Positions 1 through 64,000 of a stretch of DNA of 64,000 bases are shown one piece after another. A program made the position numbers and the translations under genes. The notes beneath the pieces were generated by a model. It was not told where the DNA came from and ran no database searches. It was given only the letters and a program-made list of their open reading frames with translations. The stretch comes from Rubrobacter indicoceani (GTDB taxonomy: Bacteria; Actinomycetota; Rubrobacteria; Rubrobacterales; Rubrobacteraceae): NCBI RefSeq assembly GCF_003568865.1, contig NZ_CP031115.1, positions 2,418,001 to 2,482,000 of the forward strand, written 5' to 3'. How positions within the stretch are numbered: the first letter of the stretch is position 1; every line of letters begins with the position of its first letter.

Positions 1-1
1 C

Positions 2-1597
2 TTATCCATCGCGTCTGCGCCGCACTTTGTTCAGGGCCTTCCTCCCCACCTTCCAGAACTCCCCGACAAACTCGCGGTCGGTCCGGGTCAGGCCGAAGGC
101 GAGGATCAGGGCCACGAACAACCCCCCGAAGACAAGCGCGACGAGCCCGACGGTCGGGATAAGCGGGAGGTCCGGCAGCAGGAGCTTCGAGCCGTAGGCG
201 ACGGCTGCGGCGACGATTCCGGCGGTCAGGGGCTTCCAGAAAGCCGTGCTGTACGGCCAGAAACCGAGCCGCTTCCTGACGAAGAGCAGGGTGAGCGTGT
301 TCTCCGTGACGATGGCGGCGGCGGCTCCGAGAGCCGCGCCGATCAAACCGAGCGACGGTATCGCCGCAAAGCAGACCCCGACCCCCGCAAGCGCACCGAT
401 TATCGTGATGACCATAAGCGTATTCTGGTTGCCGGTCATGGCGAGCATCCGGTTCGCCGGGCCGACCGACGCGCTGTAGAGCTGGGAGAAGGCGACTATC
501 ACGAGGGCCGCCGCACCGACCGCGTACTCCCGCCCGCCGAAGACCGTCAACGCCTCGCTCGCGAGCAGGACTGTACCGAGAAAGAACGCAAAAGCCCCGG
601 TGAACGTCCAGCGGGTAACGTCCTTGTAGAGTTGTTCAAGGTCGGCGGTCATCTCTTTTGAGTGGAGGTTTGAGATGATCGGGGAGAAGATCCCGTTGAA
701 GGCGAACCTCACGAGCGTAGAGAGAGTGGCCGTTCTGAAGGCGATCTGAAACACGCCGACCGCCGCCGCCGGGTAGAACAGCCCCAGCACCAGCACCGCC
801 GTCCAGTTGTTGGCGTACTGGGTTGCCCGCGAGACGCTCATCGGCACCGAGACCCCGAACAGAGCCTTTGTCTCGAACTTCGCCGGGGCGGCCTGGTTTG
901 TCAGCGGCGGAAAGAGCCTTCTCAAAAAGTAGAGGCCTATGATGACGCCCGCAAACATCGAGAGCGCATACGCGACCGCCACCCCGACCAGCGTCGCACC
1001 GACGAAATACAGTCCGACGAGCAGGAGAAAGTAGATCAGGGGGCGGAGGATCTGCTGGGTGATCGTGGCATACGTGACCGTCTGGAAACCCTGAGTTGAC
1101 CACAGAAGAATGCTCATCACCGCGTAGAACGGCAGCGCAAAGGCAAACGCCTTTATGACGGGTTCGAGCTCCGGCTGGTAGAAGCCCGAGAGGGTTCCGG
1201 CCCCGAAGAACATAAGCGTCGCAACGACGAGGCTTATGGCGAACGTAAAGCCCGTGGCCTGGAGGATGGTCCCGCGAACCCGCGCCGGGTCGTCCTGCCC
1301 CCGGTAGTGGGCGACGTAGCGCACCACGCCGTTGTCGAGGCCGAAGAGGGAGATGATCTGGGCCGCCGTAACGACCCCGATGCCAAGAGTGTAGAGCCCG
1401 AACGACTGGCTTCCGAGCCCCCGCGCCAGCACCGACTGCGTAACAAACCCCAGGGCGCGGCCCGCTCCCTGTCCGAAGGTGCTGATACCGGCCCCCCGCG
1501 CTACCCGCGCCACGTTTGAATCGTCGCCGGTCGGGGCGCCCTCCGGCGGGCCTCCGACGCTTATCTCCGGCTCGCGGCCTGTGCCTTTCTCACTCAC
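2..1597 (-). CDS. Wzx-type polysaccharide flippase (MATE/MOP superfamily)
   Basis: A 531-residue integral membrane protein with about 12-14 hydrophobic segments from residue ~40, after a Gly/Asp-rich cytoplasmic N-terminus. The GAGISTFGQGAGRALGF stretch and overall pattern match the polysaccharide transporter (O-antigen flippase) family. It would flip lipid-linked oligosaccharide repeat units across the membrane. The start is GTG; the stop lies at the window edge, so the gene is complete. It is the last gene of a minus-strand exopolysaccharide locus containing polymerase, Wzz, kinase-like and transferase genes, which supports the role. The substrate cannot be read from sequence. Confidence 0.88.
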   Translation of the reverse strand: MSEKGTGREPEISVGGPPEGAPTGDDSNVARVARGAGISTFGQGAGRALGFVTQSVLARGLGSQSFGLYTLGIGVVTAAQIISLFGLDNGVVRYVAHYRGQDDPARVRGTILQATGFTFAISLVVATLMFFGAGTLSGFYQPELEPVIKAFAFALPFYAVMSILLWSTQGFQTVTYATITQQILRPLIYFLLLVGLYFVGATLVGVAVAYALSMFAGVIIGLYFLRRLFPPLTNQAAPAKFETKALFGVSVPMSVSRATQYANNWTAVLVLGLFYPAAAVGVFQIAFRTATLSTLVRFAFNGIFSPIISNLHSKEMTADLEQLYKDVTRWTFTGAFAFFLGTVLLASEALTVFGGREYAVGAAALVIVAFSQLYSASVGPANRMLAMTGNQNTLMVITIIGALAGVGVCFAAIPSLGLIGAALGAAAAIVTENTLTLLFVRKRLGFWPYSTAFWKPLTAGIVAAAVAYGSKLLLPDLPLIPTVGLVALVFGGLFVALILAFGLTRTDREFVGEFWKVGRKALNKVRRRRDG

Positions 1598-1640
1598 GGC
1601 GAGTGATTATATAGACGGAGGGTAGTGTTGCGCACCGGCC

Positions 1641-2291
1641 TCAAAAGACCGGTGAACGCTCCCCCACCCGACCGGCCCTCCGGTTGCGCAGGTAGCGGGC
1701 GACGCCGACAAAGACCACAACGGACGAACACCATGCGAACCCGACCCCGAACGCCACCCACATCGCCGCTCCGGCCTCCCCGAAATCCCGGAAAACCGCC
1801 ACCGCGCCCGCAAAGGCCCCGAGAACGAGCGGCAGAGAACCGGCGAGCGGCACGGCCCGGCTTCCGGCCAGCAGAAAGGCGAACAGGAGCGTTCCGGCGG
1901 CAAAGACAAAGAGCCCCAGCCGGAACGTGCGGTAGGCGGGTGCGCTCATTATAAAGATGTCGTCCAGCCCGAGGTGGTACAGCCCGAGGTTCCCCGCCAC
2001 CGCAAGAACCACCCCGAGCGCGGCGATATAGAAGCCGACCGTAGCCGCCGGACCGCCGCCCCGACCCCTAAAGAAAAGGTAGAGGCCGAGCAGACCGAAA
2101 AGCATCAGCGCCGGGGCCGCCGGAAAAAGCTTCCAGAACAGAGCCGGGGCGCGAAAGGCGTACTCCGAAAGGCGCACCCCGAGCGGCGACAACGCCCACA
2201 GTACACCGCCACCAACTCCGAAAAGAGCGCAGACCCACGGAAAAAGCGAAACACCGGGGACCTTCACGGCCGTCTCGAAACCTCCGGGCAT
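1641..2291 (-). CDS. six-TM hypothetical membrane protein of the polysaccharide locus
   Basis: A 216-residue protein with about six hydrophobic helices (near residues 12-35, 45-70, 80-103, 120-145, 148-165 and 175-195) joined by short Arg/Gly-rich loops. ATG start. I recognise no family. It sits between the sulfatase-like gene and the flippase in the same orientation with short gaps, so it is probably co-transcribed and involved in surface polysaccharide export or modification (inference from position only). Confidence 0.7.
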   Translation of the reverse strand: MPGGFETAVKVPGVSLFPWVCALFGVGGGVLWALSPLGVRLSEYAFRAPALFWKLFPAAPALMLFGLLGLYLFFRGRGGGPAATVGFYIAALGVVLAVAGNLGLYHLGLDDIFIMSAPAYRTFRLGLFVFAAGTLLFAFLLAGSRAVPLAGSLPLVLGAFAGAVAVFRDFGEAGAAMWVAFGVGFAWCSSVVVFVGVARYLRNRRAGRVGERSPVF

Positions 2292-2310
2292 CAGCCGCTC
2301 CAGACCACGC

Positions 2311-3780
2311 CTAGTAGATCGGGAGCGGCTCGCCCCCGGCGTCTTTAAGGATGTATTCGTCGAACATGCGCTTAACTATATCGGGGTTTTCGGAGGCGAT
2401 GTTCGTGTCCATGTTCGGGTCTTCGTTGATGTCGTAGAGGCGCGGTGAGTCGCCGTCGGAGCGACACACAAGAACGTAATCGTCGTCTCTGGTCCAGGAG
2501 TGGTCGTTGTAGCCGAGGGTGAAGTGCGGGCGTTCCTCGTTCGGGGCGTTTCCATCAAAAAGCGGGCTGAGGTCCTGCCCTTCCATCTGCTCGTGGACTT
2601 CGAGATCCATCTGCGAGAGTATCGTCGGGGCGAAGTCCTGCAGGGATGCGTAGAAGTCGCTTGTCTGGCCCGCGCCCCGGCCTTCGGGGTGCCGGATAAA
2701 GAGCGGTACGTCGGTCAGCTCCGGCCACATCGCCTCGGCGACCTTTCCGGTGTAGCCGTGTTCGGCGAGGGAGACGCCGTGGTCGGAGGTGACGATCAGA
2801 AGCGTGTTCTCCATCAACCCGAGATCGTCCATGCGGTTCATGAAGTTGCCGAACCACTTGTCGGTCATGGTCACCTCCCCGGCGTAGAGGGCGCGCATGC
2901 GCTCTATCTCGCGCTCCGTGAGGTAACCGGACGGGCCGTAGTTCGGGGCTACGGGTTCGCGGCCGTTGTAGTCGGGGTCGTCGTAGAGGTCTATGTATTT
3001 CTTCGGGGGGTCCCAGGGCTCGTGCGGGTCAAAGGAGTCTATAACAAGGAAAAACGGCTGGCTGTTCCGGGCCTTGTCCAGGTAGTCCATCGAGCGATTG
3101 AAGACCAAGGGGGCGAAGTAGTCCTCCTCGCCCTTGCGGTGAGCGGTGTTGGCGATGTACTGGCGCACCTTATCCACCATGCTCTGGTCGTTTCCGGCGA
3201 CGGTCATGCGCCGTACAAGGTCTTCGTCGGCGGAGCTTGCGGCCTGCCACTTGTCGCGCTCCTGTCCCCGGATAAAGTCAAAGACGTCGAAGCCGCGCTG
3301 GAAGTTCATGGAGGCTTTGAACTCATGCTGGGTGTCGGTTATAAGCGCGGTCTGGAATCCCTCCTCGACGAGGAGCTCGGCGATGGTCGTCTCCTCTTCA
3401 GGGATGCGCTGCCAGCCCGCCGGAAAGAACGTCTCGCCTTTCTGGGGGATCCAGTTTCTGAAGGGCCAGGTCCGTTTTCCGGTGTGGATGGCCCGCCGGG
3501 CGGGGATGGTCGGGATGGATTCCGGGTAGGAGCGGTTGAACACAAGGCTCTCGGAAGCGAGCGCGTCCAGGTTCGGGGTCTGTATCCAGCTGTTGCCGTA
3601 CGCCCCGACGTGGTCCTTGCGGAGGCTGTCGAGCAACACCACGACTACGTTCATCCGCGATCCTCCACTCGGTAGGTAACTGCTGCTCGGCCCGCACGAG
3701 ACGGCCCCGCCTATCATCGCCGCTCCGGCCCCGGCGAACTTCAGGAAGTCCCGCCGGGTCAGACCGTTAGAACCGGGCAA
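2311..3780 (-). CDS. sulfatase-family (alkaline phosphatase superfamily) Tat-exported lipoprotein, Thr at the nucleophile position
   Basis: 489 residues. The N-terminus has a twin-arginine motif (TRRDFLKFAGAG) followed by a possible lipobox Cys, so the enzyme should be exported and perhaps lipid-anchored. The domain opens with VVLLDSLRKDHVGAYG (metal-binding Asp), and has SDHGVSLAEHG and YTGK downstream, all typical of sulfatases. The formylglycine signature C/S-x-P-x-R reads T-I-P-A-R, so there is no Cys or Ser to convert to formylglycine. Thr nucleophiles are known in related phosphoglycerol/phosphoethanolamine transferases (LtaS-like). I therefore infer hydrolysis or transfer of a phosphoester on a glycan or lipid rather than classical sulfatase activity. 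TTG start. Confidence 0.82.
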   Translation of the reverse strand: MPGSNGLTRRDFLKFAGAGAAMIGGAVSCGPSSSYLPSGGSRMNVVVVLLDSLRKDHVGAYGNSWIQTPNLDALASESLVFNRSYPESIPTIPARRAIHTGKRTWPFRNWIPQKGETFFPAGWQRIPEEETTIAELLVEEGFQTALITDTQHEFKASMNFQRGFDVFDFIRGQERDKWQAASSADEDLVRRMTVAGNDQSMVDKVRQYIANTAHRKGEEDYFAPLVFNRSMDYLDKARNSQPFFLVIDSFDPHEPWDPPKKYIDLYDDPDYNGREPVAPNYGPSGYLTEREIERMRALYAGEVTMTDKWFGNFMNRMDDLGLMENTLLIVTSDHGVSLAEHGYTGKVAEAMWPELTDVPLFIRHPEGRGAGQTSDFYASLQDFAPTILSQMDLEVHEQMEGQDLSPLFDGNAPNEERPHFTLGYNDHSWTRDDDYVLVCRSDGDSPRLYDINEDPNMDTNIASENPDIVKRMFDEYILKDAGGEPLPIY

Positions 3781-4034
3781 CCCGACCTCCGCTCAGGCGC
3801 CGCAACGCAACCGGACGCGCTATGAAGTTCGGGGTTTGAGAACCCTGTACCATGATCTCGTATCCTTCTAGACTGCGTTCTGCTTTGAGCGGTCCTTACT
3901 TTACTACAGAACTCCCCCATATCGTCCGATACCGTATACGTCAGTCGTCGGGGCGGGGTTCCACGGTGAGATCGTGCATCCGTTGCGTACGAATCGGTCA
4001 GAGAGCGGTGAGGATCGCCGGAGGGGGAATTTGC

Positions 4035-4685
4035 ATGGAGAACGTGAGAACAGGGCTTGTGTACGAGGGTGGGCTTGCGCTTGCCGTAACGACCTCCGCC
4101 GTTCTGCTCGCGGTGGCGTGCCTGCTTTCGGTCGGGGTGCTCGCACCCGACGCCGAAGCCCGTTCTAAGGTGACCTCGGTTCGCGGCGCGGATTCCATCC
4201 TCGGAGAACCCCGCTACACCGAGGCGCAGGTAACGCGCTACGCGAAGTCGAAGGGCGCGACGGTCTACATGCTCCGGGCGATACCTCACTACTACGACCT
4301 CGCCCCGAAGGTCGGCATCGCACCGGACGTTCTTGTTGCGCAGTCGATGGTCGAGACGGGCTACGGCAGGTACGGCGGAGACGCGAAGCCGTGGAACATG
4401 GCCGGGATCAAGAAAGGCGGCAGCGTCGGGGACGAACCCCGCGACTTCGAGCGACCGAAGAACGCCTATCAGGGCGTCAGGATGCACGTCAACCACATGG
4501 CCGCCTACACGAACCGTAAGACCGTCGGCAAACCCCACGACCGCTACTACGACGCGAAATCCGCGCAGGGGAGTCGGGGGTACTGGGTCCGCCGCGTCAG
4601 CCAGCTCGGCGGCGGCATCTGGGCCGTTGACCCCGAGTACTCCGGGAAGATCCAGCGCATCCTCGACGAGATGTCGCGGGCGTAG
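4035..4685 (+). CDS. exported glucosaminidase-domain (GH73-like) cell wall hydrolase
   Basis: 216 residues from the ATG preceded by GGAGGGGG; an open frame extends upstream but lacks a better start. A hydrophobic signal/TM segment near residues 12-35 is followed by a glucosaminidase domain: IAPDVLVAQSMVETGYGRYG (the Glu is the expected general acid), WNMAGIKKGG, YWVRRVSQLGG. The family cleaves beta-1,4 GlcNAc-MurNAc bonds in peptidoglycan. It is the only plus-strand gene inside the polysaccharide locus, divergent from the sulfatase-like gene, and may help open the wall for glycan export. Confidence 0.82.
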   Translation: MENVRTGLVYEGGLALAVTTSAVLLAVACLLSVGVLAPDAEARSKVTSVRGADSILGEPRYTEAQVTRYAKSKGATVYMLRAIPHYYDLAPKVGIAPDVLVAQSMVETGYGRYGGDAKPWNMAGIKKGGSVGDEPRDFERPKNAYQGVRMHVNHMAAYTNRKTVGKPHDRYYDAKSAQGSRGYWVRRVSQLGGGIWAVDPEYSGKIQRILDEMSRA

Positions 4686-4709
4686 AAGTCCCCGGCGCAT
4701 CCCCCGGTG

Positions 4710-5627
4710 CTACAGAGCCCCGAAGTAGCGGAGCGTCTCCCGGAGGCCGGTTCTCAGGTCGGTCTCGGGCCTCCAGCCGAGCTTCTCGGCCGCGAGCGTC
4801 GGGTCAATGCAGCTCCGAAGCTGTTCGCCGGGCTTGCCGGGACCGTGTTCGGGCGGGAGGTCTTTGCCAGAGCCCTCGCGGAGGAGTCTGTAGAGTCTGT
4901 TCACGCTTGTCTCCAAGCCCGTCCCGATGTTGTACGCGCCGGACTCCACGTTGTTTTCCAGGGCTAGAAGGTTCGCCTTTGCAACGTCCGGGCCGTAGAC
5001 GTAGTCGCGGGTCTGTTCGCCCTTGCCGTTGATGGTCGAGGTCTCACCGCTTGCGAGCCTACCGCAGAAGATGGCGACCACCCCGGCCTCGCCGTGCGGG
5101 TCCTGCCTCGGGCCGTAGACGTTAGCGTAGCGCAACGCAACGTAGTCGAGGCCGTGCTGGGCCTTGAAATAATGCAGGTACCTCTCCCCCGAGAGCTTCG
5201 AGACCCCGTAGGGTGAGATCGGGTACTCCCGGTGCGCCTCGGTGGCCGGAAACTCATCCTGCTCACCGTAGATGGCCCCGCCCGTCGAGGAGAACACGAA
5301 CTTCTGCACGCCGCCAAGGGCGCAGTTCTGGAGCAGCCTCACCATCCCCACGACGTTCACCTCGGCGTCGAAGTCCGGCTCGGCCACCGACCGCCGAACG
5401 TCCATCTGGGCTGCGAGGTGGGCGACGGCTTCGGGCCGGAACTCGTCTATTATCCCGGCGCACCCGCCCCGGATATCTTCTTTGTAGAACTCCACGCCCT
5501 CGGGCAGGTTCTCGCGCCTGCCATGCGAGAGGTCGTCCACCACCGCGACCCTGTGCCCGGCGGAGACCAGACCCTCCGCGACGTGTGAACCTATAAACCC
5601 GGCCCCTCCGGTTACAAGTACCCTCAT
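4710..5627 (-). CDS. NAD-dependent sugar epimerase/dehydratase (UDP-glucose 4-epimerase-like)
   Basis: 305-residue extended short-chain dehydrogenase. The Rossmann motif GGAGFIGSH is at the N-terminus, Asp32-type NAD selectivity is in VVDDLSHG, and the catalytic SST plus YGVSK (Y-x3-K) are near residues 115-150. The length fits GalE-type UDP-hexose 4-epimerases, which make UDP-galactose-type precursors for polysaccharide. A GGAGG-like RBS lies upstream of the ATG. It sits in the polysaccharide locus downstream of the C39-like gene. The exact sugar cannot be set by eye. Confidence 0.88.
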   Translation of the reverse strand: MRVLVTGGAGFIGSHVAEGLVSAGHRVAVVDDLSHGRRENLPEGVEFYKEDIRGGCAGIIDEFRPEAVAHLAAQMDVRRSVAEPDFDAEVNVVGMVRLLQNCALGGVQKFVFSSTGGAIYGEQDEFPATEAHREYPISPYGVSKLSGERYLHYFKAQHGLDYVALRYANVYGPRQDPHGEAGVVAIFCGRLASGETSTINGKGEQTRDYVYGPDVAKANLLALENNVESGAYNIGTGLETSVNRLYRLLREGSGKDLPPEHGPGKPGEQLRSCIDPTLAAEKLGWRPETDLRTGLRETLRYFGAL

Positions 5628-5720
5628 CCGAAACCTCCTTTTCTATCTGCCTGCACGATGGCCTCTGGATGTCTACTCTACCCGGCAACCTCAGCGGTAC
5701 GGTGCAGGGTTTTCAGAGTT

Positions 5721-6989
5721 TTACCAGCTACCGGCGGAGTATCCTGTGGCGGGCCGCTTCCAGCCCGCCGGACGCACGAGGTATACGATGCCGCCGGAGC
5801 CGCGCATCCAGGCCGCGCGAAACTGCTCGCGGTCGTAGGTGCGCCGGACGCCGGCGTCCGACGAGGCCGCCGGGTCGTTCACCACCACGTCCCCGGTCTC
5901 TGTGAAGCCCCGGATAACAAGGAGATGCCCCGCCGAAGACGGAATCGCCGCGCCGTCGAGCTGTCCGCGACCCCAGGCGATGCTCGCCACGACCGGGACC
6001 TCGGCCTCTATCCACTTTTCGGCCTGGGCCAGGGAACCGAAGCGGCTCACGTCGCCGTCCAGCCCCAGGGACGAGGCGTATGCCACGTTGAACGGCCAGT
6101 TACCGTTGCCTCTGTAAGTATTGTCGTAGGTTGCGGAGGCCACCGTCGGGACGGGTTTGTTCCAGGAGGCGACATCGCGCCTGCCAGACCAGTAGGCCAT
6201 CACCATCGAGAGCGAGGTCGGGCTGCACCAGACCTCCCCGCCTCCGGGGTAGATCATCTGCGACCGCTCCGGCACGGTGAGGTTCTCTCCCCACGCCCCC
6301 CGGTCCGAAGCCGGAGCGACGGACTCGCCGTGCCGGTAAGAGTCCGAGACGACAAAAGAGACGGCCCGCACGACGGGCGATCTCCCGGCCTTTTTCGAGT
6401 TCAGGGTTATGCGGTACTGGTAGGCGTCGGCGAAGACGCGTCCCCGGCTTTTGAGCGTGTCCGTCGAGACCGCCCAGCGATCGGTGCTCTGACCGTTTAC
6501 GCTGCCACGCTTTATGGCCTCGTCGTCCGAGGCCCAGTTTCCCAGCGAGAACCAGCGGCTCCAGCCCGTCCCCCGATCCCGAACCCGCACCTCCACCGTA
6601 AGCCACGTCCCGCCCGGCGTCCGAGCGTTCCACGACGGTACGAGCGTGTCGAAGCCCAATCCGACCGGATATCCCTTTGAAGTCAGCGTCCCGCGCGTCC
6701 TGCCGCCCGAGAGCCGGACCTCGCCTCCGGAGGCCGACCGACCGACTGCAACCCCGCTCTCTACCCCCAAAGAGAGCTCGGAGAAGGCTGAGTGCCGGTC
6801 GAAGTCCGTGTACTGGTCCCCGGCGGTCTGGGCCCGTCCGGTCTTCCCGGTGGGGAGCAGAAGCGTGGCGGAGGAGGCTGCAAGCGCGGCGAACACGGCC
6901 AGCGTTCTCCGGCTTGCCTTGAAACATCGAGCTTTCCCGCCCCCCTGCACGGCGTAGAGCATACAGGGTGGCGCATCGCGCCGCCACAC
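5721..6989 (-). CDS. exported C39-like (papain-fold) cysteine peptidase family protein
   Basis: 422 residues. A signal/TM segment (TLAVFAALAASSATLLLP) is followed by a beta-rich region and a C-terminal peptidase_C39_2 domain. Catalytic Cys lies in EVWCSPTSLSMVMAYW, His in AGHLLVIRGF, and the Asp-containing VNDPAA strand follows. Such proteins are usually secreted; substrates are unknown and the family is distinct from bacteriocin-exporter C39 domains. The start is uncertain: GTG at the upstream end or internal ATG/GTG codons, none with a strong RBS. It follows the WecG-like gene, so it is probably in the polysaccharide operon. Confidence 0.78.
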   Translation of the reverse strand: MWRRDAPPCMLYAVQGGGKARCFKASRRTLAVFAALAASSATLLLPTGKTGRAQTAGDQYTDFDRHSAFSELSLGVESGVAVGRSASGGEVRLSGGRTRGTLTSKGYPVGLGFDTLVPSWNARTPGGTWLTVEVRVRDRGTGWSRWFSLGNWASDDEAIKRGSVNGQSTDRWAVSTDTLKSRGRVFADAYQYRITLNSKKAGRSPVVRAVSFVVSDSYRHGESVAPASDRGAWGENLTVPERSQMIYPGGGEVWCSPTSLSMVMAYWSGRRDVASWNKPVPTVASATYDNTYRGNGNWPFNVAYASSLGLDGDVSRFGSLAQAEKWIEAEVPVVASIAWGRGQLDGAAIPSSAGHLLVIRGFTETGDVVVNDPAASSDAGVRRTYDREQFRAAWMRGSGGIVYLVRPAGWKRPATGYSAGSW

Positions 6990-7004
6990 CCGGACCGGGT
7001 CATA

Positions 7005-7829
7005 TCAGGCCGGGTTTCGTCCGGCGCGAGCGCGGGAGATCACGGCCTGTCTTACCGCGCGGGCAAGGAAAACGGGGTTTCCGAGAAGATACCTCCGCCA
7101 GAGCCGACCCGGTTCGACGAGCAGGCGCGCGAGCCACTCAAAGCCATTGTCGGTCAGGAACCTCGGGCCGCGCACGAGTTCTCCGGAGAGGTAGTCGAAG
7201 GCGGCCCCGCAGTTAAAGGCGACCTTCGCGCCGAGCTCTCTGCGGTTTTCAAGAAGCCACTCTTCCTGAACCGGCATCCCCAGGCCGACGAGCAGAAGAT
7301 CGGGCGCGGCCGCCTCTATCGCCTCTATCACCCGCCGGTTCTCCAGGCCGTCGGTCCGGCGGTCGAAGTAGCCGTGGTGCGTACCGGAGACGCGCAGCTC
7401 CGGGTGGGCCTCGAGCAAGTTCCCGGCGGCCCTCCGGGCGACGCCGGGGCGACCGCCGAGCAGGAAGACCGAGAGTCCTTCGCTCTCGGCAAGGTGCGCA
7501 AGGTCCCAGGCCCAGTCGGCGTAGGTGATCCTCTCCGGGAGATAGCCTCCGACCATCCTCGCCGCCAGCAGAACACCGAAGCCGTCGGCGAAGACGACGT
7601 CGGCGGAGTCGAGAAGTTTTTTGAGGCCTTTCTCCCGGCGCGCGAGGTTCAGGCCGTGCGCGTTGACGTTCAACACAAGCGCCGGCCCGGCCGCGCTCCG
7701 GTCGGTGCGAACGAGGCTCAGGATGCGCTCGCCGAGTTCTCCGGCCCGAACCGGGTCGATCCCGACCCCGAGTACCTCGACGCTCTCCGTCAGGTTCCTG
7801 CCTTGCGGCTGTGGGCGAGTTCTCGCCAA
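7005..7829 (-). CDS. WecG/TagA/CpsF-family glycosyltransferase
   Basis: 274 residues with the family core: LVLNVNAHGLNLARREKGL, ADGFGVLLAAR (ADG is the hallmark), FLLGGRPGVARRAAGNL, and LLVGLGMPVQEEW near residue 185. These GT26 enzymes transfer N-acetylmannosaminuronate, ManNAc or related sugars to lipid-linked acceptors. The TTG start has a GGAAGGTG RBS and overlaps the 3' end of the preceding glycosyltransferase by 40 bp, suggesting translational coupling. Confidence 0.87.
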   Translation of the reverse strand: MARTRPQPQGRNLTESVEVLGVGIDPVRAGELGERILSLVRTDRSAAGPALVLNVNAHGLNLARREKGLKKLLDSADVVFADGFGVLLAARMVGGYLPERITYADWAWDLAHLAESEGLSVFLLGGRPGVARRAAGNLLEAHPELRVSGTHHGYFDRRTDGLENRRVIEAIEAAAPDLLLVGLGMPVQEEWLLENRRELGAKVAFNCGAAFDYLSGELVRGPRFLTDNGFEWLARLLVEPGRLWRRYLLGNPVFLARAVRQAVISRARAGRNPA

Positions 7830-8959
7830 ATTTCACCTTCCATACGGGAGAATACGGCCTTCCAGGAATTGTATTCGGCGGTTCTCCTGCGCTTCTCTAC
7901 CAGAGCTTTGTTTTCGGTTCCGGCCAGCCGTCCGAGAGTTCCGAGGTACTCTTCCGCTTTCCGGGCCGGGTAGATCAGACCGCACTCGATATACCTTTTC
8001 AGCGACGGGAGCGGTGTTGAGATCAGGGGCAGGCCCGTCGCAAGGCTTTCGTAGAGTTTAGCCGGGGTTATGGCGGCGGTCAGGGCGCTCTCCCGGTAGG
8101 GCAGGACGATGGCGTCCGCTCCGGCGAGGTTGCGGGCAAGCTCCCGGTGCTCTATAGCCCCCCGGTAATCGACGTTCGGGTGGCGGAGCAGGACGCGCGC
8201 CCCGCCCCGTACTTCCCCGACGAGCCGCACCGTGTGCCCGGCGTCGGCGATGCCTGACAGACAGCCGACCTCCAGCCTTTCGGGTGAGACGTCCCCGAAG
8301 TAGCAGACCGTCTTCGCCTCCCTGTTCAGGGACGGCTCGGCGGGGCCGACCGGGGCAAAGCGTTCGTACTCGACGCCGGGGCCGAGGTAGAAAGCGTCCG
8401 GTCGCAGCCCGCTTATACGGTCGAGAAGCGTTTCGGAGGTGCAGGAGACGAGGTCGGCGCGGAGGATCATCTCAAGCTCCGTGCTCGCTATATCTTCCGG
8501 CACCCCCTCCATCGCGGCGTATTCTTCGGAGCAGTCATAGTAGACAAGCCGGGGTGAGAGGCGGGAGATGATCTGAAGCGTCGTTTTCGTCGGGGGGTAG
8601 GCGACGATGACGGGGGCCCGACCGAACCCGCCGAGAAGGTCGCGGGCGACCCTCGGGACCAGAAAACGCTCGTTCACCTTCCGAGACGGCTTTCCCCCCG
8701 GCGGCAGAACAAGCGGCGAGTAGACGGACGGGCCTCCGGGGTCCGGCTCTCTGACGGGTCTGCCGAGAAGCCGGAAAGCGACCGACCGCGCAGAGAGACG
8801 GGACGGGTTGCGGAGCCCGGTCGTCTCGACAAAGACCGTCGGGTAGCCGGCCCGGGCGAAGTGGGTCGCCAGGGTCTGATGCCTCTGCCAGAGAAAACCC
8901 CATCTGATGCCGGAGAGAATGTAGACCGGCGGTAGTCTCCGCCCGGTTTCGAGGTTCAT
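7790..8959 (-). CDS. GT-B fold glycosyltransferase (glycosyltransferase family 1/4-like)
   Basis: 389 residues. The N-terminal half contains ILSGIRWGFLWQRHQTLATHFAR, typical of glycan transferases that begin with an acceptor-binding Rossmann domain. The C-terminal half has VCYFGDVS, ADAIVLPYRESALTAAITPAKLYE (the E-x7-E-like sugar-nucleotide region) and LATGLPLISTPLPS. The start overlaps the stop of the sulfotransferase gene (ATGA), and the end overlaps the WecG-like gene. It probably adds one residue of the repeat unit; donor and linkage are unknown. Confidence 0.83.
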   Translation of the reverse strand: MNLETGRRLPPVYILSGIRWGFLWQRHQTLATHFARAGYPTVFVETTGLRNPSRLSARSVAFRLLGRPVREPDPGGPSVYSPLVLPPGGKPSRKVNERFLVPRVARDLLGGFGRAPVIVAYPPTKTTLQIISRLSPRLVYYDCSEEYAAMEGVPEDIASTELEMILRADLVSCTSETLLDRISGLRPDAFYLGPGVEYERFAPVGPAEPSLNREAKTVCYFGDVSPERLEVGCLSGIADAGHTVRLVGEVRGGARVLLRHPNVDYRGAIEHRELARNLAGADAIVLPYRESALTAAITPAKLYESLATGLPLISTPLPSLKRYIECGLIYPARKAEEYLGTLGRLAGTENKALVEKRRRTAEYNSWKAVFSRMEGEIWRELAHSRKAGT

Positions 8960-9861
8960 GGCGCCTCCGAAGGCCCGCCGACCGGGTCCGGCCCCGGGGT
9001 TCCGTCTTCTTTATAGAGGCCGTCGAGGCCGAGAGCGCCGAGCGTCCTCCGGGCGAAGTCGAACCGTCGCAGCGAGACGCGGTCGCGCCAGCCGAAGGCG
9101 AGCTCTTCCGGGTCGGGCAGAGCCCCTGCCCGGCGGGGCGTAAGGGCGAACCCGCCACTTCGAGCCGCCGGGATCCCGGCGAGCTCCCGTTCGTCACCCA
9201 GCAGGAGGCTCTCGTATCTGACGAGCCGGAGGTCCGGGCTGGTCAGGGGCGCGGCCTGGAAGAGCGGCACATAGTTCTCGACGCACCAGGCTGCGACACC
9301 GCGCTCGAACGGGTCGTGCGGTGGATCTTCCAGCAGGGGCCGGAGCTTCGGGTGATCCCGGCAGAGAACATCCCCCTGCGCAAGGAAATCGTTCAGGCCG
9401 TCGTGCCACCCGAGGCGCAGCCTCGACTCCGCTACGGCGCAGGGGTGTCGCAGCAGGAACACGCACTTCATCCCCGGGAACACGCGCAGCATCCACCCGA
9501 GCATCAGGTTCGCCCGAACCTCTTTTACGAGCCGCTTACGGGCCAGGATGCAACGATTGTAGCGCCCCGACCACCGGCTCGCGGAACGCCCGGCAAGGAT
9601 ATCCGCGACGGGCGACATGTAGGCCGGATACGAGCCTTCAGGACGGAGATAGGGTCTCTTTGTGTGACGGCGGGCGAGCCGTTCGAGCTCGGGGTTACGC
9701 TCGGGGTTGAAGGGTTCAAAGACGTATCGAAGCCCGGAGCGAGAGGCCATCTCCCCAGAGAGCCAGCTCGTGCCGCTTCTTGCGCTGCCGAGCAGAAGCG
9801 TAGCGTCGCGGTGATCCCCGCCGAGGTCGAGGCAGCGTCCCCCGACGATCCGGGCGCGCAC
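8956..9861 (-). CDS. sulfotransferase-family protein
   Basis: 301 residues. The N-terminal LLLGSARSGTSWLSGEM is the 5'-phosphosulfate-binding loop of PAPS-dependent sulfotransferases, and VFLLRHPCAVAESRLRLG matches the 3'-phosphate-binding (3'-PB) motif. It would transfer sulfate from PAPS, most plausibly to the polysaccharide made by this locus. GTG start behind a GGGGG stretch; the stop is fused to the next start (ATGA). A locus combining a sulfotransferase and a sulfatase-family protein suggests an anionic, sulfated or phosphorylated glycan (inference). Confidence 0.82.
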   Translation of the reverse strand: MRARIVGGRCLDLGGDHRDATLLLGSARSGTSWLSGEMASRSGLRYVFEPFNPERNPELERLARRHTKRPYLRPEGSYPAYMSPVADILAGRSASRWSGRYNRCILARKRLVKEVRANLMLGWMLRVFPGMKCVFLLRHPCAVAESRLRLGWHDGLNDFLAQGDVLCRDHPKLRPLLEDPPHDPFERGVAAWCVENYVPLFQAAPLTSPDLRLVRYESLLLGDERELAGIPAARSGGFALTPRRAGALPDPEELAFGWRDRVSLRRFDFARRTLGALGLDGLYKEDGTPGPDPVGGPSEAP

Positions 9862-9887
9862 CCCCCTGCTGCGGTACTCCGGTCGGT

Positions 9888-11450
9888 TCAGGTACTTCGA
9901 CTCTTCGCCTCCCGGCTCTCTTCGGCCAGCCTCAGCTTCAGGTCTTCCGTTGACTCGCCCTCCGGATAGTCCGTCGGACGCCTGAAGTCACGGTATCCGT
10001 CCGAATCCATCGCCGCGTACTTCACGGCGACCGCCGAGATGATAAAGAAAAACATCGTGGCCGGGTGGATATACCAGTGCCATTCTATAGTCGAGGAGAC
10101 GAGGTAGATCACGACCGCGCCGAACAGCCCGGCCAGCAGCCGCCTCCGGGTCCCCTCCGAGGACCACGTGGCCCACGCCACATATCCGACCAGCCCGATG
10201 CTGAAGGTCAGAAGCGCGAGAAAGGCGAAGATCCCGGTCTCGACGCCCTGCTCGAGGTAGAGGTTGTGGACCTGCTGCACCCCGGTATCTACATCACGAA
10301 ACTCCAGCCAGACCATGCTGAAGGTACCCGCCCCGCTCCCGGTCAGGAAGTTGTCCTTCCAGTAGTCCCAGGCAACGGCCCAGTAGTCCGCCCGGAACCC
10401 GATGCTGAGGGAGGCGAGCCTGCTCGTTGCGTCTTCGCTCTGGGAAGCCGGGGTGTCGAGCATCGCGGAGAGCATCTGCCCCGGCCCTCCGAAGCGAGCG
10501 AAAACAAAGACAAGCCCCAGGAGCGCAGCGACCCCGGCAAGGGCTGCGGCTGCGGTTCCAATGGCTTTTTTTCCGAACGGCTGGAGTTCGTATCTTTTGT
10601 AGAAAAAAGAGTAAGCCGCCTGCAGCACGAACGCTCCGGCGAGGGCGATAAGAAGGTCATTTCGGAAGGCCAGCCCGTCGGCCACGCGCTGCTCGTCGGG
10701 CTCGCCCGCCCCGAGAAGTCCCGGCAGCCCCTGCATCCTGAAGAAAAGCCAGCCCGTCGGGACGGCCACGAGAAAAAGGTTGAAGAGCGTCTGGAGCCGT
10801 CCGTCGGTAAGCACCAGAACAAGCGCGACCCCGATCACGAGCGCAAATATCCCACCCCGCGAGACGGTCAGGTACCCGGCCGTCGCGAAACCGCACAGGA
10901 GCGCGGCTGAGTACCCCCGAAACAGCAGGCTCGAAGACGTACTCATCCGGGCCAGCACCAAGGCGAAGCCCATGGCGATCACGGTCGCCGTCGTATTCGA
11001 GTAGCCGAGGGTAGAGTCCATCCGCACACCGTCCAGCGAGGCGACGGGATACTCGAGCGGGTAGATCTTCTGAAACATCCCGTAGCCGGTCAACGCAAGC
11101 ACCGTGAGCGTCGCTATATCCACTACCGGGGCGACCTGTCTCCCGGTCGAGAGCGCCGCAAGAACAAGCAGGAAAAAGGCGAAATACATCGAAGAGCGCA
11201 CGACCTCGGTGATGGTGTCGGACTGGCTGAGGGTCCAGAGCATCGAGAGCGCCTTGACCCCCACAAGCCCCCCGAGCGCCCCGAGCAGTATCCAGCCGAC
11301 CTTCGGCACGTCTGCATAGTACCGCCGGACAAAGAGCGTCAGGATCACCGCCGTAAAGACCCCGATGGCTATGGGCATCCAGCCCGTCGGCTCGAAGCTG
11401 TTTCTGTCCAGCATCGAGTAAGCCGTTGCCCCCATGAGGGCGAGCAGCAC
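9888..11450 (-). CDS. O-antigen ligase/polymerase (Wzy/WaaL-like) membrane protein
   Basis: 520 residues with 10-12 hydrophobic helices and a large extracytoplasmic loop. Near residue 380 it has VHNLYLEQGVETGIFAFL, the H-N-x-Y/F-L motif of the O-antigen ligase (Wzy_C) family. It would polymerise or ligate repeat units outside the membrane. The listed GTG start has no RBS and truncates TM1. The same frame stays open upstream to about 11640 and encodes a hydrophilic tail plus RRPGRLLTVFKALVLLALMG, so the true start may be an upstream non-canonical codon. Confidence 0.83.
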   Translation of the reverse strand: MLLALMGATAYSMLDRNSFEPTGWMPIAIGVFTAVILTLFVRRYYADVPKVGWILLGALGGLVGVKALSMLWTLSQSDTITEVVRSSMYFAFFLLVLAALSTGRQVAPVVDIATLTVLALTGYGMFQKIYPLEYPVASLDGVRMDSTLGYSNTTATVIAMGFALVLARMSTSSSLLFRGYSAALLCGFATAGYLTVSRGGIFALVIGVALVLVLTDGRLQTLFNLFLVAVPTGWLFFRMQGLPGLLGAGEPDEQRVADGLAFRNDLLIALAGAFVLQAAYSFFYKRYELQPFGKKAIGTAAAALAGVAALLGLVFVFARFGGPGQMLSAMLDTPASQSEDATSRLASLSIGFRADYWAVAWDYWKDNFLTGSGAGTFSMVWLEFRDVDTGVQQVHNLYLEQGVETGIFAFLALLTFSIGLVGYVAWATWSSEGTRRRLLAGLFGAVVIYLVSSTIEWHWYIHPATMFFFIISAVAVKYAAMDSDGYRDFRRPTDYPEGESTEDLKLRLAEESREAKSRST

Positions 11451-11646
11451 CAGCGCTTTGAAGACGGTCAGAAGCCGACCCGGTCGGCGGGGTCCGTCGT
11501 CCTGCCAGTCGGCCCGCAGGTGTTCGCTTGCGGTCGCCGTCTGCGGCCCGTCCTCTGAGGTCTCTCTTTTGTCGCGCTGGATCTCTGGTTCCCTTCGGGT
11601 CGCTGCCCCGGCTCGTCGGGGTATTCTATCCGGGTCTTCGCTCCGC

Positions 11647-12279
11647 TTACGGGCAGCCGTTCAAAACCACCCCCAGAACCTCCGCCCCGGCGTGATGGAG
11701 CGTATTTGCGGCCTCCCGGGCGGCTTTCTTGGAGGTCTTCTGCGCGTGTACGACGAGCAGTATCCCGCCGAAGCCCCGGGCCAGCCCCGGCGTAGCTACG
11801 GTTTCCGCAACAACCGGGGCGTCAAGTATAACGATGTCCCGGTCCCTTTCCAGACCCTTCACCGCTTCGACGAAGACCCGTCTTCTTGCAACGGTTACGG
11901 AGCTCGGGGAGACCGGTCCGGTGGTAACGACGAGCAGCCCCGGCGCAACCTCGCGCCCGTAGTCCGATAGCGGCCTTTCGCCGGAGAGACCGCTCGTCAG
12001 ACCCACGAAGTTCGGCTCGCCCAGCACGGCGTGGAGCTTCGGTTCCCGGAGGTTGCAGTCCACGACCGCGACGCGACGCTCCAGCCCGACGAAAGCTCCG
12101 GCAAGACCGAGACAGACGCTGGTGCACCCCGCCCCGGTCTCCGGGCTGGTTACAACAACCGTTCCTATCTCCCCGAGGGCTATGAGGTTGATCGCAAGGT
12201 CTTCATAGTAGTTTTTCACCGGCGAGTCCTTGCCCAGCAACAACTCAGTCTCGGGGCTTCTGGAGATCCTGCGCTCCAC
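11647..12279 (-). CDS. CpsD/CapB-like BY-kinase homologue with altered P-loop
   Basis: 210 residues from a GTG that overlaps the TAG of the Wzz-like gene (TAGTG). The P-loop ATPase fold of bacterial tyrosine kinases is clear: VVVTSPETGAGCTS (Walker A position), RVAVVDCNLREPKLH (Walker A'), DIVILDAPVV (Walker B). However, the catalytic Walker A Lys of the usual GEGKST is Cys (GAGCTS), and there is no Tyr cluster at the C-terminus. It is adjacent to its usual Wzz partner. I infer a regulatory ATPase-fold protein with weakened or no kinase activity. Confidence 0.8.
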   Translation of the reverse strand: MERRISRSPETELLLGKDSPVKNYYEDLAINLIALGEIGTVVVTSPETGAGCTSVCLGLAGAFVGLERRVAVVDCNLREPKLHAVLGEPNFVGLTSGLSGERPLSDYGREVAPGLLVVTTGPVSPSSVTVARRRVFVEAVKGLERDRDIVILDAPVVAETVATPGLARGFGGILLVVHAQKTSKKAAREAANTLHHAGAEVLGVVLNGCP

Positions 12280-13112
12280 TATCCGGGTTTCTTTCCGTTG
12301 CCGTCGGTGGTCTCCGTCCCGAACGCTTCGTAGTCCGGGATCGTTCCGAGCACCGGCGCGTGGAGCGTGATCTCCGCATCGCGGGCGTTCCGCCAGCTCC
12401 GGGTCCGGGTGTCGAGCAGAAAGGCCGCCCCGCCTCCGACGACGCACCCGATCAGCCCGGCGCTCAGAAGGTTGAACACGGGCCGGTATCCTCCGCTCGT
12501 GGAGGCGGTGACCGCCCGGTTCTCCAGACGCACCTCGTTTACGGTACCAACCGCACCCTCCGGCTCGGTGGCCGGGATGCGCTCCGCGAGAAGCTCCGTG
12601 TAGGCGTTGACCGCCTGTATCGCCATCTGCGGCTCTGCGGCGGTGAACCCGACCTCGACCCCGGAGCTCCCACCGCTCCGGTCGAAGTACCCTATGTCCA
12701 GCGCCTCTCTGAACTCGTCCGACCCGGCGCTCCAACCGCTTCTACTCGCGGCTTCGTCTACCAGAGCGTCGTCGGAGGCGACCTCGACGTAGGCGGACCC
12801 GGCGAAGCCCTCCGTTTCGAGACCAGAGATCCCGTCGTTCCTTGACTCCACCGCAAGACGCGCCTCCGCCGTGTACGCAGGCTCCCGCGACAGGGTATAG
12901 ACGGCGGCGATCAGCAGGAAGACCGAGATCACACCGAGTACCATCCACCTGCGACCCCAGATTATGTGCAGAAGCTCACCGAGGGTGGGGTCTTCTCCGC
13001 GCCAGCGCTCGTAAACCCGACCACCTCTCTCGGAGGGTTGGGCCGGCTCCGCGACCCTGCGGCTCCGGTATCCGCCGGAGGGTCGTTTTTCGGTGTCCCT
13101 AGTAGATGTCAC
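12279..13112 (-). CDS. Wzz/YveK-like polysaccharide chain-length / co-polymerase protein
   Basis: 277 residues. A cytoplasmic Arg-rich tail (1-45) is followed by the Wzz N-terminal signature TLGELLHIIWGRRWMVLGVI with TM1 (~55-75), an extracytoplasmic domain, and TM2 (~215-235), then a basic cytoplasmic tail. This matches the transmembrane activator of BY-kinases in Gram-positive capsule systems. The GTG start overlaps the end of the TPR gene, and the stop overlaps the kinase-like gene, so the three are translationally linked. Confidence 0.84.
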   Translation of the reverse strand: MTSTRDTEKRPSGGYRSRRVAEPAQPSERGGRVYERWRGEDPTLGELLHIIWGRRWMVLGVISVFLLIAAVYTLSREPAYTAEARLAVESRNDGISGLETEGFAGSAYVEVASDDALVDEAASRSGWSAGSDEFREALDIGYFDRSGGSSGVEVGFTAAEPQMAIQAVNAYTELLAERIPATEPEGAVGTVNEVRLENRAVTASTSGGYRPVFNLLSAGLIGCVVGGGAAFLLDTRTRSWRNARDAEITLHAPVLGTIPDYEAFGTETTDGNGKKPG

Positions 13113-13965
13113 TGTCTACGACCGACGCTCCATAACCTTCCGGGTCGGTGTTGATCAACTCCAGAAGGGCCGGAGCCTGGCTGGACTCGTTGCGCGCCAC
13201 TATCTCGTAGGCCTGCTCGTACTGATCCTGCACGACCAGCCCGTCGGCCTGAGCCAGCTTCATTGATTCGATCAGATCTTCCTGGTTGCGCAGGGTCTCA
13301 CCCTCAAGACCCCGGGCCTCTCTTTCGGCCATCCGTATCGCGCGCCCTATGTTCCTTGTCCCTTCTTCCGGCTCACCCGTCCTGACCTGCACCCGCCCGA
13401 GGTTGTAGTACCCGAGCGTGTCCAGCTTGTCTATCTCGGCAAGCCTCCGGTATGCCTCTCCGGCCTCCCGCAGCTTGTTCTGCCTGAGAAGCGCCTGCGC
13501 TAGGCCGCTCGTACCCTCCCCGCCCAGGGGGTCCAAACGCTCCGCGTAACGGTAGTTTTCTTCGGCGGCCTCGAAGTTCCCCATCTCCATCTCGATGTTC
13601 CCCAGGGACAGCCTGACGACCAGGCTCTCCGGCTCCCGGAGCGCGGCCTCCTCCACGAACTCCTTTGCGCTGGCGTTGCGCCCCTGCCCGTAGGCTATCG
13701 AAGACTGAGCCTGAAGCGGCCTTACGCTGAACGGATCAAACCGGGCCGCCACGCTCGCCGCCCCGACCGCCCCGTTCAGGTTACCTGCAGCCTGCTGCTG
13801 CTCCTGACGCTCGATGTAGCGAGCCGAAACGTAGAGCGTCACCGCAAAGAAAAGCAGAACCATGAACAGAAAAACCGCCGAAGCTTTCAGAAATTTAAGG
13901 CTCAAGTGGACATCACCGGGCAGAGAATATCCACCCCTGCCCGGAAATACAAGGAACCCGGGCAA
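13099..13965 (-). CDS. membrane-anchored tetratricopeptide-repeat protein
   Basis: About 288 residues. One N-terminal TM segment (ASAVFLFMVLLFFAVTLYV) is followed by an extracytoplasmic TPR array from ~residue 55 with repeats such as GNFEAAEENYRYAERLDP and GYYNLGRVQVRTGEPEEG. It is probably a scaffold for polysaccharide assembly, being first in the Wzz/kinase/polymerase series. The listed TTG start lies inside the terminator region of the next gene, so an internal start near residue 20 (TTG of LSLKFLKAS) is also possible. Confidence 0.72.
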   Translation of the reverse strand: MPGFLVFPGRGGYSLPGDVHLSLKFLKASAVFLFMVLLFFAVTLYVSARYIERQEQQQAAGNLNGAVGAASVAARFDPFSVRPLQAQSSIAYGQGRNASAKEFVEEAALREPESLVVRLSLGNIEMEMGNFEAAEENYRYAERLDPLGGEGTSGLAQALLRQNKLREAGEAYRRLAEIDKLDTLGYYNLGRVQVRTGEPEEGTRNIGRAIRMAEREARGLEGETLRNQEDLIESMKLAQADGLVVQDQYEQAYEIVARNESSQAPALLELINTDPEGYGASVVDSDIY

Positions 13966-14173
13966 AGAGAAGAGGGCCTCCCCCGAAGGAGAGACCCTCT
14001 TCTGGTGCTCCGGGTCCGTAGACCCGGATCAGGCGTTGCTCCTCAAAGGGAGTTACTTACCTGACGATGCGCCGAGCGACGAGTCCGCCACCGACCAGAA
14101 GGGCACCCGCGCCGAGCGCGATCAGCGACGCGCCACCCGTGTCCGGAAGGACGCTGTAGGTCGCGGAAGCCGT
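13962..14173. repeat. 212-bp direct repeat, copy 1 (3' part of LPxTG gene plus its terminators)
   Basis: This segment is base-for-base the same as 14794-15005 (offset 832) as far as I can read. It spans the last ~39 codons of the LPxTG gene, its 3' untranslated region and both hairpins. The sequences diverge abruptly at 14174/15006. This indicates recent tandem duplication or gene conversion. Confidence 0.9.
13968..14027 (-). terminator. tandem hairpins downstream of LPxTG gene 1
   Basis: A perfect 9-bp inverted repeat (13968-13976 with 13995-14003, AGAAGAGGG arms) follows a second 7-bp hairpin CCGGGTC-CGTA-GACCCGG (14010-14027). On the minus strand they lie just after the stop codon, with a weak pyrimidine-rich tail. 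They probably terminate the LPxTG transcript. Confidence 0.7.
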
Positions 14174-14572
14174 GTCGTCGCCAGCCTCGGAGACACCGGA
14201 GACACCGCTGCCGCCGGAAACGGCGCCACCGTCGTCGCCGTCGTCGCCCTCGACTGCGACGCCGGTGCCGCCACCGGTCGCGCCGCCGACAACGTTGCCG
14301 TCGCCCTGCACGCAGTTCTGAACGGCCTCGACCGAAGCGTTGTTCTCCGCCGCAACCACAGCGACCGCGTCCTCACCCGAGGCGACCGCGTCGCCAGCGA
14401 CAACGTTGTTGTACTGCTGGACGATCTGTACGCAGTACTGCGTGTTCGTGCTGTTGTCGTTGAACGAATCGTTCACGCTGTTGTCCGTGCTGTCAACATC
14501 CTGCGCGAGCGCCGGGGACGCAGTCATCGCTACCATCGCCAGCGATGCCGCCGTCAAAGCTACTTTCTTCAA
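14057..14572 (-). CDS. LPxTG-anchored small surface protein (copy 1)
   Basis: 171 residues. The signal peptide MKKVALTAASLAMVAMTASPALA is followed by a mature part rich in Asn, Asp, Val and Gly with two Cys (QYCVQ and QNCVQG, about 45 residues apart). The C-terminus is a sorting signal: LPDTG, hydrophobic stretch, RRIVR. A sortase should anchor it to the cell wall; no sortase gene is in this window. TTG start with AGGAGGTAACTGGG. It is a paralogue of the protein at 14889-15476. Function unknown; the Asn/Asp-rich N-terminus could be adhesive or structural. Confidence 0.85.
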   Translation of the reverse strand: MKKVALTAASLAMVAMTASPALAQDVDSTDNSVNDSFNDNSTNTQYCVQIVQQYNNVVAGDAVASGEDAVAVVAAENNASVEAVQNCVQGDGNVVGGATGGGTGVAVEGDDGDDGGAVSGGSGVSGVSEAGDDTASATYSVLPDTGGASLIALGAGALLVGGGLVARRIVR

Positions 14573-14618
14573 CCCAGTTACCTCCTGTGTAGTTTGGGGT
14601 TGACCATTTACGAAGGGG

Positions 14619-14647
14619 AGTTTCCCACCTTCAAATACTCATGTCAA
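14619..14647 (-). promoter_or_regulatory. predicted sigma-70 promoter of LPxTG gene 1
   Basis: On the minus strand TTGACA (14642-14647) and GAAACT (14619-14624) are separated by 17 bp, about 50 bp before the start codon, in a locally AT-rich stretch. The paralogue has a -35 box at the equivalent place. Confidence 0.6.
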
Positions 14648-14793
14648 CAACAAAAGCCGTTTTTTTGCGTCTATTTTTCTAATTTCTTAACAAATCTGAA
14701 TAGTTTGTCGGTCCGGAGGGAGATGCTTTGGGTTTTACGGATGCCTTGCGAGACGATCGGCCAGGATTCAGGCAACCTTCGGGCTGCATGATA

Positions 14794-15005
14794 GCAAAGA
14801 GAAGAGGGCCTCCCCCGAAGGAGAGACCCTCTTCTGGTGCTCCGGGTCCGTAGACCCGGATCAGGCGTTGCTCCTCAAAGGGAGTTACTTACCTGACGAT
14901 GCGCCGAGCGACGAGTCCGCCACCGACCAGAAGGGCACCCGCGCCGAGCGCGATCAGCGACGCGCCACCCGTGTCCGGAAGGACGCTGTAGGTCGCGGAA
15001 GCCGT
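14794..15005. repeat. 212-bp direct repeat, copy 2
   Basis: Identical by eye to 13962-14173; it carries the 3' end and terminator hairpins of LPxTG gene 2 (arms 14800-14808 and 14827-14835). Confidence 0.9.
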
Positions 15006-15476
15006 CGTGCCGCCAGCAGCGCCGGTCGAGCCAGCAGCACCGGTCGAGCCAGCAGCGCCGGTCGAGCCGCTGTCGCCGGAGACGCCACCGTCGTCGCTGT
15101 AGACCGCGCCGTCATCGCCGCCATCGTCGCTGTAGACCGCGCCGTCGTCGCCCTCGACTGCGACGCCGGTGCCGCCACCGGTCGCGCCGCCGACAACGTT
15201 GTTGTCGCCCTGCACGCAGTTCTGAACGGCCTCGACCGAAGCGTTGTTCTCCGCCGCAACCACAGCGATCGCGTCCTCACCCGTAGCGGTGGCATCGCCG
15301 GTCTCGACGTTGTTGTACTGCTGGACGACCTGCTCGCAGACCTGCGTGTTCGTGCTGTTGTCGTTGAACGAATCGTTCACGCTGTTGTCCGTGCTGTCAA
15401 CATCCTGCGCGAGCGCCGGGGATGCAGTCATCGCTACCATCGCCAAAGATGCTGCCGTCAAAGCTATCTTCTTCAT
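14889..15476 (-). CDS. LPxTG-anchored small surface protein (copy 2) with short repeats
   Basis: 195 residues. It has the same architecture as copy 1: near-identical signal peptide, Asn/Asp-rich N-terminus, Cys pair, and LPDTG sorting signal with tail RRIVR. It differs by a central low-complexity insert with DDGAVYSDDGG twice and GSTGAA three times. The insert may act as a spacer lifting the N-terminal part off the wall. ATG start with AGGAGGTAGCTAG. No domain with known function was recognised. Confidence 0.86.
   Translation of the reverse strand: MKKIALTAASLAMVAMTASPALAQDVDSTDNSVNDSFNDNSTNTQVCEQVVQQYNNVETGDATATGEDAIAVVAAENNASVEAVQNCVQGDNNVVGGATGGGTGVAVEGDDGAVYSDDGGDDGAVYSDDGGVSGDSGSTGAAGSTGAAGSTGAAGGTTASATYSVLPDTGGASLIALGAGALLVGGGLVARRIVR
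15013..15066. repeat. three 18-bp tandem repeats encoding GSTGAA
   Basis: Units at 15013-15030, 15031-15048 and 15049-15066 differ at only one base. A second 23-bp unit recurs at 15091-15113 and 15124-15146 (33-bp period). These in-frame repeats could vary in number between strains. Confidence 0.85.
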
Positions 15477-15522
15477 CTAGCTACCTCCTGTAGAGTGTTC
15501 GGCGTCAGCCGTTTGCATGACC

Positions 15523-15551
15523 ATTCTCGCAACGCAACCCTCTTATGTCAA
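15523..15551 (-). promoter_or_regulatory. predicted sigma-70 promoter of LPxTG gene 2
   Basis: On the minus strand TTGACA (15546-15551), 17-bp spacer, GAGAAT (15523-15528). It mirrors the promoter of copy 1, including the bases TTGACAT at the -35. Confidence 0.6.
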
Positions 15552-15682
15552 CGAGAAATATGGCCAAAAGTACAAACTTCCCATAATCTTCTTAAAATTC
15601 CTTCACATTCTCTCCGTCGAACCGGTTTCCGGCGAGGCCTGCTGAAGAAGTATATGGGGGTGCCTGTATGATCTGTACGGGG

Positions 15683-15720
15683 TCGGAAATCGCCGCGCTC
15701 CGGAACGCAGCGACTTCCGA
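15683..15720. repeat. 11-bp inverted repeat between the CAP and LPxTG genes
   Basis: TCGGAAATCGC (15683-15693) and GCGACTTCCGA (15710-15720) pair with one mismatch. It lies just beyond the stop of the CAP-domain gene and lacks a T-run, so it may be a weak terminator or an RNA-stabilising hairpin. Confidence 0.4.
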
Positions 15721-15744
15721 TACTGCGGTACGGTCGGGCTTCGG

Positions 15745-16293
15745 CTAACGAGCGCCGAAGTTCACGGTGTACATCGTTGTCTCGAAAGTCCCCCCGCGGC
15801 TGCTGGGATACTGTCCGGTTACCGCCCCGATGCCGACTTCCTTGAAGTTGCGATTAAGGATGTTGGTCCGGTGGCCGGAGCTGTTCATCCACGCGTTGTG
15901 CATGGCTTCCGGGGTGCTGTTGTAGCCGATGTTCTCCCCGTAGGTACGCCAGGGGTAGCCTGCGGCGGTGATCCTCTGTCCGGCGTTCTGACCGGTACCC
16001 TGGGTTGTATGGGAAAAGTAGCCGCGGTCGATCATGTCTCTTGAGTGTCCTCGGGCGGCCTTGACGAGCCGGGGGTGCACGCAGAGCTTTGAGAGGCCGT
16101 TGTTTTTGCGAACCTGATTGTGAAGCTGGAAGGTTCTGTACTCTGCAGCATTGAGCGACACCGAGCCACCGCCGCATTTCCTTGCCTCGTACCCGGCGGC
16201 CTGCGCGACCTTTGGCTGGGACAGAGAAATCGCGGCAAGCATCAGGGCTGCAAAGAGCAGAGCCGCCGCCGTGACAGGATAGTATCTCTTCAT
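15745..16293 (-). CDS. secreted CAP-domain (SCP/YkwD-like) protein
   Basis: 182 residues from the ATG preceded by GAGGGGGGAATC; an upstream ATG is less likely. Signal peptide to about residue 30, then a CAP domain: FQLHNQVRKNNGLSKLCVHP, ARGHSRDMIDRGYFSHTTQG, YGENIGYN, AWMNSSGHRTNILN, all hallmark motifs with the conserved His/Glu cavity residues. Bacterial YkwD-type CAP proteins are exported and of uncertain biochemical function. A standalone gene with spacers on both sides. Confidence 0.88.
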   Translation of the reverse strand: MKRYYPVTAAALLFAALMLAAISLSQPKVAQAAGYEARKCGGGSVSLNAAEYRTFQLHNQVRKNNGLSKLCVHPRLVKAARGHSRDMIDRGYFSHTTQGTGQNAGQRITAAGYPWRTYGENIGYNSTPEAMHNAWMNSSGHRTNILNRNFKEVGIGAVTGQYPSSRGGTFETTMYTVNFGAR

Positions 16294-16423
16294 GATTCCC
16301 CCCTCGGGAATAGCCTGCATCTCCGACTCAGAGCCGGTTTGCCGAATCTATACTCTCATAGACGCAAAGGTTATTTCGGCACGAACGCCTGAAAACTTTA
16401 GGTTTTCTCGCCCGGAGCCGGAT

Positions 16424-16560
16424 CAAAGGCTCTTGTAGGCGGCGGAGAGCTTCTTTAAGGAATCCGTAGCGGCGCTTCTATCGGTGGAGCCCGCGGAGAT
16501 AATGATGATGAAATAGTCTATTTCGCCGTCTCTGCGGAGGACTATCCCAGCGTCGCTTTT
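16424..16560 (-). pseudogene. C-terminal remnant resembling a class A beta-lactamase-like serine hydrolase
   Basis: Directly after the TAG of the next gene and in the same frame, 45 codons read KSDAGIVLRRDGEIDYFIII... to KKLSAAYKSL and a TGA. The pattern NDxGIV, a central beta strand, then an IS..Y-type final helix resembles the last 45 residues of beta-lactamase/DD-peptidase-fold proteins. No start or catalytic motifs remain. It could be a decayed gene, a recombination scar, or a readthrough extension. Homology is by eye only. Confidence 0.4.
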
Positions 16561-17313
16561 CTATTTGTTGATCGAACGAATAAAAGTAACGATGAAGATC
16601 GCCGAGACGAGCATCAGAGCCCCGGCGGCGATGAGGCCGAGGGTGATAAAGACTATCTCCCCGGCGCTCCGTCCGCCCCACTCGTTGGCGGCCCAGACAA
16701 ACGCAAAAAGCGAGACGAAAAAGGTCAGGAGGATAAGGATCATCCCGCCCGGAAGATCGCGGATCTGGATGGCCGTCTTCTCTACAAAGTAGGCGGTGCG
16801 TCCGCCCGGATAACCCTGTTCGCGGATGCGTCCGACCGCGCTTCTGAGGGCCTGTTCGTCCGTGAGTCCTATAACCCTTGCGAGGTAGTAGGCGTCCTCG
16901 GCGCTACAGCCTATCCTGAGCAACTCCAGGAAATTGCGGCGGTAAAGGGTAACGGCGTTTATGTGCGGGGCGGCGAGCTGCTTGAGAAAGGCGTGGGTAT
17001 CGAGGCGCGTGGCGTAGCGCTTGGCCTGAAGCTGAGACTGCCGGACGGCCTCGCCGCGGTTCGGAGCTTCATCTATATTGCGGGCTGCGATCTCCGCGAC
17101 CTCAAGGAAAAACATCTCGCGGGAGAACTCTATCGCGCTCTGGTGCTCGCGCCTTCGGGATGAAATCTCCGTCCGAATACCCCGCGAACGGTACTCGTCG
17201 CGTCGGAGGTTATAGACGTACTCCTGATAGAAGTCGCGCTCGTCCTCCGAGTACGCAAGGTCCCTGAGCCTGTACGCCTCTTCGAGCGTTTCCGGAATCT
17301 TCCTGTCGTCCAT
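16561..17313 (-). CDS. hypothetical membrane protein with charged coiled cytoplasmic domain
   Basis: 250 residues from the ATG after GAGGCTCGGAT. The first ~180 residues are hydrophilic and helical, very rich in Arg and Glu (KIPETLEEAYRLRDLAYSED), then two TM helices near residues 185-205 and 215-240. No family recognised. The stop is TAG and the frame continues for 45 codons into a beta-lactamase-like remnant. Confidence 0.65.
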   Translation of the reverse strand: MDDRKIPETLEEAYRLRDLAYSEDERDFYQEYVYNLRRDEYRSRGIRTEISSRRREHQSAIEFSREMFFLEVAEIAARNIDEAPNRGEAVRQSQLQAKRYATRLDTHAFLKQLAAPHINAVTLYRRNFLELLRIGCSAEDAYYLARVIGLTDEQALRSAVGRIREQGYPGGRTAYFVEKTAIQIRDLPGGMILILLTFFVSLFAFVWAANEWGGRSAGEIVFITLGLIAAGALMLVSAIFIVTFIRSINK

Positions 17314-17338
17314 ATCCGAGCCTCGCAGCCCTTTTAAA

Positions 17339-17362
17339 TTCCACGCCTCACGAGGTGTGGAA
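17339..17362. promoter_or_regulatory. 10-bp inverted repeat upstream of the 250-residue membrane protein
   Basis: TTCCACGCCT-CACG-AGGTGTGGAA forms a hairpin or operator-like palindrome (one G-T pair) 26 bp upstream of the gene's start codon, overlapping its expected 5' leader. Confidence 0.45.
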
Positions 17363-17387
17363 TGCCTCCACCTCAGCACCTCTCTGA

Positions 17388-17684
17388 CTACCCGGAATAT
17401 ACCACGATCGCACCCCGACCCGAAGCTCCGAAACTACTCCGGCATCCCCAGAGAGCAGAAAACCGCCGCCCCCGAACCCGCACCTTCAGACGCCCACCCG
17501 AGGCAAGTTCCTTTGTCTTTTTATCGGCTTCTTTTGCCGTCGGAGAGGTCTCTATCGCAACCTGAGCCGGGGTCACCGAACTCGTGTCGAGGCCGGGATC
17601 CTCCCGGAACTCCACCCCGCCCGAAGAAGTCTTTCCGCGGGCCTTCCGTTCCGGTTTCGATCCGCGCTTTTTCTCCAGATCCAT
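17388..17684 (-). CDS. doubtful small basic protein
   Basis: An open frame of about 98 codons (MDLEKKRGSKPERKARG..., Lys/Arg/Ser-rich, C-terminal RGRRF) in an otherwise gene-free 430-bp gap between a membrane protein and the M20 peptidase. No RBS is visible before the ATG and no family is recognised. It could be noise; nothing else is evident in this gap beyond the inverted repeat at 17339. Confidence 0.25.
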   Translation of the reverse strand: MDLEKKRGSKPERKARGKTSSGGVEFREDPGLDTSSVTPAQVAIETSPTAKEADKKTKELASGGRLKVRVRGRRFSALWGCRSSFGASGRGAIVVYSG

Positions 17685-17817
17685 GACTAGTTCCATACTA
17701 GCAGCAACAACAGTAACTATCCATGCGCCGGACCGGACACCAGAAGGGATTCAGCTCCTGAAATGCTACCCTCTGAGCCATAGAATTTTCCCCGGAACCG
17801 GCTGGAGGAGCACCTTG

Positions 17818-19188
17818 ATGGAGAACCTGAAATCCCGCATCGAAAACCGAAGGGAACTCTTTCTCGGAGAACTGACCGAGTTTCTCGAGATGCACTCGGT
17901 ATCCGCTGAGGGCTCCGACCCCGAAGGCTTCCGGGCCTGCGCCGAGTGGGTGCGCGGAAAGCTCGAGAACGCGGGCGCAAAGGCGCAACTCCTTGAGACC
18001 GCCGGCCACCCGGTCGTCTACGCGGAGATCGGGAGCGGAGAGCGAACCCTGCTCCTCTACGGTCACTACGACGTACAGCCCCCCGACCCGCTGGACCTCT
18101 GGGAAACGGAGCCTTTCACCCCGACCATCAAGGACGGCACGCTCTACGCTCGCGGCGTCGCCGACGACAAGGGCGACGTGATGAGCCGCATCCAGGCCCT
18201 GAGGCTCTATATAGAGGAAGAGGAGCAGGGGGAGCACGGCAACCTCCCCTTCAAGCTGAAGTTCTTTATCGAGGGCGAGGAGGAGATCGGAAGCCCCAAC
18301 CTGGCTTTGTTTGTCCGGGAGAACGCGGAGTTGCTCGAGGCCGACGCCTGCCTCTGGGAAGGCTCCCTGCGCGACGAGCATGGTCGTCCCGAGATCTGCT
18401 GCGGCACAAAGGGGATGGCCTACGTGGAGCTTCGGGCGAAAGGAGCCGACCACGACCTGCACAGCATGTTCGGCGGCATCGCTCCAAACCCGGTGTGGCG
18501 GTTGGTCCAGGCGCTCAGGACGATCAAGGACGAAAACGGCGAGATAACCCTTGACGGCCTGATGGAGCTCGCCGACGAACCATCCGAGAAAGACCTCGCC
18601 GCGATGCGAAGCATCCCCTTCGATGAGTCGTCGCTCAAGAGAGCGTGGGGCGTTGACGCCTTTGACCGGGACCTCTCCGGCGAAGACGCCCTCGCCGAGT
18701 ACCTTCTCAAGCCGACCGCCAACATCGCGGGGATTCAGTCCGGCTACACCGGGCCGGGCTCCAAAACGATAGTTCCCGGCGAAGCGTTCGTAAAGATGGA
18801 CTTCCGCCTTGTAAGCGGTCAGAGCCCCGAGCCGGTCGTGGGGCTGATTCGCGAGCACCTCGACCGCCGCGGCTTCACCGATATAGAGGTCGTTGACCTG
18901 CACGGCGTGGAGGCCGCCAAAACGCCGGTCGACTCCCCCGTGGTCGAGCAGGCCGTGGCCGCCTGGCGCGACGTCGGCCAGAACGAGGCCGTCGTCTACC
19001 CGACGATCGGCGGCTCCGGCCCGACCGCGCTTATCGCAACCGAACTCGGCATCCCGACCGTGATGACCGGTTCCGTGGCCAACCTGAACAGCCGCATTCA
19101 TTCCCCGAACGAGTCAATCGAACTCGACGACTATTTCGAGACCGTCGCCTACTTTGTCCGGTTCTTCAGGCGTTTCGGGAGCAGATAG
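17818..19188 (+). CDS. M20-family dipeptidase/metallopeptidase
   Basis: 456 residues from the ATG preceded by GGAGGAGCACCTTG. The M20 dizinc site is intact: LLLYGHYDVQPPDP (His and Asp), ARGVADDKGD (bridging Asp), FIEGEEEIGSPN (catalytic Glu and metal Glu), and the C-terminal IHSPNESIELDDY His. A lid/dimerisation domain lies in the middle. This subgroup (ArgE/DapE/CNDP-like) hydrolyses dipeptides or acylated amino acids in the cytoplasm. It overlaps the next gene by TAGTG. Confidence 0.9.
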   Translation: MENLKSRIENRRELFLGELTEFLEMHSVSAEGSDPEGFRACAEWVRGKLENAGAKAQLLETAGHPVVYAEIGSGERTLLLYGHYDVQPPDPLDLWETEPFTPTIKDGTLYARGVADDKGDVMSRIQALRLYIEEEEQGEHGNLPFKLKFFIEGEEEIGSPNLALFVRENAELLEADACLWEGSLRDEHGRPEICCGTKGMAYVELRAKGADHDLHSMFGGIAPNPVWRLVQALRTIKDENGEITLDGLMELADEPSEKDLAAMRSIPFDESSLKRAWGVDAFDRDLSGEDALAEYLLKPTANIAGIQSGYTGPGSKTIVPGEAFVKMDFRLVSGQSPEPVVGLIREHLDRRGFTDIEVVDLHGVEAAKTPVDSPVVEQAVAAWRDVGQNEAVVYPTIGGSGPTALIATELGIPTVMTGSVANLNSRIHSPNESIELDDYFETVAYFVRFFRRFGSR

Positions 19189-19781
19189 TGGACGGTCGGA
19201 AAGAGGTCAGGGGTCTCGACCTGCCGGAGAGGGTGCGCTGGAGCATCGCGCAGACGGTGGCGGAGCGGGGCGTTCAGGCCCGCACCATCTCGACGCAGGG
19301 GCGCTCCTCTATGAAGCCGCCTCAGGGCCACATCATCGTCGCCGCGTCGGGAGCCGAGATAGACGCGATACGCGGTACGGCGAGCGTCGTGCGACAACTG
19401 GAGTTCTACAAAACGCCCTTCGGCCCCGTGGTCCGGCTGGCTTTCTCCGTCTTCCCGCTGGCGGGCGGCAGGCTCACAGGCGCAACCGTCCTGAACGTCT
19501 CGCAGGTCTCCGGCGACGCGGCTCTGTCCGGCCTCGGGCGGCAGAAGACCGTCTACTTCCACTTCTACGCGCTTACGGAATCCGCCGACGACCTCGACTA
19601 CGTTTTCTCAAAAGAAGTCAACAACGCTGAAGAGCAGCGCGAAGAGGCAAAGAAAGTCCTTAAGATGGCCCGCGACGCCTACGCCGAAACACCGGAGGAC
19701 AGGCGGAGTTTCCGCCGCGCCGTCGGGATGGCCGAGCGGCAGTTCGCGCCGCCGGAGCTGCCGGAGCCGCAAGACGAGTAA
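19188..19781 (+). CDS. conserved hypothetical protein, translationally coupled to the M20 peptidase
   Basis: 197 residues; GTG start overlapping the preceding TAG. Mixed alpha/beta with SMKPPQGHIIVAASG and VRLAFSVFPLAGGRLTGATVLN, and an acidic helical C-terminus. No TM segment, no signal peptide, no recognised domain. Coupling suggests cytoplasmic function linked to the peptidase. Confidence 0.6.
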   Translation: MDGRKEVRGLDLPERVRWSIAQTVAERGVQARTISTQGRSSMKPPQGHIIVAASGAEIDAIRGTASVVRQLEFYKTPFGPVVRLAFSVFPLAGGRLTGATVLNVSQVSGDAALSGLGRQKTVYFHFYALTESADDLDYVFSKEVNNAEEQREEAKKVLKMARDAYAETPEDRRSFRRAVGMAERQFAPPELPEPQDE

Positions 19782-19784
19782 GAT
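19779..19784 (+). promoter_or_regulatory. -10 box of a leaderless transcript for the nuclease-like gene
   Basis: TAAGAT is followed by six bases and then the ATG at 19791. This spacing places transcription initiation at or next to the start codon, and there is no RBS. Confidence 0.55.
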
Positions 19785-19790
19785 TGAAGT

Positions 19791-20819
19791 ATGGACAGTC
19801 CATTGACAAACCTAAGCAATGTACTGGCGAGGGTTAGGGCTTCTGCGGGGAGTTACGAACCGACGCTCAGGAAGAACGAGGCGGCGACACGGGCGGCTCT
19901 GATAGATCCCGTGCTTCGCGCGCTCGGCTGGGACATTGCAAACCCGTTCATGGTAGAGGTAGAGACGAGAGGTACTTTCGAGAACAAGATCAGCGCGGAC
20001 TATGCCCTCAAGACCGATGGTGAGATCCAGATAGTCATTGAGGCGAAGAAGCTCGGTATCAACCTCGACGCTTTCTATCAGCAAGCTGTCAAGTACAGCT
20101 TCGGCTTCGGAGTGAAACAGGTATTTCTCACGGGCGGTATCGTCTGAGAACATTTCACCGATTTTGTTCAGGGCAACCTAACCCCGGCTCGCAGCCTGGA
20201 TCTCCGCTCAGACGACCTTGAAGAGATAGCAGCCTACCTCGTGCAGGAGCTCGACGCCGCTCTCATCTCTCCGCAGCGAGCGCAAATAGACCTTCTCTCC
20301 GAAGAAGTCTCACAACTCCGCGAAGAGATAGAGAAGCTCCGCTACCTTGAAGAACGTCTGAAAGCCCTGGAATCGAAATCAGAGACTTCTACCCGCTACG
20401 AACCGTCACGACCGAAGAAATCTCCAGTAAAAGTCGGAGACAGTGTTCCGGCTCCTCCTGCCTTGTGGACTCCGCTGACAAAACTCGGAAGGCTCCAAAG
20501 GACAAAGCCAAGCAATCTACGGCTGCCAGATGCAACCGAGGTGGCAGTTAAAAGTTGGGGACAGGTTCTCCTTGAATGCTGCAGGTACGTTTTGCAGTTC
20601 GATTCAGAAATACCGATGCCTTTGAAGGACAGCGCAGGCAAGAAGACCAACCTGATCCAGACAGTTCCTTTCCCCGACAACGTGAATAGCAAAGAAGTCG
20701 AGGTAACCAGAAGGACTTTCTACGTCTACGTCAATTACAGCGCAGGCAAAGCCGCAGAAAACGCGCTCTACATCCTGAAAGCCGCCAGACTCGGAGATGC
20801 AGCAGTAGTCTACGGTTAG
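19791..20819 (+). pseudogene. type I restriction HsdR_N-like PD-(D/E)xK protein interrupted by TGA
   Basis: One continuous frame of 343 codons is broken only by TGA at 20145-20147. Part 1 has ALIDPVLRALGWD, ADYAL (metal Asp) and IVIEAKKLG (E-x-K): an HsdR_N/PD-(D/E)xK nuclease fold. Its family usually continues with T-x-G-x-x-W; here FLTGGIV is followed by TGA, one base from the Trp codon TGG. Part 2 continues with a coiled coil (LLSEEVSQLREEIEKLR) and a ~100-residue alpha/beta domain. Downstream of the stop the frame is fully coding-like, so the lesion is recent, a sequencing error, or recoded. Confidence 0.7.
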
Positions 20820-20839
20820 TCTCCGTACGACATGGCGCG

Positions 20840-20845
20840 TATACT
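20840..20845 (+). promoter_or_regulatory. -10 box of a leaderless transcript for the NurA-like gene
   Basis: TATACT lies seven bases before the ATG at 20853. This supports 20853 rather than the upstream ATG at 20832, which would precede the promoter. Confidence 0.6.
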
Positions 20846-20852
20846 GAAACCC

Positions 20853-22022
20853 ATGTCGGAGGCAAGCATTCCTTACAAAGAGAACGGCTCGACGCAGGAC
20901 TTTTCGACCGCGCTCGCGGCCGCGCTCAAGGATGCCGCTCGCAGCGGGGTGAAGTTCAGCGCGGGTGGCTCCGATCTCGAATGGGAGCGGTTCAACGCGC
21001 ATCCATTCGACGGCGAGGAGGAAGGACGCAGGGATTCTTTGCTCGCCTTCGAGAGCGACCCCGTTGTGGAGCGCAGCCCCGGCGAGCCGGACGGGACAAG
21101 CAGGCTCTCGTACTTTCTCGACGGTGTTCAGACAACCGAGGAGATAGGTCGCATCGGGACCGTCCCGGTGGTCATGACGACGGTTGCGGCGGCTATCGCT
21201 CACCGGGCGGACAGACGGCTCCATCGCCTCGACGTGCCGGGTGTGCCGACGCTGATGCGCGCCCTGATCCTCCCCCACGACGCTCACGACCCCGGTGCGA
21301 GGGCGTTGTACTCGGCGGCGCAGGAGCAGGGTTTTCCGGTGCCGGTCTCCGATGCGGAGGCGGTTACGTCCGGCAGCGAGAACGTCCTGCTCGACTCAAC
21401 CCAGCACGAACCGCACCTTGACCCGGCTGACTATTCCGGTCTGAAGCAGAGAGCTTACCAGCGGGCGTCGTCCTTGCGGGCGGCGATGGAGGTCGCGCTG
21501 CTGGAGCGGTGGTCCCAGATGGAGACGGGGGACAGCTGGATAGCGGTTGACGGCCAGCTCCCCGCCCCGACGGAGAACGCCGTCGGCCTCATAAAGAACG
21601 CAAGGAAGTTCTTTTTCGGGGGCGAAGAGGCGCGCATGCTGCTCGACCTGGAGGCCGGAAAGCGAACGACGGCCTTTGTTCCGCCCTGGCGCAACGAGCG
21701 CATGAAAGCCGGGCGGGCGGAGGAAGAGCGGGCTTCGTGGTACGTAAGGATGTGGCCCGCGTCGGCGTCGAGCGAAGGTGCGGATGCCACGAGCGGGTTG
21801 ATCCGGGTGGAGACCAACGTGCCGTTCAGCCGGCAGTCGGAGACCTTCGACGAGATCAGCCGCTGGATTCTGGCCGAGAAAGCACCCCTGGCCAGGCCGG
21901 ATCTCCGTTGGGCGTCCATGATCTACCCGATTCACTACGTCGAGAAGATTCTGAAACCGACGATCCACGGCGGTCGTCGCACGAGACTAAAACTCGAACG
22001 CGAGATCGCAGACCTAAAGTAA
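20853..22022 (+). CDS. nurA: NurA-like DNA end-resection nuclease
   Basis: 389 residues. The C-terminal half resembles the NurA domain: SWIAVDGQLPA near residue 229 (metal Asp in a DG loop), AVGLIKNARKFFF (G-x-x-K), a central beta region with GLIRVETNVPF, and a YP-x-H-like WASMIYPIHYVEKIL near residue 350. NurA is a 5'-3' nuclease that works with the HerA translocase. The gene is 16 bp upstream of a HerA-like ATPase, the standard partnership, and Mre11 and Rad50 follow. Homology is by motif and context; overall similarity to archaeal NurA looks low. Confidence 0.65.
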   Translation: MSEASIPYKENGSTQDFSTALAAALKDAARSGVKFSAGGSDLEWERFNAHPFDGEEEGRRDSLLAFESDPVVERSPGEPDGTSRLSYFLDGVQTTEEIGRIGTVPVVMTTVAAAIAHRADRRLHRLDVPGVPTLMRALILPHDAHDPGARALYSAAQEQGFPVPVSDAEAVTSGSENVLLDSTQHEPHLDPADYSGLKQRAYQRASSLRAAMEVALLERWSQMETGDSWIAVDGQLPAPTENAVGLIKNARKFFFGGEEARMLLDLEAGKRTTAFVPPWRNERMKAGRAEEERASWYVRMWPASASSEGADATSGLIRVETNVPFSRQSETFDEISRWILAEKAPLARPDLRWASMIYPIHYVEKILKPTIHGGRRTRLKLEREIADLK

Positions 22023-22038
22023 CGTCAGGGAGGGAAGT

Positions 22039-24141
22039 TTGCTTCACGAGAATTTTTCGGATACCGGTTCCGGCCCCGTCGGGCGCGTCGTTACAAGCGA
22101 GGAGTACCCCGCGACGGCCCACGAGTTCTACTTCTGGACAAGCGAATCCGAAGCGGCCCAGCGCCTCGACATAGGCCACATCGTCGCCGCCGAAGCCGAG
22201 GCCGCGACCGCCGTCGCGGTCCTTGACGATCCGCGCCGCTACTCGGATCTCGCCAGCTTTCTCGACGACTTCTACGCCCGCGACGGCGACGCCGCCCTCG
22301 ACGCCCTCTCCGACCGGGTGGAGATCCTCGTCTTCAAGGCGAAGGTTCTTGCAACGAAACACCGCGACGATAAAAAGAAAAGCAAACGCCCGGTGCGTAG
22401 CGGCCCCGTGTTTTTCGCAACGACCGAGGCGATAGAGTTCGCCCTCGGGAAAGAGGACTTCTCCGGCACCGAGATCCCGATGCTCCTGCACGAGAACGGC
22501 AACGAGGTCCGTCCCGGCGTCCCGCAGCGCACGCCGCTCTACGTGGACGAGGATTACCTGCTCGGCCCCGAAGCCGGACACCTCAACATCACCGGCATGA
22601 GCGGGCTTTCCACAAAGACAAGCCAGGCTCTTTTTACGATCTCGTCGGTCTTCCAGAGGGCCGGGGACAAAAAAGTCGCCGCGCTTATGTTCAACGTGAA
22701 GGGCGCGGACCTGCTGTTTCTGGACAAGCCCGTGAACTGTCCGCCCGACGAGGAGCTGCAGAGCCGCTACCGAGACGCGAACGTGCGCGGCCTGTCCTCC
22801 GAAGAGTGCGAGATGTACGATGCTCTCGGCCTCAAGGTGGAGCCGTTCACGAACCTGAGCATCTTTGCGCCCCTCAAGTACGGCATGGACCGGGGTGAGC
22901 GCGAGCTCAACGTCTCGGACGTTCCGGTCCAGAAACTGAACACTCGCCGCAACGCTCGCGGCGAGTCGCACTGCGTCCACCCGATAGTCTGGCAGCTCGG
23001 CGACGTTCTGCCGTACGCCGGTTATGTCTTCGAGCCATCCGACTTCGACGACAAGTTCCGGGGTTTTATAGAAGAACTCCGCGCCCGGCGCATAGACACG
23101 CAGGCGTCTTTTCAGAGCCTCATGCGCGAGATTGACGACTACTTCGAGGAAAAGGAAGCCGAAGGGAAGAGCGGCGGCTGGAACGGGCATCACCAGGCGA
23201 CCATCAACAAGGTCAAAAACCGCTTCAATGGCCTGCCCTCCAAGTGCGCCGGGCTGCTCGCTCACGGGCGCGTTGAGTACGGCGACACCCCGAGAGTAGA
23301 CGACGCCTTCACCGACCGGGAGATGCGCGTCGTTGACATCTCGCAGCTCTCGGGGATACCGCAGGACCTGATCGTAACAAGCATCATCAGCAAGGTCTGG
23401 GATATGGCCGAAAAGGGCGCGCTGAACGTTGACAAGCTTGTGATCTTCGTCGACGAGCTGAACAAGTACGCCCCCGCCGGAAACAAGCCGTCGTCCCTGA
23501 AGGATACGCTTGTAGACATCTCGGCCCGGGGCCGACACCTGAGCCTGACCCTTTTCGGGGCGCAGCAGTTCCGCTCCAAAGTCCACGACGAGGTTGTCGG
23601 GAACGCCGCGACGAGCCTCTACGGGCGCATCGGCGACGAGGAGCTTACAAACGCCAGCTACCGCTCGTTCTCCCAGACAACGCGTGAAGAGCTGCTCCAG
23701 CTGGAGAAAGGCCGGTTGCTGTTGCGCCACGCGCACTACGCAGTCCCGGTCTTCGGACGGTTCCCGAGGCCGCCGGTTCTGATGGGCAAGCAGGGGACGG
23801 ACATCTTCGGCGGGCAGAACGTAGACGTGGCGCAGGTTGTAAGAAGCGTGATGAACAACCTCGTCAGGACCGGCAAGGTCCCGGCGCTGGCGAAGATCCG
23901 CTCGGACATCTCCGGCGTGGACGAAGACCGCATCCACGAGTCCCTGGACAAGATAACGGCGCTCTGCCGCGAGGGCTCGGCCCCGAAAAACCCCTACGAG
24001 AGCTTCAGGAGGTCCATCGGCGGGCGCGACAACCGGCCCGACAGCTTCGGCGGTTTCGGTGGCTTCACGGGGTTCGACGGGGAAAACGGCGGCGGTTCCT
24101 CAGGCTTTCTGGACAACGTCCACCGGCTGCGAGGCGACTAA
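22039..24141 (+). CDS. herA: HerA-like hexameric ATPase / DNA translocase
   Basis: 700 residues; TTG start after GGGAGGGAAGT. An N-terminal HAS-barrel-like region (GPVGRVVTSEEYPAT, IGHIVAAEAE) precedes a FtsK/HerA ATPase core. Walker A is GMSGLSTKTS near residue 186, a G-x-S-G-x-x-T-K-T variant rather than GxxGSGKS. Walker B is LVIFVDELNKYAP near 468, and GNAATSLYGRIGD with YRSFSQTTREELLQLEKGR forms the sensor/arginine-finger region. The tail is Gly/Phe-rich. HerA drives DNA through the complex with NurA during end resection; cytoplasmic. Confidence 0.82.
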   Translation: MLHENFSDTGSGPVGRVVTSEEYPATAHEFYFWTSESEAAQRLDIGHIVAAEAEAATAVAVLDDPRRYSDLASFLDDFYARDGDAALDALSDRVEILVFKAKVLATKHRDDKKKSKRPVRSGPVFFATTEAIEFALGKEDFSGTEIPMLLHENGNEVRPGVPQRTPLYVDEDYLLGPEAGHLNITGMSGLSTKTSQALFTISSVFQRAGDKKVAALMFNVKGADLLFLDKPVNCPPDEELQSRYRDANVRGLSSEECEMYDALGLKVEPFTNLSIFAPLKYGMDRGERELNVSDVPVQKLNTRRNARGESHCVHPIVWQLGDVLPYAGYVFEPSDFDDKFRGFIEELRARRIDTQASFQSLMREIDDYFEEKEAEGKSGGWNGHHQATINKVKNRFNGLPSKCAGLLAHGRVEYGDTPRVDDAFTDREMRVVDISQLSGIPQDLIVTSIISKVWDMAEKGALNVDKLVIFVDELNKYAPAGNKPSSLKDTLVDISARGRHLSLTLFGAQQFRSKVHDEVVGNAATSLYGRIGDEELTNASYRSFSQTTREELLQLEKGRLLLRHAHYAVPVFGRFPRPPVLMGKQGTDIFGGQNVDVAQVVRSVMNNLVRTGKVPALAKIRSDISGVDEDRIHESLDKITALCREGSAPKNPYESFRRSIGGRDNRPDSFGGFGGFTGFDGENGGGSSGFLDNVHRLRGD

Positions 24142-24144
24142 CCC

Positions 24145-24540
24145 GTGACCGACGGAGAGAAAGTCGCGCTTGTAGAGGCATTCTATAAAGCCCGCGCAAC
24201 CGGGGAGGTGGAAGAGATCCGGCGTTTCCTCGCCGACGACGTAGTCTGGCACGAACCCGACGCGGGCTCCGAGCACACGGGCGACCTTACCGGAACGGAA
24301 TCGGTCGTGGCTATGATCTCCGACGCGCAGAGGAAAACAGCCGGGACGTTCAGCCTCGTCCCCGTTCGGATAGTCGCCAACGGGGAACACGCCGTCGCCA
24401 TGATCAACTGGATGGCAAGAAAGGGCGAGGTCGTCATTAAAGGAAAGGAGGTCGCCGTTTTCAGGATCAGAGCCGGAGAGATACGCGAAGCTTCCTTTCA
24501 TCAGGACAACGTAGAGCGCGACCGGGAGTTCTGGAGTTGA
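24145..24540 (+). CDS. SnoaL-like / NTF2-fold protein
   Basis: 131 residues, GTG start, four bases after the HerA stop. VALVEAFYKARATGEVEEIRRFLADDVVWHEP and the alternating strands that follow (VAMINWMARKGEVVIKG, VAVFRIRAGEIREASFHQDN) are typical of SnoaL-like polyketide cyclase/ketosteroid isomerase-fold proteins. The function is not evident. It is a curious insertion between the HerA-NurA and Mre11-Rad50 pairs. Confidence 0.75.
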   Translation: MTDGEKVALVEAFYKARATGEVEEIRRFLADDVVWHEPDAGSEHTGDLTGTESVVAMISDAQRKTAGTFSLVPVRIVANGEHAVAMINWMARKGEVVIKGKEVAVFRIRAGEIREASFHQDNVERDREFWS

Positions 24541-24629
24541 GCGCGGATGCTTTCGAGGCGACCTGCCGGGAGCTCCGAGAACGCTCCGAAAAGGCTCGTT
24601 CCCCACTCGTGAATCGCCCGCGCGTCGGC

Positions 24630-24635
24630 TAGAAT
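24630..24635 (+). promoter_or_regulatory. possible -10 box of the Mre11-Rad50 pair
   Basis: TAGAAT lies about 30-45 bp before the candidate starts of the SbcD gene, within the 120-bp gap after the SnoaL-like gene. An AAAGGAAC RBS follows. No convincing -35 box was found. Confidence 0.4.
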
Positions 24636-24676
24636 CTCTTCCGGGTTACAGAAAGGAACTCTCCCTGAGCATCCGC

Positions 24677-25828
24677 GTGGCGCACATCTCCGATACGCAT
24701 CTTGGCTATGCCCGGTACTCGAAGCTGGAGCCGACCTCCAACCGCAACCAGCGTGAAGTAGACGTTGCAGAGGCCTACAAACGCGCCGTTGACGCCATCC
24801 TCGAAGCCGAAGTAGACCTCGTCATCCACTCCGGCGACGTGTTTGATACGATCCGCCCGGCCACGCACGTCGTGCTTCATTTCCTCCGGCAGACGCAGCG
24901 CATCACCCGGGAGAACATCCCTTACCTCGGCATCGCCGGAAACCACGAAACGCCCCGCCTGCGGGCGACGACGGCCTCCCTTATGTACGCTCACCTTGTC
25001 CGGGCGACGTTCGCCTGCGGCTTCGAGCCGGAGAGCGGGGTCGTCCCGGTCGGGGACGCGCAGGTCGGCGTCTCGCTTGTCCCGCACGGGGCCGTTCTCG
25101 ACCGCGAACTCGTCGTTATGCCCGAGCCGGGTGCGGACCTCAACCTCCTTGTAACGCACGGGACCGTCCCCGGCCTGACCGTGAAGGGCCACGAGCTCGG
25201 GGAGATAGACCTCCCCTCGCACCTTATCTCCCAGCACTTCGACTACATCGCGCTCGGCCACTACCACTTCTTTCACGCGCACGGCACGAACGCCCACTAC
25301 GCCGGGGCCACCGAACGCTTCGGCTTCGGGGAGGTCAACTCGGAACCCGGCTTCGCCCTGCTCACCTTCGACGAATCCGGCGGCACGCCGGAGGTGGAAC
25401 ACATCCCCGTAAGAGCCCGCCCGATGATCGACCTCCGCAGGATAGACGCCTCGGATATGGACGCCTCGGAGCTTACCGAGGCGATACTCCATCACGCAGG
25501 CGCGGCGGACCTGGACGGCGCGATAGTCCGTCAGAGGGTGGCGGAGGTTCCGGTCGGGGTCGCCGGCGGCGTTGACCGGGCGACGCTGCGCGACCTGAAA
25601 CGCCGATGCCTCGACTACTCGCTGGAGTTTACGGAGGTCGGGGCTTCGGAGACCCCGGACCCCGGCGACGCGGGGGCGAACTTCGGGTCTTTGCAGGAGG
25701 AGTTCAAGGCGTTTGTCGGTGGAAAACGCGAACGCGGAGACCTCAGCCCGGCCTTCGCCGCCGACTTCCTCAGGCGCGGCACCGAGTATCTGAACCGGGC
25801 CGGAACGGGCGAGGAGGTCGGGCCGTGA
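24677..25828 (+). CDS. sbcD: Mre11/SbcD-type DNA repair exonuclease
   Basis: About 383 residues. The phosphodiesterase motifs are complete: ISDTHLGYAR, VIHSGDVFDTIRP, IAGNHETPR, LLVTHGTVPG, and IALGHYHFFHAHG, which supply the two-Mn site. The GTG at the listed start gives MAHISDTHLG, slightly short. An in-frame CTG at 24665, seven bases after AAAGGA, would give MSIRVAHISDTHLG and fits the family better. It acts with Rad50 to process double-strand ends and hairpins. The stop overlaps the Rad50 start (GTGA). Confidence 0.92.
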   Translation: MAHISDTHLGYARYSKLEPTSNRNQREVDVAEAYKRAVDAILEAEVDLVIHSGDVFDTIRPATHVVLHFLRQTQRITRENIPYLGIAGNHETPRLRATTASLMYAHLVRATFACGFEPESGVVPVGDAQVGVSLVPHGAVLDRELVVMPEPGADLNLLVTHGTVPGLTVKGHELGEIDLPSHLISQHFDYIALGHYHFFHAHGTNAHYAGATERFGFGEVNSEPGFALLTFDESGGTPEVEHIPVRARPMIDLRRIDASDMDASELTEAILHHAGAADLDGAIVRQRVAEVPVGVAGGVDRATLRDLKRRCLDYSLEFTEVGASETPDPGDAGANFGSLQEEFKAFVGGKRERGDLSPAFAADFLRRGTEYLNRAGTGEEVGP

Positions 25829-28683
25829 TTCTCTCTTCCCTGAAGCTGGAGAACTTCAAGCAGTTCCACGCCCCGCTTGTTCTGGAGCCGCCGGAGGGTG
25901 CGGTCGGGGTCGTCGGGCCGAACGGCAGCGGCAAGACCACGCTCTTTGAGGCCATTCTCTGGGCGTTTTTCGGCGCGAAGGCGGGCGGCCTGCGCTTCGC
26001 CAACGACGCCATCCCCTGGAGCGGCGGCTCGACGGCGGAGAAGTCCACCGCTGAGGTTACGCTCGACCTCGGCGGCGCGTCCTACACGGTATCGAGGTCG
26101 CTGCACCGGGGCAAGGCGACCGCCTGCGTTTACGACTCGAACGGCGCAGAGGTAACGGGCGGCCCGAACGACGTCTCAAACTGGGTGCAGGAGAAACTCC
26201 TTGAGATGGACCGCGTCGCCTTCGACGCGACCTTCTTCGCCCGGCAGAAAGAGCTGGAGTTCTTTGCCGGGACTACCGGGGTAAACCGCCAGCGCGAAGT
26301 GGCGCGGATTCTCGGGTTGGATCAGGTCGAGAAGGCCCAGAGGTTCCTGCGCGCCGACCGGGGCGACCTCCGCAGCGAAGCAAAGGCGATAGAGCAGATC
26401 CTCTCCGGCGCGAACCTCGACGAACTCGAAGCCGCTCTCTCCGAGCAGAGACGGCTCCGGACCGCCCTGAAAGAACGGGCCTCCGGCGCAGCAGAGAAGC
26501 TCGAAGCCCGCACGAAGAACCTTGAAGAAGCTCGGGCCGACCACGACCGCCACGAGGAGCTCTACCGCGAGCACAACCGCCTTATCTCCGAACTCGGCGG
26601 CGCGACGGCAACCCGCGACCGCGCTTCGGACCGGGCAAAGGAATCGGAAGCCCGGCTTCGCAAGCTGGATAAGGACAGGCAGCGCATCCGGGAGCTGGAG
26701 CCGGAATCAAGAGGACTCCCGGAGGTCGAGGCGGAGCTTGCAAAGCTGGAGGAGTCCCGCCGCCGGGAGGAGCGTCTTGAGTCGGCAAAAAGAGAACTCG
26801 CCCGCGTCCGGCGCGAAGCCTATACCGCAGCAAGAGAAGCCGCCGACCTGCTGGAAGCCCTCTCCGGCAGCGATGAACTGCTCCCCGGCTGGTCGGGGGT
26901 GTTCACACCTCCGGACGATCTCGAACGGGCCCGGCTGGCCACCGAGGTCCTTGTCGGGGCCGACGAGGCCCACGAATGCGCCGTCGTCCGGCTCGAAGCC
27001 CTAAGGAAAATGCAGCAGAGACACGAGGAGCTGCGTCTTCTCGAAGAGCGGCTGAAGGGCGCGGCGGAGCACATCGGCAAAAAGAAAGAGGAGCTTTCCG
27101 CTCTCGACGCCGAGATAGAGGCTCTGACGGGCGGCGGTTCTCTTGACGACCGGCTGGCGTCCCTTCGCGGGCGGCACGGCGGTCTGAAAGATAAATCATC
27201 GCGGCTCGGCGGGCTGGCGCGGGCCACCGGGGATGAGGCAAAGAAACTCGCCCGGGCGCGGGCCATGATCGAATCCTCCGACGAACACGCGAAGTGCCCG
27301 ACCTGCCAGCGCGGCTACAAAGACGACGAACACACCGAGGTGACGGCGAGCATCCGCCGCCAGGAAGAAGAGCTCTCCCGCCGGGCGGACGCGACCCGCG
27401 CCGAGTGCCGCCGCCTCGAAGCCGAAGCAAACGAAGTCCAGCGAGAGATAGAGGCCGCCGAGAGATCCCGCTCACGGTTTCATGAGCTCAAGACCAGGCG
27501 GGCCGCCACAAACGAGAAGTACCGGACCTTTCTTGAAAAGCGGGATGAGATCTCCTGCAGCGCCACGAAGGTCCGGCGCGGCCTCGACGGCGCGCCCCCC
27601 CCGGACCCGGAGCAACTCGAAGCGGCCCGGGAGGCCGGGCAGAGGCTCCGTGATCTCCGCGACGCCCGTCCGAAGCTGCTCGGGCTGCTCTCGGCCTCGA
27701 ATAAATCCCTCGCTACCGCCTCCGGGGTAGAGCGCGAAGTCGCCTCGCTCTCCGAAGGAGAGCCTTACAGGGCCGAACGGCACGAACAACTCGGAAAGCG
27801 GCGGGAGGGCATCCGCCACGCCCTCTGGCAGCTTCAATCCCTTGGAGAAAACCTCAAGGCCCGCCCGGAGGTCGAGGCCCGCCTCAAGGAAGAGCGCGCC
27901 GCGAGCGAGAGAGCCGCCGCCCGCGCCGCACAGCTCGGAGCGGCCTGCGAAAGGCTCGGCTTCTCGGAAGAGGCCCACGCCGGAGCAAAGGTCGCGGTTG
28001 CCTCGGCGGAGCGTCTGCGGGATGAATCGCGAGAGGAGAAAGCCCTTGTGGAACGTGAACTGCACGATGCCGAAGGGCGCATCTCCGGCCTCGAAAAAGA
28101 ACTTTCCCGCTACGCCGATCAGCGCGGCATGGCCGACGACAAGGCAAAGGAAGCGGCCTCGCTCGACGGCATGGACCGGTTGATGAGCGAGTTCTACCGG
28201 GAGCTCACGGCGCGGGTCAGGCCGGAGCTTCAGCGTGAAGCAAGCGGCCTCGTAAGTACGCTCACCGACGGACGGTACACCCGGATGGAGTTCGACGAGA
28301 ACTACGCCGTCAGGCTCTTTGACGGGGTCGCGGACGCGTATGAAATATCCCGGTTCTCGGGCGGCGAGGCGGACGTCGTGAGCCTGTCGGCGCGGGTTGC
28401 CCTTTCGAAGATGATCTCGGGCCGGGGCGCGGGGGCGCTCGGCTTTATCGTGCTCGACGAGGTCTTTGGCGCGCTCGACGCAAACCGACGCACCAACGTC
28501 CTGCGCGCGCTCGAACGACTGAAACGGACCTTCGGGCAGATCTTCATCATCTCCCACGTCGCCGACGTGCAGGAATCCCCCCTTCTGGACGAAACCTGGT
28601 TTGTCGAGGAGGACGAGGAGGGCCGGAGTACGGTGCGCGTAGCCCGGCACGTGCCGCTCGGCGCCTCCGAACTCCCCGTCTGA
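25825..28683 (+). CDS. sbcC: Rad50/SbcC-type SMC-family ATPase
   Basis: 952 residues from a GTG that overlaps the SbcD stop, with GAGGAGG upstream. Walker A GPNGSGKTT is at ~31-39 and the Q-loop in FFARQKELEFF. Long Glu/Arg-rich coiled coils flank a zinc hook CPTC near residue 490. The C-terminal lobe has signature SGGEADVVSLSARVALSK (~844) and Walker B GFIVLDEVFGALD (~874), then a D-loop and IIISHVADVQ. It tethers and signals DNA ends with Mre11. Start at the GTG, not the longer upstream open frame. Confidence 0.93.
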   Translation: MILSSLKLENFKQFHAPLVLEPPEGAVGVVGPNGSGKTTLFEAILWAFFGAKAGGLRFANDAIPWSGGSTAEKSTAEVTLDLGGASYTVSRSLHRGKATACVYDSNGAEVTGGPNDVSNWVQEKLLEMDRVAFDATFFARQKELEFFAGTTGVNRQREVARILGLDQVEKAQRFLRADRGDLRSEAKAIEQILSGANLDELEAALSEQRRLRTALKERASGAAEKLEARTKNLEEARADHDRHEELYREHNRLISELGGATATRDRASDRAKESEARLRKLDKDRQRIRELEPESRGLPEVEAELAKLEESRRREERLESAKRELARVRREAYTAAREAADLLEALSGSDELLPGWSGVFTPPDDLERARLATEVLVGADEAHECAVVRLEALRKMQQRHEELRLLEERLKGAAEHIGKKKEELSALDAEIEALTGGGSLDDRLASLRGRHGGLKDKSSRLGGLARATGDEAKKLARARAMIESSDEHAKCPTCQRGYKDDEHTEVTASIRRQEEELSRRADATRAECRRLEAEANEVQREIEAAERSRSRFHELKTRRAATNEKYRTFLEKRDEISCSATKVRRGLDGAPPPDPEQLEAAREAGQRLRDLRDARPKLLGLLSASNKSLATASGVEREVASLSEGEPYRAERHEQLGKRREGIRHALWQLQSLGENLKARPEVEARLKEERAASERAAARAAQLGAACERLGFSEEAHAGAKVAVASAERLRDESREEKALVERELHDAEGRISGLEKELSRYADQRGMADDKAKEAASLDGMDRLMSEFYRELTARVRPELQREASGLVSTLTDGRYTRMEFDENYAVRLFDGVADAYEISRFSGGEADVVSLSARVALSKMISGRGAGALGFIVLDEVFGALDANRRTNVLRALERLKRTFGQIFIISHVADVQESPLLDETWFVEEDEEGRSTVRVARHVPLGASELPV

Positions 28684-28830
28684 GATTCCTTTCACCACCG
28701 GGTTCACGAGGAATGGTTTCCGCAAGCGGGCTTGCGCTTGGGGTTTGTCCGGTCGCCCCGAGGATGGATAGCCTCCGGCGCGTTCTCCGGTCTTCGGACA
28801 AAGACCTGTCAAAAAGGGGAGGATGGGGTT

Positions 28831-30477
28831 TCAGGTGGCGTTCGGGGGGTTCGGGCCAAGGGCGGGTATAAGGGTTTCGGCGTCTTTCGTTTCGATGTCG
28901 ATGACCTCGAAGGTCACACCCCCGCCGCCGGAGGCGACGCGGGCGCGGATGGTGGCGAGGTCGAGGCGACTCTGGAACGGGTTTCGGACGACGCTTCTGG
29001 ACTGCAGCCTGCGACGCGGGGCGATGGAAGTCGTGCGGGCGAGGCTGCGGGCCCGGGAGACAAAGCAGCCCCTCTCCACGGCCCAGCCGGCGGCCCTGAA
29101 CGCGGCGAAGCCGTAGAGAGCCGAGGTCGAAACGAGTACCGCCGCCCCGACGAGGTAGTAGGTCGTGAAGGCTTCGATCACGCCGGTAAGGGTCAGGGCT
29201 ACGGCCGCGAGTGAGACCAGAACAAGGCTCGGGAACACGGAACGCAGGATGTAGCGGCGCAGGGCGCGTCGAGGTGGTCTCTTAAGAGGCGGAGAAACGG
29301 CGAACTCCGGCAGGATGTTCCGCAGGAGCCTCGTGGCTTCTCCGATCGGGATCAGGGGAAACAGCGTTGTCGAGACGCCCGAGTCTTCGGCCCCGTAGCC
29401 CGCGCTCTCGACGCGAAGCATCGCAAGCCCGAAAGGCTGGCGGAAGATCCCCTCGGAGATGCGGATGGCCTGTACGCGGCTTACCGGGACGGTCGCCTCG
29501 TAGCGTTTGACGAGGCCGCGCCGGATGTTCAGGTACTTGCCATCCGCCGAGCGCGATAGCGTAAACCCGGCGTACGAAAGCACCGTCCCGGCGATGGAGA
29601 GCAGCCACGCCACCAGCCCGAAGGCGAAAACCACGAGGACCACGACGAAGAAGGCGTTGGGGGCGATGGTCTGCACCAGCTCGTCCACGAAACGCTCGGA
29701 GAAGAAGCGCTCTATCGCGTTGTCGAAGAACTGCGAGGCAAAGGCGAGGATCGCCGCCGTCGCACCGATCTGACCGCTCGTCGCCCCCGCAACAAGAAGC
29801 TCCCGCGTGGTGAGCTTCCTGATAACGGTCGGCTGCGGCTCTTCTTCCTCGGCCCCTCCGGCGGCCCCGGTTCGCTCGGCCCGCGTGCGTTCGATCTCCC
29901 GGCGCAGCGCGGTCGCGTCGTCGCGGGTCAGGGCGGTGAGGGTCGCGTCCGTCTCGCCGGAACCGCCACCCGCCGTCTCAATGCGGACCTCCACGACATC
30001 TAGCACCCCGGCGGCGAAGAGACCGCGCTGGATGAAACCCTGCACCGTGTCCACGGACTGAACGTGGTCGAGGGGGATGGTCCGTTCGTTTTTCTGCAGG
30101 ATCCCGCGCCTCAGATAAAACGCCCCGCCCCCGACCGAGTAGGTCGTCGCCCGCCAGGAGAGAAACCCCCAGAGAGCGGAAAAAAGAACCAGGGCGACGG
30201 CGGCAAAGATTATCAGGGAAATCACCCACCCCGAAAGCCCGCTCCCGAAGAGCAGCGCGAGGCCCGGTATGACCGCCGCGCTTACAAGGCTCCTTGCCTG
30301 CTTTAAAGCCTCAAAGAGCATCGAGGACGGATGCAGGTTTCGAGGCTCGTCCTTCGGGGCCGGTTGCAGAGTTTCCGGGGTGGAATCCACCGGAGAGGCG
30401 TCTGCCGGAGCGCCGTCCGTCGGGTGATTCTGGTCGTTTTCAGGTTGTCTGTCGTGGGGATGAGGCTCAGAGTTCAT
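28831..30477 (-). CDS. YdbT-like bacterial PH-domain membrane protein
   Basis: 548 residues. A Pro-rich hydrophilic N-terminus (1-50) is followed by paired TM helices and three bPH2 (DUF304) modules, each with the pattern TTYSVGGGAFYLRRGILQKNER, IPLDHVQSVDTVQGFIQRGL (PHs bind at membranes), KYLNIRRGLVKRYEATVPVSRVQAI. The pair YdbS/YdbT is conserved in Gram-positive bacteria; roles in envelope homeostasis are suspected but not defined. It overlaps the YdbS-like gene by 11 bp. Confidence 0.87.
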   Translation of the reverse strand: MNSEPHPHDRQPENDQNHPTDGAPADASPVDSTPETLQPAPKDEPRNLHPSSMLFEALKQARSLVSAAVIPGLALLFGSGLSGWVISLIIFAAVALVLFSALWGFLSWRATTYSVGGGAFYLRRGILQKNERTIPLDHVQSVDTVQGFIQRGLFAAGVLDVVEVRIETAGGGSGETDATLTALTRDDATALRREIERTRAERTGAAGGAEEEEPQPTVIRKLTTRELLVAGATSGQIGATAAILAFASQFFDNAIERFFSERFVDELVQTIAPNAFFVVVLVVFAFGLVAWLLSIAGTVLSYAGFTLSRSADGKYLNIRRGLVKRYEATVPVSRVQAIRISEGIFRQPFGLAMLRVESAGYGAEDSGVSTTLFPLIPIGEATRLLRNILPEFAVSPPLKRPPRRALRRYILRSVFPSLVLVSLAAVALTLTGVIEAFTTYYLVGAAVLVSTSALYGFAAFRAAGWAVERGCFVSRARSLARTTSIAPRRRLQSRSVVRNPFQSRLDLATIRARVASGGGGVTFEVIDIETKDAETLIPALGPNPPNAT

Positions 30478-30985
30478 CCTGATCTTTCGTCAGGGCGGCT
30501 ATTCTCTCGCGTACGTCGGCGGCGACTGGGGCCGATAGTTCGGGGATCTGATTCGCCCCGGCGGCGGTGTAGAAGACCACCGTCGCGAGGCCGTAGTGCC
30601 TCTGTAGCGGGCCGTTTTGCGTGTCTACGTGCTGGATTCTGGCAAGCGGTACGAGGGTGCGCGTAACAAAGAATATCCCCCGCTGCAGGTCCACTTCGTC
30701 CGGGCGGATCTCATACCGCCATCTGCGCCACCTGAGAGCGGGCGTTACAAAGATGGAGACGACGGCCACGGCGAGGACCGCGACTACGGGCAGCGTCCAC
30801 AGGTAGAGCGGCGCGCCTCCGAGCCGGACAAAGAACGCAACGAGGCACCCGGCACCGACGATCGGCGCGGCCCAGAGCGCGTTGTTTATACGCCAGACGG
30901 TTCTGGCCCTCGGGTCCAGCCGCTCGGACGGCTCCAGGCAGGAGGCCCCCGCGCCCGGTCGCTCCTCTACCCCCCCTTCGCTCAT
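30467..30985 (-). CDS. YdbS-like bacterial PH-domain membrane protein
   Basis: 172 residues from an ATG overlapping the rlmN stop (ATGA). Two TM helices (~45-65, 70-90) are followed by one bPH2 domain: [41 protein letters not shown], ending in an acidic helix. It is the usual partner of the downstream YdbT-like protein and likely forms a membrane complex with it. Confidence 0.86.
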
Positions 30986-32103
30986 CGTCCCAGCGGAACG
31001 ACGGGCGAGGCTCCCTGCAGCTTCTGGAGGTCTTTGGCCGCAAGCTGGCCGCATGCAGCATCTATATCGTTGCCCCGGCTCGGCCTGAGCGTCGCCGAAA
31101 GCCCGAGGTCTTTGGCGTATTCAAGAAACTCCCGCGCTCCACGCTTGCTCGTCGCGGCGAAGCCGGTGTCGGTCCAGTTAAAACGGAGAAGGTTCAGGTG
31201 GTAGAGGGGATGGTCGAGAACCTGAGCAAGCTTCTCGACGTGTCGCGGCTGATCGTTGACACCCTCAAGAAGCGTGTACTCAAAGAAAAGCTTGCGGCGG
31301 GTGGTATCAACAAAGTACCGCGCCGCGCTCATCAGCTCGGAGACGGAGTGCCTCGATGCTACGGGCATGATCTCCCGCCGCTCGTTCTCGAACGGGTTGT
31401 GCAGGCTGATGGCGAGGTGGAACTGCTCCGGCTCGTCGGCGAAACGCCGGATCTTGTCTATGAGCCCGCTCGTCGAGACGGCGATGTGGCGTGCTGCAAG
31501 GTTGAAGCCGTCCGAATCGTTGATGACGCGAAGGGCCTTTATCGTGGCATCGTAGTTCAAAAACGGCTCGCCCATCCCCATGACGACGATGTTCGTTACG
31601 CGCTCGTTCTTGCCCGCAAGGTCGCGCTGAACGACAAGAACCTGCTCCGCTATCTCGCGGGCCTTGAGGTTGCGCTTGATGCCGAGCAGCCCCGTCGCGC
31701 AGAACTTGCAGGCCATCGGACACCCGACCTGCGTCGAGATACAGACGGTGCGACGGTCGCGCTCGGGGATCATCACCGTCTCGATAGCATGTCCGTCGGC
31801 GGTGTGGAAAAGGTATTTCCTTGTGCCGTCCGAGGCTTTGGAGAGGTCTTTCAGGTCCAGAACCGTTGCCGGGGCGTGCTCGGTCAGGGCTTCACGGAGG
31901 GGTCTCGGAAGGTCGGTGGCCTCGCTCCAGTTGCGGACCAGCCCCTTCGCTAGCGCGGCGTAGGCCTGTTTTATCCGGTAGCGGGGTTCACCGCGTCCGT
32001 CGAGAACGGCCTTTACCTCCGGCAGCAGAGACTCCGGGAGCGTGGCCCCGTCCCCAGTCTTTTCCTTGTTGCTGCGGCTTGTTTTGTTTGCCGTTGCGCC
32101 CAT
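30982..32103 (-). CDS. rlmN: 23S rRNA/tRNA adenine-C2 methyltransferase
   Basis: 373 residues from the ATG preceded by GAGGTGGAAG; a GTG four codons upstream is also possible. It is a radical SAM enzyme with C-x3-C-x2-C in MACKFCATG, the family motif [19 protein letters not shown], and the C-terminal Cys in DAACGQLA that carries the methyl relay. It methylates A2503 of 23S rRNA and A37 of some tRNAs at C2. Confidence 0.95.
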
Positions 32104-32238
32104 GAAATCTTCCACCTCTGCTGTTGCTTCTCTGTGTCCGGCCCGGGACCGGCGTCCCTGCGGTCTGGTTCTCCTACCTGATTATATAGGTCCGTCGGCG
32201 GTGGTCGGTGAGCGCGCTGTGCATCGGACGGTGTGGGG

Positions 32239-32244
32239 TAAACT
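32239..32244 (+). promoter_or_regulatory. -10 box of a leaderless transcript for the MarP-like gene
   Basis: TAAACT is followed by seven bases and the GTG at 32252. No RBS precedes the GTG. It lies in the 150-bp divergent region shared with rlmN. Confidence 0.6.
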
Positions 32245-32251
32245 ATGCATC

Positions 32252-33421
32252 GTGACCTCTCAGTTCTCTCAGTTTTCGGTGCTGGATCTCCTGATCTGTC
32301 TTTTCGTCGTGCTGGTCGTGGCTCGCGGGGCGAGAACGGGCTTTCTGGCCGGTATCCTCTCTCTGGTCGGGGTCGTCGTCGGTGCGACGGTCGGCTCGCG
32401 GGTGGCTCAGCACCTTCTCTCCCGCGACGAGAGCGTGATCTTCGGTGCGGGGATCACGCTCGTGAGCATCCTTGTTTTCGCGATTCTGGGTGACGTGCTG
32501 GCCCGGATGGTGAGCGGCTCCCTGCGCACCAGCGTCGCCGGTCGGACCTCTGCGGCCCTTGACGCCGCAGGCGGTGCGGCCCTCGGTTTCACGCTCTCGC
32601 TGGTCGTTGTGTGGGCCGTCGGCGTCTTTGCCCTTCAGGCTCCTCAGCTTCTCGGCCTCCAGCCGGTTATAGAGCGGTCCCGGATAGTAGGCGCGCTTGA
32701 AGACCGCATGCCCTCCGAGCTACTGACGCAGGCCGTGGCTCGGCTCGACCCGCTGCCGCAGGTTCGCGGCCCGGAGGTCAGCCTCGGCCAGCCGGACGAG
32801 GCCATTCTTAATGACCCGGAGGTTCTTGCCGCCGCAGAGAGCACGGTGAAGGTTACGGGCATCGCCTGTGGCTTCGGGGTCGAGGGCTCGGGCTGGGTCG
32901 CCGGGCCGGGCCTTATAGTAACCAACGCCCACGTCGTGGCCGGTGAGTACGCAACAAGCGTGCAGCTTCAGGGTTACGGTCCGACCTACGATGCCGATGT
33001 CGTGCTCTTCGACCCGCGCAACGACCTTGCCGTGCTGCGGGTCTCCGGGCTCGACGCCGAACCACTCCCGCTCGCCCGACCGGACTCGAACGAACCCGCC
33101 GCCGTTATAGGGTTCCCCGGCAACGGCCCGCTGAACCTCCAGGCGGCGACGACGGGCGATACGCGCCGGGTTATCTCAAGCGACGCCTATAACGAAGGCC
33201 CGATAGAGCGCCTCGTGACCAGCTTCCGGGTCCACGTCCGTCCGGGTAACTCCGGCGGTCCGGCGGTCAACGCCGACGGCGAGGTAATCTCGACGATCTT
33301 CGCCAGCCGGGCGGACTCCAGCGACGCCGGATACGGCATCCCGGCTCAGATTATAGAACGCAGGCTACAGTCGGCCGCCGATCGGTACACCCCCGTCAGC
33401 ACCGGACCCTGCACAAGCTGA
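32252..33421 (+). CDS. MarP-like membrane serine protease (CvpA plus trypsin domains)
   Basis: 389 residues from a leaderless GTG. The N-terminal CvpA-like part has four TM helices (~10-130). The periplasmic trypsin-fold domain has SGWVAGPGLIVTNAHVVAG (catalytic His), DPRNDLAVLRVSG (Asp) and VRPGNSGGPAVNADG (Ser), and GYGIPAQII at the end. This matches actinobacterial MarP/Rv3671c, which helps survival in acid and oxidative stress by processing peptidoglycan hydrolases. Complete catalytic triad; family length matches. Confidence 0.88.
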   Translation: MTSQFSQFSVLDLLICLFVVLVVARGARTGFLAGILSLVGVVVGATVGSRVAQHLLSRDESVIFGAGITLVSILVFAILGDVLARMVSGSLRTSVAGRTSAALDAAGGAALGFTLSLVVVWAVGVFALQAPQLLGLQPVIERSRIVGALEDRMPSELLTQAVARLDPLPQVRGPEVSLGQPDEAILNDPEVLAAAESTVKVTGIACGFGVEGSGWVAGPGLIVTNAHVVAGEYATSVQLQGYGPTYDADVVLFDPRNDLAVLRVSGLDAEPLPLARPDSNEPAAVIGFPGNGPLNLQAATTGDTRRVISSDAYNEGPIERLVTSFRVHVRPGNSGGPAVNADGEVISTIFASRADSSDAGYGIPAQIIERRLQSAADRYTPVSTGPCTS

Positions 33422-33434
33422 CGCATCGCAGAGG

Positions 33435-33626
33435 TCAGGATGGGTAATCGCGTATAAGCTTCTCCAGAGAGAGCCGACTGCGGCGCAGTTCGGCCTCGAC
33501 GGTGGAGAGCCTGGCAAGCGCCGTCTCACCCAGATAATCGCGGTCTATCTCGCCCGTTACGGCGTTGATCGCCTCGTCTATCGCCTGCATCGCGCTCTCG
33601 AAAGCCAGTAAGTCCCGCTCGTTCAT
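33435..33626 (-). CDS. small helical hypothetical protein
   Basis: 63 residues, almost entirely alpha-helical and acidic (DLLAFESAMQAIDEAINAV, LSTVEAELRRSRLSLEKLI). It resembles small coiled proteins but I assign no family. Convergent with the MarP-like gene. Confidence 0.55.
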   Translation of the reverse strand: MNERDLLAFESAMQAIDEAINAVTGEIDRDYLGETALARLSTVEAELRRSRLSLEKLIRDYPS

Positions 33627-33663
33627 GTTCGGCTCGGGCTTTCTTTCTTACGCGCTGGCATCT

Positions 33664-33909
33664 TCAGAGAGATGAGCGCCCCCCGGGCGACCGTGAGGCG
33701 TTGATGCGCTCGGCCGTGCGGTAAGCGTCGTAGATGGCGTAGATTATCGTGATGGCGTGTGTAACGAAGCCGATCAGGACAAACATCAGCAAAGCATTGA
33801 TCGCGTCTATAACGATCAAGACTATGCCCTTGAGTATCTGTCCGTTGTAGATCTGCCCCAGTCCCGGTAACAGAAAGCTCAATACCGCAGCCAGCCCCGC
33901 ACTTTTCAT
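33664..33909 (-). CDS. small TM2-like membrane protein
   Basis: 81 residues, ATG start behind GAGGAAAGGAAACC. LSFLLPGLGQIYNGQILKG is the start of the TM2/DUF5683-like fold, then two hydrophobic helices separated by an Asp, and a basic tail (YRTAERINASRS). Function unknown; often found as stress-associated small membrane proteins. Confidence 0.75.
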   Translation of the reverse strand: MKSAGLAAVLSFLLPGLGQIYNGQILKGIVLIVIDAINALLMFVLIGFVTHAITIIYAIYDAYRTAERINASRSPGGRSSL

Positions 33910-34004
33910 TTAAATGGTTTCCTTTCCTCGCAGGCCCCTGACCTTCGGGGATCACCTGATATTCTTGTCCCCGAACGGATTTTCCGAAACCAGGGTGCGG
34001 ATGG

Positions 34005-34652
34005 CTAGCCGGGCCTTTCTCCCGGTTTCCAGTTGTCTCTGAGATGTCCGTTGGTCCGGGACTTCTTCTCTGCGTCCCGCTGGGCTTCGAGCCTCTTCAC
34101 GGCCTGGTTCAACAGTTCCCGGACCATCTCCAGCCGCTCCCGCTCCGATTGCGTTTCGAGCAGCCGCTGACGGTGCTCCGTCCCGAAGTCTATCCTTCCG
34201 GCGATGGCGAACGAGAGGTTTCTGTAGGTCGGCTCTATCTCTATGTCAGCCGGGGACTCCGTAGCGGCCTCCACGACCCGTGTGAGAAGAGCCACGCACT
34301 CTTCGGCGAGCGGCACGTCCTCGGACCTCGGTGCGTCCTCCTCTATGAACTCCACCTCTCCGACAAGATATGCCGCACGGTCGGAGTGGACCTCCCCGAG
34401 GCTGAAACGCCGCACACCTTCGGTAAGGACGAGCAGCCGTCCGTCCTCATAACGTTCCACAAGCTCGGATATCTTTGCGGTGCACCCGACCGTGCGTGTT
34501 CCCTGCTCGTCGGAGAGAACCATACCGAACTCCGACTCGCTCCTGAGGCATTCTTCGACCATCTGTTTGTAGCGTTCCTCGAAGATGTGCAGCGGAAGCG
34601 GCGCACCCGGTACAAGGACCACGTTCAGCGGGAACAGCGGTATCTCTGGCAA
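34005..34652 (-). CDS. LON substrate-binding (LON N-terminal) domain protein
   Basis: 215 residues: PEIPLFPLNVVLVPGAPLPLHIFEERYKQM is the classic start of the domain, then GCTAKISELVERYEDGRLLVLTEG and a helical bundle ending in a basic tail. It lacks the ATPase and protease domains of Lon. Such standalone proteins are probably adaptors; one cannot tell the substrate. Confidence 0.87.
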   Translation of the reverse strand: MPEIPLFPLNVVLVPGAPLPLHIFEERYKQMVEECLRSESEFGMVLSDEQGTRTVGCTAKISELVERYEDGRLLVLTEGVRRFSLGEVHSDRAAYLVGEVEFIEEDAPRSEDVPLAEECVALLTRVVEAATESPADIEIEPTYRNLSFAIAGRIDFGTEHRQRLLETQSERERLEMVRELLNQAVKRLEAQRDAEKKSRTNGHLRDNWKPGERPG

Positions 34653-34742
34653 TGCTCTCTCCTCTCCTTGAAATTCAGAGGCAGAACCCGGCCGTCCGGA
34701 TGGGAATACCCCGGCACTTGCCCCTCAAACCACCGGCACACG

Positions 34743-34764
34743 AAAACGGGGGCCGAAGCCCCCG
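34743..34764 (-). terminator. intrinsic terminator of the respiratory operon
   Basis: On the minus strand CGGGGGC-TTCG-GCCCCCG (arms 34758-34764 and 34747-34753, UUCG tetraloop) is followed by TTTT (34743-34746). It lies 40 bp after the last small gene of the operon. Confidence 0.85.
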
Positions 34765-34803
34765 CCTGAGAGATCAGAAGGTTGTCGTACAAACTCTTTT
34801 GCG

Positions 34804-34962
34804 CTACTCGTCCTTGCTGATCCAGTAGGTGAAACTCCAGGCCGAGATGTAGATTATCAGGATCAGCACCAGCCCCGCAAAGAACCGGAATACCCCGGTC
34901 GCCGTCGGGTTCCCGGTCGTCCCCTCCTGCAGAAAGGCCAGCACCGTCAAAAACTCGATCAT
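34804..34962 (-). CDS. 52-residue single-TM protein ending the respiratory operon
   Basis: Start ATG overlaps the stop of the CydA-like gene (ATGA), so it is translationally coupled. The peptide begins MIEFLTVLAFLQEGTTG, has one TM helix near residues 24-46 (FRFFAGLVLILIIYISAW) and ends YWISKDE. Small single-TM subunits (CydX/CydS-type) occur in cytochrome bd oxidases. This may be an analogue that stabilises the complex (inference); no sequence similarity to CydX is visible. Confidence 0.75.
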   Translation of the reverse strand: MIEFLTVLAFLQEGTTGNPTATGVFRFFAGLVLILIIYISAWSFTYWISKDE

Positions 34963-36293
34963 CGGACCTCACCCGCCAGTCCTTCTACCGGGCAGCTTTC
35001 GGGTGTCAGCTGCTGGTCGAGCGTGACGCAGTTGTAGATCAGGTAACCCGGCTCGTTATCGACCCGGCGCGCTGTCTCACGGGTGTAGCCCATCGTGATC
35101 ATGGTGAACACCACGGTTACCGCACAGGTTATGAGCAGATACTGGCTCCAGCGGCTCGCGTTGCCCCACCGGAAGCCTCCGGCGGTCGCCTTGAGGTATA
35201 ACCCCAGTACAAAGAACCCGACCAGCATCAACCCGATAAGACCTATGTACTTCCACGGGTACATCTGACCGAGCGGGATGTTGGTGTTCTCGCCGTTGGC
35301 AAAGACCAGACCTATCTGCGGTATCAGGCTTGCGTCGGACGGTATAAGGTTGAGCACCGAGAAAAGCGCCGTAAACGCCAGGCATCCGATGGCCAGCTTC
35401 CTCAAGAAGTTCATGGGCTTCACCGAGAAGCGGAGCTTGTGTACAAAGTACGCCGTCGCCGCGACACCCATGATGCCGAGCCAGATCATGAGCAGGTTGA
35501 AGACCCACGCCTTGTCCCCGAGCATGATGGTGTTGAAGGCCGCCGGGGCCGACTCGCGGATGCCCTTGAGGTACCCGTAGCCAATAACGGGCTGCATCAT
35601 CGTGAAGCCAAAGCCCCACAGAAGCCCGAAGTGTCCCATCCAGTCATAGTATTCGCGGTCGTCCTCCCGCGTCGTGCGGAGGTAGCGCCACGCTGCCCAG
35701 CCGGCGATCAAAAATCCCGCGTACCCGAAGTTGCCGATAAAACGGTGCATGTTCAGCGGGACCATCGTCTGGTTGAGGAAGGTGCTCGCCGTATCCGAGA
35801 CCGCGGACTCAGAGGGCGTGAGCATAAACGACGCGACCGCATCTATCATCGTCATCGCCATAAGGCCCATAAAACCAGCCACAAACCCGAAGACGACGTG
35901 AAGCGACTTCCGGTAGGCCAGCTTGTCCCAGACGTTGTACCAGGCATAGACGATGATGATCTGCCCGAGGAACATAAACGCCTCGACCAGGAAAACCCAG
36001 AAGAAAACGTTCTGCAAATAGGAGAAAAAGACCGGGAACAGCGTTATAAGCGCGATAACGAACGTGATCGCAAGCGCAGCGCCCGAGGCGAACAGAAGGA
36101 CTACGAACCTTGCGAGGTTCCGGGCGAACCGCTCGTAGCGCGGCTGCTTCGTGACCATGCCGAGGTACTCGCTCGTCGCGGCGATAAGAACCGCCCCGAT
36201 GATAAACGCCGCGAACAGGATGTGTCCCTGAACCAGCACGGCAATGGTAACGTTCTTGCCGATAACAGGAACGTCAATGTCGCCTATCGGCAT
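34959..36293 (-). CDS. CydA-like cytochrome bd subunit, member 1 of a pair
   Basis: 444 residues, about 9-10 TM helices. It aligns by eye with CydA: His24 in QGHILFAAF (heme b595 ligand position), Glu104 in LVEAFMFLG near the acidic pair of E. coli CydA, and His183 in LNMHRFIGNFGYAG (heme b558 ligand position). The quinol-binding Q-loop between the H186 and M393 equivalents looks absent or very short. The C-terminal tail has two Cys but no CxxCH. No CydB is nearby. Last large gene of the Rieske/cytochrome b operon, coupled to the 52-residue TM protein. Confidence 0.78.
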   Translation of the reverse strand: MPIGDIDVPVIGKNVTIAVLVQGHILFAAFIIGAVLIAATSEYLGMVTKQPRYERFARNLARFVVLLFASGAALAITFVIALITLFPVFFSYLQNVFFWVFLVEAFMFLGQIIIVYAWYNVWDKLAYRKSLHVVFGFVAGFMGLMAMTMIDAVASFMLTPSESAVSDTASTFLNQTMVPLNMHRFIGNFGYAGFLIAGWAAWRYLRTTREDDREYYDWMGHFGLLWGFGFTMMQPVIGYGYLKGIRESAPAAFNTIMLGDKAWVFNLLMIWLGIMGVAATAYFVHKLRFSVKPMNFLRKLAIGCLAFTALFSVLNLIPSDASLIPQIGLVFANGENTNIPLGQMYPWKYIGLIGLMLVGFFVLGLYLKATAGGFRWGNASRWSQYLLITCAVTVVFTMITMGYTRETARRVDNEPGYLIYNCVTLDQQLTPESCPVEGLAGEVR

Positions 36294-36341
36294 GTCTCAC
36301 CCCCCGATCCCGAATATGCTTTTGTAGTAGAGAACATCCGC

Positions 36342-36866
36342 CTACTGCCCCGGGAAGTTGATGATCCGGCTGACGGCGAGCAGCATGTTCAGAAGAACGA
36401 TAACGATGACCAGAACACCGATGATCGTCATGAAAGGCCGCCTGACCGGGCTGTGGACCGGCGTCCGGTCAAGCCACGGCAGCGCGAAGAGCAGGACCAC
36501 GAAGACCCCCGGTATCACGACCGCGCCAAAGGCGATCAGCGCGTACCCCGGGAAGAACATGAGCATCTGCTCGTAGAAAAAGAAGAACCATTCCGGCCTT
36601 GGCACGTAGTCTACGGTAGCCGGGTCAGCGGGACCGGCCAGCGGAGCGGGTGCGGCGTAGGAGAGGACCGCGCAGGCGATGAGCAGAAGGCATGAGACAA
36701 CCGCATCCCTGACTATCTGACCCGGAAAGAACCCCATGGTTTCGTCCGGACGGTCAAAAACGTTCTCCTCGGTGATAACCTCGGCGTCTTTCGGTTTGGC
36801 CGGTGCGGCCCGCCCCTGCGCTACGTTGTCTCTGGTCTCTGTCTGACCGTACTTTATGTCCGTCAT
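36342..36866 (-). CDS. cytochrome b6f/bc complex subunit IV-like (cytochrome b C-terminal part)
   Basis: 174 residues. A charged N-terminus with ENVFDRPDETMGFFPGQ, then three TM helices, and VPRPEWFFFFYEQMLMFFPG. The PEWF motif is the Qo-site PEWY-type signature of cytochrome b. It provides the C-terminal half of the quinol-oxidising site as in split cytochrome b6f/menaquinol complexes. It is separated from the b6 gene by 132 bp with no other gene visible. Confidence 0.9.
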   Translation of the reverse strand: MTDIKYGQTETRDNVAQGRAAPAKPKDAEVITEENVFDRPDETMGFFPGQIVRDAVVSCLLLIACAVLSYAAPAPLAGPADPATVDYVPRPEWFFFFYEQMLMFFPGYALIAFGAVVIPGVFVVLLFALPWLDRTPVHSPVRRPFMTIIGVLVIVIVLLNMLLAVSRIINFPGQ

Positions 36867-36998
36867 GTTCTGCCTCTCCCGTCCCGGTCCAGCCTGGAGG
36901 TTTACTCTGCACCAATGATGCTACACGTTTCGGGGCACACACCTCGGTAAACGCGCTTACTCACCCGGTGAATCGCCCCGATTCGTGGCTCTCTGTCT

Positions 36999-37832
36999 TT
37001 ACTCCCGCTCCCGCTCTCTTCTCGCCGTCCCGCTATTGTCGCCGCCGGAATCGACCCCGTAGCTCTCCTCGTTCTCTTCGAGCTCGAACTCGGAGTAGTT
37101 CTGCTCCCTCTGACGCTCGTGCATCTTGGAGATACGGTCGGTGTACTCGAACTCGTTGCCGAACTCGCCGTGCTTTCTGAGCAGGAAGAGGTGGATGCCG
37201 ATAAACGGTGCTATCGCGGCCGGAAGCAGCCACACGTGAATTGCGAAGAATCGGGTGAGCGTCGCCGGGCCGACCACGTCGCCGCCGAGCAGGAACTGCA
37301 CGATGTACGGACCGATAAGCGGCGACCAGGAGCCTATCTTGATCCCGACGACCGAAGCCCAGAAACCGTCCTGATCCCAGCGAAGCAGGTACCCCGTGAA
37401 CGCCAGCCCCACCACCAGGAGCAACAGCACGACACCGACGATCCAGTTCATCTCCCTCGGAGCCTTGTACGAACCGCTGAAGAACGTTCTGGCCATATGA
37501 AGCCCGATGACCGCGAGCAGGAAGTTCGCCGACCAGTAGTGGATACCCCGGATAAGAACCCCGAAGTAGGCCCCGTTCATTATGTAGTAGACCGAGTTCC
37601 AGGCGTGGTCCACGGTCGGTACGTAGTAGAAGAGCAGCAGGATGCCCGTCAGGAACTGCAGCGTTATAAGAAAGAGCGTCGCGCTGCCCAGAGTGTAGAG
37701 CCAGGCCCCGCGCTTCGGGACCGGTTCGTAGAGAAAGTGCTCCATGAGCGTAACGGCCCCGGTGCGATCCTCGGTCCAGTCGAGAAAGGACTTCCCCAGT
37801 TCCATCCCCTGAGATCTCAGCCTGCCTATCAT
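36999..37832 (-). CDS. cytochrome b6-like (N-terminal half of cytochrome b)
   Basis: 277 residues, four TM helices. Two pairs of heme-b His residues: IHYWSANFLLAVIGLHM (about 98 and 112) and IHVWLLPAAIAPFIGIH (about 197 and 212). Qo region GYLLRWDQDGFWASVVG is present. No Cys is found in the N-terminal region where b6f and Bacillus QcrB attach heme ci/cn. A long acidic C-terminal tail (YSEFELEENEESYG) is unusual. Together with subunit IV it should oxidise menaquinol. Confidence 0.92.
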   Translation of the reverse strand: MIGRLRSQGMELGKSFLDWTEDRTGAVTLMEHFLYEPVPKRGAWLYTLGSATLFLITLQFLTGILLLFYYVPTVDHAWNSVYYIMNGAYFGVLIRGIHYWSANFLLAVIGLHMARTFFSGSYKAPREMNWIVGVVLLLLVVGLAFTGYLLRWDQDGFWASVVGIKIGSWSPLIGPYIVQFLLGGDVVGPATLTRFFAIHVWLLPAAIAPFIGIHLFLLRKHGEFGNEFEYTDRISKMHERQREQNYSEFELEENEESYGVDSGGDNSGTARRERERE

Positions 37833-37862
37833 AGTTCGCTACCCTCCTGAAACTCTCAAGGT

Positions 37863-38594
37863 CTAGACGACGTACGGTTCTGTCTCGCTGATGCCCGGAA
37901 TGCCTTCTTCGATGTCGAAGCCGTGCTTTACATACAGTCTGCCGTTTTCACGGACCTCATACTGTGTGTACCGATACATCCCCCTCGGCGGCGGGCCGCC
38001 GTACCAGTTGCCGTTTATGTCGTAGATGCCGCCGTGGCACGGGCAGAGGAACTCGCCCTCGCCGTCAACGTTCGTGATCCACCTTACCGGACATCCGAGG
38101 TGAGCGCAGGAGTTGTTGAGCACGTTGATGCCCTCTTCGACCTGCCGGATCTCCTCCGGCGTGAAGCCCTCGCTCTTGTTGTTGAGGAACTCCGGTTTCT
38201 CCGGGGTACCGATGGTGTTGCCCTGATTTCCCTGTCGTCCCTGCCTTTCTATTGGTGCCTTCCACGAAAGCCACACCGCGTTCCTGAGCGTGAACCGCTC
38301 CGTCGAGCGAGGATCCTCCGGGTTTGCCTCCTGCACTCTCTGCTCGCCGTAGATCTGATCTATCGGAAACTCCACGATAAAGACCGACGGCTCCTCTATC
38401 ATCACCTCCGCGACCGGCCCGACCTCCTGCCAGCCCTCATCAACGTTTGTCTGGCCGAGAATGCCGATGTCTATAACGGGCTCCAGCAGAAACGCCGCCG
38501 CCGGAACGGTAATAATCGCACCCATGATGGTCCCCGTTACCCCGAGGGCAAGGAAGTCCGTGCGGGTCATCTTGTCTTTCTGTAGCTCTGCCAC
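37863..38594 (-). CDS. Rieske iron-sulfur protein
   Basis: 243 residues, GTG start. N-terminal TM anchor with KMTRTDFLALGVTGTI, a Tat-like motif with only one Arg. The [2Fe-2S] site is complete: CAHLGC near residue 161 and CPCHGG near 184, with a GGPPPRGMYRY Pro-loop. It passes electrons from quinol at the Qo site. A 60-residue insert (~80-140) before the cluster domain is longer than in most Rieske proteins. Second gene of the respiratory operon. Confidence 0.92.
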   Translation of the reverse strand: MAELQKDKMTRTDFLALGVTGTIMGAIITVPAAAFLLEPVIDIGILGQTNVDEGWQEVGPVAEVMIEEPSVFIVEFPIDQIYGEQRVQEANPEDPRSTERFTLRNAVWLSWKAPIERQGRQGNQGNTIGTPEKPEFLNNKSEGFTPEEIRQVEEGINVLNNSCAHLGCPVRWITNVDGEGEFLCPCHGGIYDINGNWYGGPPPRGMYRYTQYEVRENGRLYVKHGFDIEEGIPGISETEPYVV

Positions 38595-38609
38595 CCTGCG
38601 GTTCCCCTT

Positions 38610-38654
38610 CTAGACTGTTTCCGGGAATTCGTCGTTCTTCTTCAGGTATTGCAT
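38610..38654 (-). CDS. possible 14-residue leader/microprotein between CydA-like and Rieske genes
   Basis: ATG with GAGGTGTGTGGG upstream encodes MQYLKKNDEFPETV and stop. It fills most of the 70-bp gap between the bd-like gene and the Rieske gene. It may be translated to couple the two genes, or be a chance frame. Confidence 0.3.
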   Translation of the reverse strand: MQYLKKNDEFPETV

Positions 38655-38664
38655 CCCACACACC

Positions 38665-40020
38665 TCAGTTGCCGAAGCTGGCGGGCGGAGGCGTACTTTC
38701 TATCGTGTAATCCGGCTGATTATATACCGCAAACGGAACCCTAGAGTTCGACTTCATGAAGCCCATGTTAAGCGCGACAACCGCTGCGAACACTCCAAGC
38801 GAGATCAGCACCACCCTGTACATCGTACCCGGACTCCCGTACGAGAAGCGTAAACGACCTCTCATGTACGTGATGAAAGCCCCGAGCGTGGCGATGATCA
38901 TGATCAAAAGCGCGATGTAGCGGAAGTAGTAGGTCGGGAAGTCGGCCAGCGGAGATATCGAGTACAGCCCCGCCACCGTGGCGACCAGCCCGAAGAACCG
39001 GATCGGAACCCGGCTGGCCTGGTCCGGATGACGCTCGGCCCCGAGGTACATCGCCACCGCCGAAAGCACGAACAGGATAACGACCAGAAGCAGATTCGTG
39101 TAGAGCATGCCCGAAGACGCCCCCGAGGTCAGCCGCTCGTAGGAGCCGCCCGCCGCCCCCGAAACCGGCTCGTTCGGTACGGAGAGCTTCATCGAGTAGA
39201 CGATAAAGTAGCCGATTATCGGCTGCAGCATCAGGAACCCAACCCCCCACGTCAGGCCCACCGAACTCGCCCAGTCGTAGAAGGACTTGTCCGCCTCGCT
39301 CTTGGCCCGGACGTACTTGAAGGAGGCCCATGCGCCGAGAGCGAACGCCGGCCACGAAAGGTTGGCGAACGTCCGGTGTAGCACCATCTCAACGAACATG
39401 GGGTTGAAGACCTGCCCGAGGGAGGCTCCGAAGCTCTCGACACTCCCGGCTGTTATCGGTTGCCCCTGCGCTCCGCCGCCGCTCACCATGTACGTGTCTA
39501 TGCCGGTCATGATAACGACCCAGATCCAGATAAAGACCCCCATCGTCAGCCCCATGGCGATGTGGCGGTTTTTCTTGAGGACGGCGTAGCGGTCCCACTT
39601 GTAGTAGTAGGTGTACATCCCCCACAGGGCGAGCACCATCGAGAGCATCGCCGCTGCTATAAGGTAGAAGAAGTTGGTGAAGATAGAGGCCGTAACGCTC
39701 GGGTAGAGACCGACGAGCAAAACAAGGAACAGCACCGCGAACGTCGCCCCGGTCGAGAACGTCAGCACGTTGAAGCGCACCATCGAGTGCGCGAGGCGGT
39801 CCATTCGGGGGCTGCCCGTACGCGCTCCCCACGCCTGAAGCACCGGTGCCGCGATGGCGAACCCGACAAAGATCTGAGCAAAAAACATGTGGATCAACAT
39901 AGACCCGCCCGTTACCGTCCGTGCCCCCCCGAACTCCGAGAGCGCATTCGACAGGTCTACCTGAGCGACGACGAACTGAAGCAAAACCAGAGGAAGCTTC
40001 AGGATTATCTCTGCGGCCAC
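38665..40020 (-). CDS. CydA'-like cytochrome bd subunit, member 2 of a pair
   Basis: 451 residues, about 9-10 TM helices. By-eye alignment with CydA keeps His44 (MLIHMFFAQIFVG), KWDRY after helix 4, His215 (EMVLHRTFANLSW) and a closing SRVPFAVY that mimics the CydA GRQPW segment. Both acidic residues of the E99/E107 pair are missing (AAAMLSMVLA), and the Q-loop looks absent. First gene of the operon that continues with Rieske, b6, subunit IV and the second CydA-like gene. It resembles the degenerate CydA' partner of CydAA'-type oxidases. Confidence 0.75.
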   Translation of the reverse strand: MAAEIILKLPLVLLQFVVAQVDLSNALSEFGGARTVTGGSMLIHMFFAQIFVGFAIAAPVLQAWGARTGSPRMDRLAHSMVRFNVLTFSTGATFAVLFLVLLVGLYPSVTASIFTNFFYLIAAAMLSMVLALWGMYTYYYKWDRYAVLKKNRHIAMGLTMGVFIWIWVVIMTGIDTYMVSGGGAQGQPITAGSVESFGASLGQVFNPMFVEMVLHRTFANLSWPAFALGAWASFKYVRAKSEADKSFYDWASSVGLTWGVGFLMLQPIIGYFIVYSMKLSVPNEPVSGAAGGSYERLTSGASSGMLYTNLLLVVILFVLSAVAMYLGAERHPDQASRVPIRFFGLVATVAGLYSISPLADFPTYYFRYIALLIMIIATLGAFITYMRGRLRFSYGSPGTMYRVVLISLGVFAAVVALNMGFMKSNSRVPFAVYNQPDYTIESTPPPASFGN

Positions 40021-40059
40021 TGTCTAACTCCTAACTAACCCTGTTTGTCTGATCCGGCT

Positions 40060-40710
40060 TCATCCTCTGCCCCGAGCCGGTGTTTCGGCGCCACCAGTCT
40101 GGTCGTTCGACCTTGCCCGGTACAGCGTAGCCTGATGCACCGCCCTCGGCTCGAGCCGCTTGTTCACCAGGTAGTACGTCGCCCCGGTTCTCTGGAGTAT
40201 CTCCCGAAGGGGCCGCAGAATGGTGCGGTCGGTGGTGTTGGCGAAGACCAGAACCCGCCCGACCTCGAACTCCTCGTTCCAGGAAGAAGCCTCTTCCCTC
40301 GGCGCGCCCATCTCGGTCATTATGGGTTCCACCCCGACCCGCGAGAAAACCCCCGCGAACAGGATGGCCGCAAGAGAGGCGAAGACCATGAAGGTCGGGA
40401 TGCCGATGGCCGGGGTGGTGATGATAAAGAAGAGCCCGATCACTATAAAGGCGATGGCAAAACCTATAACCACCCCGAGACCGCGACTGTCGTCCGGCAC
40501 GACTATGTAGCGCGTGCCGTCCGGGAAAGGTTCCGGTCCGTCCTGCTCCTTGCGCTTGAGGATTACGGTCAGGTCGTCGCGACCCACTCCGAGACCCTGG
40601 ATCTCGCGCACGGCGCGGTTGAGTTCCGCCCCGTCGTCTATGACCCCCACTACGGTGTAGCCGGAACCCTGCTGCCTCCGCTGGTTCGGCGCACCCTTCT
40701 CCTGCGTCAA
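40060..40710 (-). CDS. membrane protein with N-terminal general-stress/DUF3341-like domain
   Basis: 216 residues; TTG start behind GGAGGTAGTCA. The N-terminal soluble domain YTVVGVIDDGAELNRAVREIQGLG resembles general-stress GSP17M-like domains and, in topology, the ActD subunit of alternative complex III. Two TM helices (~80-130) follow, then a second soluble domain and a basic tail. It is directly upstream of the respiratory operon, 40 bp from the CydA'-like start, so it may belong to it. Confidence 0.6.
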   Translation of the reverse strand: MTQEKGAPNQRRQQGSGYTVVGVIDDGAELNRAVREIQGLGVGRDDLTVILKRKEQDGPEPFPDGTRYIVVPDDSRGLGVVIGFAIAFIVIGLFFIITTPAIGIPTFMVFASLAAILFAGVFSRVGVEPIMTEMGAPREEASSWNEEFEVGRVLVFANTTDRTILRPLREILQRTGATYYLVNKRLEPRAVHQATLYRARSNDQTGGAETPARGRG

Positions 40711-40863
40711 ATGACTACCTCCGAAGAGCCCACGATCTCCTCCGACTTTCCCGGTTATCGTCCTTTACGGTCCGCTGCCGACGAACCTTCGCTGTTTGCC
40801 TGCACAGCATACCGAATTGCAGCCGAGCGTACTAGCAAGCCCAACGAGCAGTCTAGTTCGATC

Positions 40864-40909
40864 CCCGAACCCGATGCGGCATTTCTTTCACACCGCGCCC
40901 GGGTTCGGG
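40864..40909. promoter_or_regulatory. perfect 10-bp inverted repeat in a 330-bp intergenic region
   Basis: CCCGAACCCG (40864-40873) and CGGGTTCGGG (40900-40909) flank a 26-bp spacer upstream of the DUF3341-like gene and the respiratory operon. It could be a regulator-binding site or RNA hairpin. Apart from the -10 box at 41029, nothing else was seen in 40711-41040. Confidence 0.4.
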
Positions 40910-41028
40910 TTGTACGGAACCGACTCGCGAGCCCGGCTCCGTACTGTCTCACAAATCGTAAGCCTGTTGGGCCGGTAGCAGAGCGTACTTTGTGAAAAAT
41001 CCCCCCTGCCCCTCGATAGCGCCTCGGG

Positions 41029-41034
41029 TAGACT
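41029..41034 (+). promoter_or_regulatory. -10 box of a leaderless transcript
   Basis: TAGACT ends six bases before the ATG at 41041, with no RBS. Confidence 0.6.
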
Positions 41035-41040
41035 GCCGCT

Positions 41041-41760
41041 ATGACTACACGGCAGACCGGAGAGGAGCGGCGCGAAGGGCCAGAAGGACCGGACAGGCCG
41101 GTCGGGGCAAGCAGCGGTCCCCGCGAAGAGGACTACCGGATGCCGGGGCTCAGAACCTGGATGACCCGCAACGTCTGGCTGCTCGTCAGGCTCGGCATGG
41201 TCATCATCTTTACGTTCGGGACGTCCCTGATCGCAGACCAGTTCTCCTACGGTCTGGAGTTCAACCCGATAGAGGTGACAACCGAGCAGATCAACGCCGG
41301 AGAACTCCCAGCGGGGGCCGAGATCGGCGACTACATGAGGATAGTCGGCACCGCCGGACCGGGCGACGGCCTGACCCCGGAGAACGTCGGCACCGAGGAG
41401 TCCGGTATCGGTGTCTCGGCCCGCTACAGCGTTCCTTATTTCTACTTCCGGCTTGAAGAAACCGGGGACAACCTGCTTATCCAGACGGGCAACTCCCTGC
41501 CGAACTTCAGCGAGATAGAGGGTGATCAGAGGGCCTGGGAGGGTAGTCTTTCAACGGTCGGGACGGTTATCTTCCACGATACAACCCAGGTAGGGCTCGA
41601 AAGGGCCGGCCTCCCGATCGAGGAGCGCATCCCTGTTATCGAGGTGGGCGAGACCCCGGAGACCTACCGTACGCTCTTCCCGACCTACACGGTCGTGGTG
41701 GTGGTCTGGGTACTCTCTCTCGGGTGGCTGCTCTGGAAGCGGAACGCGCCGTTTGCCTGA
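41041..41760 (+). CDS. hypothetical protein with two terminal TM helices
   Basis: 239 residues. A charged N-terminal tail, TM1 (~48-66), a ~140-residue extracytoplasmic domain of mixed beta character (SARYSVPYFYFRLEETGDN, VGTVIFHDTTQVGLERAG), TM2 (~213-230) and a short basic end. No family recognised. It is oriented away from the respiratory operon. Confidence 0.65.
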   Translation: MTTRQTGEERREGPEGPDRPVGASSGPREEDYRMPGLRTWMTRNVWLLVRLGMVIIFTFGTSLIADQFSYGLEFNPIEVTTEQINAGELPAGAEIGDYMRIVGTAGPGDGLTPENVGTEESGIGVSARYSVPYFYFRLEETGDNLLIQTGNSLPNFSEIEGDQRAWEGSLSTVGTVIFHDTTQVGLERAGLPIEERIPVIEVGETPETYRTLFPTYTVVVVVWVLSLGWLLWKRNAPFA

Positions 41761-42012
41761 CTAGTCTTCGACCGGCTCTATCCGGTCGAGGGGCCACGCC
41801 ATCCCGACGGGTCGGCGGCGCTTGAGGGTGGCCGTTTCCCACTCCTCCTCTTCGGCGACCCAGACGACGACGCCGTAGGAATCGTGGCTCAGGGGACCGG
41901 AGATGGCCCGAAACCCCTCCCGCCACTTTTCGTCCTCTCCGAGCAGCCGGACGCGCTGGTCGGGGTCCGGAACCCGGGGCGGCTCTTTTCCGAAGATTCT
42001 GCGTCGCACCAT
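41761..42012 (-). CDS. small hypothetical protein
   Basis: 83 residues, mixed charge, with KWREGFRAISGPLSHDSYGVVVWVAEEEEW. The stop abuts the convergent neighbour. No TM, no known domain; coding bias looks genuine. Confidence 0.55.
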   Translation of the reverse strand: MVRRRIFGKEPPRVPDPDQRVRLLGEDEKWREGFRAISGPLSHDSYGVVVWVAEEEEWETATLKRRRPVGMAWPLDRIEPVED

Positions 42013-42127
42013 TGGTAGAAGATTCTAGCCGTTTGCAGGCCCGGTCAAACAATGCCCGGAAAAGTCCCGGACCGTAAACGCTTCACAGTCCGGGTGAAGA
42101 AGCGACCGCTATACTTTTCTTTTAATT

Positions 42128-43135
42128 ATGGAAATCGAGGATCACATCCAGACGGTCGAGAAGGAGAGCCTCGCCCCCATCGTCATAGCGACGAGCAACC
42201 TGACAAAGACCTACGGGCGCGTCGTGGCTCTGGACTCGCTTGACCTGAGCGTCCGGGAGAACTCCATCTTCGGGTTTCTCGGGCCGAACGGGGCCGGGAA
42301 ATCAACGACGATGAAGATGATCCTCGGCCTCACCCGCCCGACTTCGGGCTCCGGCACGGTTTTCGGCAGCGACATCGAGACGGAGGATTACGAGATCCGC
42401 CGCCGGGTCGGATACCTCGCTCAGGACCCGCGCTACTACGGTCATATGACCGCCCGCGAGACGCTCCGGTTTGCGGCGAGGTTCTTTTACTCCGGCCCGG
42501 AATCGGCGATAGAAAGGCGCGTGGAGGAATCGCTGGTGCTGGTCGGGCTGGAAGACCGGGCCGACCGCAGGATCAAGGGCTTCTCCGGCGGGGAGAGGCA
42601 GCGGCTCGGGCTGGCTCAGGCTCAGATCAACGACCCGGACCTGCTTATCCTGGACGAACCCGCCGCCTCCCTCGACCCGATGGGCCGTCGCGATGTGCTG
42701 GAGATACTGGAGCGGCTGCGCGACGAACGCGGCGCGACCGTCTTTTACTCGACGCACATCCTGGACGACGTGCAACGGGTCTCGGACTCGGTCGCCATAC
42801 TGCACGACGGACGGCTCCTGGCCCAGGCCCCGATAGACGAACTCCTCGCCACCGGCGGTCCCGGCACGGCGTTCTACGAGCTCACGGTGCAGGGCGACCC
42901 CCGGGGGACGGTGCAGGAGATCCGCACCAGAAGCTGGGTCTCTTCGCTGGAGGAATCTCCGGGGCCGGGCGGCGAGAGAATCCTGCTCGTCGGGGTAACG
43001 GACAGAGTCGCCGCCGAAAAAGAGCTGCTCCGGCTTGTCCTGGAAGTCGGGGAGGTCGGGGTCGTCGGCTTCGGGAAGAAGCGCCAGAGCCTCGAAGAAG
43101 CGTTCTTCGGCCTGATAGAGCGGGACGGCGGATGA
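42128..43135 (+). CDS. ABC transporter ATP-binding protein (ABC-2 type exporter)
   Basis: 335 residues. Walker A GPNGAGKST (~56), Q-loop YLAQDPRYYG, signature FSGGERQRLGLAQ, Walker B LLILDEPAASLDP, H-loop STHILDD. A ~100-residue C-terminal extension with VVGFGKKRQSLEEAFFGL is typical of CcmA/NatA-type exporters. The stop overlaps the start of the permease (ATGA). TATACT lies 10-15 bp before the start. Confidence 0.93.
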   Translation: MEIEDHIQTVEKESLAPIVIATSNLTKTYGRVVALDSLDLSVRENSIFGFLGPNGAGKSTTMKMILGLTRPTSGSGTVFGSDIETEDYEIRRRVGYLAQDPRYYGHMTARETLRFAARFFYSGPESAIERRVEESLVLVGLEDRADRRIKGFSGGERQRLGLAQAQINDPDLLILDEPAASLDPMGRRDVLEILERLRDERGATVFYSTHILDDVQRVSDSVAILHDGRLLAQAPIDELLATGGPGTAFYELTVQGDPRGTVQEIRTRSWVSSLEESPGPGGERILLVGVTDRVAAEKELLRLVLEVGEVGVVGFGKKRQSLEEAFFGLIERDGG

Positions 43136-43959
43136 AGCTCGGGTCTTTCCGCTCCAGGTCGCAGGACCGCCACGGGAGCGAGGAACTGCGTCCGGTCGAG
43201 GGATCGTTCAGCGGCCTTCGGAACCTTGCAGGCAAGGAGAACGTGGAGTGGACGCGGGGGCCGGCGATCCTTGCTCACGGGGCAGTCTGGATGCTCATAG
43301 TCGCCCTGATACCGGTCGCCATCGCCTACATCCGGGGTGAGATGGAACCGACCTACACCCCGAAGGACATAAACGACGCGGGCGCCCTGATGTTCTTCGT
43401 ACTCGGCTCGGTGGCCTCCGTCATAGCGGTCGTAGCGAGAACTCAGGGGGCGATCATCGGTGAGAAGCAGCTCGGCACCGCCGCGTGGGTTCTCTCGAAG
43501 CCGGCGTCCCGCCGGGCGTTTGTGCTGGCGAAGCTCGTCGTTCACTTCCGTTGGCTCCTGACGGTTACGCTGCTCTTCCCTGCGCTGGTCTTCTACGTGC
43601 TTTCGATCATCGTCTCGACCGCGCCGCAGCCGCCGCTCTATTTCCTCGGCGGGTTCGGGATTCTTGCCCTGGGGCTGCTCTTCTACCTCTCGCTCTCGCT
43701 GTTTCTCGGCACGGTTTTCGAGAGTCGCGGGCCGCTCGCGGGCTGCGTCTTCGGGTTCATGGTGGCGGGGTTCATGGTCGCCAACTACGCGCCGTCCCTC
43801 ACGGCGGCGTTCCCCTGGCTTTTCTTTCAGTCCGGGTTCTACCTCGTTACGGAGGGCTATATCCCGGTTTATGGTCTGATCTCGATCCCCGCGACCGCCC
43901 TCTGGAGCGCGCTCTTTGTCTTTCTGGCCCTGCGCCGCTTTAAACGCGCCGAGCTGTAG
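43132..43959 (+). CDS. ABC-2 type permease
   Basis: 275 residues, six TM helices, starting after a 40-residue charged N-terminus. The cytoplasmic GEKQLGTAAWVLSKPASRRAFVLAK loop is the conserved ABC-2 coupling region. With the preceding ATPase it forms an exporter of unknown substrate. Confidence 0.9.
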   Translation: MKLGSFRSRSQDRHGSEELRPVEGSFSGLRNLAGKENVEWTRGPAILAHGAVWMLIVALIPVAIAYIRGEMEPTYTPKDINDAGALMFFVLGSVASVIAVVARTQGAIIGEKQLGTAAWVLSKPASRRAFVLAKLVVHFRWLLTVTLLFPALVFYVLSIIVSTAPQPPLYFLGGFGILALGLLFYLSLSLFLGTVFESRGPLAGCVFGFMVAGFMVANYAPSLTAAFPWLFFQSGFYLVTEGYIPVYGLISIPATALWSALFVFLALRRFKRAEL

Positions 43960-44062
43960 AGACTTCTCCGCGAAATTCGTACCGAAGGCCAATGGATTGT
44001 CCGCCCCGGACGCTGCTATATTTCGCCTGTCCGTAACCCTTTAGCAGACCGGGAGCGAAACT

Positions 44063-45418
44063 TTGGCGGCATTCTTCAAGTTCTCCGAGCGTGGCACGAA
44101 CCTGCGGACGGAACTCATCGCCGGGCTGACGACGTTCATGACGATGGCCTACATCATCTTCGTAAACCCCTCCATCCTCGCGACCGAAGGTACGGGGCTT
44201 CCCATAAGCGGCGTCTTTTTTGCGACGTGCGTCGCCGCCGGGGCCGCGTGTATCGCGATGGGGCTTATCGCGAACTTCCCGCTCGCGCTCGCGTCCGGGC
44301 TCGGGCTGAACGCCGTCGTCGCGTTTACCCTGATCCTCGGCCTCGGGCTTTCGTGGCAGCAAGCGATGGCGGTCGTTATCCTTGAGGGTCTGCTCGTTAC
44401 GCTTCTTGTCCTGACAAACCTGCGCGAGGCCGTGATGAACGCCATCCCGATGAGCCTGAAGTTCGCTATAGCGGTCGGGATCGGGCTCTTTATCGCGTTT
44501 ATCGGCCTGAAGAACGGCGGCATCGTCGTGCAGGACCCGGCAACGTACCTCGCGCTCGGAGATTTCACTCAAGGCCCGGTGCTGCTCGCCGGGGTCGGCC
44601 TCGTCCTGACGCTTATCCTTGTAGCGAGAAACATTCCGGGCGGGCTCCTGATCGGGATAGTCCTGACCGGGGTTCTGGGGATGATCTTCGGCGTCATACC
44701 GCTCCCGACGGCCCTCGTGAGCTTCGACTTCGATACCTCGACCATCGGCGGCGGCGTACTTGCGATCCCGGACGTGCTGCAGCTGACGCTCGTTCCGGTG
44801 ATCTTCGCGCTGTTCATGACGGACTTCTTTGACTCGATGGGGACGGTTATCGCGGTCGGGCAGGAAGGGAAGATGCTCGACGAGAACGGACGCCCGCCCG
44901 GCCTGAAGCGCATCCTGCTGGTGGATTCGGTCTCGGCGGTCGGGGGCGGCGCGGCGGGGGCGTCGTCCGTCACGAGCTACATAGAGAGCGGCTCCGGCGT
45001 TGCAGAGGGCGGCAGGACGGGCATGACGGCCGTGGTCGTTGGGATACTGTTCCTTCTAGCGTTGCCGTTTGCCCCGATCATCGGCGTCTTCGGCGGTGCG
45101 GTCCCGGTTCCCGGCCCGGCGGGTGAGGATATCTTTGTCTCCCCCGTAACCGCCCCCGCGCTCGTCGTCGTGGGCTTTCTGATGATGACGGCGGTGCGGT
45201 ATATCGAGTGGGACCGCTACGATGAGTCCATCCCGGCCTTCCTGACCATCCTGACGCTCCCCCTGACGTTCAACATCGCTTACGGCATCGGGTTTGGGTT
45301 TATCTCCTACGTTCTTATAAAGCTCGCAAGCGGCAGGGTCCGCGAGGTTCATCCGCTGCTCTGGGGGGCCGCCGCGCTCTTTGCGCTCGTCTTCTTCACC
45401 GAGCCGTTTATCTCCTGA
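44063..45418 (+). CDS. NCS2-family (AzgA-like) purine permease
   Basis: 451 residues, about 12-14 TM helices, TTG start behind GGGAGCG. LRTELIAGLTTFMTMAYIIFVNPSIL is the AzgA-type start, ALASGLGLNAVVAF and IGLKNGGIVV follow, and the DFFDSMGT and TSYIESGSGVAEGGRTG motifs are characteristic. It probably imports adenine, guanine or hypoxanthine with protons. Confidence 0.93.
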   Translation: MAAFFKFSERGTNLRTELIAGLTTFMTMAYIIFVNPSILATEGTGLPISGVFFATCVAAGAACIAMGLIANFPLALASGLGLNAVVAFTLILGLGLSWQQAMAVVILEGLLVTLLVLTNLREAVMNAIPMSLKFAIAVGIGLFIAFIGLKNGGIVVQDPATYLALGDFTQGPVLLAGVGLVLTLILVARNIPGGLLIGIVLTGVLGMIFGVIPLPTALVSFDFDTSTIGGGVLAIPDVLQLTLVPVIFALFMTDFFDSMGTVIAVGQEGKMLDENGRPPGLKRILLVDSVSAVGGGAAGASSVTSYIESGSGVAEGGRTGMTAVVVGILFLLALPFAPIIGVFGGAVPVPGPAGEDIFVSPVTAPALVVVGFLMMTAVRYIEWDRYDESIPAFLTILTLPLTFNIAYGIGFGFISYVLIKLASGRVREVHPLLWGAAALFALVFFTEPFIS

Positions 45419-45424
45419 ACCGTC

Positions 45425-45430
45425 TAGAAT
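45425..45430 (+). promoter_or_regulatory. -10 box of a leaderless transcript for the FolP2-like gene
   Basis: TAGAAT is six bases before the ATG at 45437. AAAGGG lies between and touches the start, too close to be an RBS. Confidence 0.6.
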
Positions 45431-45436
45431 AAAGGG

Positions 45437-46369
45437 ATGACCGAAAGCACCAGCCTTGTTCTCGACACCGGACGCAGCCGGATAGATTTCTCCGAGAAGG
45501 TCGCCGTTATGGCGATCCTCAACGCGACCCCCGATTCTTTTTTCGACCGGGGCAGGTACTACGGCGACGAAAAGGGCGTCGAACGGGCAAAAGAGCTCCT
45601 CGCCGCCGGGGCGGACATCGTAGATATCGGCGGAGTGAAGGCCGCCGCCGGGAAGCCCCTGCCACCGGAGAGAGAGACCGCGCGGGTGATGCCGCTTCTC
45701 ACGGAGGTGCGGCGGATAACGGACGTTCCCATCTCGATAGACACCTTTCTCCCCGAGGTCGCCCGCGCGACGCTCGCCGCCGGGGCGGACATCATCAACG
45801 ACATCTCCGGGCTGCGTGATCCGCGCCTAATAGAAGAAGTCGCCCGGGCCGATGCGCACCTCATGATCATGCACATCGCCGGGCCGCCCCGCGTCTGGCG
45901 CGACTTCCGAAGCTACAGGGACGTTACCGGGGAGGTCGTGGAGTTTCTTGCAGACCGCGTGGAGCGGGCGGTCGCCGGCGGGGTGAAACGGGAGAAGATC
46001 ATCGTAGACCCCGGCCTCGACTTCGACAAGGACACGCCGTATTCGCTCGAGCTTCTGCGGAACCTGCCGGAGCTGAAGCGGCTCGGGTTGCCGGTTCTTG
46101 TCGCGGCCAGCCGCAAGGACTTTATCGGGGAGGCTCTGGGCGGATTGCCGCCCGCCGAGCGGATGGCCGGTACGGCGGCCGCGATAGCGTTCTCGATCGT
46201 GAAGGGAGCTAACGTCCTGCGCGTACACGACGTGGAGTTCATGGGGCAGGTGGTCCGGATGATGGAGGCGATGACCGGGATGGGAAGGTTCTCGCCGGAC
46301 GAGATCTGGAGCTGGTGGGAGCCGATGCGGGCGAGCATCCTGCGCGGTCCGCCCGACTACGGGTCGTAG
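45437..46369 (+). CDS. dihydropteroate synthase homologue, FolP2-like
   Basis: 310-residue TIM-barrel protein. Motifs NATPDSFFDRG, DIGGVKAAAGK, SIDTFLPEVARA, DISGLRDPR, DPGLDFDKDT and RVHDVEF match DHPS, but key spots follow mycobacterial FolP2 rather than FolP1: GGVKAAAGK instead of GGESTRPG, and PDSFFDRG instead of PDSFSDGG. FolP2 proteins lack DHPS activity in Mycobacterium, so folate synthesis should not be assumed. No other folate gene is adjacent. Confidence 0.82.
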   Translation: MTESTSLVLDTGRSRIDFSEKVAVMAILNATPDSFFDRGRYYGDEKGVERAKELLAAGADIVDIGGVKAAAGKPLPPERETARVMPLLTEVRRITDVPISIDTFLPEVARATLAAGADIINDISGLRDPRLIEEVARADAHLMIMHIAGPPRVWRDFRSYRDVTGEVVEFLADRVERAVAGGVKREKIIVDPGLDFDKDTPYSLELLRNLPELKRLGLPVLVAASRKDFIGEALGGLPPAERMAGTAAAIAFSIVKGANVLRVHDVEFMGQVVRMMEAMTGMGRFSPDEIWSWWEPMRASILRGPPDYGS

Positions 46370-46373
46370 GCCG

Positions 46374-46565
46374 CTAGTCGTCCGGATCCTCGGGACCGGA
46401 GCGGAGCATCCTGAAGTACAGGTACGTGCCGAACCCGGCAACGACAAAGATCCATATCCCACCCCCGATAGCGAGGCCGACCCCGGTGTTGACCAGCGAG
46501 ACCGTCAGCACCACCGAGATAAACACCATCACGAAAACGAAACGCACGACCGGGCTTATGTACAA
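46374..46565 (-). CDS. small two-TM membrane protein
   Basis: 63 residues from a TTG preceded by GGGAGTTTAC. Two hydrophobic helices (VRFVFVMVFISVVLTVSLV and GIWIFVVAGFGTYLYF) and an acidic tail GPEDPDD. Lies just after the MscS-like gene; function unknown. Confidence 0.6.
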   Translation of the reverse strand: MYISPVVRFVFVMVFISVVLTVSLVNTGVGLAIGGGIWIFVVAGFGTYLYFRMLRSGPEDPDD

Positions 46566-46599
46566 GTAAACTCCCTTACAGGCTTTCAGGGTCAGGGTT

Positions 46600-47394
46600 T
46601 CAGGGCGTAGCTTCGGCCTTCTCGACCACGTTCTCAAGAAAGTGAGAGTTGGGGACGAGGTGGAGCCTTCCGTTGTCGTCGCGCAGCTTTGTCATGGCGT
46701 GTCCGACCTCCTCGACCACGCCGGAGAGTTCTCCGATGCGGATTTCGTCTCCCTCCTCAATGCCCTCCGAGATATACCGTCCGGCGGCGATGTTCGACGA
46801 AAGACCACGAAGCCCCAGGCCGATGGCGAGGGCGGCGGTCAGGGCGACGCCGCCAAGGCCGATGATAGTTACGACTATCAGGATGGTCACGTCTATCTCG
46901 AGCACCGAGGCAGCGAGGATTGCGACGAGGAAGATCATGGCAAACCGCACGAAGCTCTTGATGCCGTTCGCGCTCCCGACGCCCGCGCCGGTCAGCCAGC
47001 GGCCGAGCATCTCCGAGACGAGCCCCGCCGCCGAGGTCCCGAGGATAAGGATAAGGATGGCCGCCACAACCTTCGGAGCGTAGAGAACAACCTGGTTCAG
47101 CGTCGAGGCGAGGAAGTCCAGCCCGAGCGGCCCGAGCGCGGCCAGCACCGCAAAGACAACCACGCCGTAGAACACTATCTGCCCGACAAACCCGGTCGGG
47201 GTGCGCCGGGAATCCTCGCCGAGCAGCCGGGTTATGCCGACCCTGCGACAGAGTTCGTCGAAGTTGAACCGCCGAAGCATAAAGGTCGCCCCGCGTCGGG
47301 CAAGCACCGCTATCAGTAGCCCGACAACGACTATCGCAAGCGCGCCGAGGACGCGCGGCACGTACTGGATCAGGGTGGATAACAATTCGCCCAT
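46600..47394 (-). CDS. MscS-family small-conductance mechanosensitive channel
   Basis: 264 residues. Repeated conserved TM-helix segments (TLIQYVPRVLGALAIVVVGLLI, NQVVLYAPKVVAAILILILG) precede the pore-lining TM3 rich in Gly/Ala (GVALTAALAIGLGLRGLSSN) and the beta domain EEGDEIRIGELSGVVEEVG, LVPNSHFLENVV. It releases solutes on osmotic downshock. This is the short actinobacterial-type form. Confidence 0.9.
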   Translation of the reverse strand: MGELLSTLIQYVPRVLGALAIVVVGLLIAVLARRGATFMLRRFNFDELCRRVGITRLLGEDSRRTPTGFVGQIVFYGVVVFAVLAALGPLGLDFLASTLNQVVLYAPKVVAAILILILGTSAAGLVSEMLGRWLTGAGVGSANGIKSFVRFAMIFLVAILAASVLEIDVTILIVVTIIGLGGVALTAALAIGLGLRGLSSNIAAGRYISEGIEEGDEIRIGELSGVVEEVGHAMTKLRDDNGRLHLVPNSHFLENVVEKAEATP

Positions 47395-47420
47395 CGGGCC
47401 TCCCGGTCTGCTTTTTTTCG

Positions 47421-47720
47421 TTATCTCAGGTAGTAAAGCACGGCTCGACCGTACGCCCCGAGCAACCCCTCGAACAGCCCGCTCGCCGCCCTTAGATATG
47501 CCTTCAGCATTACCCTACGGTTAACCCTGGAGGCGAAGTTCTCCGGCACGTCCACCTCTTCCCCGGCGGCGGCCCGGAGCAGCACGAGAAGCTTTTCGTA
47601 GCGCTCGACCTCGCGCCGGAGCTCGGGGGAGGTCAGGAGCATCTCCTCGAAAGCCCGCTCTTCTTCCCCGTCGAGTTCGCCGCTCGCGTAGGCGAAGAGC
47701 GTCTCCTCGGCGGCGTCCAC
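47421..47720 (-). CDS. putative anti-sigma factor
   Basis: 99 residues, helical and acidic: AYASGELDGEEERAFEEMLLTSPELRREVERYEKLL matches the N-terminal anti-sigma domain fold. It lacks the His-x3-Cys-x2-Cys zinc motif, and the C-terminus is weakly hydrophobic (LFEGLLGAYGRAVLYYL), so it may touch the membrane. It is 20 bp after the ECF sigma gene, its likely target. Confidence 0.72.
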   Translation of the reverse strand: MDAAEETLFAYASGELDGEEERAFEEMLLTSPELRREVERYEKLLVLLRAAAGEEVDVPENFASRVNRRVMLKAYLRAASGLFEGLLGAYGRAVLYYLR

Positions 47721-47740
47721 GCCGTTTGTTTCGTGCTCGC

Positions 47741-48283
47741 TCAGGTCAGCGTCTCCTTGAGCTTCTTTCTTCCCCGGTGCGCCCAGACCCTCGCCGTCGC
47801 CTCCGAGACCTCGAGCATCTCTCCGACCTCGGCAAAGGAATAGCCTTCCAGATCCTTCAATACCACGGCGGCCCTGTGGTTTTCCTTTACTTCAAGCAAC
47901 GCCTCTCTTACCCTTCCGACGGCTTCGGAGGAGACGAGCCGCTCCTCCGGATCGTCTCCGGCGTTAGCCGTGATCGCCTCCGGCGGTATCTCCCGCAGAG
48001 CCCGCTTTCTTTTCGCAAGCTCGTTGAGGCTCGTGTTTACGGCGAGCTTCGTCAGCCACGTCTTGAACGAACTTCGGCCCTCGAAGCCGTCCAGCCGCTC
48101 GTAGGCCCTCACAAACGACTCCTGCGCGGCGTCCTCCGCGTCCTGACGGTTGCCGAGAACCCGGTAGCAGACCCTGAAAACGACCCCCTGATGCCGCGCC
48201 ACAAGCTCGGAGAAAGCCCGGCTCTCCCCGACCCTTGCCCGCTGGATCAGCGCATCGTCGTTTAATGTCGTCTGTTTAGACAG
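47741..48283 (-). CDS. ECF-family RNA polymerase sigma factor
   Basis: 180 residues if translation starts at a CTG (48281-48283) behind CGGGAGAG. The next standard start, a GTG at 48202, would delete the N-terminal part of region 2 (DDALIQRARVGESRAFSELVARHQG). Region 2.2-2.4 is YRVLGNRQDAEDAAQESFVRAYERL, and region 4.2 is YSFAEVGEMLEVSEATARVWAHRGRKKL. It pairs with the anti-sigma gene downstream. Confidence 0.85.
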   Translation of the reverse strand: MSKQTTLNDDALIQRARVGESRAFSELVARHQGVVFRVCYRVLGNRQDAEDAAQESFVRAYERLDGFEGRSSFKTWLTKLAVNTSLNELAKRKRALREIPPEAITANAGDDPEERLVSSEAVGRVREALLEVKENHRAAVVLKDLEGYSFAEVGEMLEVSEATARVWAHRGRKKLKETLT

Positions 48284-48415
48284 CCCGGCTCTCCCGTTCG
48301 TTACCAGAACCCGGCCCGGATTCCTTATTTGCCCGGTATGTTCTCAGAATCGGACGCGTTCCGAGAAGGACCGTTGAATAACGCGAGCTCGACGAACTAC
48401 GAAAGGTTACAAAAA

Positions 48416-48440
48416 GTTTAGTACGTAAAGTTACGGGTAC
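48416..48440 (+). promoter_or_regulatory. SigB-type (general stress) promoter of the envelope-stress operon
   Basis: GTTTAG (48416-48421), 13-bp spacer, GGGTAC (48435-48440) fits the SigB/SigF consensus GTTT-N14-16-GGGTAT. It leaves a leader of about 120 nt before the first gene. In Staphylococcus asp23 is SigB-dependent, which matches the genes downstream. Confidence 0.65.
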
Positions 48441-48566
48441 AGACCGCCCAGCGCACCAGCGGTCGAGCTTCGTTGCCGGGTGTAACGAAACATCCGCAGG
48501 TGTTGTCAGAACAGGCAGCATGAGTTCGTGCAAAAGTAAAAGAAAAGGAGGAGGTGAAATAGAAAG

Positions 48567-48827
48567 TTGATCACTTCGATAATAGTGTGGATCGTCATCG
48601 GTCTTATAGCCGGTGCGCTGGCGAAGTTCGTGATGCCGGGGCCGGATCCGGGCGGCATCATAGTAACGATACTGATTGGTATAGCCGGTGCGTTTATCGG
48701 CGGGTTCATCACGCAGAACATATTCGGTATGTCGAGCGGTGGATTTATCTGGACCATTCTGGTCGCAACGCTGGGCGCGATAGTTTTGCTGGCAGTTTAC
48801 CGGCTGATAACGCGTCGAGCCGCATAG
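48567..48827 (+). CDS. GlsB/YeaQ/YmgE family small membrane protein
   Basis: 86 residues, TTG start after AAGGAGGAGGTGAAATAG. Three hydrophobic helices with GLIAGALAKFVMPGPDPGG and IGIAGAFIGGFI, the transglycosylase-associated/GlsB signature. First gene of the Asp23/AmaP operon; linked to envelope stress. Confidence 0.9.
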   Translation: MITSIIVWIVIGLIAGALAKFVMPGPDPGGIIVTILIGIAGAFIGGFITQNIFGMSSGGFIWTILVATLGAIVLLAVYRLITRRAA

Positions 48828-48886
48828 TAGCGGGCCAAATGGGGAATACATCGCAGAGAGTAAAAACCTTGAGAGAGGAGCACTAA

Positions 48887-49399
48887 GTGTCGGAGCAGAG
48901 AACCCAGCAGGGCAGCGGCAACCAGAGCGGCGGCAGGAACGCCCTTCAGACGGACCGGGGCAACACCACCATTCAGGACAGCGTCGTCTCCAAGATCGCG
49001 GGCATCGCGGCGGGCGAGGTCGACGGCATCCGGATGGGTGGCGGCACGTCGCAGACCGTCGGCAACCTCCTGAGCAGCGTTACGGGTGGCAGCACCGGTG
49101 GGGGCAGCCGCACGCAGGGGGTCTCCGTTGAGGTCGGTCAGGAAGAGGCGGCACTGGACCTCACCTGCACCGCCGAGTACGGCAAGAGCATCCCGCAGCT
49201 CACCGAGGCCGTCAGGCGCAACGTCGTCAACCGGGTGGAGAGCCTCGTGGGCCTCAAGGTCACCGAGGTCAACATCACCGTCGGCGACATCTTCTTCCCG
49301 CAGGAAGAGGCCGAGAAGGAGCGTCAGAAGCAGCTCCAGCAGCAGCAGAAAGAACAGCAGCAGCAGGACGGCGGCGGTTCGCAGTCCCGCGTTCAGTAG
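48887..49399 (+). CDS. Asp23/Gls24-family envelope stress protein
   Basis: 170 residues. GTG start after GAGAGGAGCACTAA. VVSKIAGIAAGEVDGIRMGG, VSVEVGQEEAALDLTCTAEYG and GLKVTEVNITVGDIFF form the Asp23 domain. N- and C-termini are Gln-rich and disordered. In Staphylococcus Asp23 is a membrane-associated cytoplasmic protein tethered by AmaP. Confidence 0.9.
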   Translation: MSEQRTQQGSGNQSGGRNALQTDRGNTTIQDSVVSKIAGIAAGEVDGIRMGGGTSQTVGNLLSSVTGGSTGGGSRTQGVSVEVGQEEAALDLTCTAEYGKSIPQLTEAVRRNVVNRVESLVGLKVTEVNITVGDIFFPQEEAEKERQKQLQQQQKEQQQQDGGGSQSRVQ

Positions 49400-49413
49400 T
49401 CGGGTGAATTAAT

Positions 49414-49773
49414 TTGGCTGAGGGAACACTTCAGACCGCGAGGGCCGTCCGCGAGGCGGCCCTCGCCGCAGACGGAGTATTCGAACTGGGCAAGGGGCTT
49501 TTCGTCGAGGCCGCCACCTACGACGGCGGAGAGAAAGTCTCCGGCGTGGTGGTGGATGACGATTCGGTGGAAGTACACCTCGTACTCGACTACCCGCTGG
49601 TCAAACCCATACCGGAGATAGGCAAAGACCTGAAGAGAACCCTCGGCTCGAAGTCCGGCGGTCGGACGATGAACCTCATCTTCGAGGATGTGGTGGACGA
49701 AGAGGAGAAGGCCGCCCGACGAGCCGAGGCAGCAAGACAGGCGAACGACGTGCAGACAAACGGGACGGATTAG
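49414..49773 (+). CDS. short Asp23-like protein
   Basis: 119 residues, TTG start 15 bp after the Asp23 gene. VREAALAADGVFELGKGLFVEAATYDGG and VEVHLVLDYPLVKPIPEIGKDLKRTL echo the Asp23 fold without the full motif set. Acidic, Ala-rich C-terminus. Likely a partner or paralogue within the same operon. Confidence 0.7.
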   Translation: MAEGTLQTARAVREAALAADGVFELGKGLFVEAATYDGGEKVSGVVVDDDSVEVHLVLDYPLVKPIPEIGKDLKRTLGSKSGGRTMNLIFEDVVDEEEKAARRAEAARQANDVQTNGTD

Positions 49774-49777
49774 AGAT

Positions 49778-50362
49778 ATGAGGATCATCAACAGGTTCAT
49801 ATTAATCCTGGTCCTCGCCGCTCTGTTCCTGGCGGGTTTCTTCGCGGTGATTTACGGCCTCGGGATTCTCGGGTACAGGATGGCTGACCTACAGAGCAGC
49901 CTCAACCTGCAGGGGGCGTACAGCGGCCTCGACGGGTTCGTGAGCGGTATAGAGCAGGGCGCGCTGACCGCTGCCGGGATAGCGATACTCACCGCCATAG
50001 CGGTGGCCGGGTTGATCCTCTTGATCCTTGAACTCAAGCCTCGCACCCCGAGGCGGGTCAGGATGCAGAAGGGGACTTACGTTACCCGGAGGGCGGTGGA
50101 TGAAGAGGTGAAGGCCGCCGCCGAAGGGACGCCCAGCGTGGTTTCGACTTCCACGAAGGTGAAGGCCAGGCGCAGCCCCGGAGCAAAGGTGGACCTTCGG
50201 GCCGACGTGCGGCGCGGTGAGGATCAGAAAACCTTGAAGAACAACTTGAAAAGCGCCGTAGAGCGGCGGCTCGCGAGCGTCGGAGTTCCCCTGGGGGGTC
50301 TCAGCATAAAGCTCAACGAGACCGACCCGAGGCAGTCCAGCGGCGGATCGAGGGTGCGATGA
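49778..50362 (+). CDS. AmaP-like membrane anchor, copy 1
   Basis: 194 residues from the ATG. TM1 (INRFILILVLAALFLAGFF) and TM2 (~63-87) are followed by a cytoplasmic domain with SGAxV-type features: GAKVDLRADVRRGEDQKTLKNN and RLASVGVPLGGLSIKLNE, as in AmaP proteins that tether Asp23. It overlaps copy 2 (ATGA). Confidence 0.85.
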   Translation: MRIINRFILILVLAALFLAGFFAVIYGLGILGYRMADLQSSLNLQGAYSGLDGFVSGIEQGALTAAGIAILTAIAVAGLILLILELKPRTPRRVRMQKGTYVTRRAVDEEVKAAAEGTPSVVSTSTKVKARRSPGAKVDLRADVRRGEDQKTLKNNLKSAVERRLASVGVPLGGLSIKLNETDPRQSSGGSRVR

Positions 50363-50922
50363 ACGGGTTCAACAGGTTCATACTTCTGCTGGTCGCGTTG
50401 CTGATGATCGTGGTCCCGGTGTTCCTGCTGCTGATGAACTTCGGGGTCATACCGCCGGACACCGTCAACCAGTACACGGGCTACAGAGCGGGTATCTCCT
50501 CGCTTCAGTCGGTGACGAGCCTTGACCTGACGGGGAGCACGACGAGGGTGATCTTCGTTGTAGTCGGCGCGCTGGTCGCGCTGATCGCGCTGCTTCTTCT
50601 GATGCGGGAGCTCACGTTCGGGAAGACCGTCGCCCGCAACGCGGTTATAGCGGACGACCCGGGTCGGGAGACAAGGCTTTCGGCGAAGGCCGTTCGCGCC
50701 CTCTCCGACGGTGCGGCTCGCGAGGCCGGGGCTGCGGATTCCTCCACCTCGCTCAGTTCGAAGAACAACGCCTACTTTGTTGAGAGCAGGATAAAGGTGC
50801 CCGAAGGCGAGAACTACACGGAGACGGCCAGCCGGGCGAGGTCGAACATCCGACGGGTTCTTGAGTTGCAGAACGTGCAGATCAGAGACGTTGAGGTCAC
50901 CGTACAGGGCAAGAGTTCCTGA
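50359..50922 (+). CDS. AmaP-like membrane anchor, copy 2
   Basis: 187 residues with the same two-TM topology (NRFILLLVALLMIVVPVFLLL; ~72-92) and a C-terminal domain SSLSSKNNAYFVESRIKVPEG. Tandem paralogue of copy 1 in a coupled pair, so the anchor may be a heteromer. Confidence 0.85.
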   Translation: MNGFNRFILLLVALLMIVVPVFLLLMNFGVIPPDTVNQYTGYRAGISSLQSVTSLDLTGSTTRVIFVVVGALVALIALLLLMRELTFGKTVARNAVIADDPGRETRLSAKAVRALSDGAAREAGAADSSTSLSSKNNAYFVESRIKVPEGENYTETASRARSNIRRVLELQNVQIRDVEVTVQGKSS

Positions 50923-50953
50923 GGGTGCGGAGCGAGAGGAAAGGTATGAAAGC

Positions 50954-51160
50954 ATGAACGGATGGACGAACAAACATTACGGGGCCGTTATCGGACTGCT
51001 GTTGATCGTGCTGGTTTCGATCATCGGCCTCGGGCCCACGGCGCTTGCGTTGCTTTTCGCGGTGATCGGTTACTTTATCGGCTCCTACCTCGACGGTGAG
51101 TTCGACCTGGAGGATGTCCGAGCACGCGCCCAGAGCCGCGTCGGCGGAGACCAGGGCTAA
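50954..51160 (+). CDS. DUF2273 small membrane protein
   Basis: 68 residues, ATG behind GAGAGGAAAGG. Two close TM helices (HYGAVIGLLLIVLVSIIGLGP; ALALLFAVIGYFIGSYLDG) and an acidic tail, the DUF2273 pattern regularly found in asp23/amaP operons. Confidence 0.88.
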   Translation: MNGWTNKHYGAVIGLLLIVLVSIIGLGPTALALLFAVIGYFIGSYLDGEFDLEDVRARAQSRVGGDQG

Positions 51161-51288
51161 CAGGCAGCAGACCTCAGGGGGAGTCAGTCTCCTCTGTTTT
51201 CAAGGAAGATCCGGAGGGCCGAGCCTTCCGGACGTACCCGATGCGAAGTAAGCAAGTCTCTATTCAGGCTACGAACAGGAGGCAGAAC

Positions 51289-51771
51289 TTGAACTTCAAC
51301 AGACAGGAAATTCAGTGGGGACCGGTTGCCATCGGCTGGGTGGCTGCGGTGGTGGCGTTTATCGTGCTGGGGTTGATCCTCGGCGCTATAGCGAGCGCTA
51401 TCGGCCTGGCCGGTGATACAACGACCGCCGAGGCTCAGGCAAACGCCGGCGAACTCGGCGCCGGGGCGTTTGTCGGGTCCATGATCGTGGGCTTCCTCGC
51501 TCACGCCGTCGGTGGTTTCGTCGCCGGAACCCGGGCGAGGGTGAACCCGACCCTGAACGGCGTGATGGTCGCGGTCTTCGGCCTCGTGGTCGTCGTGGTG
51601 CTGACTATCCTTATAACCGTCTTCGGTGGGATCTTCTTCTCCGGTGCGGGTTCGACCGGTACGCCCGGTTTCCTTGGATATGCCGGGGCCGGTTTTGTTA
51701 CGGTCCTTGTAAACTTTATCTTTAACGCACTCGGCGGTTTCGTCGGTGGTCGTTTTAGCCAGGGCAGGTAA
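51289..51771 (+). CDS. four-TM hypothetical membrane protein of the stress operon
   Basis: 160 residues from a TTG six bases after AGGAGG; an upstream ATG at 51241 is less likely. Four Gly/Ala/Val-rich TM helices, including FVGSMIVGFLAHAVGGFVAG and GFLGYAGAGFVTVLVNFIFN with GGRFSQGR at the end. It resembles YqhQ/TIGR04086-type small membrane proteins. Last gene before a terminator. Confidence 0.7.
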   Translation: MNFNRQEIQWGPVAIGWVAAVVAFIVLGLILGAIASAIGLAGDTTTAEAQANAGELGAGAFVGSMIVGFLAHAVGGFVAGTRARVNPTLNGVMVAVFGLVVVVVLTILITVFGGIFFSGAGSTGTPGFLGYAGAGFVTVLVNFIFNALGGFVGGRFSQGR

Positions 51772-51805
51772 GCCTTACCAGGAAATTCTCCTACGGGCGA
51801 TACCG

Positions 51806-51839
51806 AGCGGCCTCTTCTTTGAGGGAGAGGCCGCTTTCT
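51806..51839 (+). terminator. terminator of the envelope-stress operon
   Basis: Perfect 9-bp stem AGCGGCCTC (51806-51814) / GAGGCCGCT (51827-51835), 12-nt loop, followed by TTTCT. Confidence 0.7.
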
Positions 51840-51910
51840 GGTGCGGTGAGCCGTTTAAAGCTCTCGGGAGGCTGGAAACCGCCGGTCTTGTAGGTTAGCG
51901 TCTTCTCCGT

Positions 51911-52789
51911 ATGAGCAACGGTGCTTATCGAAATGGAGGGCGCGGGTCCGCACGCAGGGGCTTTGCCGCGAGGCAGAGACAACGTCTGCGCCGCAGGATC
52001 GCCCTGCTGGCGGTGCTGTGCGTTGCGGTGGTGATCTTCGGTCTCGTCTTCGCCGGTGTGAAGGGCGCGATGCGGGCTATGGAGGAGCGTTCGGCAAGAA
52101 CGGAGCCACCCTCAGCCACCGGGGAGACAGCGGAAGGCGGGACCCGGCAGGCCGGGAGCGCGCCGGAGGCCAAAGAGCGCACCGAGCTGGCAGCGGCGAA
52201 GACCTGCGACGCGCTGGATGTGCTTGTTGACCCGAGGCATCCCCTGCCGGACTGGTACGCTCCGGATGACCTTGTGTACATACTCGGCTACGGGGTTCCA
52301 ACGACATCCGGCGACCTGCCGCTGAGGCGGGAGGCGGCGGAGAACCTCGGGGAGTTGTCTGCTGCGGCGGCTGCGGCGGGAGAAGAAGTGCTGGTCTCTT
52401 CGGCCTACCGCTCGTACGCCGAGCAGCAGGAGATCTTCCAGCACTACACGGGGATCTACGGCGACTGGGTCGAGAACGTCAGCGCGCCCCCCGGTCAGAG
52501 TCAGCACCAGCTCGGCACGACGGTTGACTTCACCAGCTCCGAGGTCGGCTACGAGTTGCTCCCGGCCTTCGGGCAGACGGCCGCCAGCCGGTGGCTCGCG
52601 GAGAACGCCTGGCGGTACGGCTTCATCAACACCTACCCGGTGGAGGACAGCGCCGGAACGGGGAGACAGGCCGAACCCTGGGAGTACCGCTACGTCGGGG
52701 TGAAGCGGGCGCAGGCGATCCACGACTCCGGTCTGAGCCTCAGAAAGTACCTGAGGCAGAATGGCAAAGCCCCCTGCGAAGCGGCGTGA
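51911..52789 (+). CDS. D-alanyl-D-alanine carboxypeptidase, VanY/M15B family
   Basis: 292 residues. Arg-rich N-terminus, one TM/signal anchor (~37-57), a linker, then the M15B domain: LVSSAYRSYAEQQEIF, PPGQSQHQLGTTVDFT (zinc His and Asp), WLAENAWRYGFINTYP and EPWEYRYVG (Glu plus zinc His position replaced by the usual WE-x-R/H). It trims the terminal D-Ala of peptidoglycan stems outside the membrane. Overlaps the TRIC gene by 29 bp. Confidence 0.87.
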   Translation: MSNGAYRNGGRGSARRGFAARQRQRLRRRIALLAVLCVAVVIFGLVFAGVKGAMRAMEERSARTEPPSATGETAEGGTRQAGSAPEAKERTELAAAKTCDALDVLVDPRHPLPDWYAPDDLVYILGYGVPTTSGDLPLRREAAENLGELSAAAAAAGEEVLVSSAYRSYAEQQEIFQHYTGIYGDWVENVSAPPGQSQHQLGTTVDFTSSEVGYELLPAFGQTAASRWLAENAWRYGFINTYPVEDSAGTGRQAEPWEYRYVGVKRAQAIHDSGLSLRKYLRQNGKAPCEAA

Positions 52790-53447
52790 TCCCCCTCAGC
52801 CCGGACGCACCGGTAGAGCCGCCCGGGTGATGCTCTACGCGCTGGACCTTATCGGGGTGGCGGTCTTTGCAGTGAGCGGCGCGCTCGCGGCCGGCAGGCA
52901 GCGAATGGATTTCTTCGGGGTGATCGTCGTGGCGGTCATCACGGCCATCGGCGGCGGAACCATCCGGGATGTGATCCTCGACAACCGCCCGCTTTTCTGG
53001 ACTTCGGATGCAAACTACCTGTACGTTATCCTGCTGGCCGCTCTGGTGACGATGTTTTATTCCCGCTTTGTCCGTCCACCGAGGAGATCCCTGCTGGTCG
53101 CCGATGCTTTCGGTCTGGGCCTCTTTACCTACGTTGGGGCCGAAGCCGCCTACAACGCCGGAACGATCGGGATAGTCGTGGTTATGATGGGCGTTGTTAC
53201 GGGCGTGGCCGGGGGCATCCTGCGAGACGTGCTCTGCAACGTGGTCCCGCTTGTGCTGCGGCGGGAGGTCTACGCGACCGCCGCTATCCTGGGCGGCTGT
53301 GTCTACCTCCTGCTCCAGCGGCTCGGGGCCGGAGACCCCCTCCTTATAACCCTGACCGCGGCCCTTACGACCCTTCTCAGGCTCGCCGCGATCCGCTACG
53401 ACCTCGACATCCCGCCCATCGTCCCGAAGGACGACGAGCGTACGTAA
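52761..53447 (+). CDS. TRIC-family (UPF0126) monovalent cation channel
   Basis: 228 residues, six to seven TM helices in two repeats: ALDLIGVAVFAVSGALAAG...GGGTIRDVILD and ADAFGLGLFTYVGAEAA...GGILRDVLCN. These GGGxxRD repeats mark trimeric intracellular cation channel homologues. Starts inside the 3' end of the VanY gene. Confidence 0.92.
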   Translation: MAKPPAKRRDPPQPGRTGRAARVMLYALDLIGVAVFAVSGALAAGRQRMDFFGVIVVAVITAIGGGTIRDVILDNRPLFWTSDANYLYVILLAALVTMFYSRFVRPPRRSLLVADAFGLGLFTYVGAEAAYNAGTIGIVVVMMGVVTGVAGGILRDVLCNVVPLVLRREVYATAAILGGCVYLLLQRLGAGDPLLITLTAALTTLLRLAAIRYDLDIPPIVPKDDERT

Positions 53448-53489
53448 GCGCCTCTGCTCTCTGAGGGAGGTTTCACGAGAACGCCCCGA

Positions 53490-53513
53490 CCGTACGCGGG
53501 GACGGGGGTTTTT
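53490..53513 (+). terminator. terminator after the TRIC gene
   Basis: CCCCG-ACCGTACG-CGGGG hairpin continues through ACGGGGG into TTTTT. It separates the TRIC gene from the next promoter. Confidence 0.65.
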
Positions 53514-53515
53514 CC

Positions 53516-53545
53516 TTGACCACCAGGCCACAGGCGGGCTAGAGT
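53516..53545 (+). promoter_or_regulatory. sigma-70 promoter of the ABC binding-protein gene
   Basis: TTGACC (53516-53521) and TAGAGT (53540-53545) with an 18-bp spacer, about 40 bp before the start codon, which has GGGAG upstream. Confidence 0.65.
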
Positions 53546-53589
53546 CTGCTGGTCTCGGTCCGGGAATTTCTTACAAAGAGGGAGTCTGG

Positions 53590-54420
53590 ATGTCGAAGCG
53601 GTTTTTGCCTGTCGGGTTGCTGGTGCTGCTCGTTGCGGTCGCGTGCGGGGCCGGCGGTTCGGAGACCCCCGAGCAGGCGTCGAGCGGATCGTGCGACACC
53701 GAAAACCCGCCGCTCTACAAGGTGGATACGCTCACCGTCGCGACCGACAGCCCGGCCTATCCACCCTGGTTTGAGGGTTCGCCGGAGAACTACTCCGGCT
53801 TTGAAGGAGACGTGGCGAACCAGATCGCAAACCGCATGACCCTCCCCGTAACGTGGGTCGAGGAGCCGTTCAACACTTCCTACGCCCCCGGCGCGAAAGA
53901 CTGGGACATGGCCCTGAACCAGATCACGATAACCGAAGAGCGGGAACGGGACGTCTCCTTCTCCAGGGGCTACTTCGACAACGCTCAGGGCATCCTTGCC
54001 CGGGAAGGCTCTCCCGCCGTAGGCGCGCGGTCCCTGTCAGACCTCGAAGGCGTGAGGCTCGGAGCACAGGTCGGCACCACGAGCCTCACCTTTGTAGACA
54101 GAGAGATATCACCGGAGCGGGAAGTCAGCGTCTACGAGACCTCCGAGGAGGCCCGCGCGGCCCTCGAGAGTGGCCGGATAGACGCCTTCGTCACCGACCT
54201 CGCAACGACCGTTTACCTCCGCGACTTCGAGGTGGAAGACTCCGTTGTCGTCGGGCAGTACCCGGCAAACGAGCAGTTCGGCATCGTCTTTCAGAGAGAT
54301 AACGAGCTCGTCGGGTGCGTGAACCAGATTCTCGCCGAGATGGAAGAGGACGGGACCCTTGAAAACCTGCGAAACGAGTACCTCCAGCGGTACCTCGATG
54401 TCCCGGAACTCGAGGGCTGA
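53590..54420 (+). CDS. amino-acid-type ABC transporter substrate-binding lipoprotein
   Basis: 276 residues. Lipobox VAVAC at Cys19. The solute-binding family 3 pattern is clear: LTVATDSPAYPPWFEG, GFEGDVANQIANRM, WDMALNQITITEERERDVSFS, LGAQVGTTSLTFVD, IDAFVTDLATTVYL, EQFGIVFQRDN. No permease or ATPase gene is adjacent, so it is an orphan binding protein here. Polar amino acids are the likely ligands. Confidence 0.9.
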   Translation: MSKRFLPVGLLVLLVAVACGAGGSETPEQASSGSCDTENPPLYKVDTLTVATDSPAYPPWFEGSPENYSGFEGDVANQIANRMTLPVTWVEEPFNTSYAPGAKDWDMALNQITITEERERDVSFSRGYFDNAQGILAREGSPAVGARSLSDLEGVRLGAQVGTTSLTFVDREISPEREVSVYETSEEARAALESGRIDAFVTDLATTVYLRDFEVEDSVVVGQYPANEQFGIVFQRDNELVGCVNQILAEMEEDGTLENLRNEYLQRYLDVPELEG

Positions 54421-54429
54421 CCGGAAACC

Positions 54430-55400
54430 GGAACAGGCGGCCTCTCCGCGGAGCGCTGCAGTCAGCAGCCGCTCGAACTCCTCGGGCTTTTCGATGTGCG
54501 GTGAGAGACCGCAGTCTTCTATAAGTTCCTCGCGGTAACGCCCGCCATTGTCGGTGTAGGCATCGAGGAGCAGAGGCATCTGGGAGACCATCGGCCGCGG
54601 CCGACAGACCTCGGTGCCGGGCCAGCCGGGAACGAGGCCGAGCTGGCCGAGGAACCCGAAATCAAGCAGGGAAGTGTCCGAGACGATCTGGTCCTCAGCG
54701 CCCCGAACCCACAGAACCTGCGGCTTCTCCTTCCCTGCGAACAAGGTCGCAAAGGCGCTCAGGCTGCAGTATTTCGGGGAGATGACGTTGTCCATGCCGA
54801 CGCTTCCGGGTGCGACACCGGGCCAGTTCCCGGAGGTCGTTATGTCACCGGGGTAGTTTGCCTCCTCTGCCTCTGTGGAGAGCAGCGAGGTGACGAACTT
54901 CTCTTCCATCTCCGGTCCGAGCAGGAACGGCGGCTTGAAGTAAAAGGTGTTTATGACGTTGCCGGGGAGTTCGGGTCTTCGGCGGAGCGGTCGCCCCCGG
55001 CCAGACGCTTCACGAACTCCGGGTTCGCGGTGCCGCCGCCGGAGCCGGCGAAGTCCGGGTAACAGGGCGTTCCGCTTGCATCCTTCGTACCACCAAGCCC
55101 GTGGGGCGACATGGGGTTTATGGGCGGGATCCCGCCCACCGCCTGCTGGTACTCCATCGCGTACCACATCGCCACCCCGCCCCCCACGTCGCACCCAGAG
55201 GCTTCGTCTCCGAACCGCCGAAACCCCGGGGATCCGGTGCGATGCCCCGAAACCCATCTTGAAGACGAGACGTCACCGTGTACGAAAACGACCGGCCTTC
55301 CATCACCCGGGTCGGATTCGAGATACACCGTCCGCAGACGCGGCGTCCCGATGGCCCTTGTACTCAGGCCTGTTATCCCGGCAAAATTCGACTCGCCCAT
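54430..55400 (-). pseudogene. decayed alpha/beta hydrolase
   Basis: Pieces of one alpha/beta hydrolase are spread over two frames: VVFVHGDVSSSR (oxyanion strand), then FRGIAPDPRGFGGSETKPL in another frame, DVGGGVAM returning to the first, and NVINTFYFKPPF in the second again. The nucleophile elbow G-x-S-x-G is deleted, the Asp motif VLWVRGAEDQIVS survives, and the catalytic His spot reads CGLSPHIEKPEEF, with Leu where GHSPH is usual. No terminal stop is at the expected end. At least three frameshifts plus an internal deletion show a dead gene. Confidence 0.85.
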
Positions 55401-55491
55401 CGTCTAGCCTCCAACCTCCGGCTTGCAAGAACCTCCAGCCGTAAGGTGTCCCGTCGCAACCGCCGGTTCCGCGTAAAGGGTGAAGTCGCGG

Positions 55492-55522
55492 TTGAGATAT
55501 ACGATGCAACAGGTGGCACAAT
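55492..55522 (+). promoter_or_regulatory. weak promoter candidate for the structured RNA
   Basis: TTGAGA (55492-55497) and CACAAT (55517-55522) with a 19-bp spacer would start transcription near 55529, just before the first hairpin. Confidence 0.35.
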
Positions 55523-55528
55523 GCCGGG

Positions 55529-55714
55529 GATGGTGCTATCTTGCAGATAGGTGATGTAATTCGGGTAGGAGGAAAGAGTCCGATGGACAGCTAGCCTGAA
55601 TAATATTCCACGGGGGACTGATACCGTAAGGGAACCCGCTGGACCGGGCCGGGAACGTGGACGCCGTATGTCGCGAGCGCAACCACCTTACCGGCCCGGA
55701 TATTTTTTGCTTTT
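55529..55714 (+). ncRNA. orphan structured RNA candidate with four hairpins and intrinsic terminator
   Basis: No ORF of note, lower GC in the loops, and four well-formed stems on the plus strand: H1 CTATC/GATAG (55536-55550); H2 GGGTAG/CTAGCC with apical GTCC-GAT-GGAC (55563-55596); H3 CCA-CGGG/CCCG-C-TGG with an inner CC-GTAA-GG GNRA loop (55608-55642); H4 CCGGGCCGG/CCGGCCCGG with inner GTGG/CCAC (55644-55699) followed by TTTTTT and TTTT. No plus-strand gene follows, so it is not an obvious leader. It does not match the TPP, cobalamin, glycine, c-di-GMP, T-box, RNase P, SRP or tmRNA consensus I know. Confidence 0.55.
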
Positions 55715-55733
55715 CCGCTGATCTGCGGGTTTT
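55715..55733 (+). terminator. second small hairpin and T-run
   Basis: CCGC-TGATCT-GCGG is followed by GTTTT. It backs up the terminator of the structured RNA, or acts in the convergent arrangement with the PCP-reductase-like gene. Confidence 0.5.
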
Positions 55734-55920
55734 ATTTAAAGCGGTACTGACGGTACATGCTGGCCGACTCGTCTACGTCGGCTTCTGTTACGTGGTCCCG
55801 GCCCCGGCTTATTATTCGGTCCTCGATGCGTTTGCGGATAAAACGCCGCATCAGAAACGGGCTGCGTCTGATGCGCCTGTCGGCCTCCGGGTCCCAGGTT
55901 ATTTCGGTTTTCTCAGACAT
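55732..55920 (-). CDS. PCP_red-domain small protein
   Basis: 62 residues, ATG behind GAAAGGAACTTCCG. WDPEADRRIRRSPFLMRRFIRKRIEDRIISRGRDHVTEADVDE matches the short domain (PCP_red) found at the end of protochlorophyllide reductase BchB and as standalone proteins in non-phototrophs. Highly basic; possible nucleic-acid or FeS-related role unknown. Confidence 0.75.
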   Translation of the reverse strand: MSEKTEITWDPEADRRIRRSPFLMRRFIRKRIEDRIISRGRDHVTEADVDESASMYRQYRFK

Positions 55921-55965
55921 CGGAAGTTCCTTTCGTCCTTTTCGAGAAATTCCAGCTCTCGCGGA

Positions 55966-55994
55966 ATTCTATCCCAGAGAAGGTCCCTGGGATA
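55966..55994 (-). promoter_or_regulatory. -10 box overlapped by an 8-bp inverted repeat upstream of the PCP_red gene
   Basis: On the minus strand TAGAAT (55966-55971) runs into TATCCCAG/CTGGGATA arms (55970-55977 and 55987-55994, 9-bp spacer). The overlap suggests repression by a dimeric regulator. Confidence 0.45.
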
Positions 55995-56050
55995 TACACC
56001 CTGCCACTATTCGTCCCTGGCGACGGTGAACGGGGAACCGGGCCGGAGGG

Positions 56051-57214
56051 CTATAGTGCGGCGTCCGGTGCTTTAAAGGGATCGTGGCGCATGTAGTAGG
56101 AGATGTTGCGTCGGGTTACTTCGCGTTCCTGCTCCACGTACCCCTCGATAGCGCGGCGGAACGCGGGGTGGCGGATCTCGTGCGCCGAGTAGGTCGTCGT
56201 CGGGAGAAAGCCTCGCGCAAGCTTGTGTTCACCCTGCGCCCCGGCCTCGAAGAGTTCCATCCCGCGCTCGATGCAGAACTCGGTCTGCTGGTAGTAGCAG
56301 AGTTCGAAATGAAGGTTGCGCCGGTCCTGGAGCGTTCCCCAGTAGCGCCCGAAAAGCGAGTTCCCCTTGTAGAAGTTCAACGCCCCGGCGAGCATCCCGT
56401 CGCCTTCGGAGGCCGCTACAAGAAGGATACGGTCGGCCATCGTCTCAAAGACCTCCTCAAAGAACTCTGCGGTCAGGTACGGGCTGCCCCACTTTCTGTC
56501 CGAAGTGTCGAGGTAGAAGTGGAACATCGCCTGCGCGTGGTGCGGTTCAAGGTTATCTCCGGTGAGGCGCTCTATCTTGAGGTCTGCGTCGAGCTGGCGG
56601 CGTTCGCGGGCGATCTGCCGGCGGCGTTTGCTCTGCATCGCCCCGAGGTAGTCGTCGAACCCGGCGTAGCCCCGGTTGCGCCAGTGGAACTGCATCGAGT
56701 GCCGGATGGCGAAGCCTCGATCCCTGAACTCCGGGACCTCATCGTCCGGCAGGAAAAGAGCGTGGGTGGAGCTCACCCCGGCCTGATCCCCAATTTGAGC
56801 CGCAGCGTCCAGAAGCGCGTCTTTTATGGTGGCTTTCAGGCTGCCGGGGAGTTCGTCCCGGACAAGGAACTTCGGCCCCGTCGCCGGGGTGAACGGGACG
56901 GCCATCGTGAGCTTGGGATAGTACGGCATCCCGTTTTGCTGGTAGGCGTGAGCCCAGTCCCAGTCAAAGATAAACTCGCCGTAGCTGTCCGTCTTTACGT
57001 AGGTGCAGAGCGCGCCCAGAAGCTCAGATTCGCCGTCTATGTCTTCCGTGCAGAGCAGGTAGACCGGCATCCAGCCCGTTCCGCTTCCGACGCTCCCGCT
57101 CCGCTCCAGGGCGAGCAGAAACTCATGGTCGAAAAAGGGGAAGTCCGGCGGTTCCACGGCGCGCCACTTCTCGCGCTTGACCTGATCTATCGTGAGGACG
57201 CTTTCTATCTGCAA
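56051..57214 (-). CDS. FemAB/PF04339-like acyltransferase
   Basis: 387 residues of two GNAT-like halves. YAGFDDYLGAMQSKRRRQIARERRQL and FYLDTSDRKWGSPYLTAEFFEEVFETM are typical of the DUF482/PF04339 family, and GALNFYKGNSLFGRYWG and ARGFLPTTTYSAHEIRHP of its second half. The family is related to Fem enzymes that add amino acids to cell wall or lipid precursors; biochemical role not settled. Cytoplasmic. Confidence 0.85.
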   Translation of the reverse strand: MQIESVLTIDQVKREKWRAVEPPDFPFFDHEFLLALERSGSVGSGTGWMPVYLLCTEDIDGESELLGALCTYVKTDSYGEFIFDWDWAHAYQQNGMPYYPKLTMAVPFTPATGPKFLVRDELPGSLKATIKDALLDAAAQIGDQAGVSSTHALFLPDDEVPEFRDRGFAIRHSMQFHWRNRGYAGFDDYLGAMQSKRRRQIARERRQLDADLKIERLTGDNLEPHHAQAMFHFYLDTSDRKWGSPYLTAEFFEEVFETMADRILLVAASEGDGMLAGALNFYKGNSLFGRYWGTLQDRRNLHFELCYYQQTEFCIERGMELFEAGAQGEHKLARGFLPTTTYSAHEIRHPAFRRAIEGYVEQEREVTRRNISYYMRHDPFKAPDAAL

Positions 57215-57267
57215 AGCGGGGCTCGTCTTTCCGGGTGTGGGGATAGACAGTTGAAGAATTTCCTATT

Positions 57268-58143
57268 TTAACCCGCCGAACCGCGCAAGTTGAGAACGCC
57301 TTCATGTATCACGGCCATATCCTCCTCGCCGCGTCCGACTTCGATCGCGGCGTCCATGTACGCTGCGGCGGCTTCGGTAACCTTTGTTGCGGTGTCTCCG
57401 GCGGCGTCCATTACAAGGCCCGCATCCTTGCGGGCAAGCTTGAGGGGAAAGCTCGTCTTGTAGTCGCCCGAGATCATCAACCCTGATTTCATCTGTGCGT
57501 ATGGCAGGTCGAGCGGCCCGCCCTCGATGGCCCCGAGGAAATCCTGCGGGTCAACGCCGAGTTCCTTGGCGACCGCGAGCGTCTCCGCAAGGGTGGCGAG
57601 CAGCCCGACGATCCAGTCGTTTGTAACCAGCTTGAGCCTGCTCCCCGCCCCGACGGGCCCGACCCACAGCGTCTTTTTCCCGATGGCCTCGAAAACCGGG
57701 GCGACCTTGCCGGAGACCTCTTCCGGCCCCGAAGCCAGCACGACAAGCTCCCCGGCCTCGGCGGGCTGCCTCGTCCCGAGAACCGGCGCGTCTATAAAAG
57801 CGATCCCCTTCTTAAGGGCGAGGTTCTGCAACCGCTTGCAGCCCTCCACCCCGACCGTCCCCGTCTGAACCCAGACCGCCCCGCCTGCAAGCGCGTCCAG
57901 AACCCCGCCCTCCACGACCTCGGCGGTAACGTCGGCGTTCGGGAGCATCGTGACAAGGAAGTCAGCCTCGCTCGCCGCCTCGGACGCGGAATCCGCGACG
58001 GTCGCACCATCGCCCGAGAGCGGCTCGGCCTTCTCCTTTGAGCGGTTCCAGACCGAAACGTCGAAGTCGCTTGCGAGCAGGTTCTTCGCCATCGCCGCAC
58101 CCATGATGCCCGTGCCGAGCACCGCTGTTTTTCCATTTGCCAT
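57268..58143 (-). CDS. NAD(P)-dependent beta-hydroxyacid dehydrogenase family
   Basis: 291 residues. Rossmann AVLGTGIMGAAMAKNLL, FIDAPVLGTRQPAEAGELVVLASG (substrate motif), GAGSRLKLVTNDWIVGL with the catalytic Lys, and the C-terminal helical domain with YKTSFPLKLARKDAGL. Members include 3-hydroxyisobutyrate and glyoxylate/succinic semialdehyde reductases. Substrate not resolvable by eye. Confidence 0.9.
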   Translation of the reverse strand: MANGKTAVLGTGIMGAAMAKNLLASDFDVSVWNRSKEKAEPLSGDGATVADSASEAASEADFLVTMLPNADVTAEVVEGGVLDALAGGAVWVQTGTVGVEGCKRLQNLALKKGIAFIDAPVLGTRQPAEAGELVVLASGPEEVSGKVAPVFEAIGKKTLWVGPVGAGSRLKLVTNDWIVGLLATLAETLAVAKELGVDPQDFLGAIEGGPLDLPYAQMKSGLMISGDYKTSFPLKLARKDAGLVMDAAGDTATKVTEAAAAYMDAAIEVGRGEEDMAVIHEGVLNLRGSAG

Positions 58144-58240
58144 CTTGTAGTCCCCTCAGTCCGCGTACGGAGGTTGGATACCCGTTTGTCCCGGCGGGAT
58201 AACGGTGGGATAAGGCCGGGGTAACGGGGATAACACCGGG

Positions 58241-59278
58241 GTGGACGGTCCGCTAGTAGAATCCGACGCAGTATCGGAATATGGAGGATGCACGACGGAT
58301 ACAGGGACCGCACATAAAAAGCCGGACATCCCGGGCCGAACGGACGCGCTCGCGGCCGAAAACATCACCCTCCGCTACAAATCCAGCGGTCGCGGCGTCT
58401 CGGGCGCAAGCCTGTCCGCTGCAAAGGGAGAGGTCCTCGGCCTCGTAGGGCCGAACGGAAGCGGCAAGTCTACGCTGCTTCGGGTGCTGTCTACCGCCGT
58501 TGCGCCGGACGCGGGGACTTTCTCGGTGTGCGGTTTCGACGGGATAAAGGAGAAGCGAAAGGTTCGGGCGCGGCTCGGGCTTATGGTGGACCGCCCGACA
58601 CACTACAACGACCTCTCCGGCTGGGCGAACGCCTTTCTGTTCGCCCGGCACTACGGGCTTTCGGAGAAGGAGACCAACGCCGCGCTCGCGCCGCTCTTCG
58701 ACCACTTCGACCTGACAGAGTACAGGGACGAGCGGGCAAAGACCTACTCCTACGGGATGGGCAAGAAGCTTGCGCTTATAGAGGCCTTTGCCCACTCGCC
58801 GGAAGTCCTGATGCTCGACGAGCCTTCGCTCGGCCTCGACTACACCTCGCAGCTCGCTTACCAGCGAAAGGTCCGTGAGATGTCGGCCGCCGGAACGACC
58901 ATCCTGCTGTCTTCCAACCAGGTGGACGAGGTGGAGGCTCTGTGCGACCGGGTCGTGTTCCTGAGCCGGGGTGAGATCGTCGCGACCGGGACGCCCGATG
59001 AGCTCGTGGCCTCGGTCGGGGGGGTACGGCGGATCGTGGCGAGCCTGCGAAACCCGGTCGAGTACTCGGGGGTCGAGAACTTAGCCGGGGTGCAGCGGGT
59101 CGTGACCGAGGGCCGGGAGATAGTCATCCAGACGGACGAGCGGCCCGGCATCGTCGCCGAGGTCGTCGGGTCGGTGGTTGCCTCGGGCGGGGATATAGTG
59201 AACCTCTCGGTCTCGCGCCCGAACCTTGAAGACGTATTCGTGAAGCTGACCGGAGAGGCTCTGAAACGTGAGGATTAA
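58241..59278 (+). CDS. ABC transporter ATP-binding protein
   Basis: Up to 345 residues; the GTG start is uncertain because the first ~30 residues are unusual and the domain starts at ALAAENITLRY. Walker A GPNGSGKST, signature YSYGMGKKLALIEAF (variant of LSGGQ), Walker B VLMLDEPSLGLDY, H-loop replaced by SSNQVDE where His is usual. C-terminal regulatory tail. Overlaps the permease by 11 bp. Confidence 0.88.
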   Translation: MDGPLVESDAVSEYGGCTTDTGTAHKKPDIPGRTDALAAENITLRYKSSGRGVSGASLSAAKGEVLGLVGPNGSGKSTLLRVLSTAVAPDAGTFSVCGFDGIKEKRKVRARLGLMVDRPTHYNDLSGWANAFLFARHYGLSEKETNAALAPLFDHFDLTEYRDERAKTYSYGMGKKLALIEAFAHSPEVLMLDEPSLGLDYTSQLAYQRKVREMSAAGTTILLSSNQVDEVEALCDRVVFLSRGEIVATGTPDELVASVGGVRRIVASLRNPVEYSGVENLAGVQRVVTEGREIVIQTDERPGIVAEVVGSVVASGGDIVNLSVSRPNLEDVFVKLTGEALKRED

Positions 59279-59990
59279 CCCGCCGGACGCGTACTGGAAA
59301 AAGGACGTTTCGCTTTTCTTCGGCAAGCGGTTCGCGCTCTTCATAAAGATGCTCTATCCGCTGGTCGTTATCGTTCCGGTGGCGGCGAGCGATATACCGG
59401 CACAGTACGCCGCCGCCGTTATAGGCATCGTTGCCATCATGGCCGGGACCTTCGGCGCGGGCGAGTCCCTGACAAACGACATAAACGACGGCATCCTTGT
59501 CCGGCTCTCCATGACGCCGGTTTCTCCCTACAAGGTCGTGGCCCAGATCCTTGCGGTCAACGCCGTTCTTGACTTTATACAGCTGCTCCCGGCGCTGGCG
59601 ATCGTCTACTTTATACACACCCCGCCGCTTGTCTGGGTCCTTGCTGCTACGTTCGCGGTCTTCCTGACGCTCATCACGGCGAACTCCATCGGCATCCTGC
59701 TCGCCAACGTAACGACCAGCCCGGCGGACGTGCTTCTGTACGCAACGATCATCCTGTTCCCGCTGATCTACCTCTCCGGCTTCTTCCGTAACCAGAACCC
59801 CGAAGGCTGGCTTGCCGTCGCCCGGGATTTCGTTCCGTTCTCCTACATGAACGACGCTTTAAAGGAGGTCTTCGGCATCGCCGGTCGGCTCTCCCCGTCC
59901 GAGGTCCTGATCCTCCCGACGCTTATCTGCTGCGTCGTGGCGGTCGCCGTGTGCCTCACCGCACCCCGGCTTCTCTCACCCCGGCTGTAA
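59268..59990 (+). CDS. ABC-2 type permease
   Basis: 240 residues, six TM helices. The intracellular NDINDGILVRLSMTPVSPYKVVAQIL loop is the ABC-2/DrrB-type coupling element, and GFFRNQNPEGWLAVARDFVPFSYMNDALKEVF near the end is typical. Exporter with the preceding ATPase; substrate unknown. Confidence 0.9.
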   Translation: MRINPPDAYWKKDVSLFFGKRFALFIKMLYPLVVIVPVAASDIPAQYAAAVIGIVAIMAGTFGAGESLTNDINDGILVRLSMTPVSPYKVVAQILAVNAVLDFIQLLPALAIVYFIHTPPLVWVLAATFAVFLTLITANSIGILLANVTTSPADVLLYATIILFPLIYLSGFFRNQNPEGWLAVARDFVPFSYMNDALKEVFGIAGRLSPSEVLILPTLICCVVAVAVCLTAPRLLSPRL

Positions 59991-60046
59991 TCCCCTGTAG
60001 TATCTTTCTGAATGATCCGACAGAGATACAGGGAGTTGGAGCACAT

Positions 60047-60238
60047 ATGGCCCTTGACGCAGAGCACCGGGAGAACCTTCTTGAAGCCCTCCGACTTATA
60101 GAGACGGCCCGTGAAAGCCTTATCGGCGCCGACGACTTCGACTCGGTGAGAATAGACGGCAACCTCGTTACCGCTCTCTCCTCTACAAAGGCCGCCCTCG
60201 CGGTCGTCGCCCGGACGGACGAACCGCAGGGATCATAG
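60047..60238 (+). CDS. small helical hypothetical protein
   Basis: 63 residues, ATG behind GGGAGTTGGAG. Two amphipathic helices (HRENLLEALRLIETARESLI and LVTALSSTKAALAVVA) joined by an acidic loop. No family recognised. Confidence 0.6.
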   Translation: MALDAEHRENLLEALRLIETARESLIGADDFDSVRIDGNLVTALSSTKAALAVVARTDEPQGS

Positions 60239-61051
60239 CGAGCGCTCCCGGGCCTCTATCCCGGCCCGGCACCGTTGCTCGAGGCTCCTGAACTCCCGCC
60301 AGCGGGCGAGGATCCCCGGCGGGTTTCCGAGGTTCCGCTCCCCCTCCCGCGACTCGACCGCGAGCCGCCCGCCCCGGAGCCGCCCCGAGGCCCGAAACGA
60401 GACGCGGTGCTCAAGGTCGGGGACGGAGAAATCACAGGCGTAGATAACGGCCTCCCCGGACCCTGGCAGAACCCTTCCGGTAAGGGAGCTTACGGAGACG
60501 AAGTCCGGCTCTCCCCGGTAGTCGGCGGCCACGACGTCGCACGAGACCCCACCGACCTCCCGCCAGAAAAGCACGGCGTGGTCCCTTTGCGGCTGGCGTC
60601 TGATCAGCGGTACGGCCTCGCCCGCAGCTTCCAGCTTAAGGATAAAGCGCGGGACGTACCACCAGTTCTCTCGGCGGAGTATAAGGCTGTTGGAGAGCTT
60701 CCTTCCCGGCGGGAACTTGACGAGTTCCTGGTGGATCAGCTCCTCGCAGAAAAGCTCGCCCTCGATATCCGGCACAACGGAGAGACGCCCCGAGACCCCG
60801 AGCGGCCTCCACCCGACCCGCGCCAGCCGGGAGTCCGTGAAGCTCAGGCAGGCCTCCGGGTTGCGCTCCAGATGTTCGGCGAGTTCCGCCTCGGCGTAGG
60901 TCAGGGTAAAGGCCGGTCTTCCATCGAGAACCACGGGCGTTACCGGGCGCGCGCTTATCCGACCGTCCCGGTCCCGGTAGGCGAGTTCCGCGACGGCGGC
61001 GGTCTCTGCGCTCCGGAGAAGGTCCTCCGAAGCCCCGTCCCTTATCTCCAT
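60233..61051 (-). CDS. pyridoxamine 5'-phosphate oxidase-like split-barrel protein
   Basis: 272 residues. The first ~130 residues have the flavin-binding split-barrel pattern: VAELAYRDRDGRISARPVTPVVLDGRPAFTLTYAEAELAEHL, ACLSFTDSRL, VSGRLSVVPD. A beta-rich C-terminal half follows. The cofactor is probably FMN or F420. Divergent from cstA. Confidence 0.7.
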   Translation of the reverse strand: MEIRDGASEDLLRSAETAAVAELAYRDRDGRISARPVTPVVLDGRPAFTLTYAEAELAEHLERNPEACLSFTDSRLARVGWRPLGVSGRLSVVPDIEGELFCEELIHQELVKFPPGRKLSNSLILRRENWWYVPRFILKLEAAGEAVPLIRRQPQRDHAVLFWREVGGVSCDVVAADYRGEPDFVSVSSLTGRVLPGSGEAVIYACDFSVPDLEHRVSFRASGRLRGGRLAVESREGERNLGNPPGILARWREFRSLEQRCRAGIEARERSL

Positions 61052-61065
61052 AAAGCAACCCTGGC

Positions 61066-61094
61066 TTGAAACGAAATCATATTATCTTCATACT
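61066..61094 (+). promoter_or_regulatory. sigma-70 promoter of cstA
   Basis: TTGAAA (61066-61071), 17-bp AT-rich spacer, CATACT (61089-61094), leaving a ~60-nt leader before the ATG. Confidence 0.6.
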
Positions 61095-61161
61095 ACCGGA
61101 CAGGGAGTGAAATACATGCGGCTTCGAAACTGCGGTTCGTCGGGGAAGAGAGGAGAGCCAT

Positions 61162-62913
61162 ATGCCGGCCATAGTCATCGTCGTACTGGTAATCGGTGCG
61201 TTTTATCTGGGGTATCGGTTCTACTCGAAATACCTGGCCGAAAAGGTCTACGCGCTCGACAAATCCCGCCGGACCCCGGCCCACGAGTTCGAGGACGGTG
61301 TGGACTACGTACCGACGAACAAGCACATCCTGTTCGGACACCACTTCACGAGCGTAGCGGGGGCCGCCCCGATAACCGGCCCCGCCATAGCGGTCTTCTG
61401 GGGCTGGATGCCGGCGCTTCTGTGGGTGGTTCTCGGGACGATCTTCGCCGCCGGAGCGCATGACTTCGGGGCGATAGTCGTCTCGGTCAGGAACAAGGCC
61501 CAGAACATCGGTACGCTCGCCGGGTCGGTTATCAGCCGCCGGGCGCGAACGCTGTTCCTTGTCATCATCTTCTTTCTTCTGACGCTCGTAAACGCGGTCT
61601 TCGCCATCGTCATGAGCACGCTGTTCATCAACACGCCGTCGGCGGTCATCCCCGCTGCGGTCGTTATCCCCATCGCGCTCGCCATCGGTCAGCTCGTCTA
61701 CCGCAGACGCGGCTCGATAGTGCTCCCGACGATAGTCGGGCTTGTGATCCTGTACGCTACGATCCCGCTCGGGCAGGTGTACCCGATCACGGTAGACCCG
61801 CTCGCCGGGCTGCTCGGGGTCGAGGCCCAGACGGTGTGGGTCATAATTCTCTTCACCTACACGTGGTTCGCCGCGAGGCTCCCGGTGTGGCTGCTGCTCC
61901 AGCCGCGAGACTACATAAACTCCTACCAGCTCTTCGTGGCTCTGGCCGTGATCTTCCTCGGCATCGCCGTCGGGCTGAACACCATCGTCGCTCCGGCTTT
62001 CAACACGAACCTGCCGGAAGGCTCACCGTTCTGGTTCCCGTTCCTGTTCATCACGATCGCCTGTGGCGCGATCTCGGGCTTCCACAGCCTCGTCGCCTCT
62101 GGGACGACCTCCAAGCAACTGGATAACGAGCAGGACGCCCGTTACGTCGGGTACGTCGGCTCGCTCGGCGAGGGATCTCTGGCTACGGCTGCGATCCTTG
62201 CCTGCACCGCCGGCATCGGCAGCTACGCCGTCTGGCAGGAGAGTTACTCAAGCTTCTCGTCGGCCTCGGCGAACGGGCTGGGCAACTTCACCGCCGGGGT
62301 CGGGGAGTTCGTGAGCAACCTCGGGATTCCGGCGGCGGTCGGGGCGACGTTCGCGGCGGTCGTGGTCATCACGTTCGCCGGTACGACGCTCGATACGGCG
62401 GTGCGGCTTCAGCGGTATGTCATTCAGGAGATCGGCGAGGTCGCGGGCTCGCGCTTTCTCTCGCGCAACATGACGCTCGCCGCCACGATAGCGGTTCTGC
62501 TCTCGGCAGGGCTTGCGCTCTTCCCCTACGGCGGCGGCGGGGAGGCCGGGTTCGCCTTCGGCGTCCTGTGGCAGCTTTTCGGGACGACAAACCAGCTCAC
62601 CGCCGGACTCGCTCTAGCGGTTATAGCGGTCTGGGTGCTTGCGAGCGGCAGAAACCCGCTGGCGGCGATCATCCCGCTTGTTTTTCTGCTGACGATGACA
62701 ACCTGGGCCCTGCTTATAAACCTCGGCAACTTCTTCCGCGACGGCGCGTGGCTCCTGCTCGTGCTCGACATCGTGGTCTTTGTCCTGGCGCTCTGGCTTA
62801 TAGTCGAGGCCGCTTCGGCGATGAACCGGGTCCGCCGGGATCGGCGCAGCGGAGGCGACGGTGCAAACGCCGCAACGGACGGCTCCGGGCGGCCGCCGGA
62901 GAGCGGAAGCTAG
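61162..62913 (+). CDS. cstA: CstA-family peptide/pyruvate transporter
   Basis: 583 residues, about 16-18 TM helices. GHHFTSVAGAAPITGPAIAVFWGW and TLDTAVRLQRYVIQE are diagnostic of carbon-starvation protein CstA, as are HDFGAIVVSVRNKAQNIG and the C-terminal GTTNQLTAGLAL. It imports peptides or pyruvate. The family is often followed by a tiny CC-rich gene. Here it is followed within 2 bp by a Cys-rich small protein gene. Confidence 0.93.
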   Translation: MPAIVIVVLVIGAFYLGYRFYSKYLAEKVYALDKSRRTPAHEFEDGVDYVPTNKHILFGHHFTSVAGAAPITGPAIAVFWGWMPALLWVVLGTIFAAGAHDFGAIVVSVRNKAQNIGTLAGSVISRRARTLFLVIIFFLLTLVNAVFAIVMSTLFINTPSAVIPAAVVIPIALAIGQLVYRRRGSIVLPTIVGLVILYATIPLGQVYPITVDPLAGLLGVEAQTVWVIILFTYTWFAARLPVWLLLQPRDYINSYQLFVALAVIFLGIAVGLNTIVAPAFNTNLPEGSPFWFPFLFITIACGAISGFHSLVASGTTSKQLDNEQDARYVGYVGSLGEGSLATAAILACTAGIGSYAVWQESYSSFSSASANGLGNFTAGVGEFVSNLGIPAAVGATFAAVVVITFAGTTLDTAVRLQRYVIQEIGEVAGSRFLSRNMTLAATIAVLLSAGLALFPYGGGGEAGFAFGVLWQLFGTTNQLTAGLALAVIAVWVLASGRNPLAAIIPLVFLLTMTTWALLINLGNFFRDGAWLLLVLDIVVFVLALWLIVEAASAMNRVRRDRRSGGDGANAATDGSGRPPESGS

Positions 62914-62914
62914 C

Positions 62915-63343
62915 GTGCCGGACTACAGACACCGCATCCTGCTCGTCCGGGAACTCGACGCTCAGGTTTCGGCTTCGGGCTGCTGCGGTCGCATCGGCGG
63001 CAAGCACAGCGAACTGGGCGCGGGCCAGGACTACGCCCACAACCGCCGCGAGATGGAGGCGATGGGCGAGGTCTACCGCGCCCTCAAGAAAGCCCTCTTC
63101 GACGAGGACGTGGAGCTCAGCGTCGTTGACCCGCGCAACGCCGTCTGGCTTCTTCCGGCCATCCTCCGTGACGCCCGAAAGCACGGACGCCCGGCGAAGG
63201 AGACGCTGAAGAGCATCAAAAACGGCCTCTCCTACAACTCCATCGTCTTTGACGGCAAGGTGCTGTTCTCCGGCAGAATCCCAGCCCCCGAGAAGGCGGT
63301 CGAGGCGGTTCTGGGGGAACTGAAGGCAGCCCGTGTCACCTAG
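62915..63343 (+). CDS. Cys-rich thioredoxin-like small protein linked to CstA
   Basis: 142 residues; GTG start 2 bp after the cstA stop. RILLVRELDAQVSASGCCGRIGG has a Cys-Cys near residue 20; then helices (MEAMGEVYRALKKALF) and strand VELSVVDPRNAVWLLPAILRDAR, with KVLFSGRIPAPEKAVEAVL at the end, a thioredoxin-like order. Possibly a metal- or redox-handling protein. It overlaps the following CC-star gene by 11 bp. Confidence 0.7.
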   Translation: MPDYRHRILLVRELDAQVSASGCCGRIGGKHSELGAGQDYAHNRREMEAMGEVYRALKKALFDEDVELSVVDPRNAVWLLPAILRDARKHGRPAKETLKSIKNGLSYNSIVFDGKVLFSGRIPAPEKAVEAVLGELKAARVT

Positions 63344-63599
63344 CTTCCGCGAGCTCTTCGAGCGCTTCGAGGAGCTCAACCGCGAGTACATGGTGAGCCG
63401 CTGGCAGTCCGGGCTGCAGAAGGAGGCCGCCCGACAGGAGGACGCGCTGATGGCGATGCTCTTTCTGGAGGCGCTCGGGGTCGAGAACCCGACGGGTTAC
63501 TACACGCTGGACCTCTATCCGGAGTTTGTCGAGTCGTTTCACCGCTGGCACCGCAAGATGGGGATGGACACCTTCCCCGAACCCGGCTTCTGCTGTTGA
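63333..63599 (+). CDS. cory-CC-star-type small protein
   Basis: 88 residues, ending in a terminal Cys-Cys (EPGFCC and stop). Contains FRELFERFEELNREYMVSRWQ and LFLEALGVENPTGYYTLDLYPEFVESFHRWHRKMG. The architecture matches the actinobacterial small-protein family named for its CC end. The stop overlaps the ArsA-like start (TTGA), so all four genes are tightly coupled. Confidence 0.7.
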   Translation: MSPSFRELFERFEELNREYMVSRWQSGLQKEAARQEDALMAMLFLEALGVENPTGYYTLDLYPEFVESFHRWHRKMGMDTFPEPGFCC

Positions 63600-64000
63600 C
63601 CGAGGGTTCTCCGGGAGGCTTCGGTCGCAGGCTGGCCTTCTTCGGCGGGAAGGGCGGCGTCGGCAAGACAACGCTCGCTGCGGCTTACGCGATGCTTCTC
63701 GCCTCTTGTAAAGAGAAGACGCTCCTTGTCTCGACCGACCCGGCTCATTCTACGGGCGACATCCTTGGAACGAGGCTCTCCGGCAGGCCGGAGAAAGTGG
63801 AAGAAAACCTCTTTGCGGTGGAAATAGACGCGTCGGCCGACGCCGCGCGGTACATCGAGGGGGTGAAAGAGGACTCAAAAAAGTCCGTCAGCCCGGAGGT
63901 TCTGCCGACGGTGGAGAAGCACCTCGACCTCGCCAGGACAAGCCCCGGCACGGAGGAGGCCGCGCTCTTCGAGCGGTTCGTCGACCTTATCGCGCTCTGC
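63596..64000 (+). CDS. ArsA/Get3-family ATPase (5' part only)
   Basis: Partial, 135 codons to the window edge. Deviant Walker A FFGGKGGVGKTT at the N-terminus and LLVSTDPAHSTGDILG (switch I) identify ArsA/Get3-type P-loop ATPases; no second half is visible yet. TTG start overlapping the CC-star stop. Such ATPases transfer metalloids or tail-anchored membrane proteins; the target is open. Confidence 0.85.
   Translation, partial: MTEGSPGGFGRRLAFFGGKGGVGKTTLAAAYAMLLASCKEKTLLVSTDPAHSTGDILGTRLSGRPEKVEENLFAVEIDASADAARYIEGVKEDSKKSVSPEVLPTVEKHLDLARTSPGTEEAALFERFVDLIALC

What the first reader, a model, noticed from the sequence alone, without database searches (positions are those of the whole stretch)
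19791..28683. Archaeal-style HerA-NurA-Mre11-Rad50 end-resection island in a bacterium
Seen: four genes on one strand encode a NurA-like nuclease, HerA-like ATPase, Mre11/SbcD and Rad50/SbcC with zinc hook CPTC, preceded by a PD-(D/E)xK protein broken by TGA. Known: in archaea these four genes form an operon for resection of double-strand breaks, while bacteria usually rely on RecBCD/AddAB/AdnAB. Inference: this lineage may use it for radiation/desiccation break repair or for defence.
Basis: partly seen in the sequence, partly recalled or inferred. Interest (0 to 1): 0.8.

Follow-up and report, generated by a model that had tools for sequence, protein, structure and literature searches.

The report
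Bacterial NurA-HerA-Mre11-Rad50 break-resection operon
A bacterium of the Rubrobacter family carries a core operon for trimming broken DNA ends like the four-gene operon of archaea; its proteins are of the known Deinococcus type, and in this family it has an unexplained extra gene and a gap where phage-defence and toxin genes collect.

Summary
On the + strand the window encodes a NurA-like nuclease (20832-22022), HerA-like ATPase (22039-24141), Mre11 (24677-25828) and Rad50 with a CPTC hook (25825-28683). Pfam misses the first two, but profiles and an AlphaFold model tie them to Deinococcus radiodurans NurA-HerA (PDB 7F6D), with the catalytic residues kept. So it is a bacterial-type pair in an archaeal-like gene order; that layout in a bacterium was already in print for Oceanithermus. 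The cassette is family core: NurA in 34 of 36 Rubrobacteraceae genomes, with relatives in Chloroflexota, Gemmatimonadota, Armatimonadota and other Actinomycetota. The window's genome also has an AdnAB-like pair, so the cassette is not its only resection candidate; six well-assembled relatives lack detectable AdnB- and RecQ-type proteins yet keep all four genes. The broken PD-(D/E)xK gene is a recent insertion, not a part. Two things look new: a conserved upstream gene (19188-19781, unknown function, 37 of 39 family genomes), and an insertion slot between HerA and Mre11, filled in 16 of 25 family genomes, in 9 of them with restriction, toxin-antitoxin or abortive-infection genes. DNA end resection for repair is the likeliest role; it is inferred, not shown.

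The parts
17584..19188 (+). peptidase-like first gene of the conserved run (M20 family name recalled, not scanned); its last base is the first base of the next gene
   Evidence: adjacent to p197 (gap <=66 bp) in 29 of 29 family loci where both were found
19188..19781 (+). p197: 197-aa protein of unknown function, conserved directly upstream of NurA in the family
   Evidence: 37 of 39 Rubrobacteraceae genomes; no Pfam, NCBIfam or PADLOC hit at E<=1; model pLDDT 81.5; phrog_24179 8.6e-5
19791..20819 (+). inserted HSDR_N-like (type I restriction enzyme R N terminus) gene, broken by an in-frame TGA at 20145; not part of the system
   Evidence: PF04313 8.2e-9; C-terminal half found in 1 of 60 genomes, its own; third-position GC 0.56-0.68 against 0.79-0.84 for the operon genes
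20832..22022 (+). NurA-like nuclease; D97, K255, R359 correspond to drNurA D53, K201, R309
   Evidence: profile to 7f6d_H E 7.1e-45 and 1zup 1.6e-20; model pLDDT 85.5, Foldseek 7f6d_G 1.4e-10; residues
22039..24141 (+). HerA-like ATPase/translocase; K193/T194 Walker A, K221/D224, D472/E473 Walker B, R499 arginine finger
   Evidence: profile to 7f6d_B E 6.1e-172; residues
24145..24540 (+). SnoaL-like gene sitting in the HerA-Mre11 insertion slot; accessory, not part of the conserved set
   Evidence: PF12680 1.4e-13; slot statistics
24677..25828 (+). Mre11/SbcD-like nuclease with the phosphodiesterase motifs
   Evidence: PF00149 6e-12; NCBIfam Mre11_Sulfo 4.9e-24; motifs
25825..28683 (+). Rad50/SbcC-like ATPase with CPTC zinc hook; start overlaps the Mre11 stop (GTGA)
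   Evidence: PRK03918 1e-40; start; motifs

Best explanation
This is a chromosomal core operon of Rubrobacteraceae (peptidase, p197, NurA, HerA, variable slot, Mre11, Rad50) that processes broken DNA ends for homologous recombination. Proposed working, by analogy with D. radiodurans and archaea: Mre11-Rad50 finds and opens the end; a HerA hexamer pulls the duplex into a NurA dimer, which cuts mainly the 5' strand and leaves a 3' tail for RecA. Shown here: gene identity, catalytic residues, linkage, family-wide conservation. Inferred: complex formation, resection polarity, handover between the two pairs, and any role of p197.
For: NurA and HerA match the solved D. radiodurans pair. Residues shown to be needed in drNurA (D53, K201, R309) and drHerA (K175, D487/E488) are invariant in 21 of 21 family sequences (paper sections read). 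Mre11 and Rad50 carry their motifs. NurA is found in 34 of 36 family genomes; the misses are a 60%- and an 82%-complete genome. NurA-HerA and Mre11-Rad50 each stay tightly joined: no gap over 300 bp in 28 and 24 loci. The same four genes recur in other phyla: of the 80 best of 569 loci, 70 have NurA, 68 Mre11 and 60 Rad50 beside HerA. G002, G008, G010, G014, G019 and G022 lack AdnB at E<=1e-60 and RecQ at E<=1e-60 but keep all four genes.
Against: No activity data exist for these proteins. In D. radiodurans deleting nurA-herA raised far-UV and mitomycin C resistance about tenfold, so a simple repair role is not secure even there. The window's genome has an AdnAB-like pair and RecJ- and RecQ-like proteins, so the cassette may be redundant here. 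Two pore arginines that drHerA needs for translocation (R495, R552) fall on A/S480 and N538 in the family; K/R483, R512 and K514 might stand in, untested. The HerA-Mre11 junction is open in 16 of 25 genomes, so the two pairs may not act as one unit.
Confidence: 0.8

Rival explanations
1. The cassette is an anti-phage defence system (HerA plus nuclease, with Mre11-Rad50 as DNA-end sensor), like known HerA-based defence complexes.
For: PADLOC gives weak partial hits: mad8 to HerA (5.4e-7) and LmuB and mad3 to Rad50. The NurA model also matches the TdpAB complex 8wet weakly. Restriction, toxin-antitoxin and abortive-infection genes sit in the HerA-Mre11 slot in 9 of 16 filled slots.
Against: It is single-copy core with fixed flanks across the family, unlike patchy defence genes; NurA itself has no PADLOC hit; homology to the chromosomal D. 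radiodurans NurA-HerA is far stronger.
Confidence: 0.08
2. NurA-HerA and Mre11-Rad50 are two independent neighbouring units, NurA-HerA serving replication-fork or growth control as debated for Deinococcus, and Mre11-Rad50 acting as ordinary SbcCD on hairpins.
For: The HerA-Mre11 junction is the only frequently opened one within the cassette (16 of 25 against 2 of 82 for three other junctions). In some Actinomycetota loci NurA lies downstream of Rad50 instead of beside HerA.
Against: HerA and Mre11 remain neighbours across phyla (68 of 80 loci), which argues for a shared task.
Confidence: 0.3
3. The operon was imported from archaea.
For: Gene content and order resemble the archaeal operon described in the papers read.
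Against: HerA profile: D. radiodurans 6e-172, Thermococcus 8.6e-8. NurA profile: D. radiodurans 7e-45, Thermotoga 1.6e-20, Sulfolobus 0.45. Closest genome relatives outside the family are other bacteria, Chloroflexota at about 50% HerA identity. No tree with archaeal sequences was built.
Confidence: 0.04

Closest known systems
Deinococcus radiodurans NurA-HerA (PDB 7F6D, 7WRW, 7WRX; PMC9960219)
   Same: Homologous nuclease and ATPase, adjacent genes, same catalytic residues.
   Different: Here linked to Mre11-Rad50 and p197; pore arginines R495 and R552 are not kept; Walker A region reads GMSGLSTKTS against GISGVATKTS.
Archaeal herA-mre11-rad50-nurA operon (cited in the papers read)
   Same: Same four functions clustered on one strand.
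   Different: Bacterial-type NurA and HerA; extra upstream genes; a variable slot inside the cluster.
Oceanithermus profundus nurA-hepA-sbcD-sbcC (passage in PMC5448004)
   Same: The four-gene layout in a bacterium, already in print.
   Different: Another phylum; whether it has p197 or the slot was not examined here.

Membership tests
bacterial (Deinococcus-type) NurA | sequence and fold match to solved bacterial NurA | tested here: met
   profile of 18 sequences to 7f6d_H 7.1e-45; model of the window protein to 7f6d_G 1.4e-10 and 1zup 1.4e-9
bacterial (Deinococcus-type) NurA | catalytic residues drNurA D53, K201, R309 | tested here: met
   window D97, K255, R359; invariant in 23 of 23 and 21 of 21
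bacterial (Deinococcus-type) NurA | nuclease activity, dimer, 6:2 complex with HerA | not testable with these tools
   needs purified protein
Pfam NurA PF09376 | match to the Pfam model | tested here: inconclusive
   window protein: none at E<=1, none in its genome; 8 of 18 alignment members match, best 8.1e-6
bacterial HerA | RecA-like core with Walker A K-T, Walker B D-E, catalytic D, arginine finger | tested here: met
   K193/T194, D472/E473, D224, R499 invariant in 21 of 21; 7f6d_B 6.1e-172
bacterial HerA | N-terminal HAS barrel | tested here: inconclusive
   profile alignment runs from chain residue 11 of 7f6d_B, so it covers that region; no HerA model was made
Mre11/SbcD | phosphodiesterase motifs D-x-H, GD, GNHE, H, GHxH | tested here: met
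   20 sequences; some rows lack the first motif through truncated or mis-called starts
Rad50/SbcC | Walker A, signature SGGE, Walker B, CxxC hook | tested here: met
   18 sequences
archaeal four-gene operon | descent from the archaeal genes | tested here: inconclusive
   bacterial relatives score far higher, which speaks against it; no tree built
HerA-based anti-phage systems (PADLOC models) | full-length match to a defence HerA-nuclease pair | tested here: not met
   only a partial mad8 hit to HerA and none to NurA
Whirly/PUR single-strand-binding fold (for p197) | shared fold | tested here: inconclusive
   several members at Z 2.7-4.7, all under 8; Foldseek none at E<=0.001 in the PDB

The most novel reading that the evidence does not exclude
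In Rubrobacteraceae the end-resection operon gained a fifth component, p197, a single-strand DNA-binding protein that guards or hands over the 3' tail. Its HerA-Mre11 junction serves as a docking slot where restriction, toxin-antitoxin and abortive-infection genes are co-expressed with the resection machine, which would then degrade cut phage DNA as RecBCD does elsewhere.
Probability: 0.12. Interest if true: 0.75.

Novelty: new member of a known kind. Interest (0 to 1): 0.45.

Why it matters
What bacterial NurA-HerA does is disputed, because Deinococcus mutants are not clearly repair-deficient. Rubrobacteraceae offer a natural experiment: NurA was found in 34 of 36 genomes, an AdnB-like enzyme in only 7 of 36, and six genomes at least 96% complete lack both AdnB- and RecQ-like proteins at E<=1e-60. 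Comparing members of the two groups would test the function directly. The insertion slot would, if functional, link restriction with end resection outside RecBCD.

Tried and rejected
Archaeal import: rejected on the profile scores. Cassette as a defence island: rejected as the main reading. 'Only resection machine of this organism': rejected for the window's genome, which has an AdnAB-like pair. PD-(D/E)xK gene as part of the system: rejected. p197 in other phyla: not found by profile in frames from the 70 non-Rubrobacteraceae loci of the 80, nor in 20 distant Actinomycetota loci. p197 fold: no PDB match by Foldseek at E<=0.001; one viral model, A0A0N7A9T9, unnamed, E 4e-5; a PDB sequence-profile search gave only marginal hits, best E 0.026. 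Slot in other phyla: the HerA-Mre11 gap exceeds 300 bp in 25 of 53 other loci, but of the 16 frames called there 13 form one cluster of related proteins, not identified as defence genes, so the defence slot looks confined to Rubrobacteraceae. No promoter-like site and no Rfam match. Paper searches gave nothing on NurA or AdnAB in Rubrobacter; the listings of searches showed no description of the cassette in Rubrobacteraceae; two older papers were not held. The defence share of the slot (9 of 16 against 0 of 9 in the Rad50-bPH2 gap, Fisher 0.008) was counted after seeing the inserts, on related genomes, and counts an opposite-strand ParE in G004.
Full report
What is there. The + strand of 17584-28683 carries a tightly packed run of genes: a peptidase-like gene, a 197-aa protein (p197, 19188-19781), an HSDR_N-like gene broken by one TGA (19791-20819), a 396-aa nuclease (20832-22022), a 700-aa ATPase (22039-24141), a SnoaL-like gene (24145-24540), Mre11 (24677-25828) and Rad50 (25825-28683). 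Pfam and NCBIfam recognise Mre11, Rad50, SnoaL and HSDR_N, but give nothing at E<=1 for the nuclease, the ATPase or p197.

Identity of the nuclease and ATPase. A profile of 18 nuclease sequences (window, 8 Rubrobacteraceae, 9 distant Actinomycetota) finds D. radiodurans NurA 7f6d_H at 7.1e-45 and Thermotoga TM1739 at 1.6e-20; Sulfolobus NurA reaches only 0.45. A profile of 10 ATPase sequences finds D. radiodurans HerA 7f6d_B at 6.1e-172; the next is 6.4e-8, and Thermococcus HerA 8.6e-8. The AlphaFold model of the window nuclease (pLDDT 85.5) has D. radiodurans NurA as its best PDB match (1.4e-10), with Pyrococcus and Thermococcus NurA much lower. PF09376 itself matches 8 of 18 alignment members and not the window protein.

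Active sites. Against residues tested in D. radiodurans (PMC9960219; sections on structure, background, digestion, translocation, pin and survival read), NurA D53, K201 and R309 correspond to window D97, K255 and R359, all invariant. HerA K175/T176, K217, D220, D487/E488 and R513 correspond to K193/T194, K221, D224, D472/E473 and R499, all invariant in 21 sequences. Against this, translocation arginines R495 and R552 fall on A or S at 480 and on N538 (20 of 21). K or R at 483 (20 of 21) and invariant R512 and K514 are candidate replacements, which is a guess. Mre11 and Rad50 motifs are kept.

Conservation and surroundings. NurA is found in 34 of 60 genomes searched: 34 of 36 in the family and 0 of 24 outside it with this single sequence. 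HerA is found in 92 of 296 phylum genomes, at about 30% identity outside the family. In 20 family loci the order peptidase, p197, NurA, HerA, Mre11, Rad50 is kept wherever the contig reaches. p197 is in 37 of 39 family genomes; misses are G017 (60% complete) and G005, where NurA lies at a contig end. In 20 distant Actinomycetota loci a NurA-like frame was found in 11, an Mre11-like one in 10, a Rad50-like one in 13 and p197 in none; in some of them NurA lies downstream of Rad50. The public genome scan (80 best of 569 relatives) brought in Rubrobacteraceae, Chloroflexota/Thermomicrobiales, Gemmatimonadota, Armatimonadota and cyanobacterial-lineage genomes; NurA is beside HerA in 70, Mre11 in 68 and Rad50 in 60 of 80, some contigs being cut short.

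Other resection enzymes. PF12705 finds two large frames in the window's own genome; both carry UvrD motor and PD-(D/E)xK domains, the make-up of AdnAB (recalled). The second subunit is found at E<=1e-60 in 7 of 36 family genomes (G000, G001, G007, G011, G013, G021, G024) and not in single-contig G008 and G019; the PF12705 hits of G008 are Cas4-like, and that of G019 is a 181-aa frame. RecJ-like proteins are in 22 of 23 family genomes, just under the curated cut-off; RecQ-like ones at E<=1e-60 in 16 of 23. G002, G006, G008, G010, G014, G019 and G022 lack both AdnB and RecQ at these limits. All but G006 are at least 96% complete, and those six keep the four genes. Weaker RecQ-type helicases are not excluded.

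The slot. Gaps over 300 bp occur in 16 of 25 HerA-Mre11 junctions, against 2 of 30 for p197-NurA (the window and G020), 0 of 28 for NurA-HerA and 0 of 24 for Mre11-Rad50 (Fisher 6e-11 against the last three pooled). Inserts include XhoI and ApaLI restriction-modification genes, AbiV, a RelA/SpoT-domain protein with a HEPN protein, ParE-like and PIN toxins and DUF433/DUF5615 pairs: 9 of 16 genomes (G003, G004, G021, G024, G025, G026, G027, G029, G030). The other seven hold ASCH (G001, G011), SnoaL (window), a lipoate-ligase-like piece (G008; G019 by its similar start, not scanned) or nothing identified (G007, G031). The Rad50-bPH2 gap, as control, held trypsin-like or weak HhH-GPD genes or nothing identified in 9 of 9. 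This was a post hoc count on related genomes.

p197. Its model (pLDDT 81.5) has no PDB Foldseek match at E<=0.001. VIA-align puts PURA, Whirly and MRP1/2 chains, which bind single-stranded nucleic acid (recalled), at Z 2.7-4.7, under the level that can be trusted. A phage family of unknown function matches residues 102-172 (8.6e-5). A single-strand-binding role is a lead only; its equally tight link to the peptidase-like gene is a caution.

Verdict. A bacterial NurA-HerA-Mre11-Rad50 operon, most likely for DNA end resection in recombinational repair. It is a new, well-conserved member of a known kind, with two features worth following: p197 and the slot.

Noticed in passing
window 19791-20819: HSDR_N-like gene with a single in-frame TGA and lower third-position GC than its neighbours; its C-terminal half was found only in this genome among 60. 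A young, probably decaying, insertion.
   Followed up: yes
window 19188-19781: Conserved gene of unknown function directly upstream of NurA in nearly all Rubrobacteraceae genomes; distant phage family match.
   Followed up: partly
L086 2501-5420; L188 1109-3012; L094 8735-9400: XhoI-like and ApaLI-like restriction-modification genes and AbiV inserted between HerA and Mre11 in relatives.
   Followed up: partly
L183 355-8046: AdnAB-like pair in the window's own genome, directly followed by a Csm6-like gene (PF09670 4.3e-19).
   Followed up: partly
L075 15735-16694; L094 13600-14571; L186 9515-10495: A weakly HhH-GPD-like (DNA glycosylase) gene follows Rad50 on the same strand in three family genomes.
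   Followed up: no
L114, L118, L136, L139 and others, between HerA and Mre11: In mostly Gemmatimonadota loci a recurring family of about 260-330 aa proteins with signal-peptide-like starts sits between HerA and Mre11.
   Followed up: no

Follow-up and report, generated by a model that had tools for sequence, protein, structure and literature searches.

The window, a 64,000-nucleotide stretch of Rubrobacter indicoceani DNA (contig NZ_CP031115.1, positions 2,418,001 to 2,482,000), contains a minus-strand operon which the first-pass annotation had described as six genes: two CydA-like membrane proteins (designated A and A'), a Rieske protein, the two halves of a split cytochrome b and a small membrane peptide. 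All six open reading frames were found on that strand at the positions below, but the membership was incomplete, as a seventh gene upstream of A' also belongs to the operon. The UUCG terminator said to close the operon was confirmed by reading the hairpin directly from the sequence; it is absent from the list of the consensus scanner. In order of transcription, the features are as follows.

40060-40710, minus strand: first operon gene, separated by 39 bp from A' downstream; its 216-aa product combines a soluble domain with a hydrophobic hairpin
38665-40020, minus strand: A', CydA'-like membrane protein, 451 aa (PF01654, hhalign, Foldseek)
37863-38594, minus strand: Rieske [2Fe-2S] protein, 243 aa, with an N-terminal TM anchor (PF00355)
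36999-37832, minus strand: cytochrome b6-type subunit, 277 aa (PF00033/PF13631)
36342-36866, minus strand: subunit IV, the C-terminal half of cytochrome b, 174 aa (PF00032)
34959-36293, minus strand: A, CydA-like membrane protein, 444 aa (PF01654, hhalign, Foldseek)
34804-34962, minus strand: 52-aa single-TM peptide with the C-terminal end FTYWISKDE, overlapping the stop of A
34743-34764, minus strand: intrinsic terminator with a UUCG loop and T4 tail (CGGGGGC-TTCG-GCCCCCG-TTTT)

The same single-strand arrangement (216-aa gene, A', Rieske, cytochrome b6, subunit IV, A, one-TM peptide) characterises the operon in the Rubrobacteraceae, and a gene-neighbourhood search of approximately 24 loci found this order in every intact one; some of the subunit IV and 216-aa genes at other loci were missed by ORF picking and were seen by tblastn. 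Several relatives carry additional, whole copies of the operon that arose by duplication, among them the loci L053 and L055, the latter of which adjoins genes for a molybdoprotein, Fer4 and NrfD. In almost every orthologous locus the 216-aa gene is found at this position, and it also lies beside the duplicated L053 and L055; its product gave no match in Pfam or PHROGs. The 52-aa peptide is kept after A in complete operons, including that of R. taiwanensis and the duplicated copies, and was not found after three of four A genes that occur alone, without A' or Rieske. By size and place only, it may be likened to a CydX-type small subunit.

The Rieske protein and the N- and C-terminal domains of cytochrome b all scored above the Pfam cut-offs. 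The Rieske ligand motifs CAHLGC and CPCHGG were invariant in 23 orthologs and the nearest solved relatives were Rieske proteins (3fou/1nyk). In the b6 subunit, for which the top PDB matches were cytochrome b6, the heme-ligand histidines H98, H112, H199 and H214 were invariant and have b6-type spacing. The PEWF Qo motif which had been read in subunit IV was located at P91-E92-W93-F94 and is likewise invariant; the features of a bc1/b6f complex are thus present with respect to the Rieske cluster ligands, the bis-His b hemes and the PEW(Y/F) Qo motif. A covalent heme ci is not expected, because, as had been noted, the b6 subunit has no cysteine available for it and in fact contains no cysteine at all. 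No c-type heme subunit of the bc1/b6f type is encoded in the operon and none was recognised in the genome. The PF13631 cytochrome b of this operon is the only one in the R. indicoceani genome; across the family this domain was present in 21 of 22 good genomes, nearly always in this operon or its copies.

Both A and A' share the N-terminal helix core of PF01654, for which the curated cut-off is 26.2 bits (A scored 75.4 and A' 27.9), and hhalign against canonical CydA returned probabilities of 98% and 87%, respectively. In Foldseek searches A matched CydA structures and the best match of A' was bd oxidase subunit I, the AlphaFold monomers used being of moderate confidence (pLDDT of approximately 66). 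The two proteins are homologous to each other over nearly their full length. Profile alignment placed His24, Glu104 and His183 of A at the positions of E. coli His19, Glu99 and His186, with H24 and E104 present in 13 of 13 sequences and a glutamine at the Glu107 position, while A' keeps His44 (His19) and His215 (His186) and has an equivalent of neither Glu99 nor Glu107. The active-site pair of His19 and Glu99 is therefore found in A and not in A', which has H44 only. This is the pattern that the first-pass annotation had proposed, with two heme-ligand histidines in each protein and a single residue of the Glu99/Glu107 pair in one of them. The equivalents of Met393 and Glu445 have apparently been lost, which leaves some doubt about the hemes that are bound and about the site of O2 reduction. 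The tail of A carries two invariant cysteines.

Homology of A and A' to canonical CydA stops near residue 250, where the Q-loop begins. No alignable Q-loop and no GRQPW motif was detected in any A or A' sampled; Glu257 was invariant in 28 canonical CydA sequences. The sequence in place of the Q-loop in A is predicted to hold two further helices. The operon contains no CydB, the partner subunit of the quinol-oxidising enzymes, and the initial reading that both Q-loop and CydB are missing thus survived proper alignment. In a phylogenetic tree, A and A' fell outside all 28 of the sampled canonical CydA proteins, with branches concordant with each other; the reference for cytochrome c-fused CydA was one distant sequence from an Agrobacterium plasmid, the branch of which was too long to place. 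Relatives of A were not detected beyond the Rubrobacteraceae in 396 genomes of Actinobacteria, nor were relatives found in viral contigs. Among plasmids, a search with A returned only the distant cytochrome c-fused CydA (Agrobacterium) and one canonical CydA, and a search with A' returned nothing.

The first-pass annotation had also reported no CxxCH cytochrome c, and there is indeed no CxxCH site in any frame of the window. When all 58 CxxCH sites of the R. indicoceani genome were translated, no c-type cytochrome was recognised. Among 39 Rubrobacteraceae genomes, ResB was found in none (controls were positive) and cytochrome c PF13442 in one. An ORF for a diheme c-type protein was present on a draft contig of the relative G011; its G+C content does not settle whether it is a contaminant. 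Copper proteins of PF00127 occur in 12 of the 39 relatives.

Heme-copper oxidase (PF00115) was absent from the R. indicoceani genome, so that the lack of a heme-copper or c-type partner for the bc complex, first noted within the window, extends genome-wide as far as such proteins are recognisable. Two PF00115 matches were obtained in the 39 family genomes; both were rejected as heme-copper oxidases on the basis of PF22085, which identified them as quinol-type NO reductases, and no O2-reducing heme-copper oxidase was found in the set. A search for AOX was not used as proof because its control was silent. The absence of cytochrome c oxidase from the Rubrobacteraceae has been noted previously (PMC7901476). 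R. indicoceani carries a separate canonical CydAB, in which CydB accompanies that CydA, and the operon described here is therefore not its sole oxidase. No canonical CydA was found in two near-complete relatives which possess A and A', G019 (one contig, 100% complete) and G010 (99%); as heme-copper oxidases were also not found, A/A' is the only oxidase candidate detected in these two genomes.

We consider it probable that the operon encodes a c-free menaquinol:oxygen oxidoreductase in which a Rieske/cytochrome b complex is combined with a heme pair of the CydA/CydA' type. Direct passage of electrons from the complex III-like to the bd-like part, the central proposal of the first-pass annotation, is made probable by the apparent lack of both cytochrome c and heme-copper oxidase, and none of the results that could have contradicted it (the Q-loop and CydB alignments, the genome-wide searches, the tree) did so. 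Oxidation of menaquinol would take place at the b6/IV Qo site, with one of its electrons recycled through the b hemes in a Q-cycle and the other passing to the Rieske cluster, the mobile head of which would reduce the His186-site heme of A and/or A' at the outer face, with no soluble carrier between. That heme would stand in for cytochrome c1 or f as the Rieske acceptor, and from it the electron would move to the His24/Glu104 site of A, the candidate O2-reducing subunit, where O2 would be reduced. A' is likely the partner of A, filling structurally the position that CydB would have, and a stabilising role as a small subunit could fall to the 52-aa peptide, such that A, A' and the Rieske/b proteins may form one physical complex. 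The Q-cycle together with bd-type chemistry would yield about 2 charges per electron. Findings which count against this scheme are the c-type ORF of G011, the PF00127 proteins of relatives, the apparent loss of Met393 and Glu445, the existence of A genes without A' or Rieske, the canonical CydAB of R. indicoceani, the moderate confidence of the AlphaFold monomers, and the silent control of the AOX search. The broader proposition, that the whole family respires O2 through a complex III-bd supercomplex that needs neither cytochrome c nor a heme-copper oxidase, with direct transfer from Rieske to a bd-type oxidase, and that this is the sole terminal oxidase in some species, is held with a confidence little better than even.

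The solo A genes away from Rieske/b would fit an arrangement in which A/A' functions as a quinol oxidase in its own right, of the type reported for CydAA' without CydB in archaea and with a quinol site that has diverged, and Rieske/b is a separate quinol-oxidising complex that shares the transcript alone. Such an arrangement is unlikely: the Q-loop and GRQPW are missing from all sampled A/A', with CydA homology ending before the Q-loop; the operon is co-duplicated as a whole; and the Rieske protein would be left without a known acceptor, since neither a cytochrome c nor a heme-copper oxidase nor a PF00127 protein could be recognised in the genome.

Alternatively, electrons could travel from Rieske/b to A/A' on a carrier that escaped recognition, either soluble or a lipoprotein, such as a cupredoxin not covered by PF00127. 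Elsewhere, cytochrome c is the presumed donor of OR-N reductases (PMC10839748), and the PF00127 proteins of relatives point the same way, but the operon contains no carrier gene, no c-type cytochrome was recognised anywhere in the R. indicoceani genome, and PF00127, PF13442 cytochrome c and ResB were all not found in that genome (G000) or in G008, G010 and G019; we regard a hidden carrier as quite unlikely. It is very unlikely that A/A' does no more than relay electrons in the place of cytochrome c1 or f, with a final acceptor other than O2. The altered Glu107 position and apparently altered Met393 and Glu445 positions would suit a relay, as would the molybdoprotein, Fer4 and NrfD genes beside L055; against this, the His19 and Glu99 equivalents are invariant in A, no other oxidase was found in G019 or G010, and a study of soil-crust MAGs, including Rubrobacteria, saw indications of anaerobic respiration in none of them (PMC7901476).

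The usual view is that a Rieske/cytochrome b complex requires an acceptor of the c type or something similar, and that bd-type oxidases are fed by quinol or, in the OR families, by cytochrome c. If the c-free oxidoreductase proposed here is correct, direct transfer from Rieske to a bd-type heme would represent a new wiring of aerobic respiration in which a bd-type oxidase is coupled to a Q-cycle. It would also explain energy conservation in Rubrobacteraceae lacking cytochrome c oxidase (PMC7901476), and it offers a testable electron donor for poorly characterised CydA-like proteins without a quinol site. For a CydAA'-type reductase, having a c-less Rieske/b complex as its partner appears to be novel, as judged without the key 2021 survey.

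With cytochrome b6f/bc1 the operon shares the Rieske protein, the split b6 and subunit IV, the four histidines and the PEWF Qo motif, but it lacks a c-type subunit (c1, f or QcrC) and a cysteine for heme ci. The actinobacterial bcc-aa3 supercomplex, in which a diheme QcrC is joined to an aa3 heme-copper oxidase, passes electrons from quinol to O2 without free cytochrome c; an analogous outcome is predicted here from the genes, although both QcrC and the heme-copper oxidase are absent from the Rubrobacter system. Canonical CydAB has in common with A the six-helix core bearing the His19/Glu99/His186 equivalents, and differs in possessing CydB, the Q-loop and GRQPW. Archaeal CydAA' without CydB was reportedly described as a quinol oxidase by Murali and colleagues in 2021; by that definition, the two CydA paralogs without CydB are matched here and the quinol-binding site is not. 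In the OR-N/OR-C families (CydAA'-type proteins of Nitrospira and Nitrospinota), the Q-loop is replaced by extra helices (PMC3578206, PMC10839748, PMC12342949). Compared by their descriptions, these are likewise bd-superfamily paralog pairs without CydB or a quinol site, but their presumed donor is cytochrome c, fused or neighbouring, with c-type cytochrome genes or ACIII nearby, whereas no c-type cytochrome was recognised in the R. indicoceani genome and the partner is Rieske/b6/IV. In Nitrospira moscoviensis, bd-like_1 and bd-like_2 genes lie near complex III (CIII_1) and a III-IV supercomplex has been suggested (PMC6606698); bd-like genes thus stand beside Rieske/cytochrome b in both organisms, in N. 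moscoviensis within a region holding several cytochrome c genes and in Rubrobacter within a compact c-free operon.

The six open reading frames of the Rieske/cytochrome b operon were all found where the first-pass annotation had placed them, as was the UUCG terminator downstream (34764-34743). The domain content was borne out by Pfam, with PF01654 in both outer proteins (27.9 bits in A' and 75.4 bits in A, at a cut-off of 26.2 bits), a Rieske domain, and N-terminal and C-terminal cytochrome b domains, while the 52-aa peptide gave no family match. The six-gene layout proved incomplete, an additional first gene, conserved in position among relatives, having been overlooked:

40060-40710, minus strand: 216-aa membrane protein with a hydrophobic hairpin, heading the operon 39 bp upstream of A'
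38665-40020, minus strand: A', CydA'-like protein of 451 aa
34959-36293, minus strand: A, CydA-like protein of 444 aa

The 216-aa protein had no family match; its gene is co-duplicated with the operon. A Lon N-terminal-domain protein (34005-34652, minus strand) is encoded directly downstream and stays near the operon in most relatives.

The gene order 216-aa/A'/Rieske/b6/IV/A/52-aa was observed in all intact loci fetched from other Rubrobacteraceae, where the spacing between genes is mostly tens of bases; in many of these loci A overlaps the 52-aa gene. Complete second copies, 52-aa gene included, occur in relatives (L051, L053 and L055), and solo A genes without A' or Rieske occur in R. taiwanensis and others (L052, L054, L056 and L028). 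The 52-aa gene was not found downstream of the first three of these; in L028 a stop or frame change interrupts the solo A, and a weak 52-aa match lies downstream of it. Among 396 actinobacterial genomes searched, A was restricted to Rubrobacteraceae. The duplicated operon of L055 (10-8693, genome G011) adjoins molybdopterin-binding, 4Fe-4S and NrfD genes, which may point to a connection to a further quinone-coupled enzyme.

Residues 18-250 of A (98%) and 33-278 of A' (87%) aligned with canonical CydA, and the two proteins aligned with each other over almost their full length (E=1.5e-38; all hhalign). As had been claimed, both retain two His ligand positions and only one retains an acidic residue of the Glu99/Glu107 pair (E. 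coli numbering): His24, Glu104 and His183 of A are the counterparts of His19, Glu99 and His186 and do not vary across 13 sequences, with Q, E or V at the Glu107 position. In A', His44 and His215 are retained and the Glu99 position is occupied by Ala. His19, Glu99, Glu107, His186, Glu257, Met393, Glu445 and Arg448 were present in 28 of 28 canonical CydA. No homology of A or A' to canonical CydA was detected by hhalign beyond residue ~250, and for that reason the quinol-binding Q-loop is considered gone from both, in agreement with the earlier reading. The model of A predicts two helices before a helix resembling canonical TM7; placed by eye, without alignment, Met393 falls on Ile350 and Glu445 on Gly402. 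Both models (pLDDT ~66) had bd subunit I as best structural match. In the tree, A and A' were split from all 28 sampled canonical CydA (100/100), placing neither inside ordinary CydA, and joined each other (99/94), with concordant branches for the duplicated operons; as long branches were flagged, the joining of A with A' is less secure than the split.

The nearest solved structures to b6 were b6f cytochrome b6, and b6 is the only PF13631 cytochrome b in the window's genome. It has four invariant His; its lack of Cys, and hence of one for heme ci, and the PEWF Qo motif of IV were as first described. The Rieske protein (motifs CAHLGC and CPCHGG; nearest solved relatives 3fou and 1nyk) has Gly in place of the Ser of high-potential Rieske proteins, which presumably suggests a lower potential, compatible with menaquinol.

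A nearby cytochrome c/caa3 oxidase outside the window, working with this bc complex, had been named as evidence against a direct route to the CydA-like pair; PF00115 was absent from the window's genome (3.08 Mb, three contigs, 99.99% complete) and gave no match in 37 of 39 family genomes. The two matches were rejected as heme-copper oxidases because both contain PF22085, the N-terminal domain of NorB; they are quinol-type NO reductases of two Rubrobacteraceae (L057, 65-2353, adjoining a canonical CydA; L058, 4285-6624). ResB was found in none of the 39 genomes, with five controls positive, and PF13442 in one (G011:C94, L145); the ORF there, for a diheme c-type cytochrome, neighbours a transketolase-like gene and may be contamination. 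The CxxCH DNA pattern occurred at 58 sites in the window's genome versus 135 for the reversed control; in-frame translation of all 58 revealed no c-type cytochrome among ORFs of at least 70 aa, and by reading of the sequence the sites would lie in noncoding frames, or in enzymes or zinc-type proteins. PF00127 copper proteins were absent from the window's genome and from three relatives (G008, G010 and G019), and present in 12 others.

The window's genome encodes canonical CydAB, with CydDC-type ABC genes after it, and the operon system therefore need not be its sole oxidase. In G019, a single-contig genome of 100% completeness, and in G010 (99%), A and A' were present and neither canonical CydA nor a heme-copper oxidase was found. 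A soil-crust study described Rubrobacteria without cytochrome c oxidase that use 'cytochrome bd ubiquinol oxidase' (PMC7901476); in strains without canonical CydA, this label would have to denote A/A'.

The best reading of the operon product is a c-free menaquinol:O2 oxidoreductase. From the gene content, conservation, ligands and absences observed, we infer that the operon proteins form a complex, transfer electrons and reduce O2; electrons would pass from the Rieske protein to a CydA-type heme at the outer face. The expected yield is ~2 charges per electron (1 from the Q-cycle and 1 of bd type), versus 1 for bd alone.

On the Agrobacterium plasmid pLN1-183666 (L089, 5947-8510), a CydA-like core is fused to a cytochrome c domain, and the next gene carries the annotation cytochrome C; this conjugative plasmid would thus encode an OR-C-like oxidase. 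No report of CydAA' paired with a c-less Rieske/b complex was found in the literature searched, and an earlier mention is possible. CydAA'-type OR-N proteins lacking a quinol site are described from Nitrospira and Nitrospinota, with cytochrome c the presumed donor (PMC12342949, PMC3578206, PMC10839748), and in N. moscoviensis bd-like genes lie near complex III with cytochrome c genes alongside (PMC6606698). The Rubrobacter operon resembles these arrangements, except that no c-type cytochrome was recognised that could serve as its partner.
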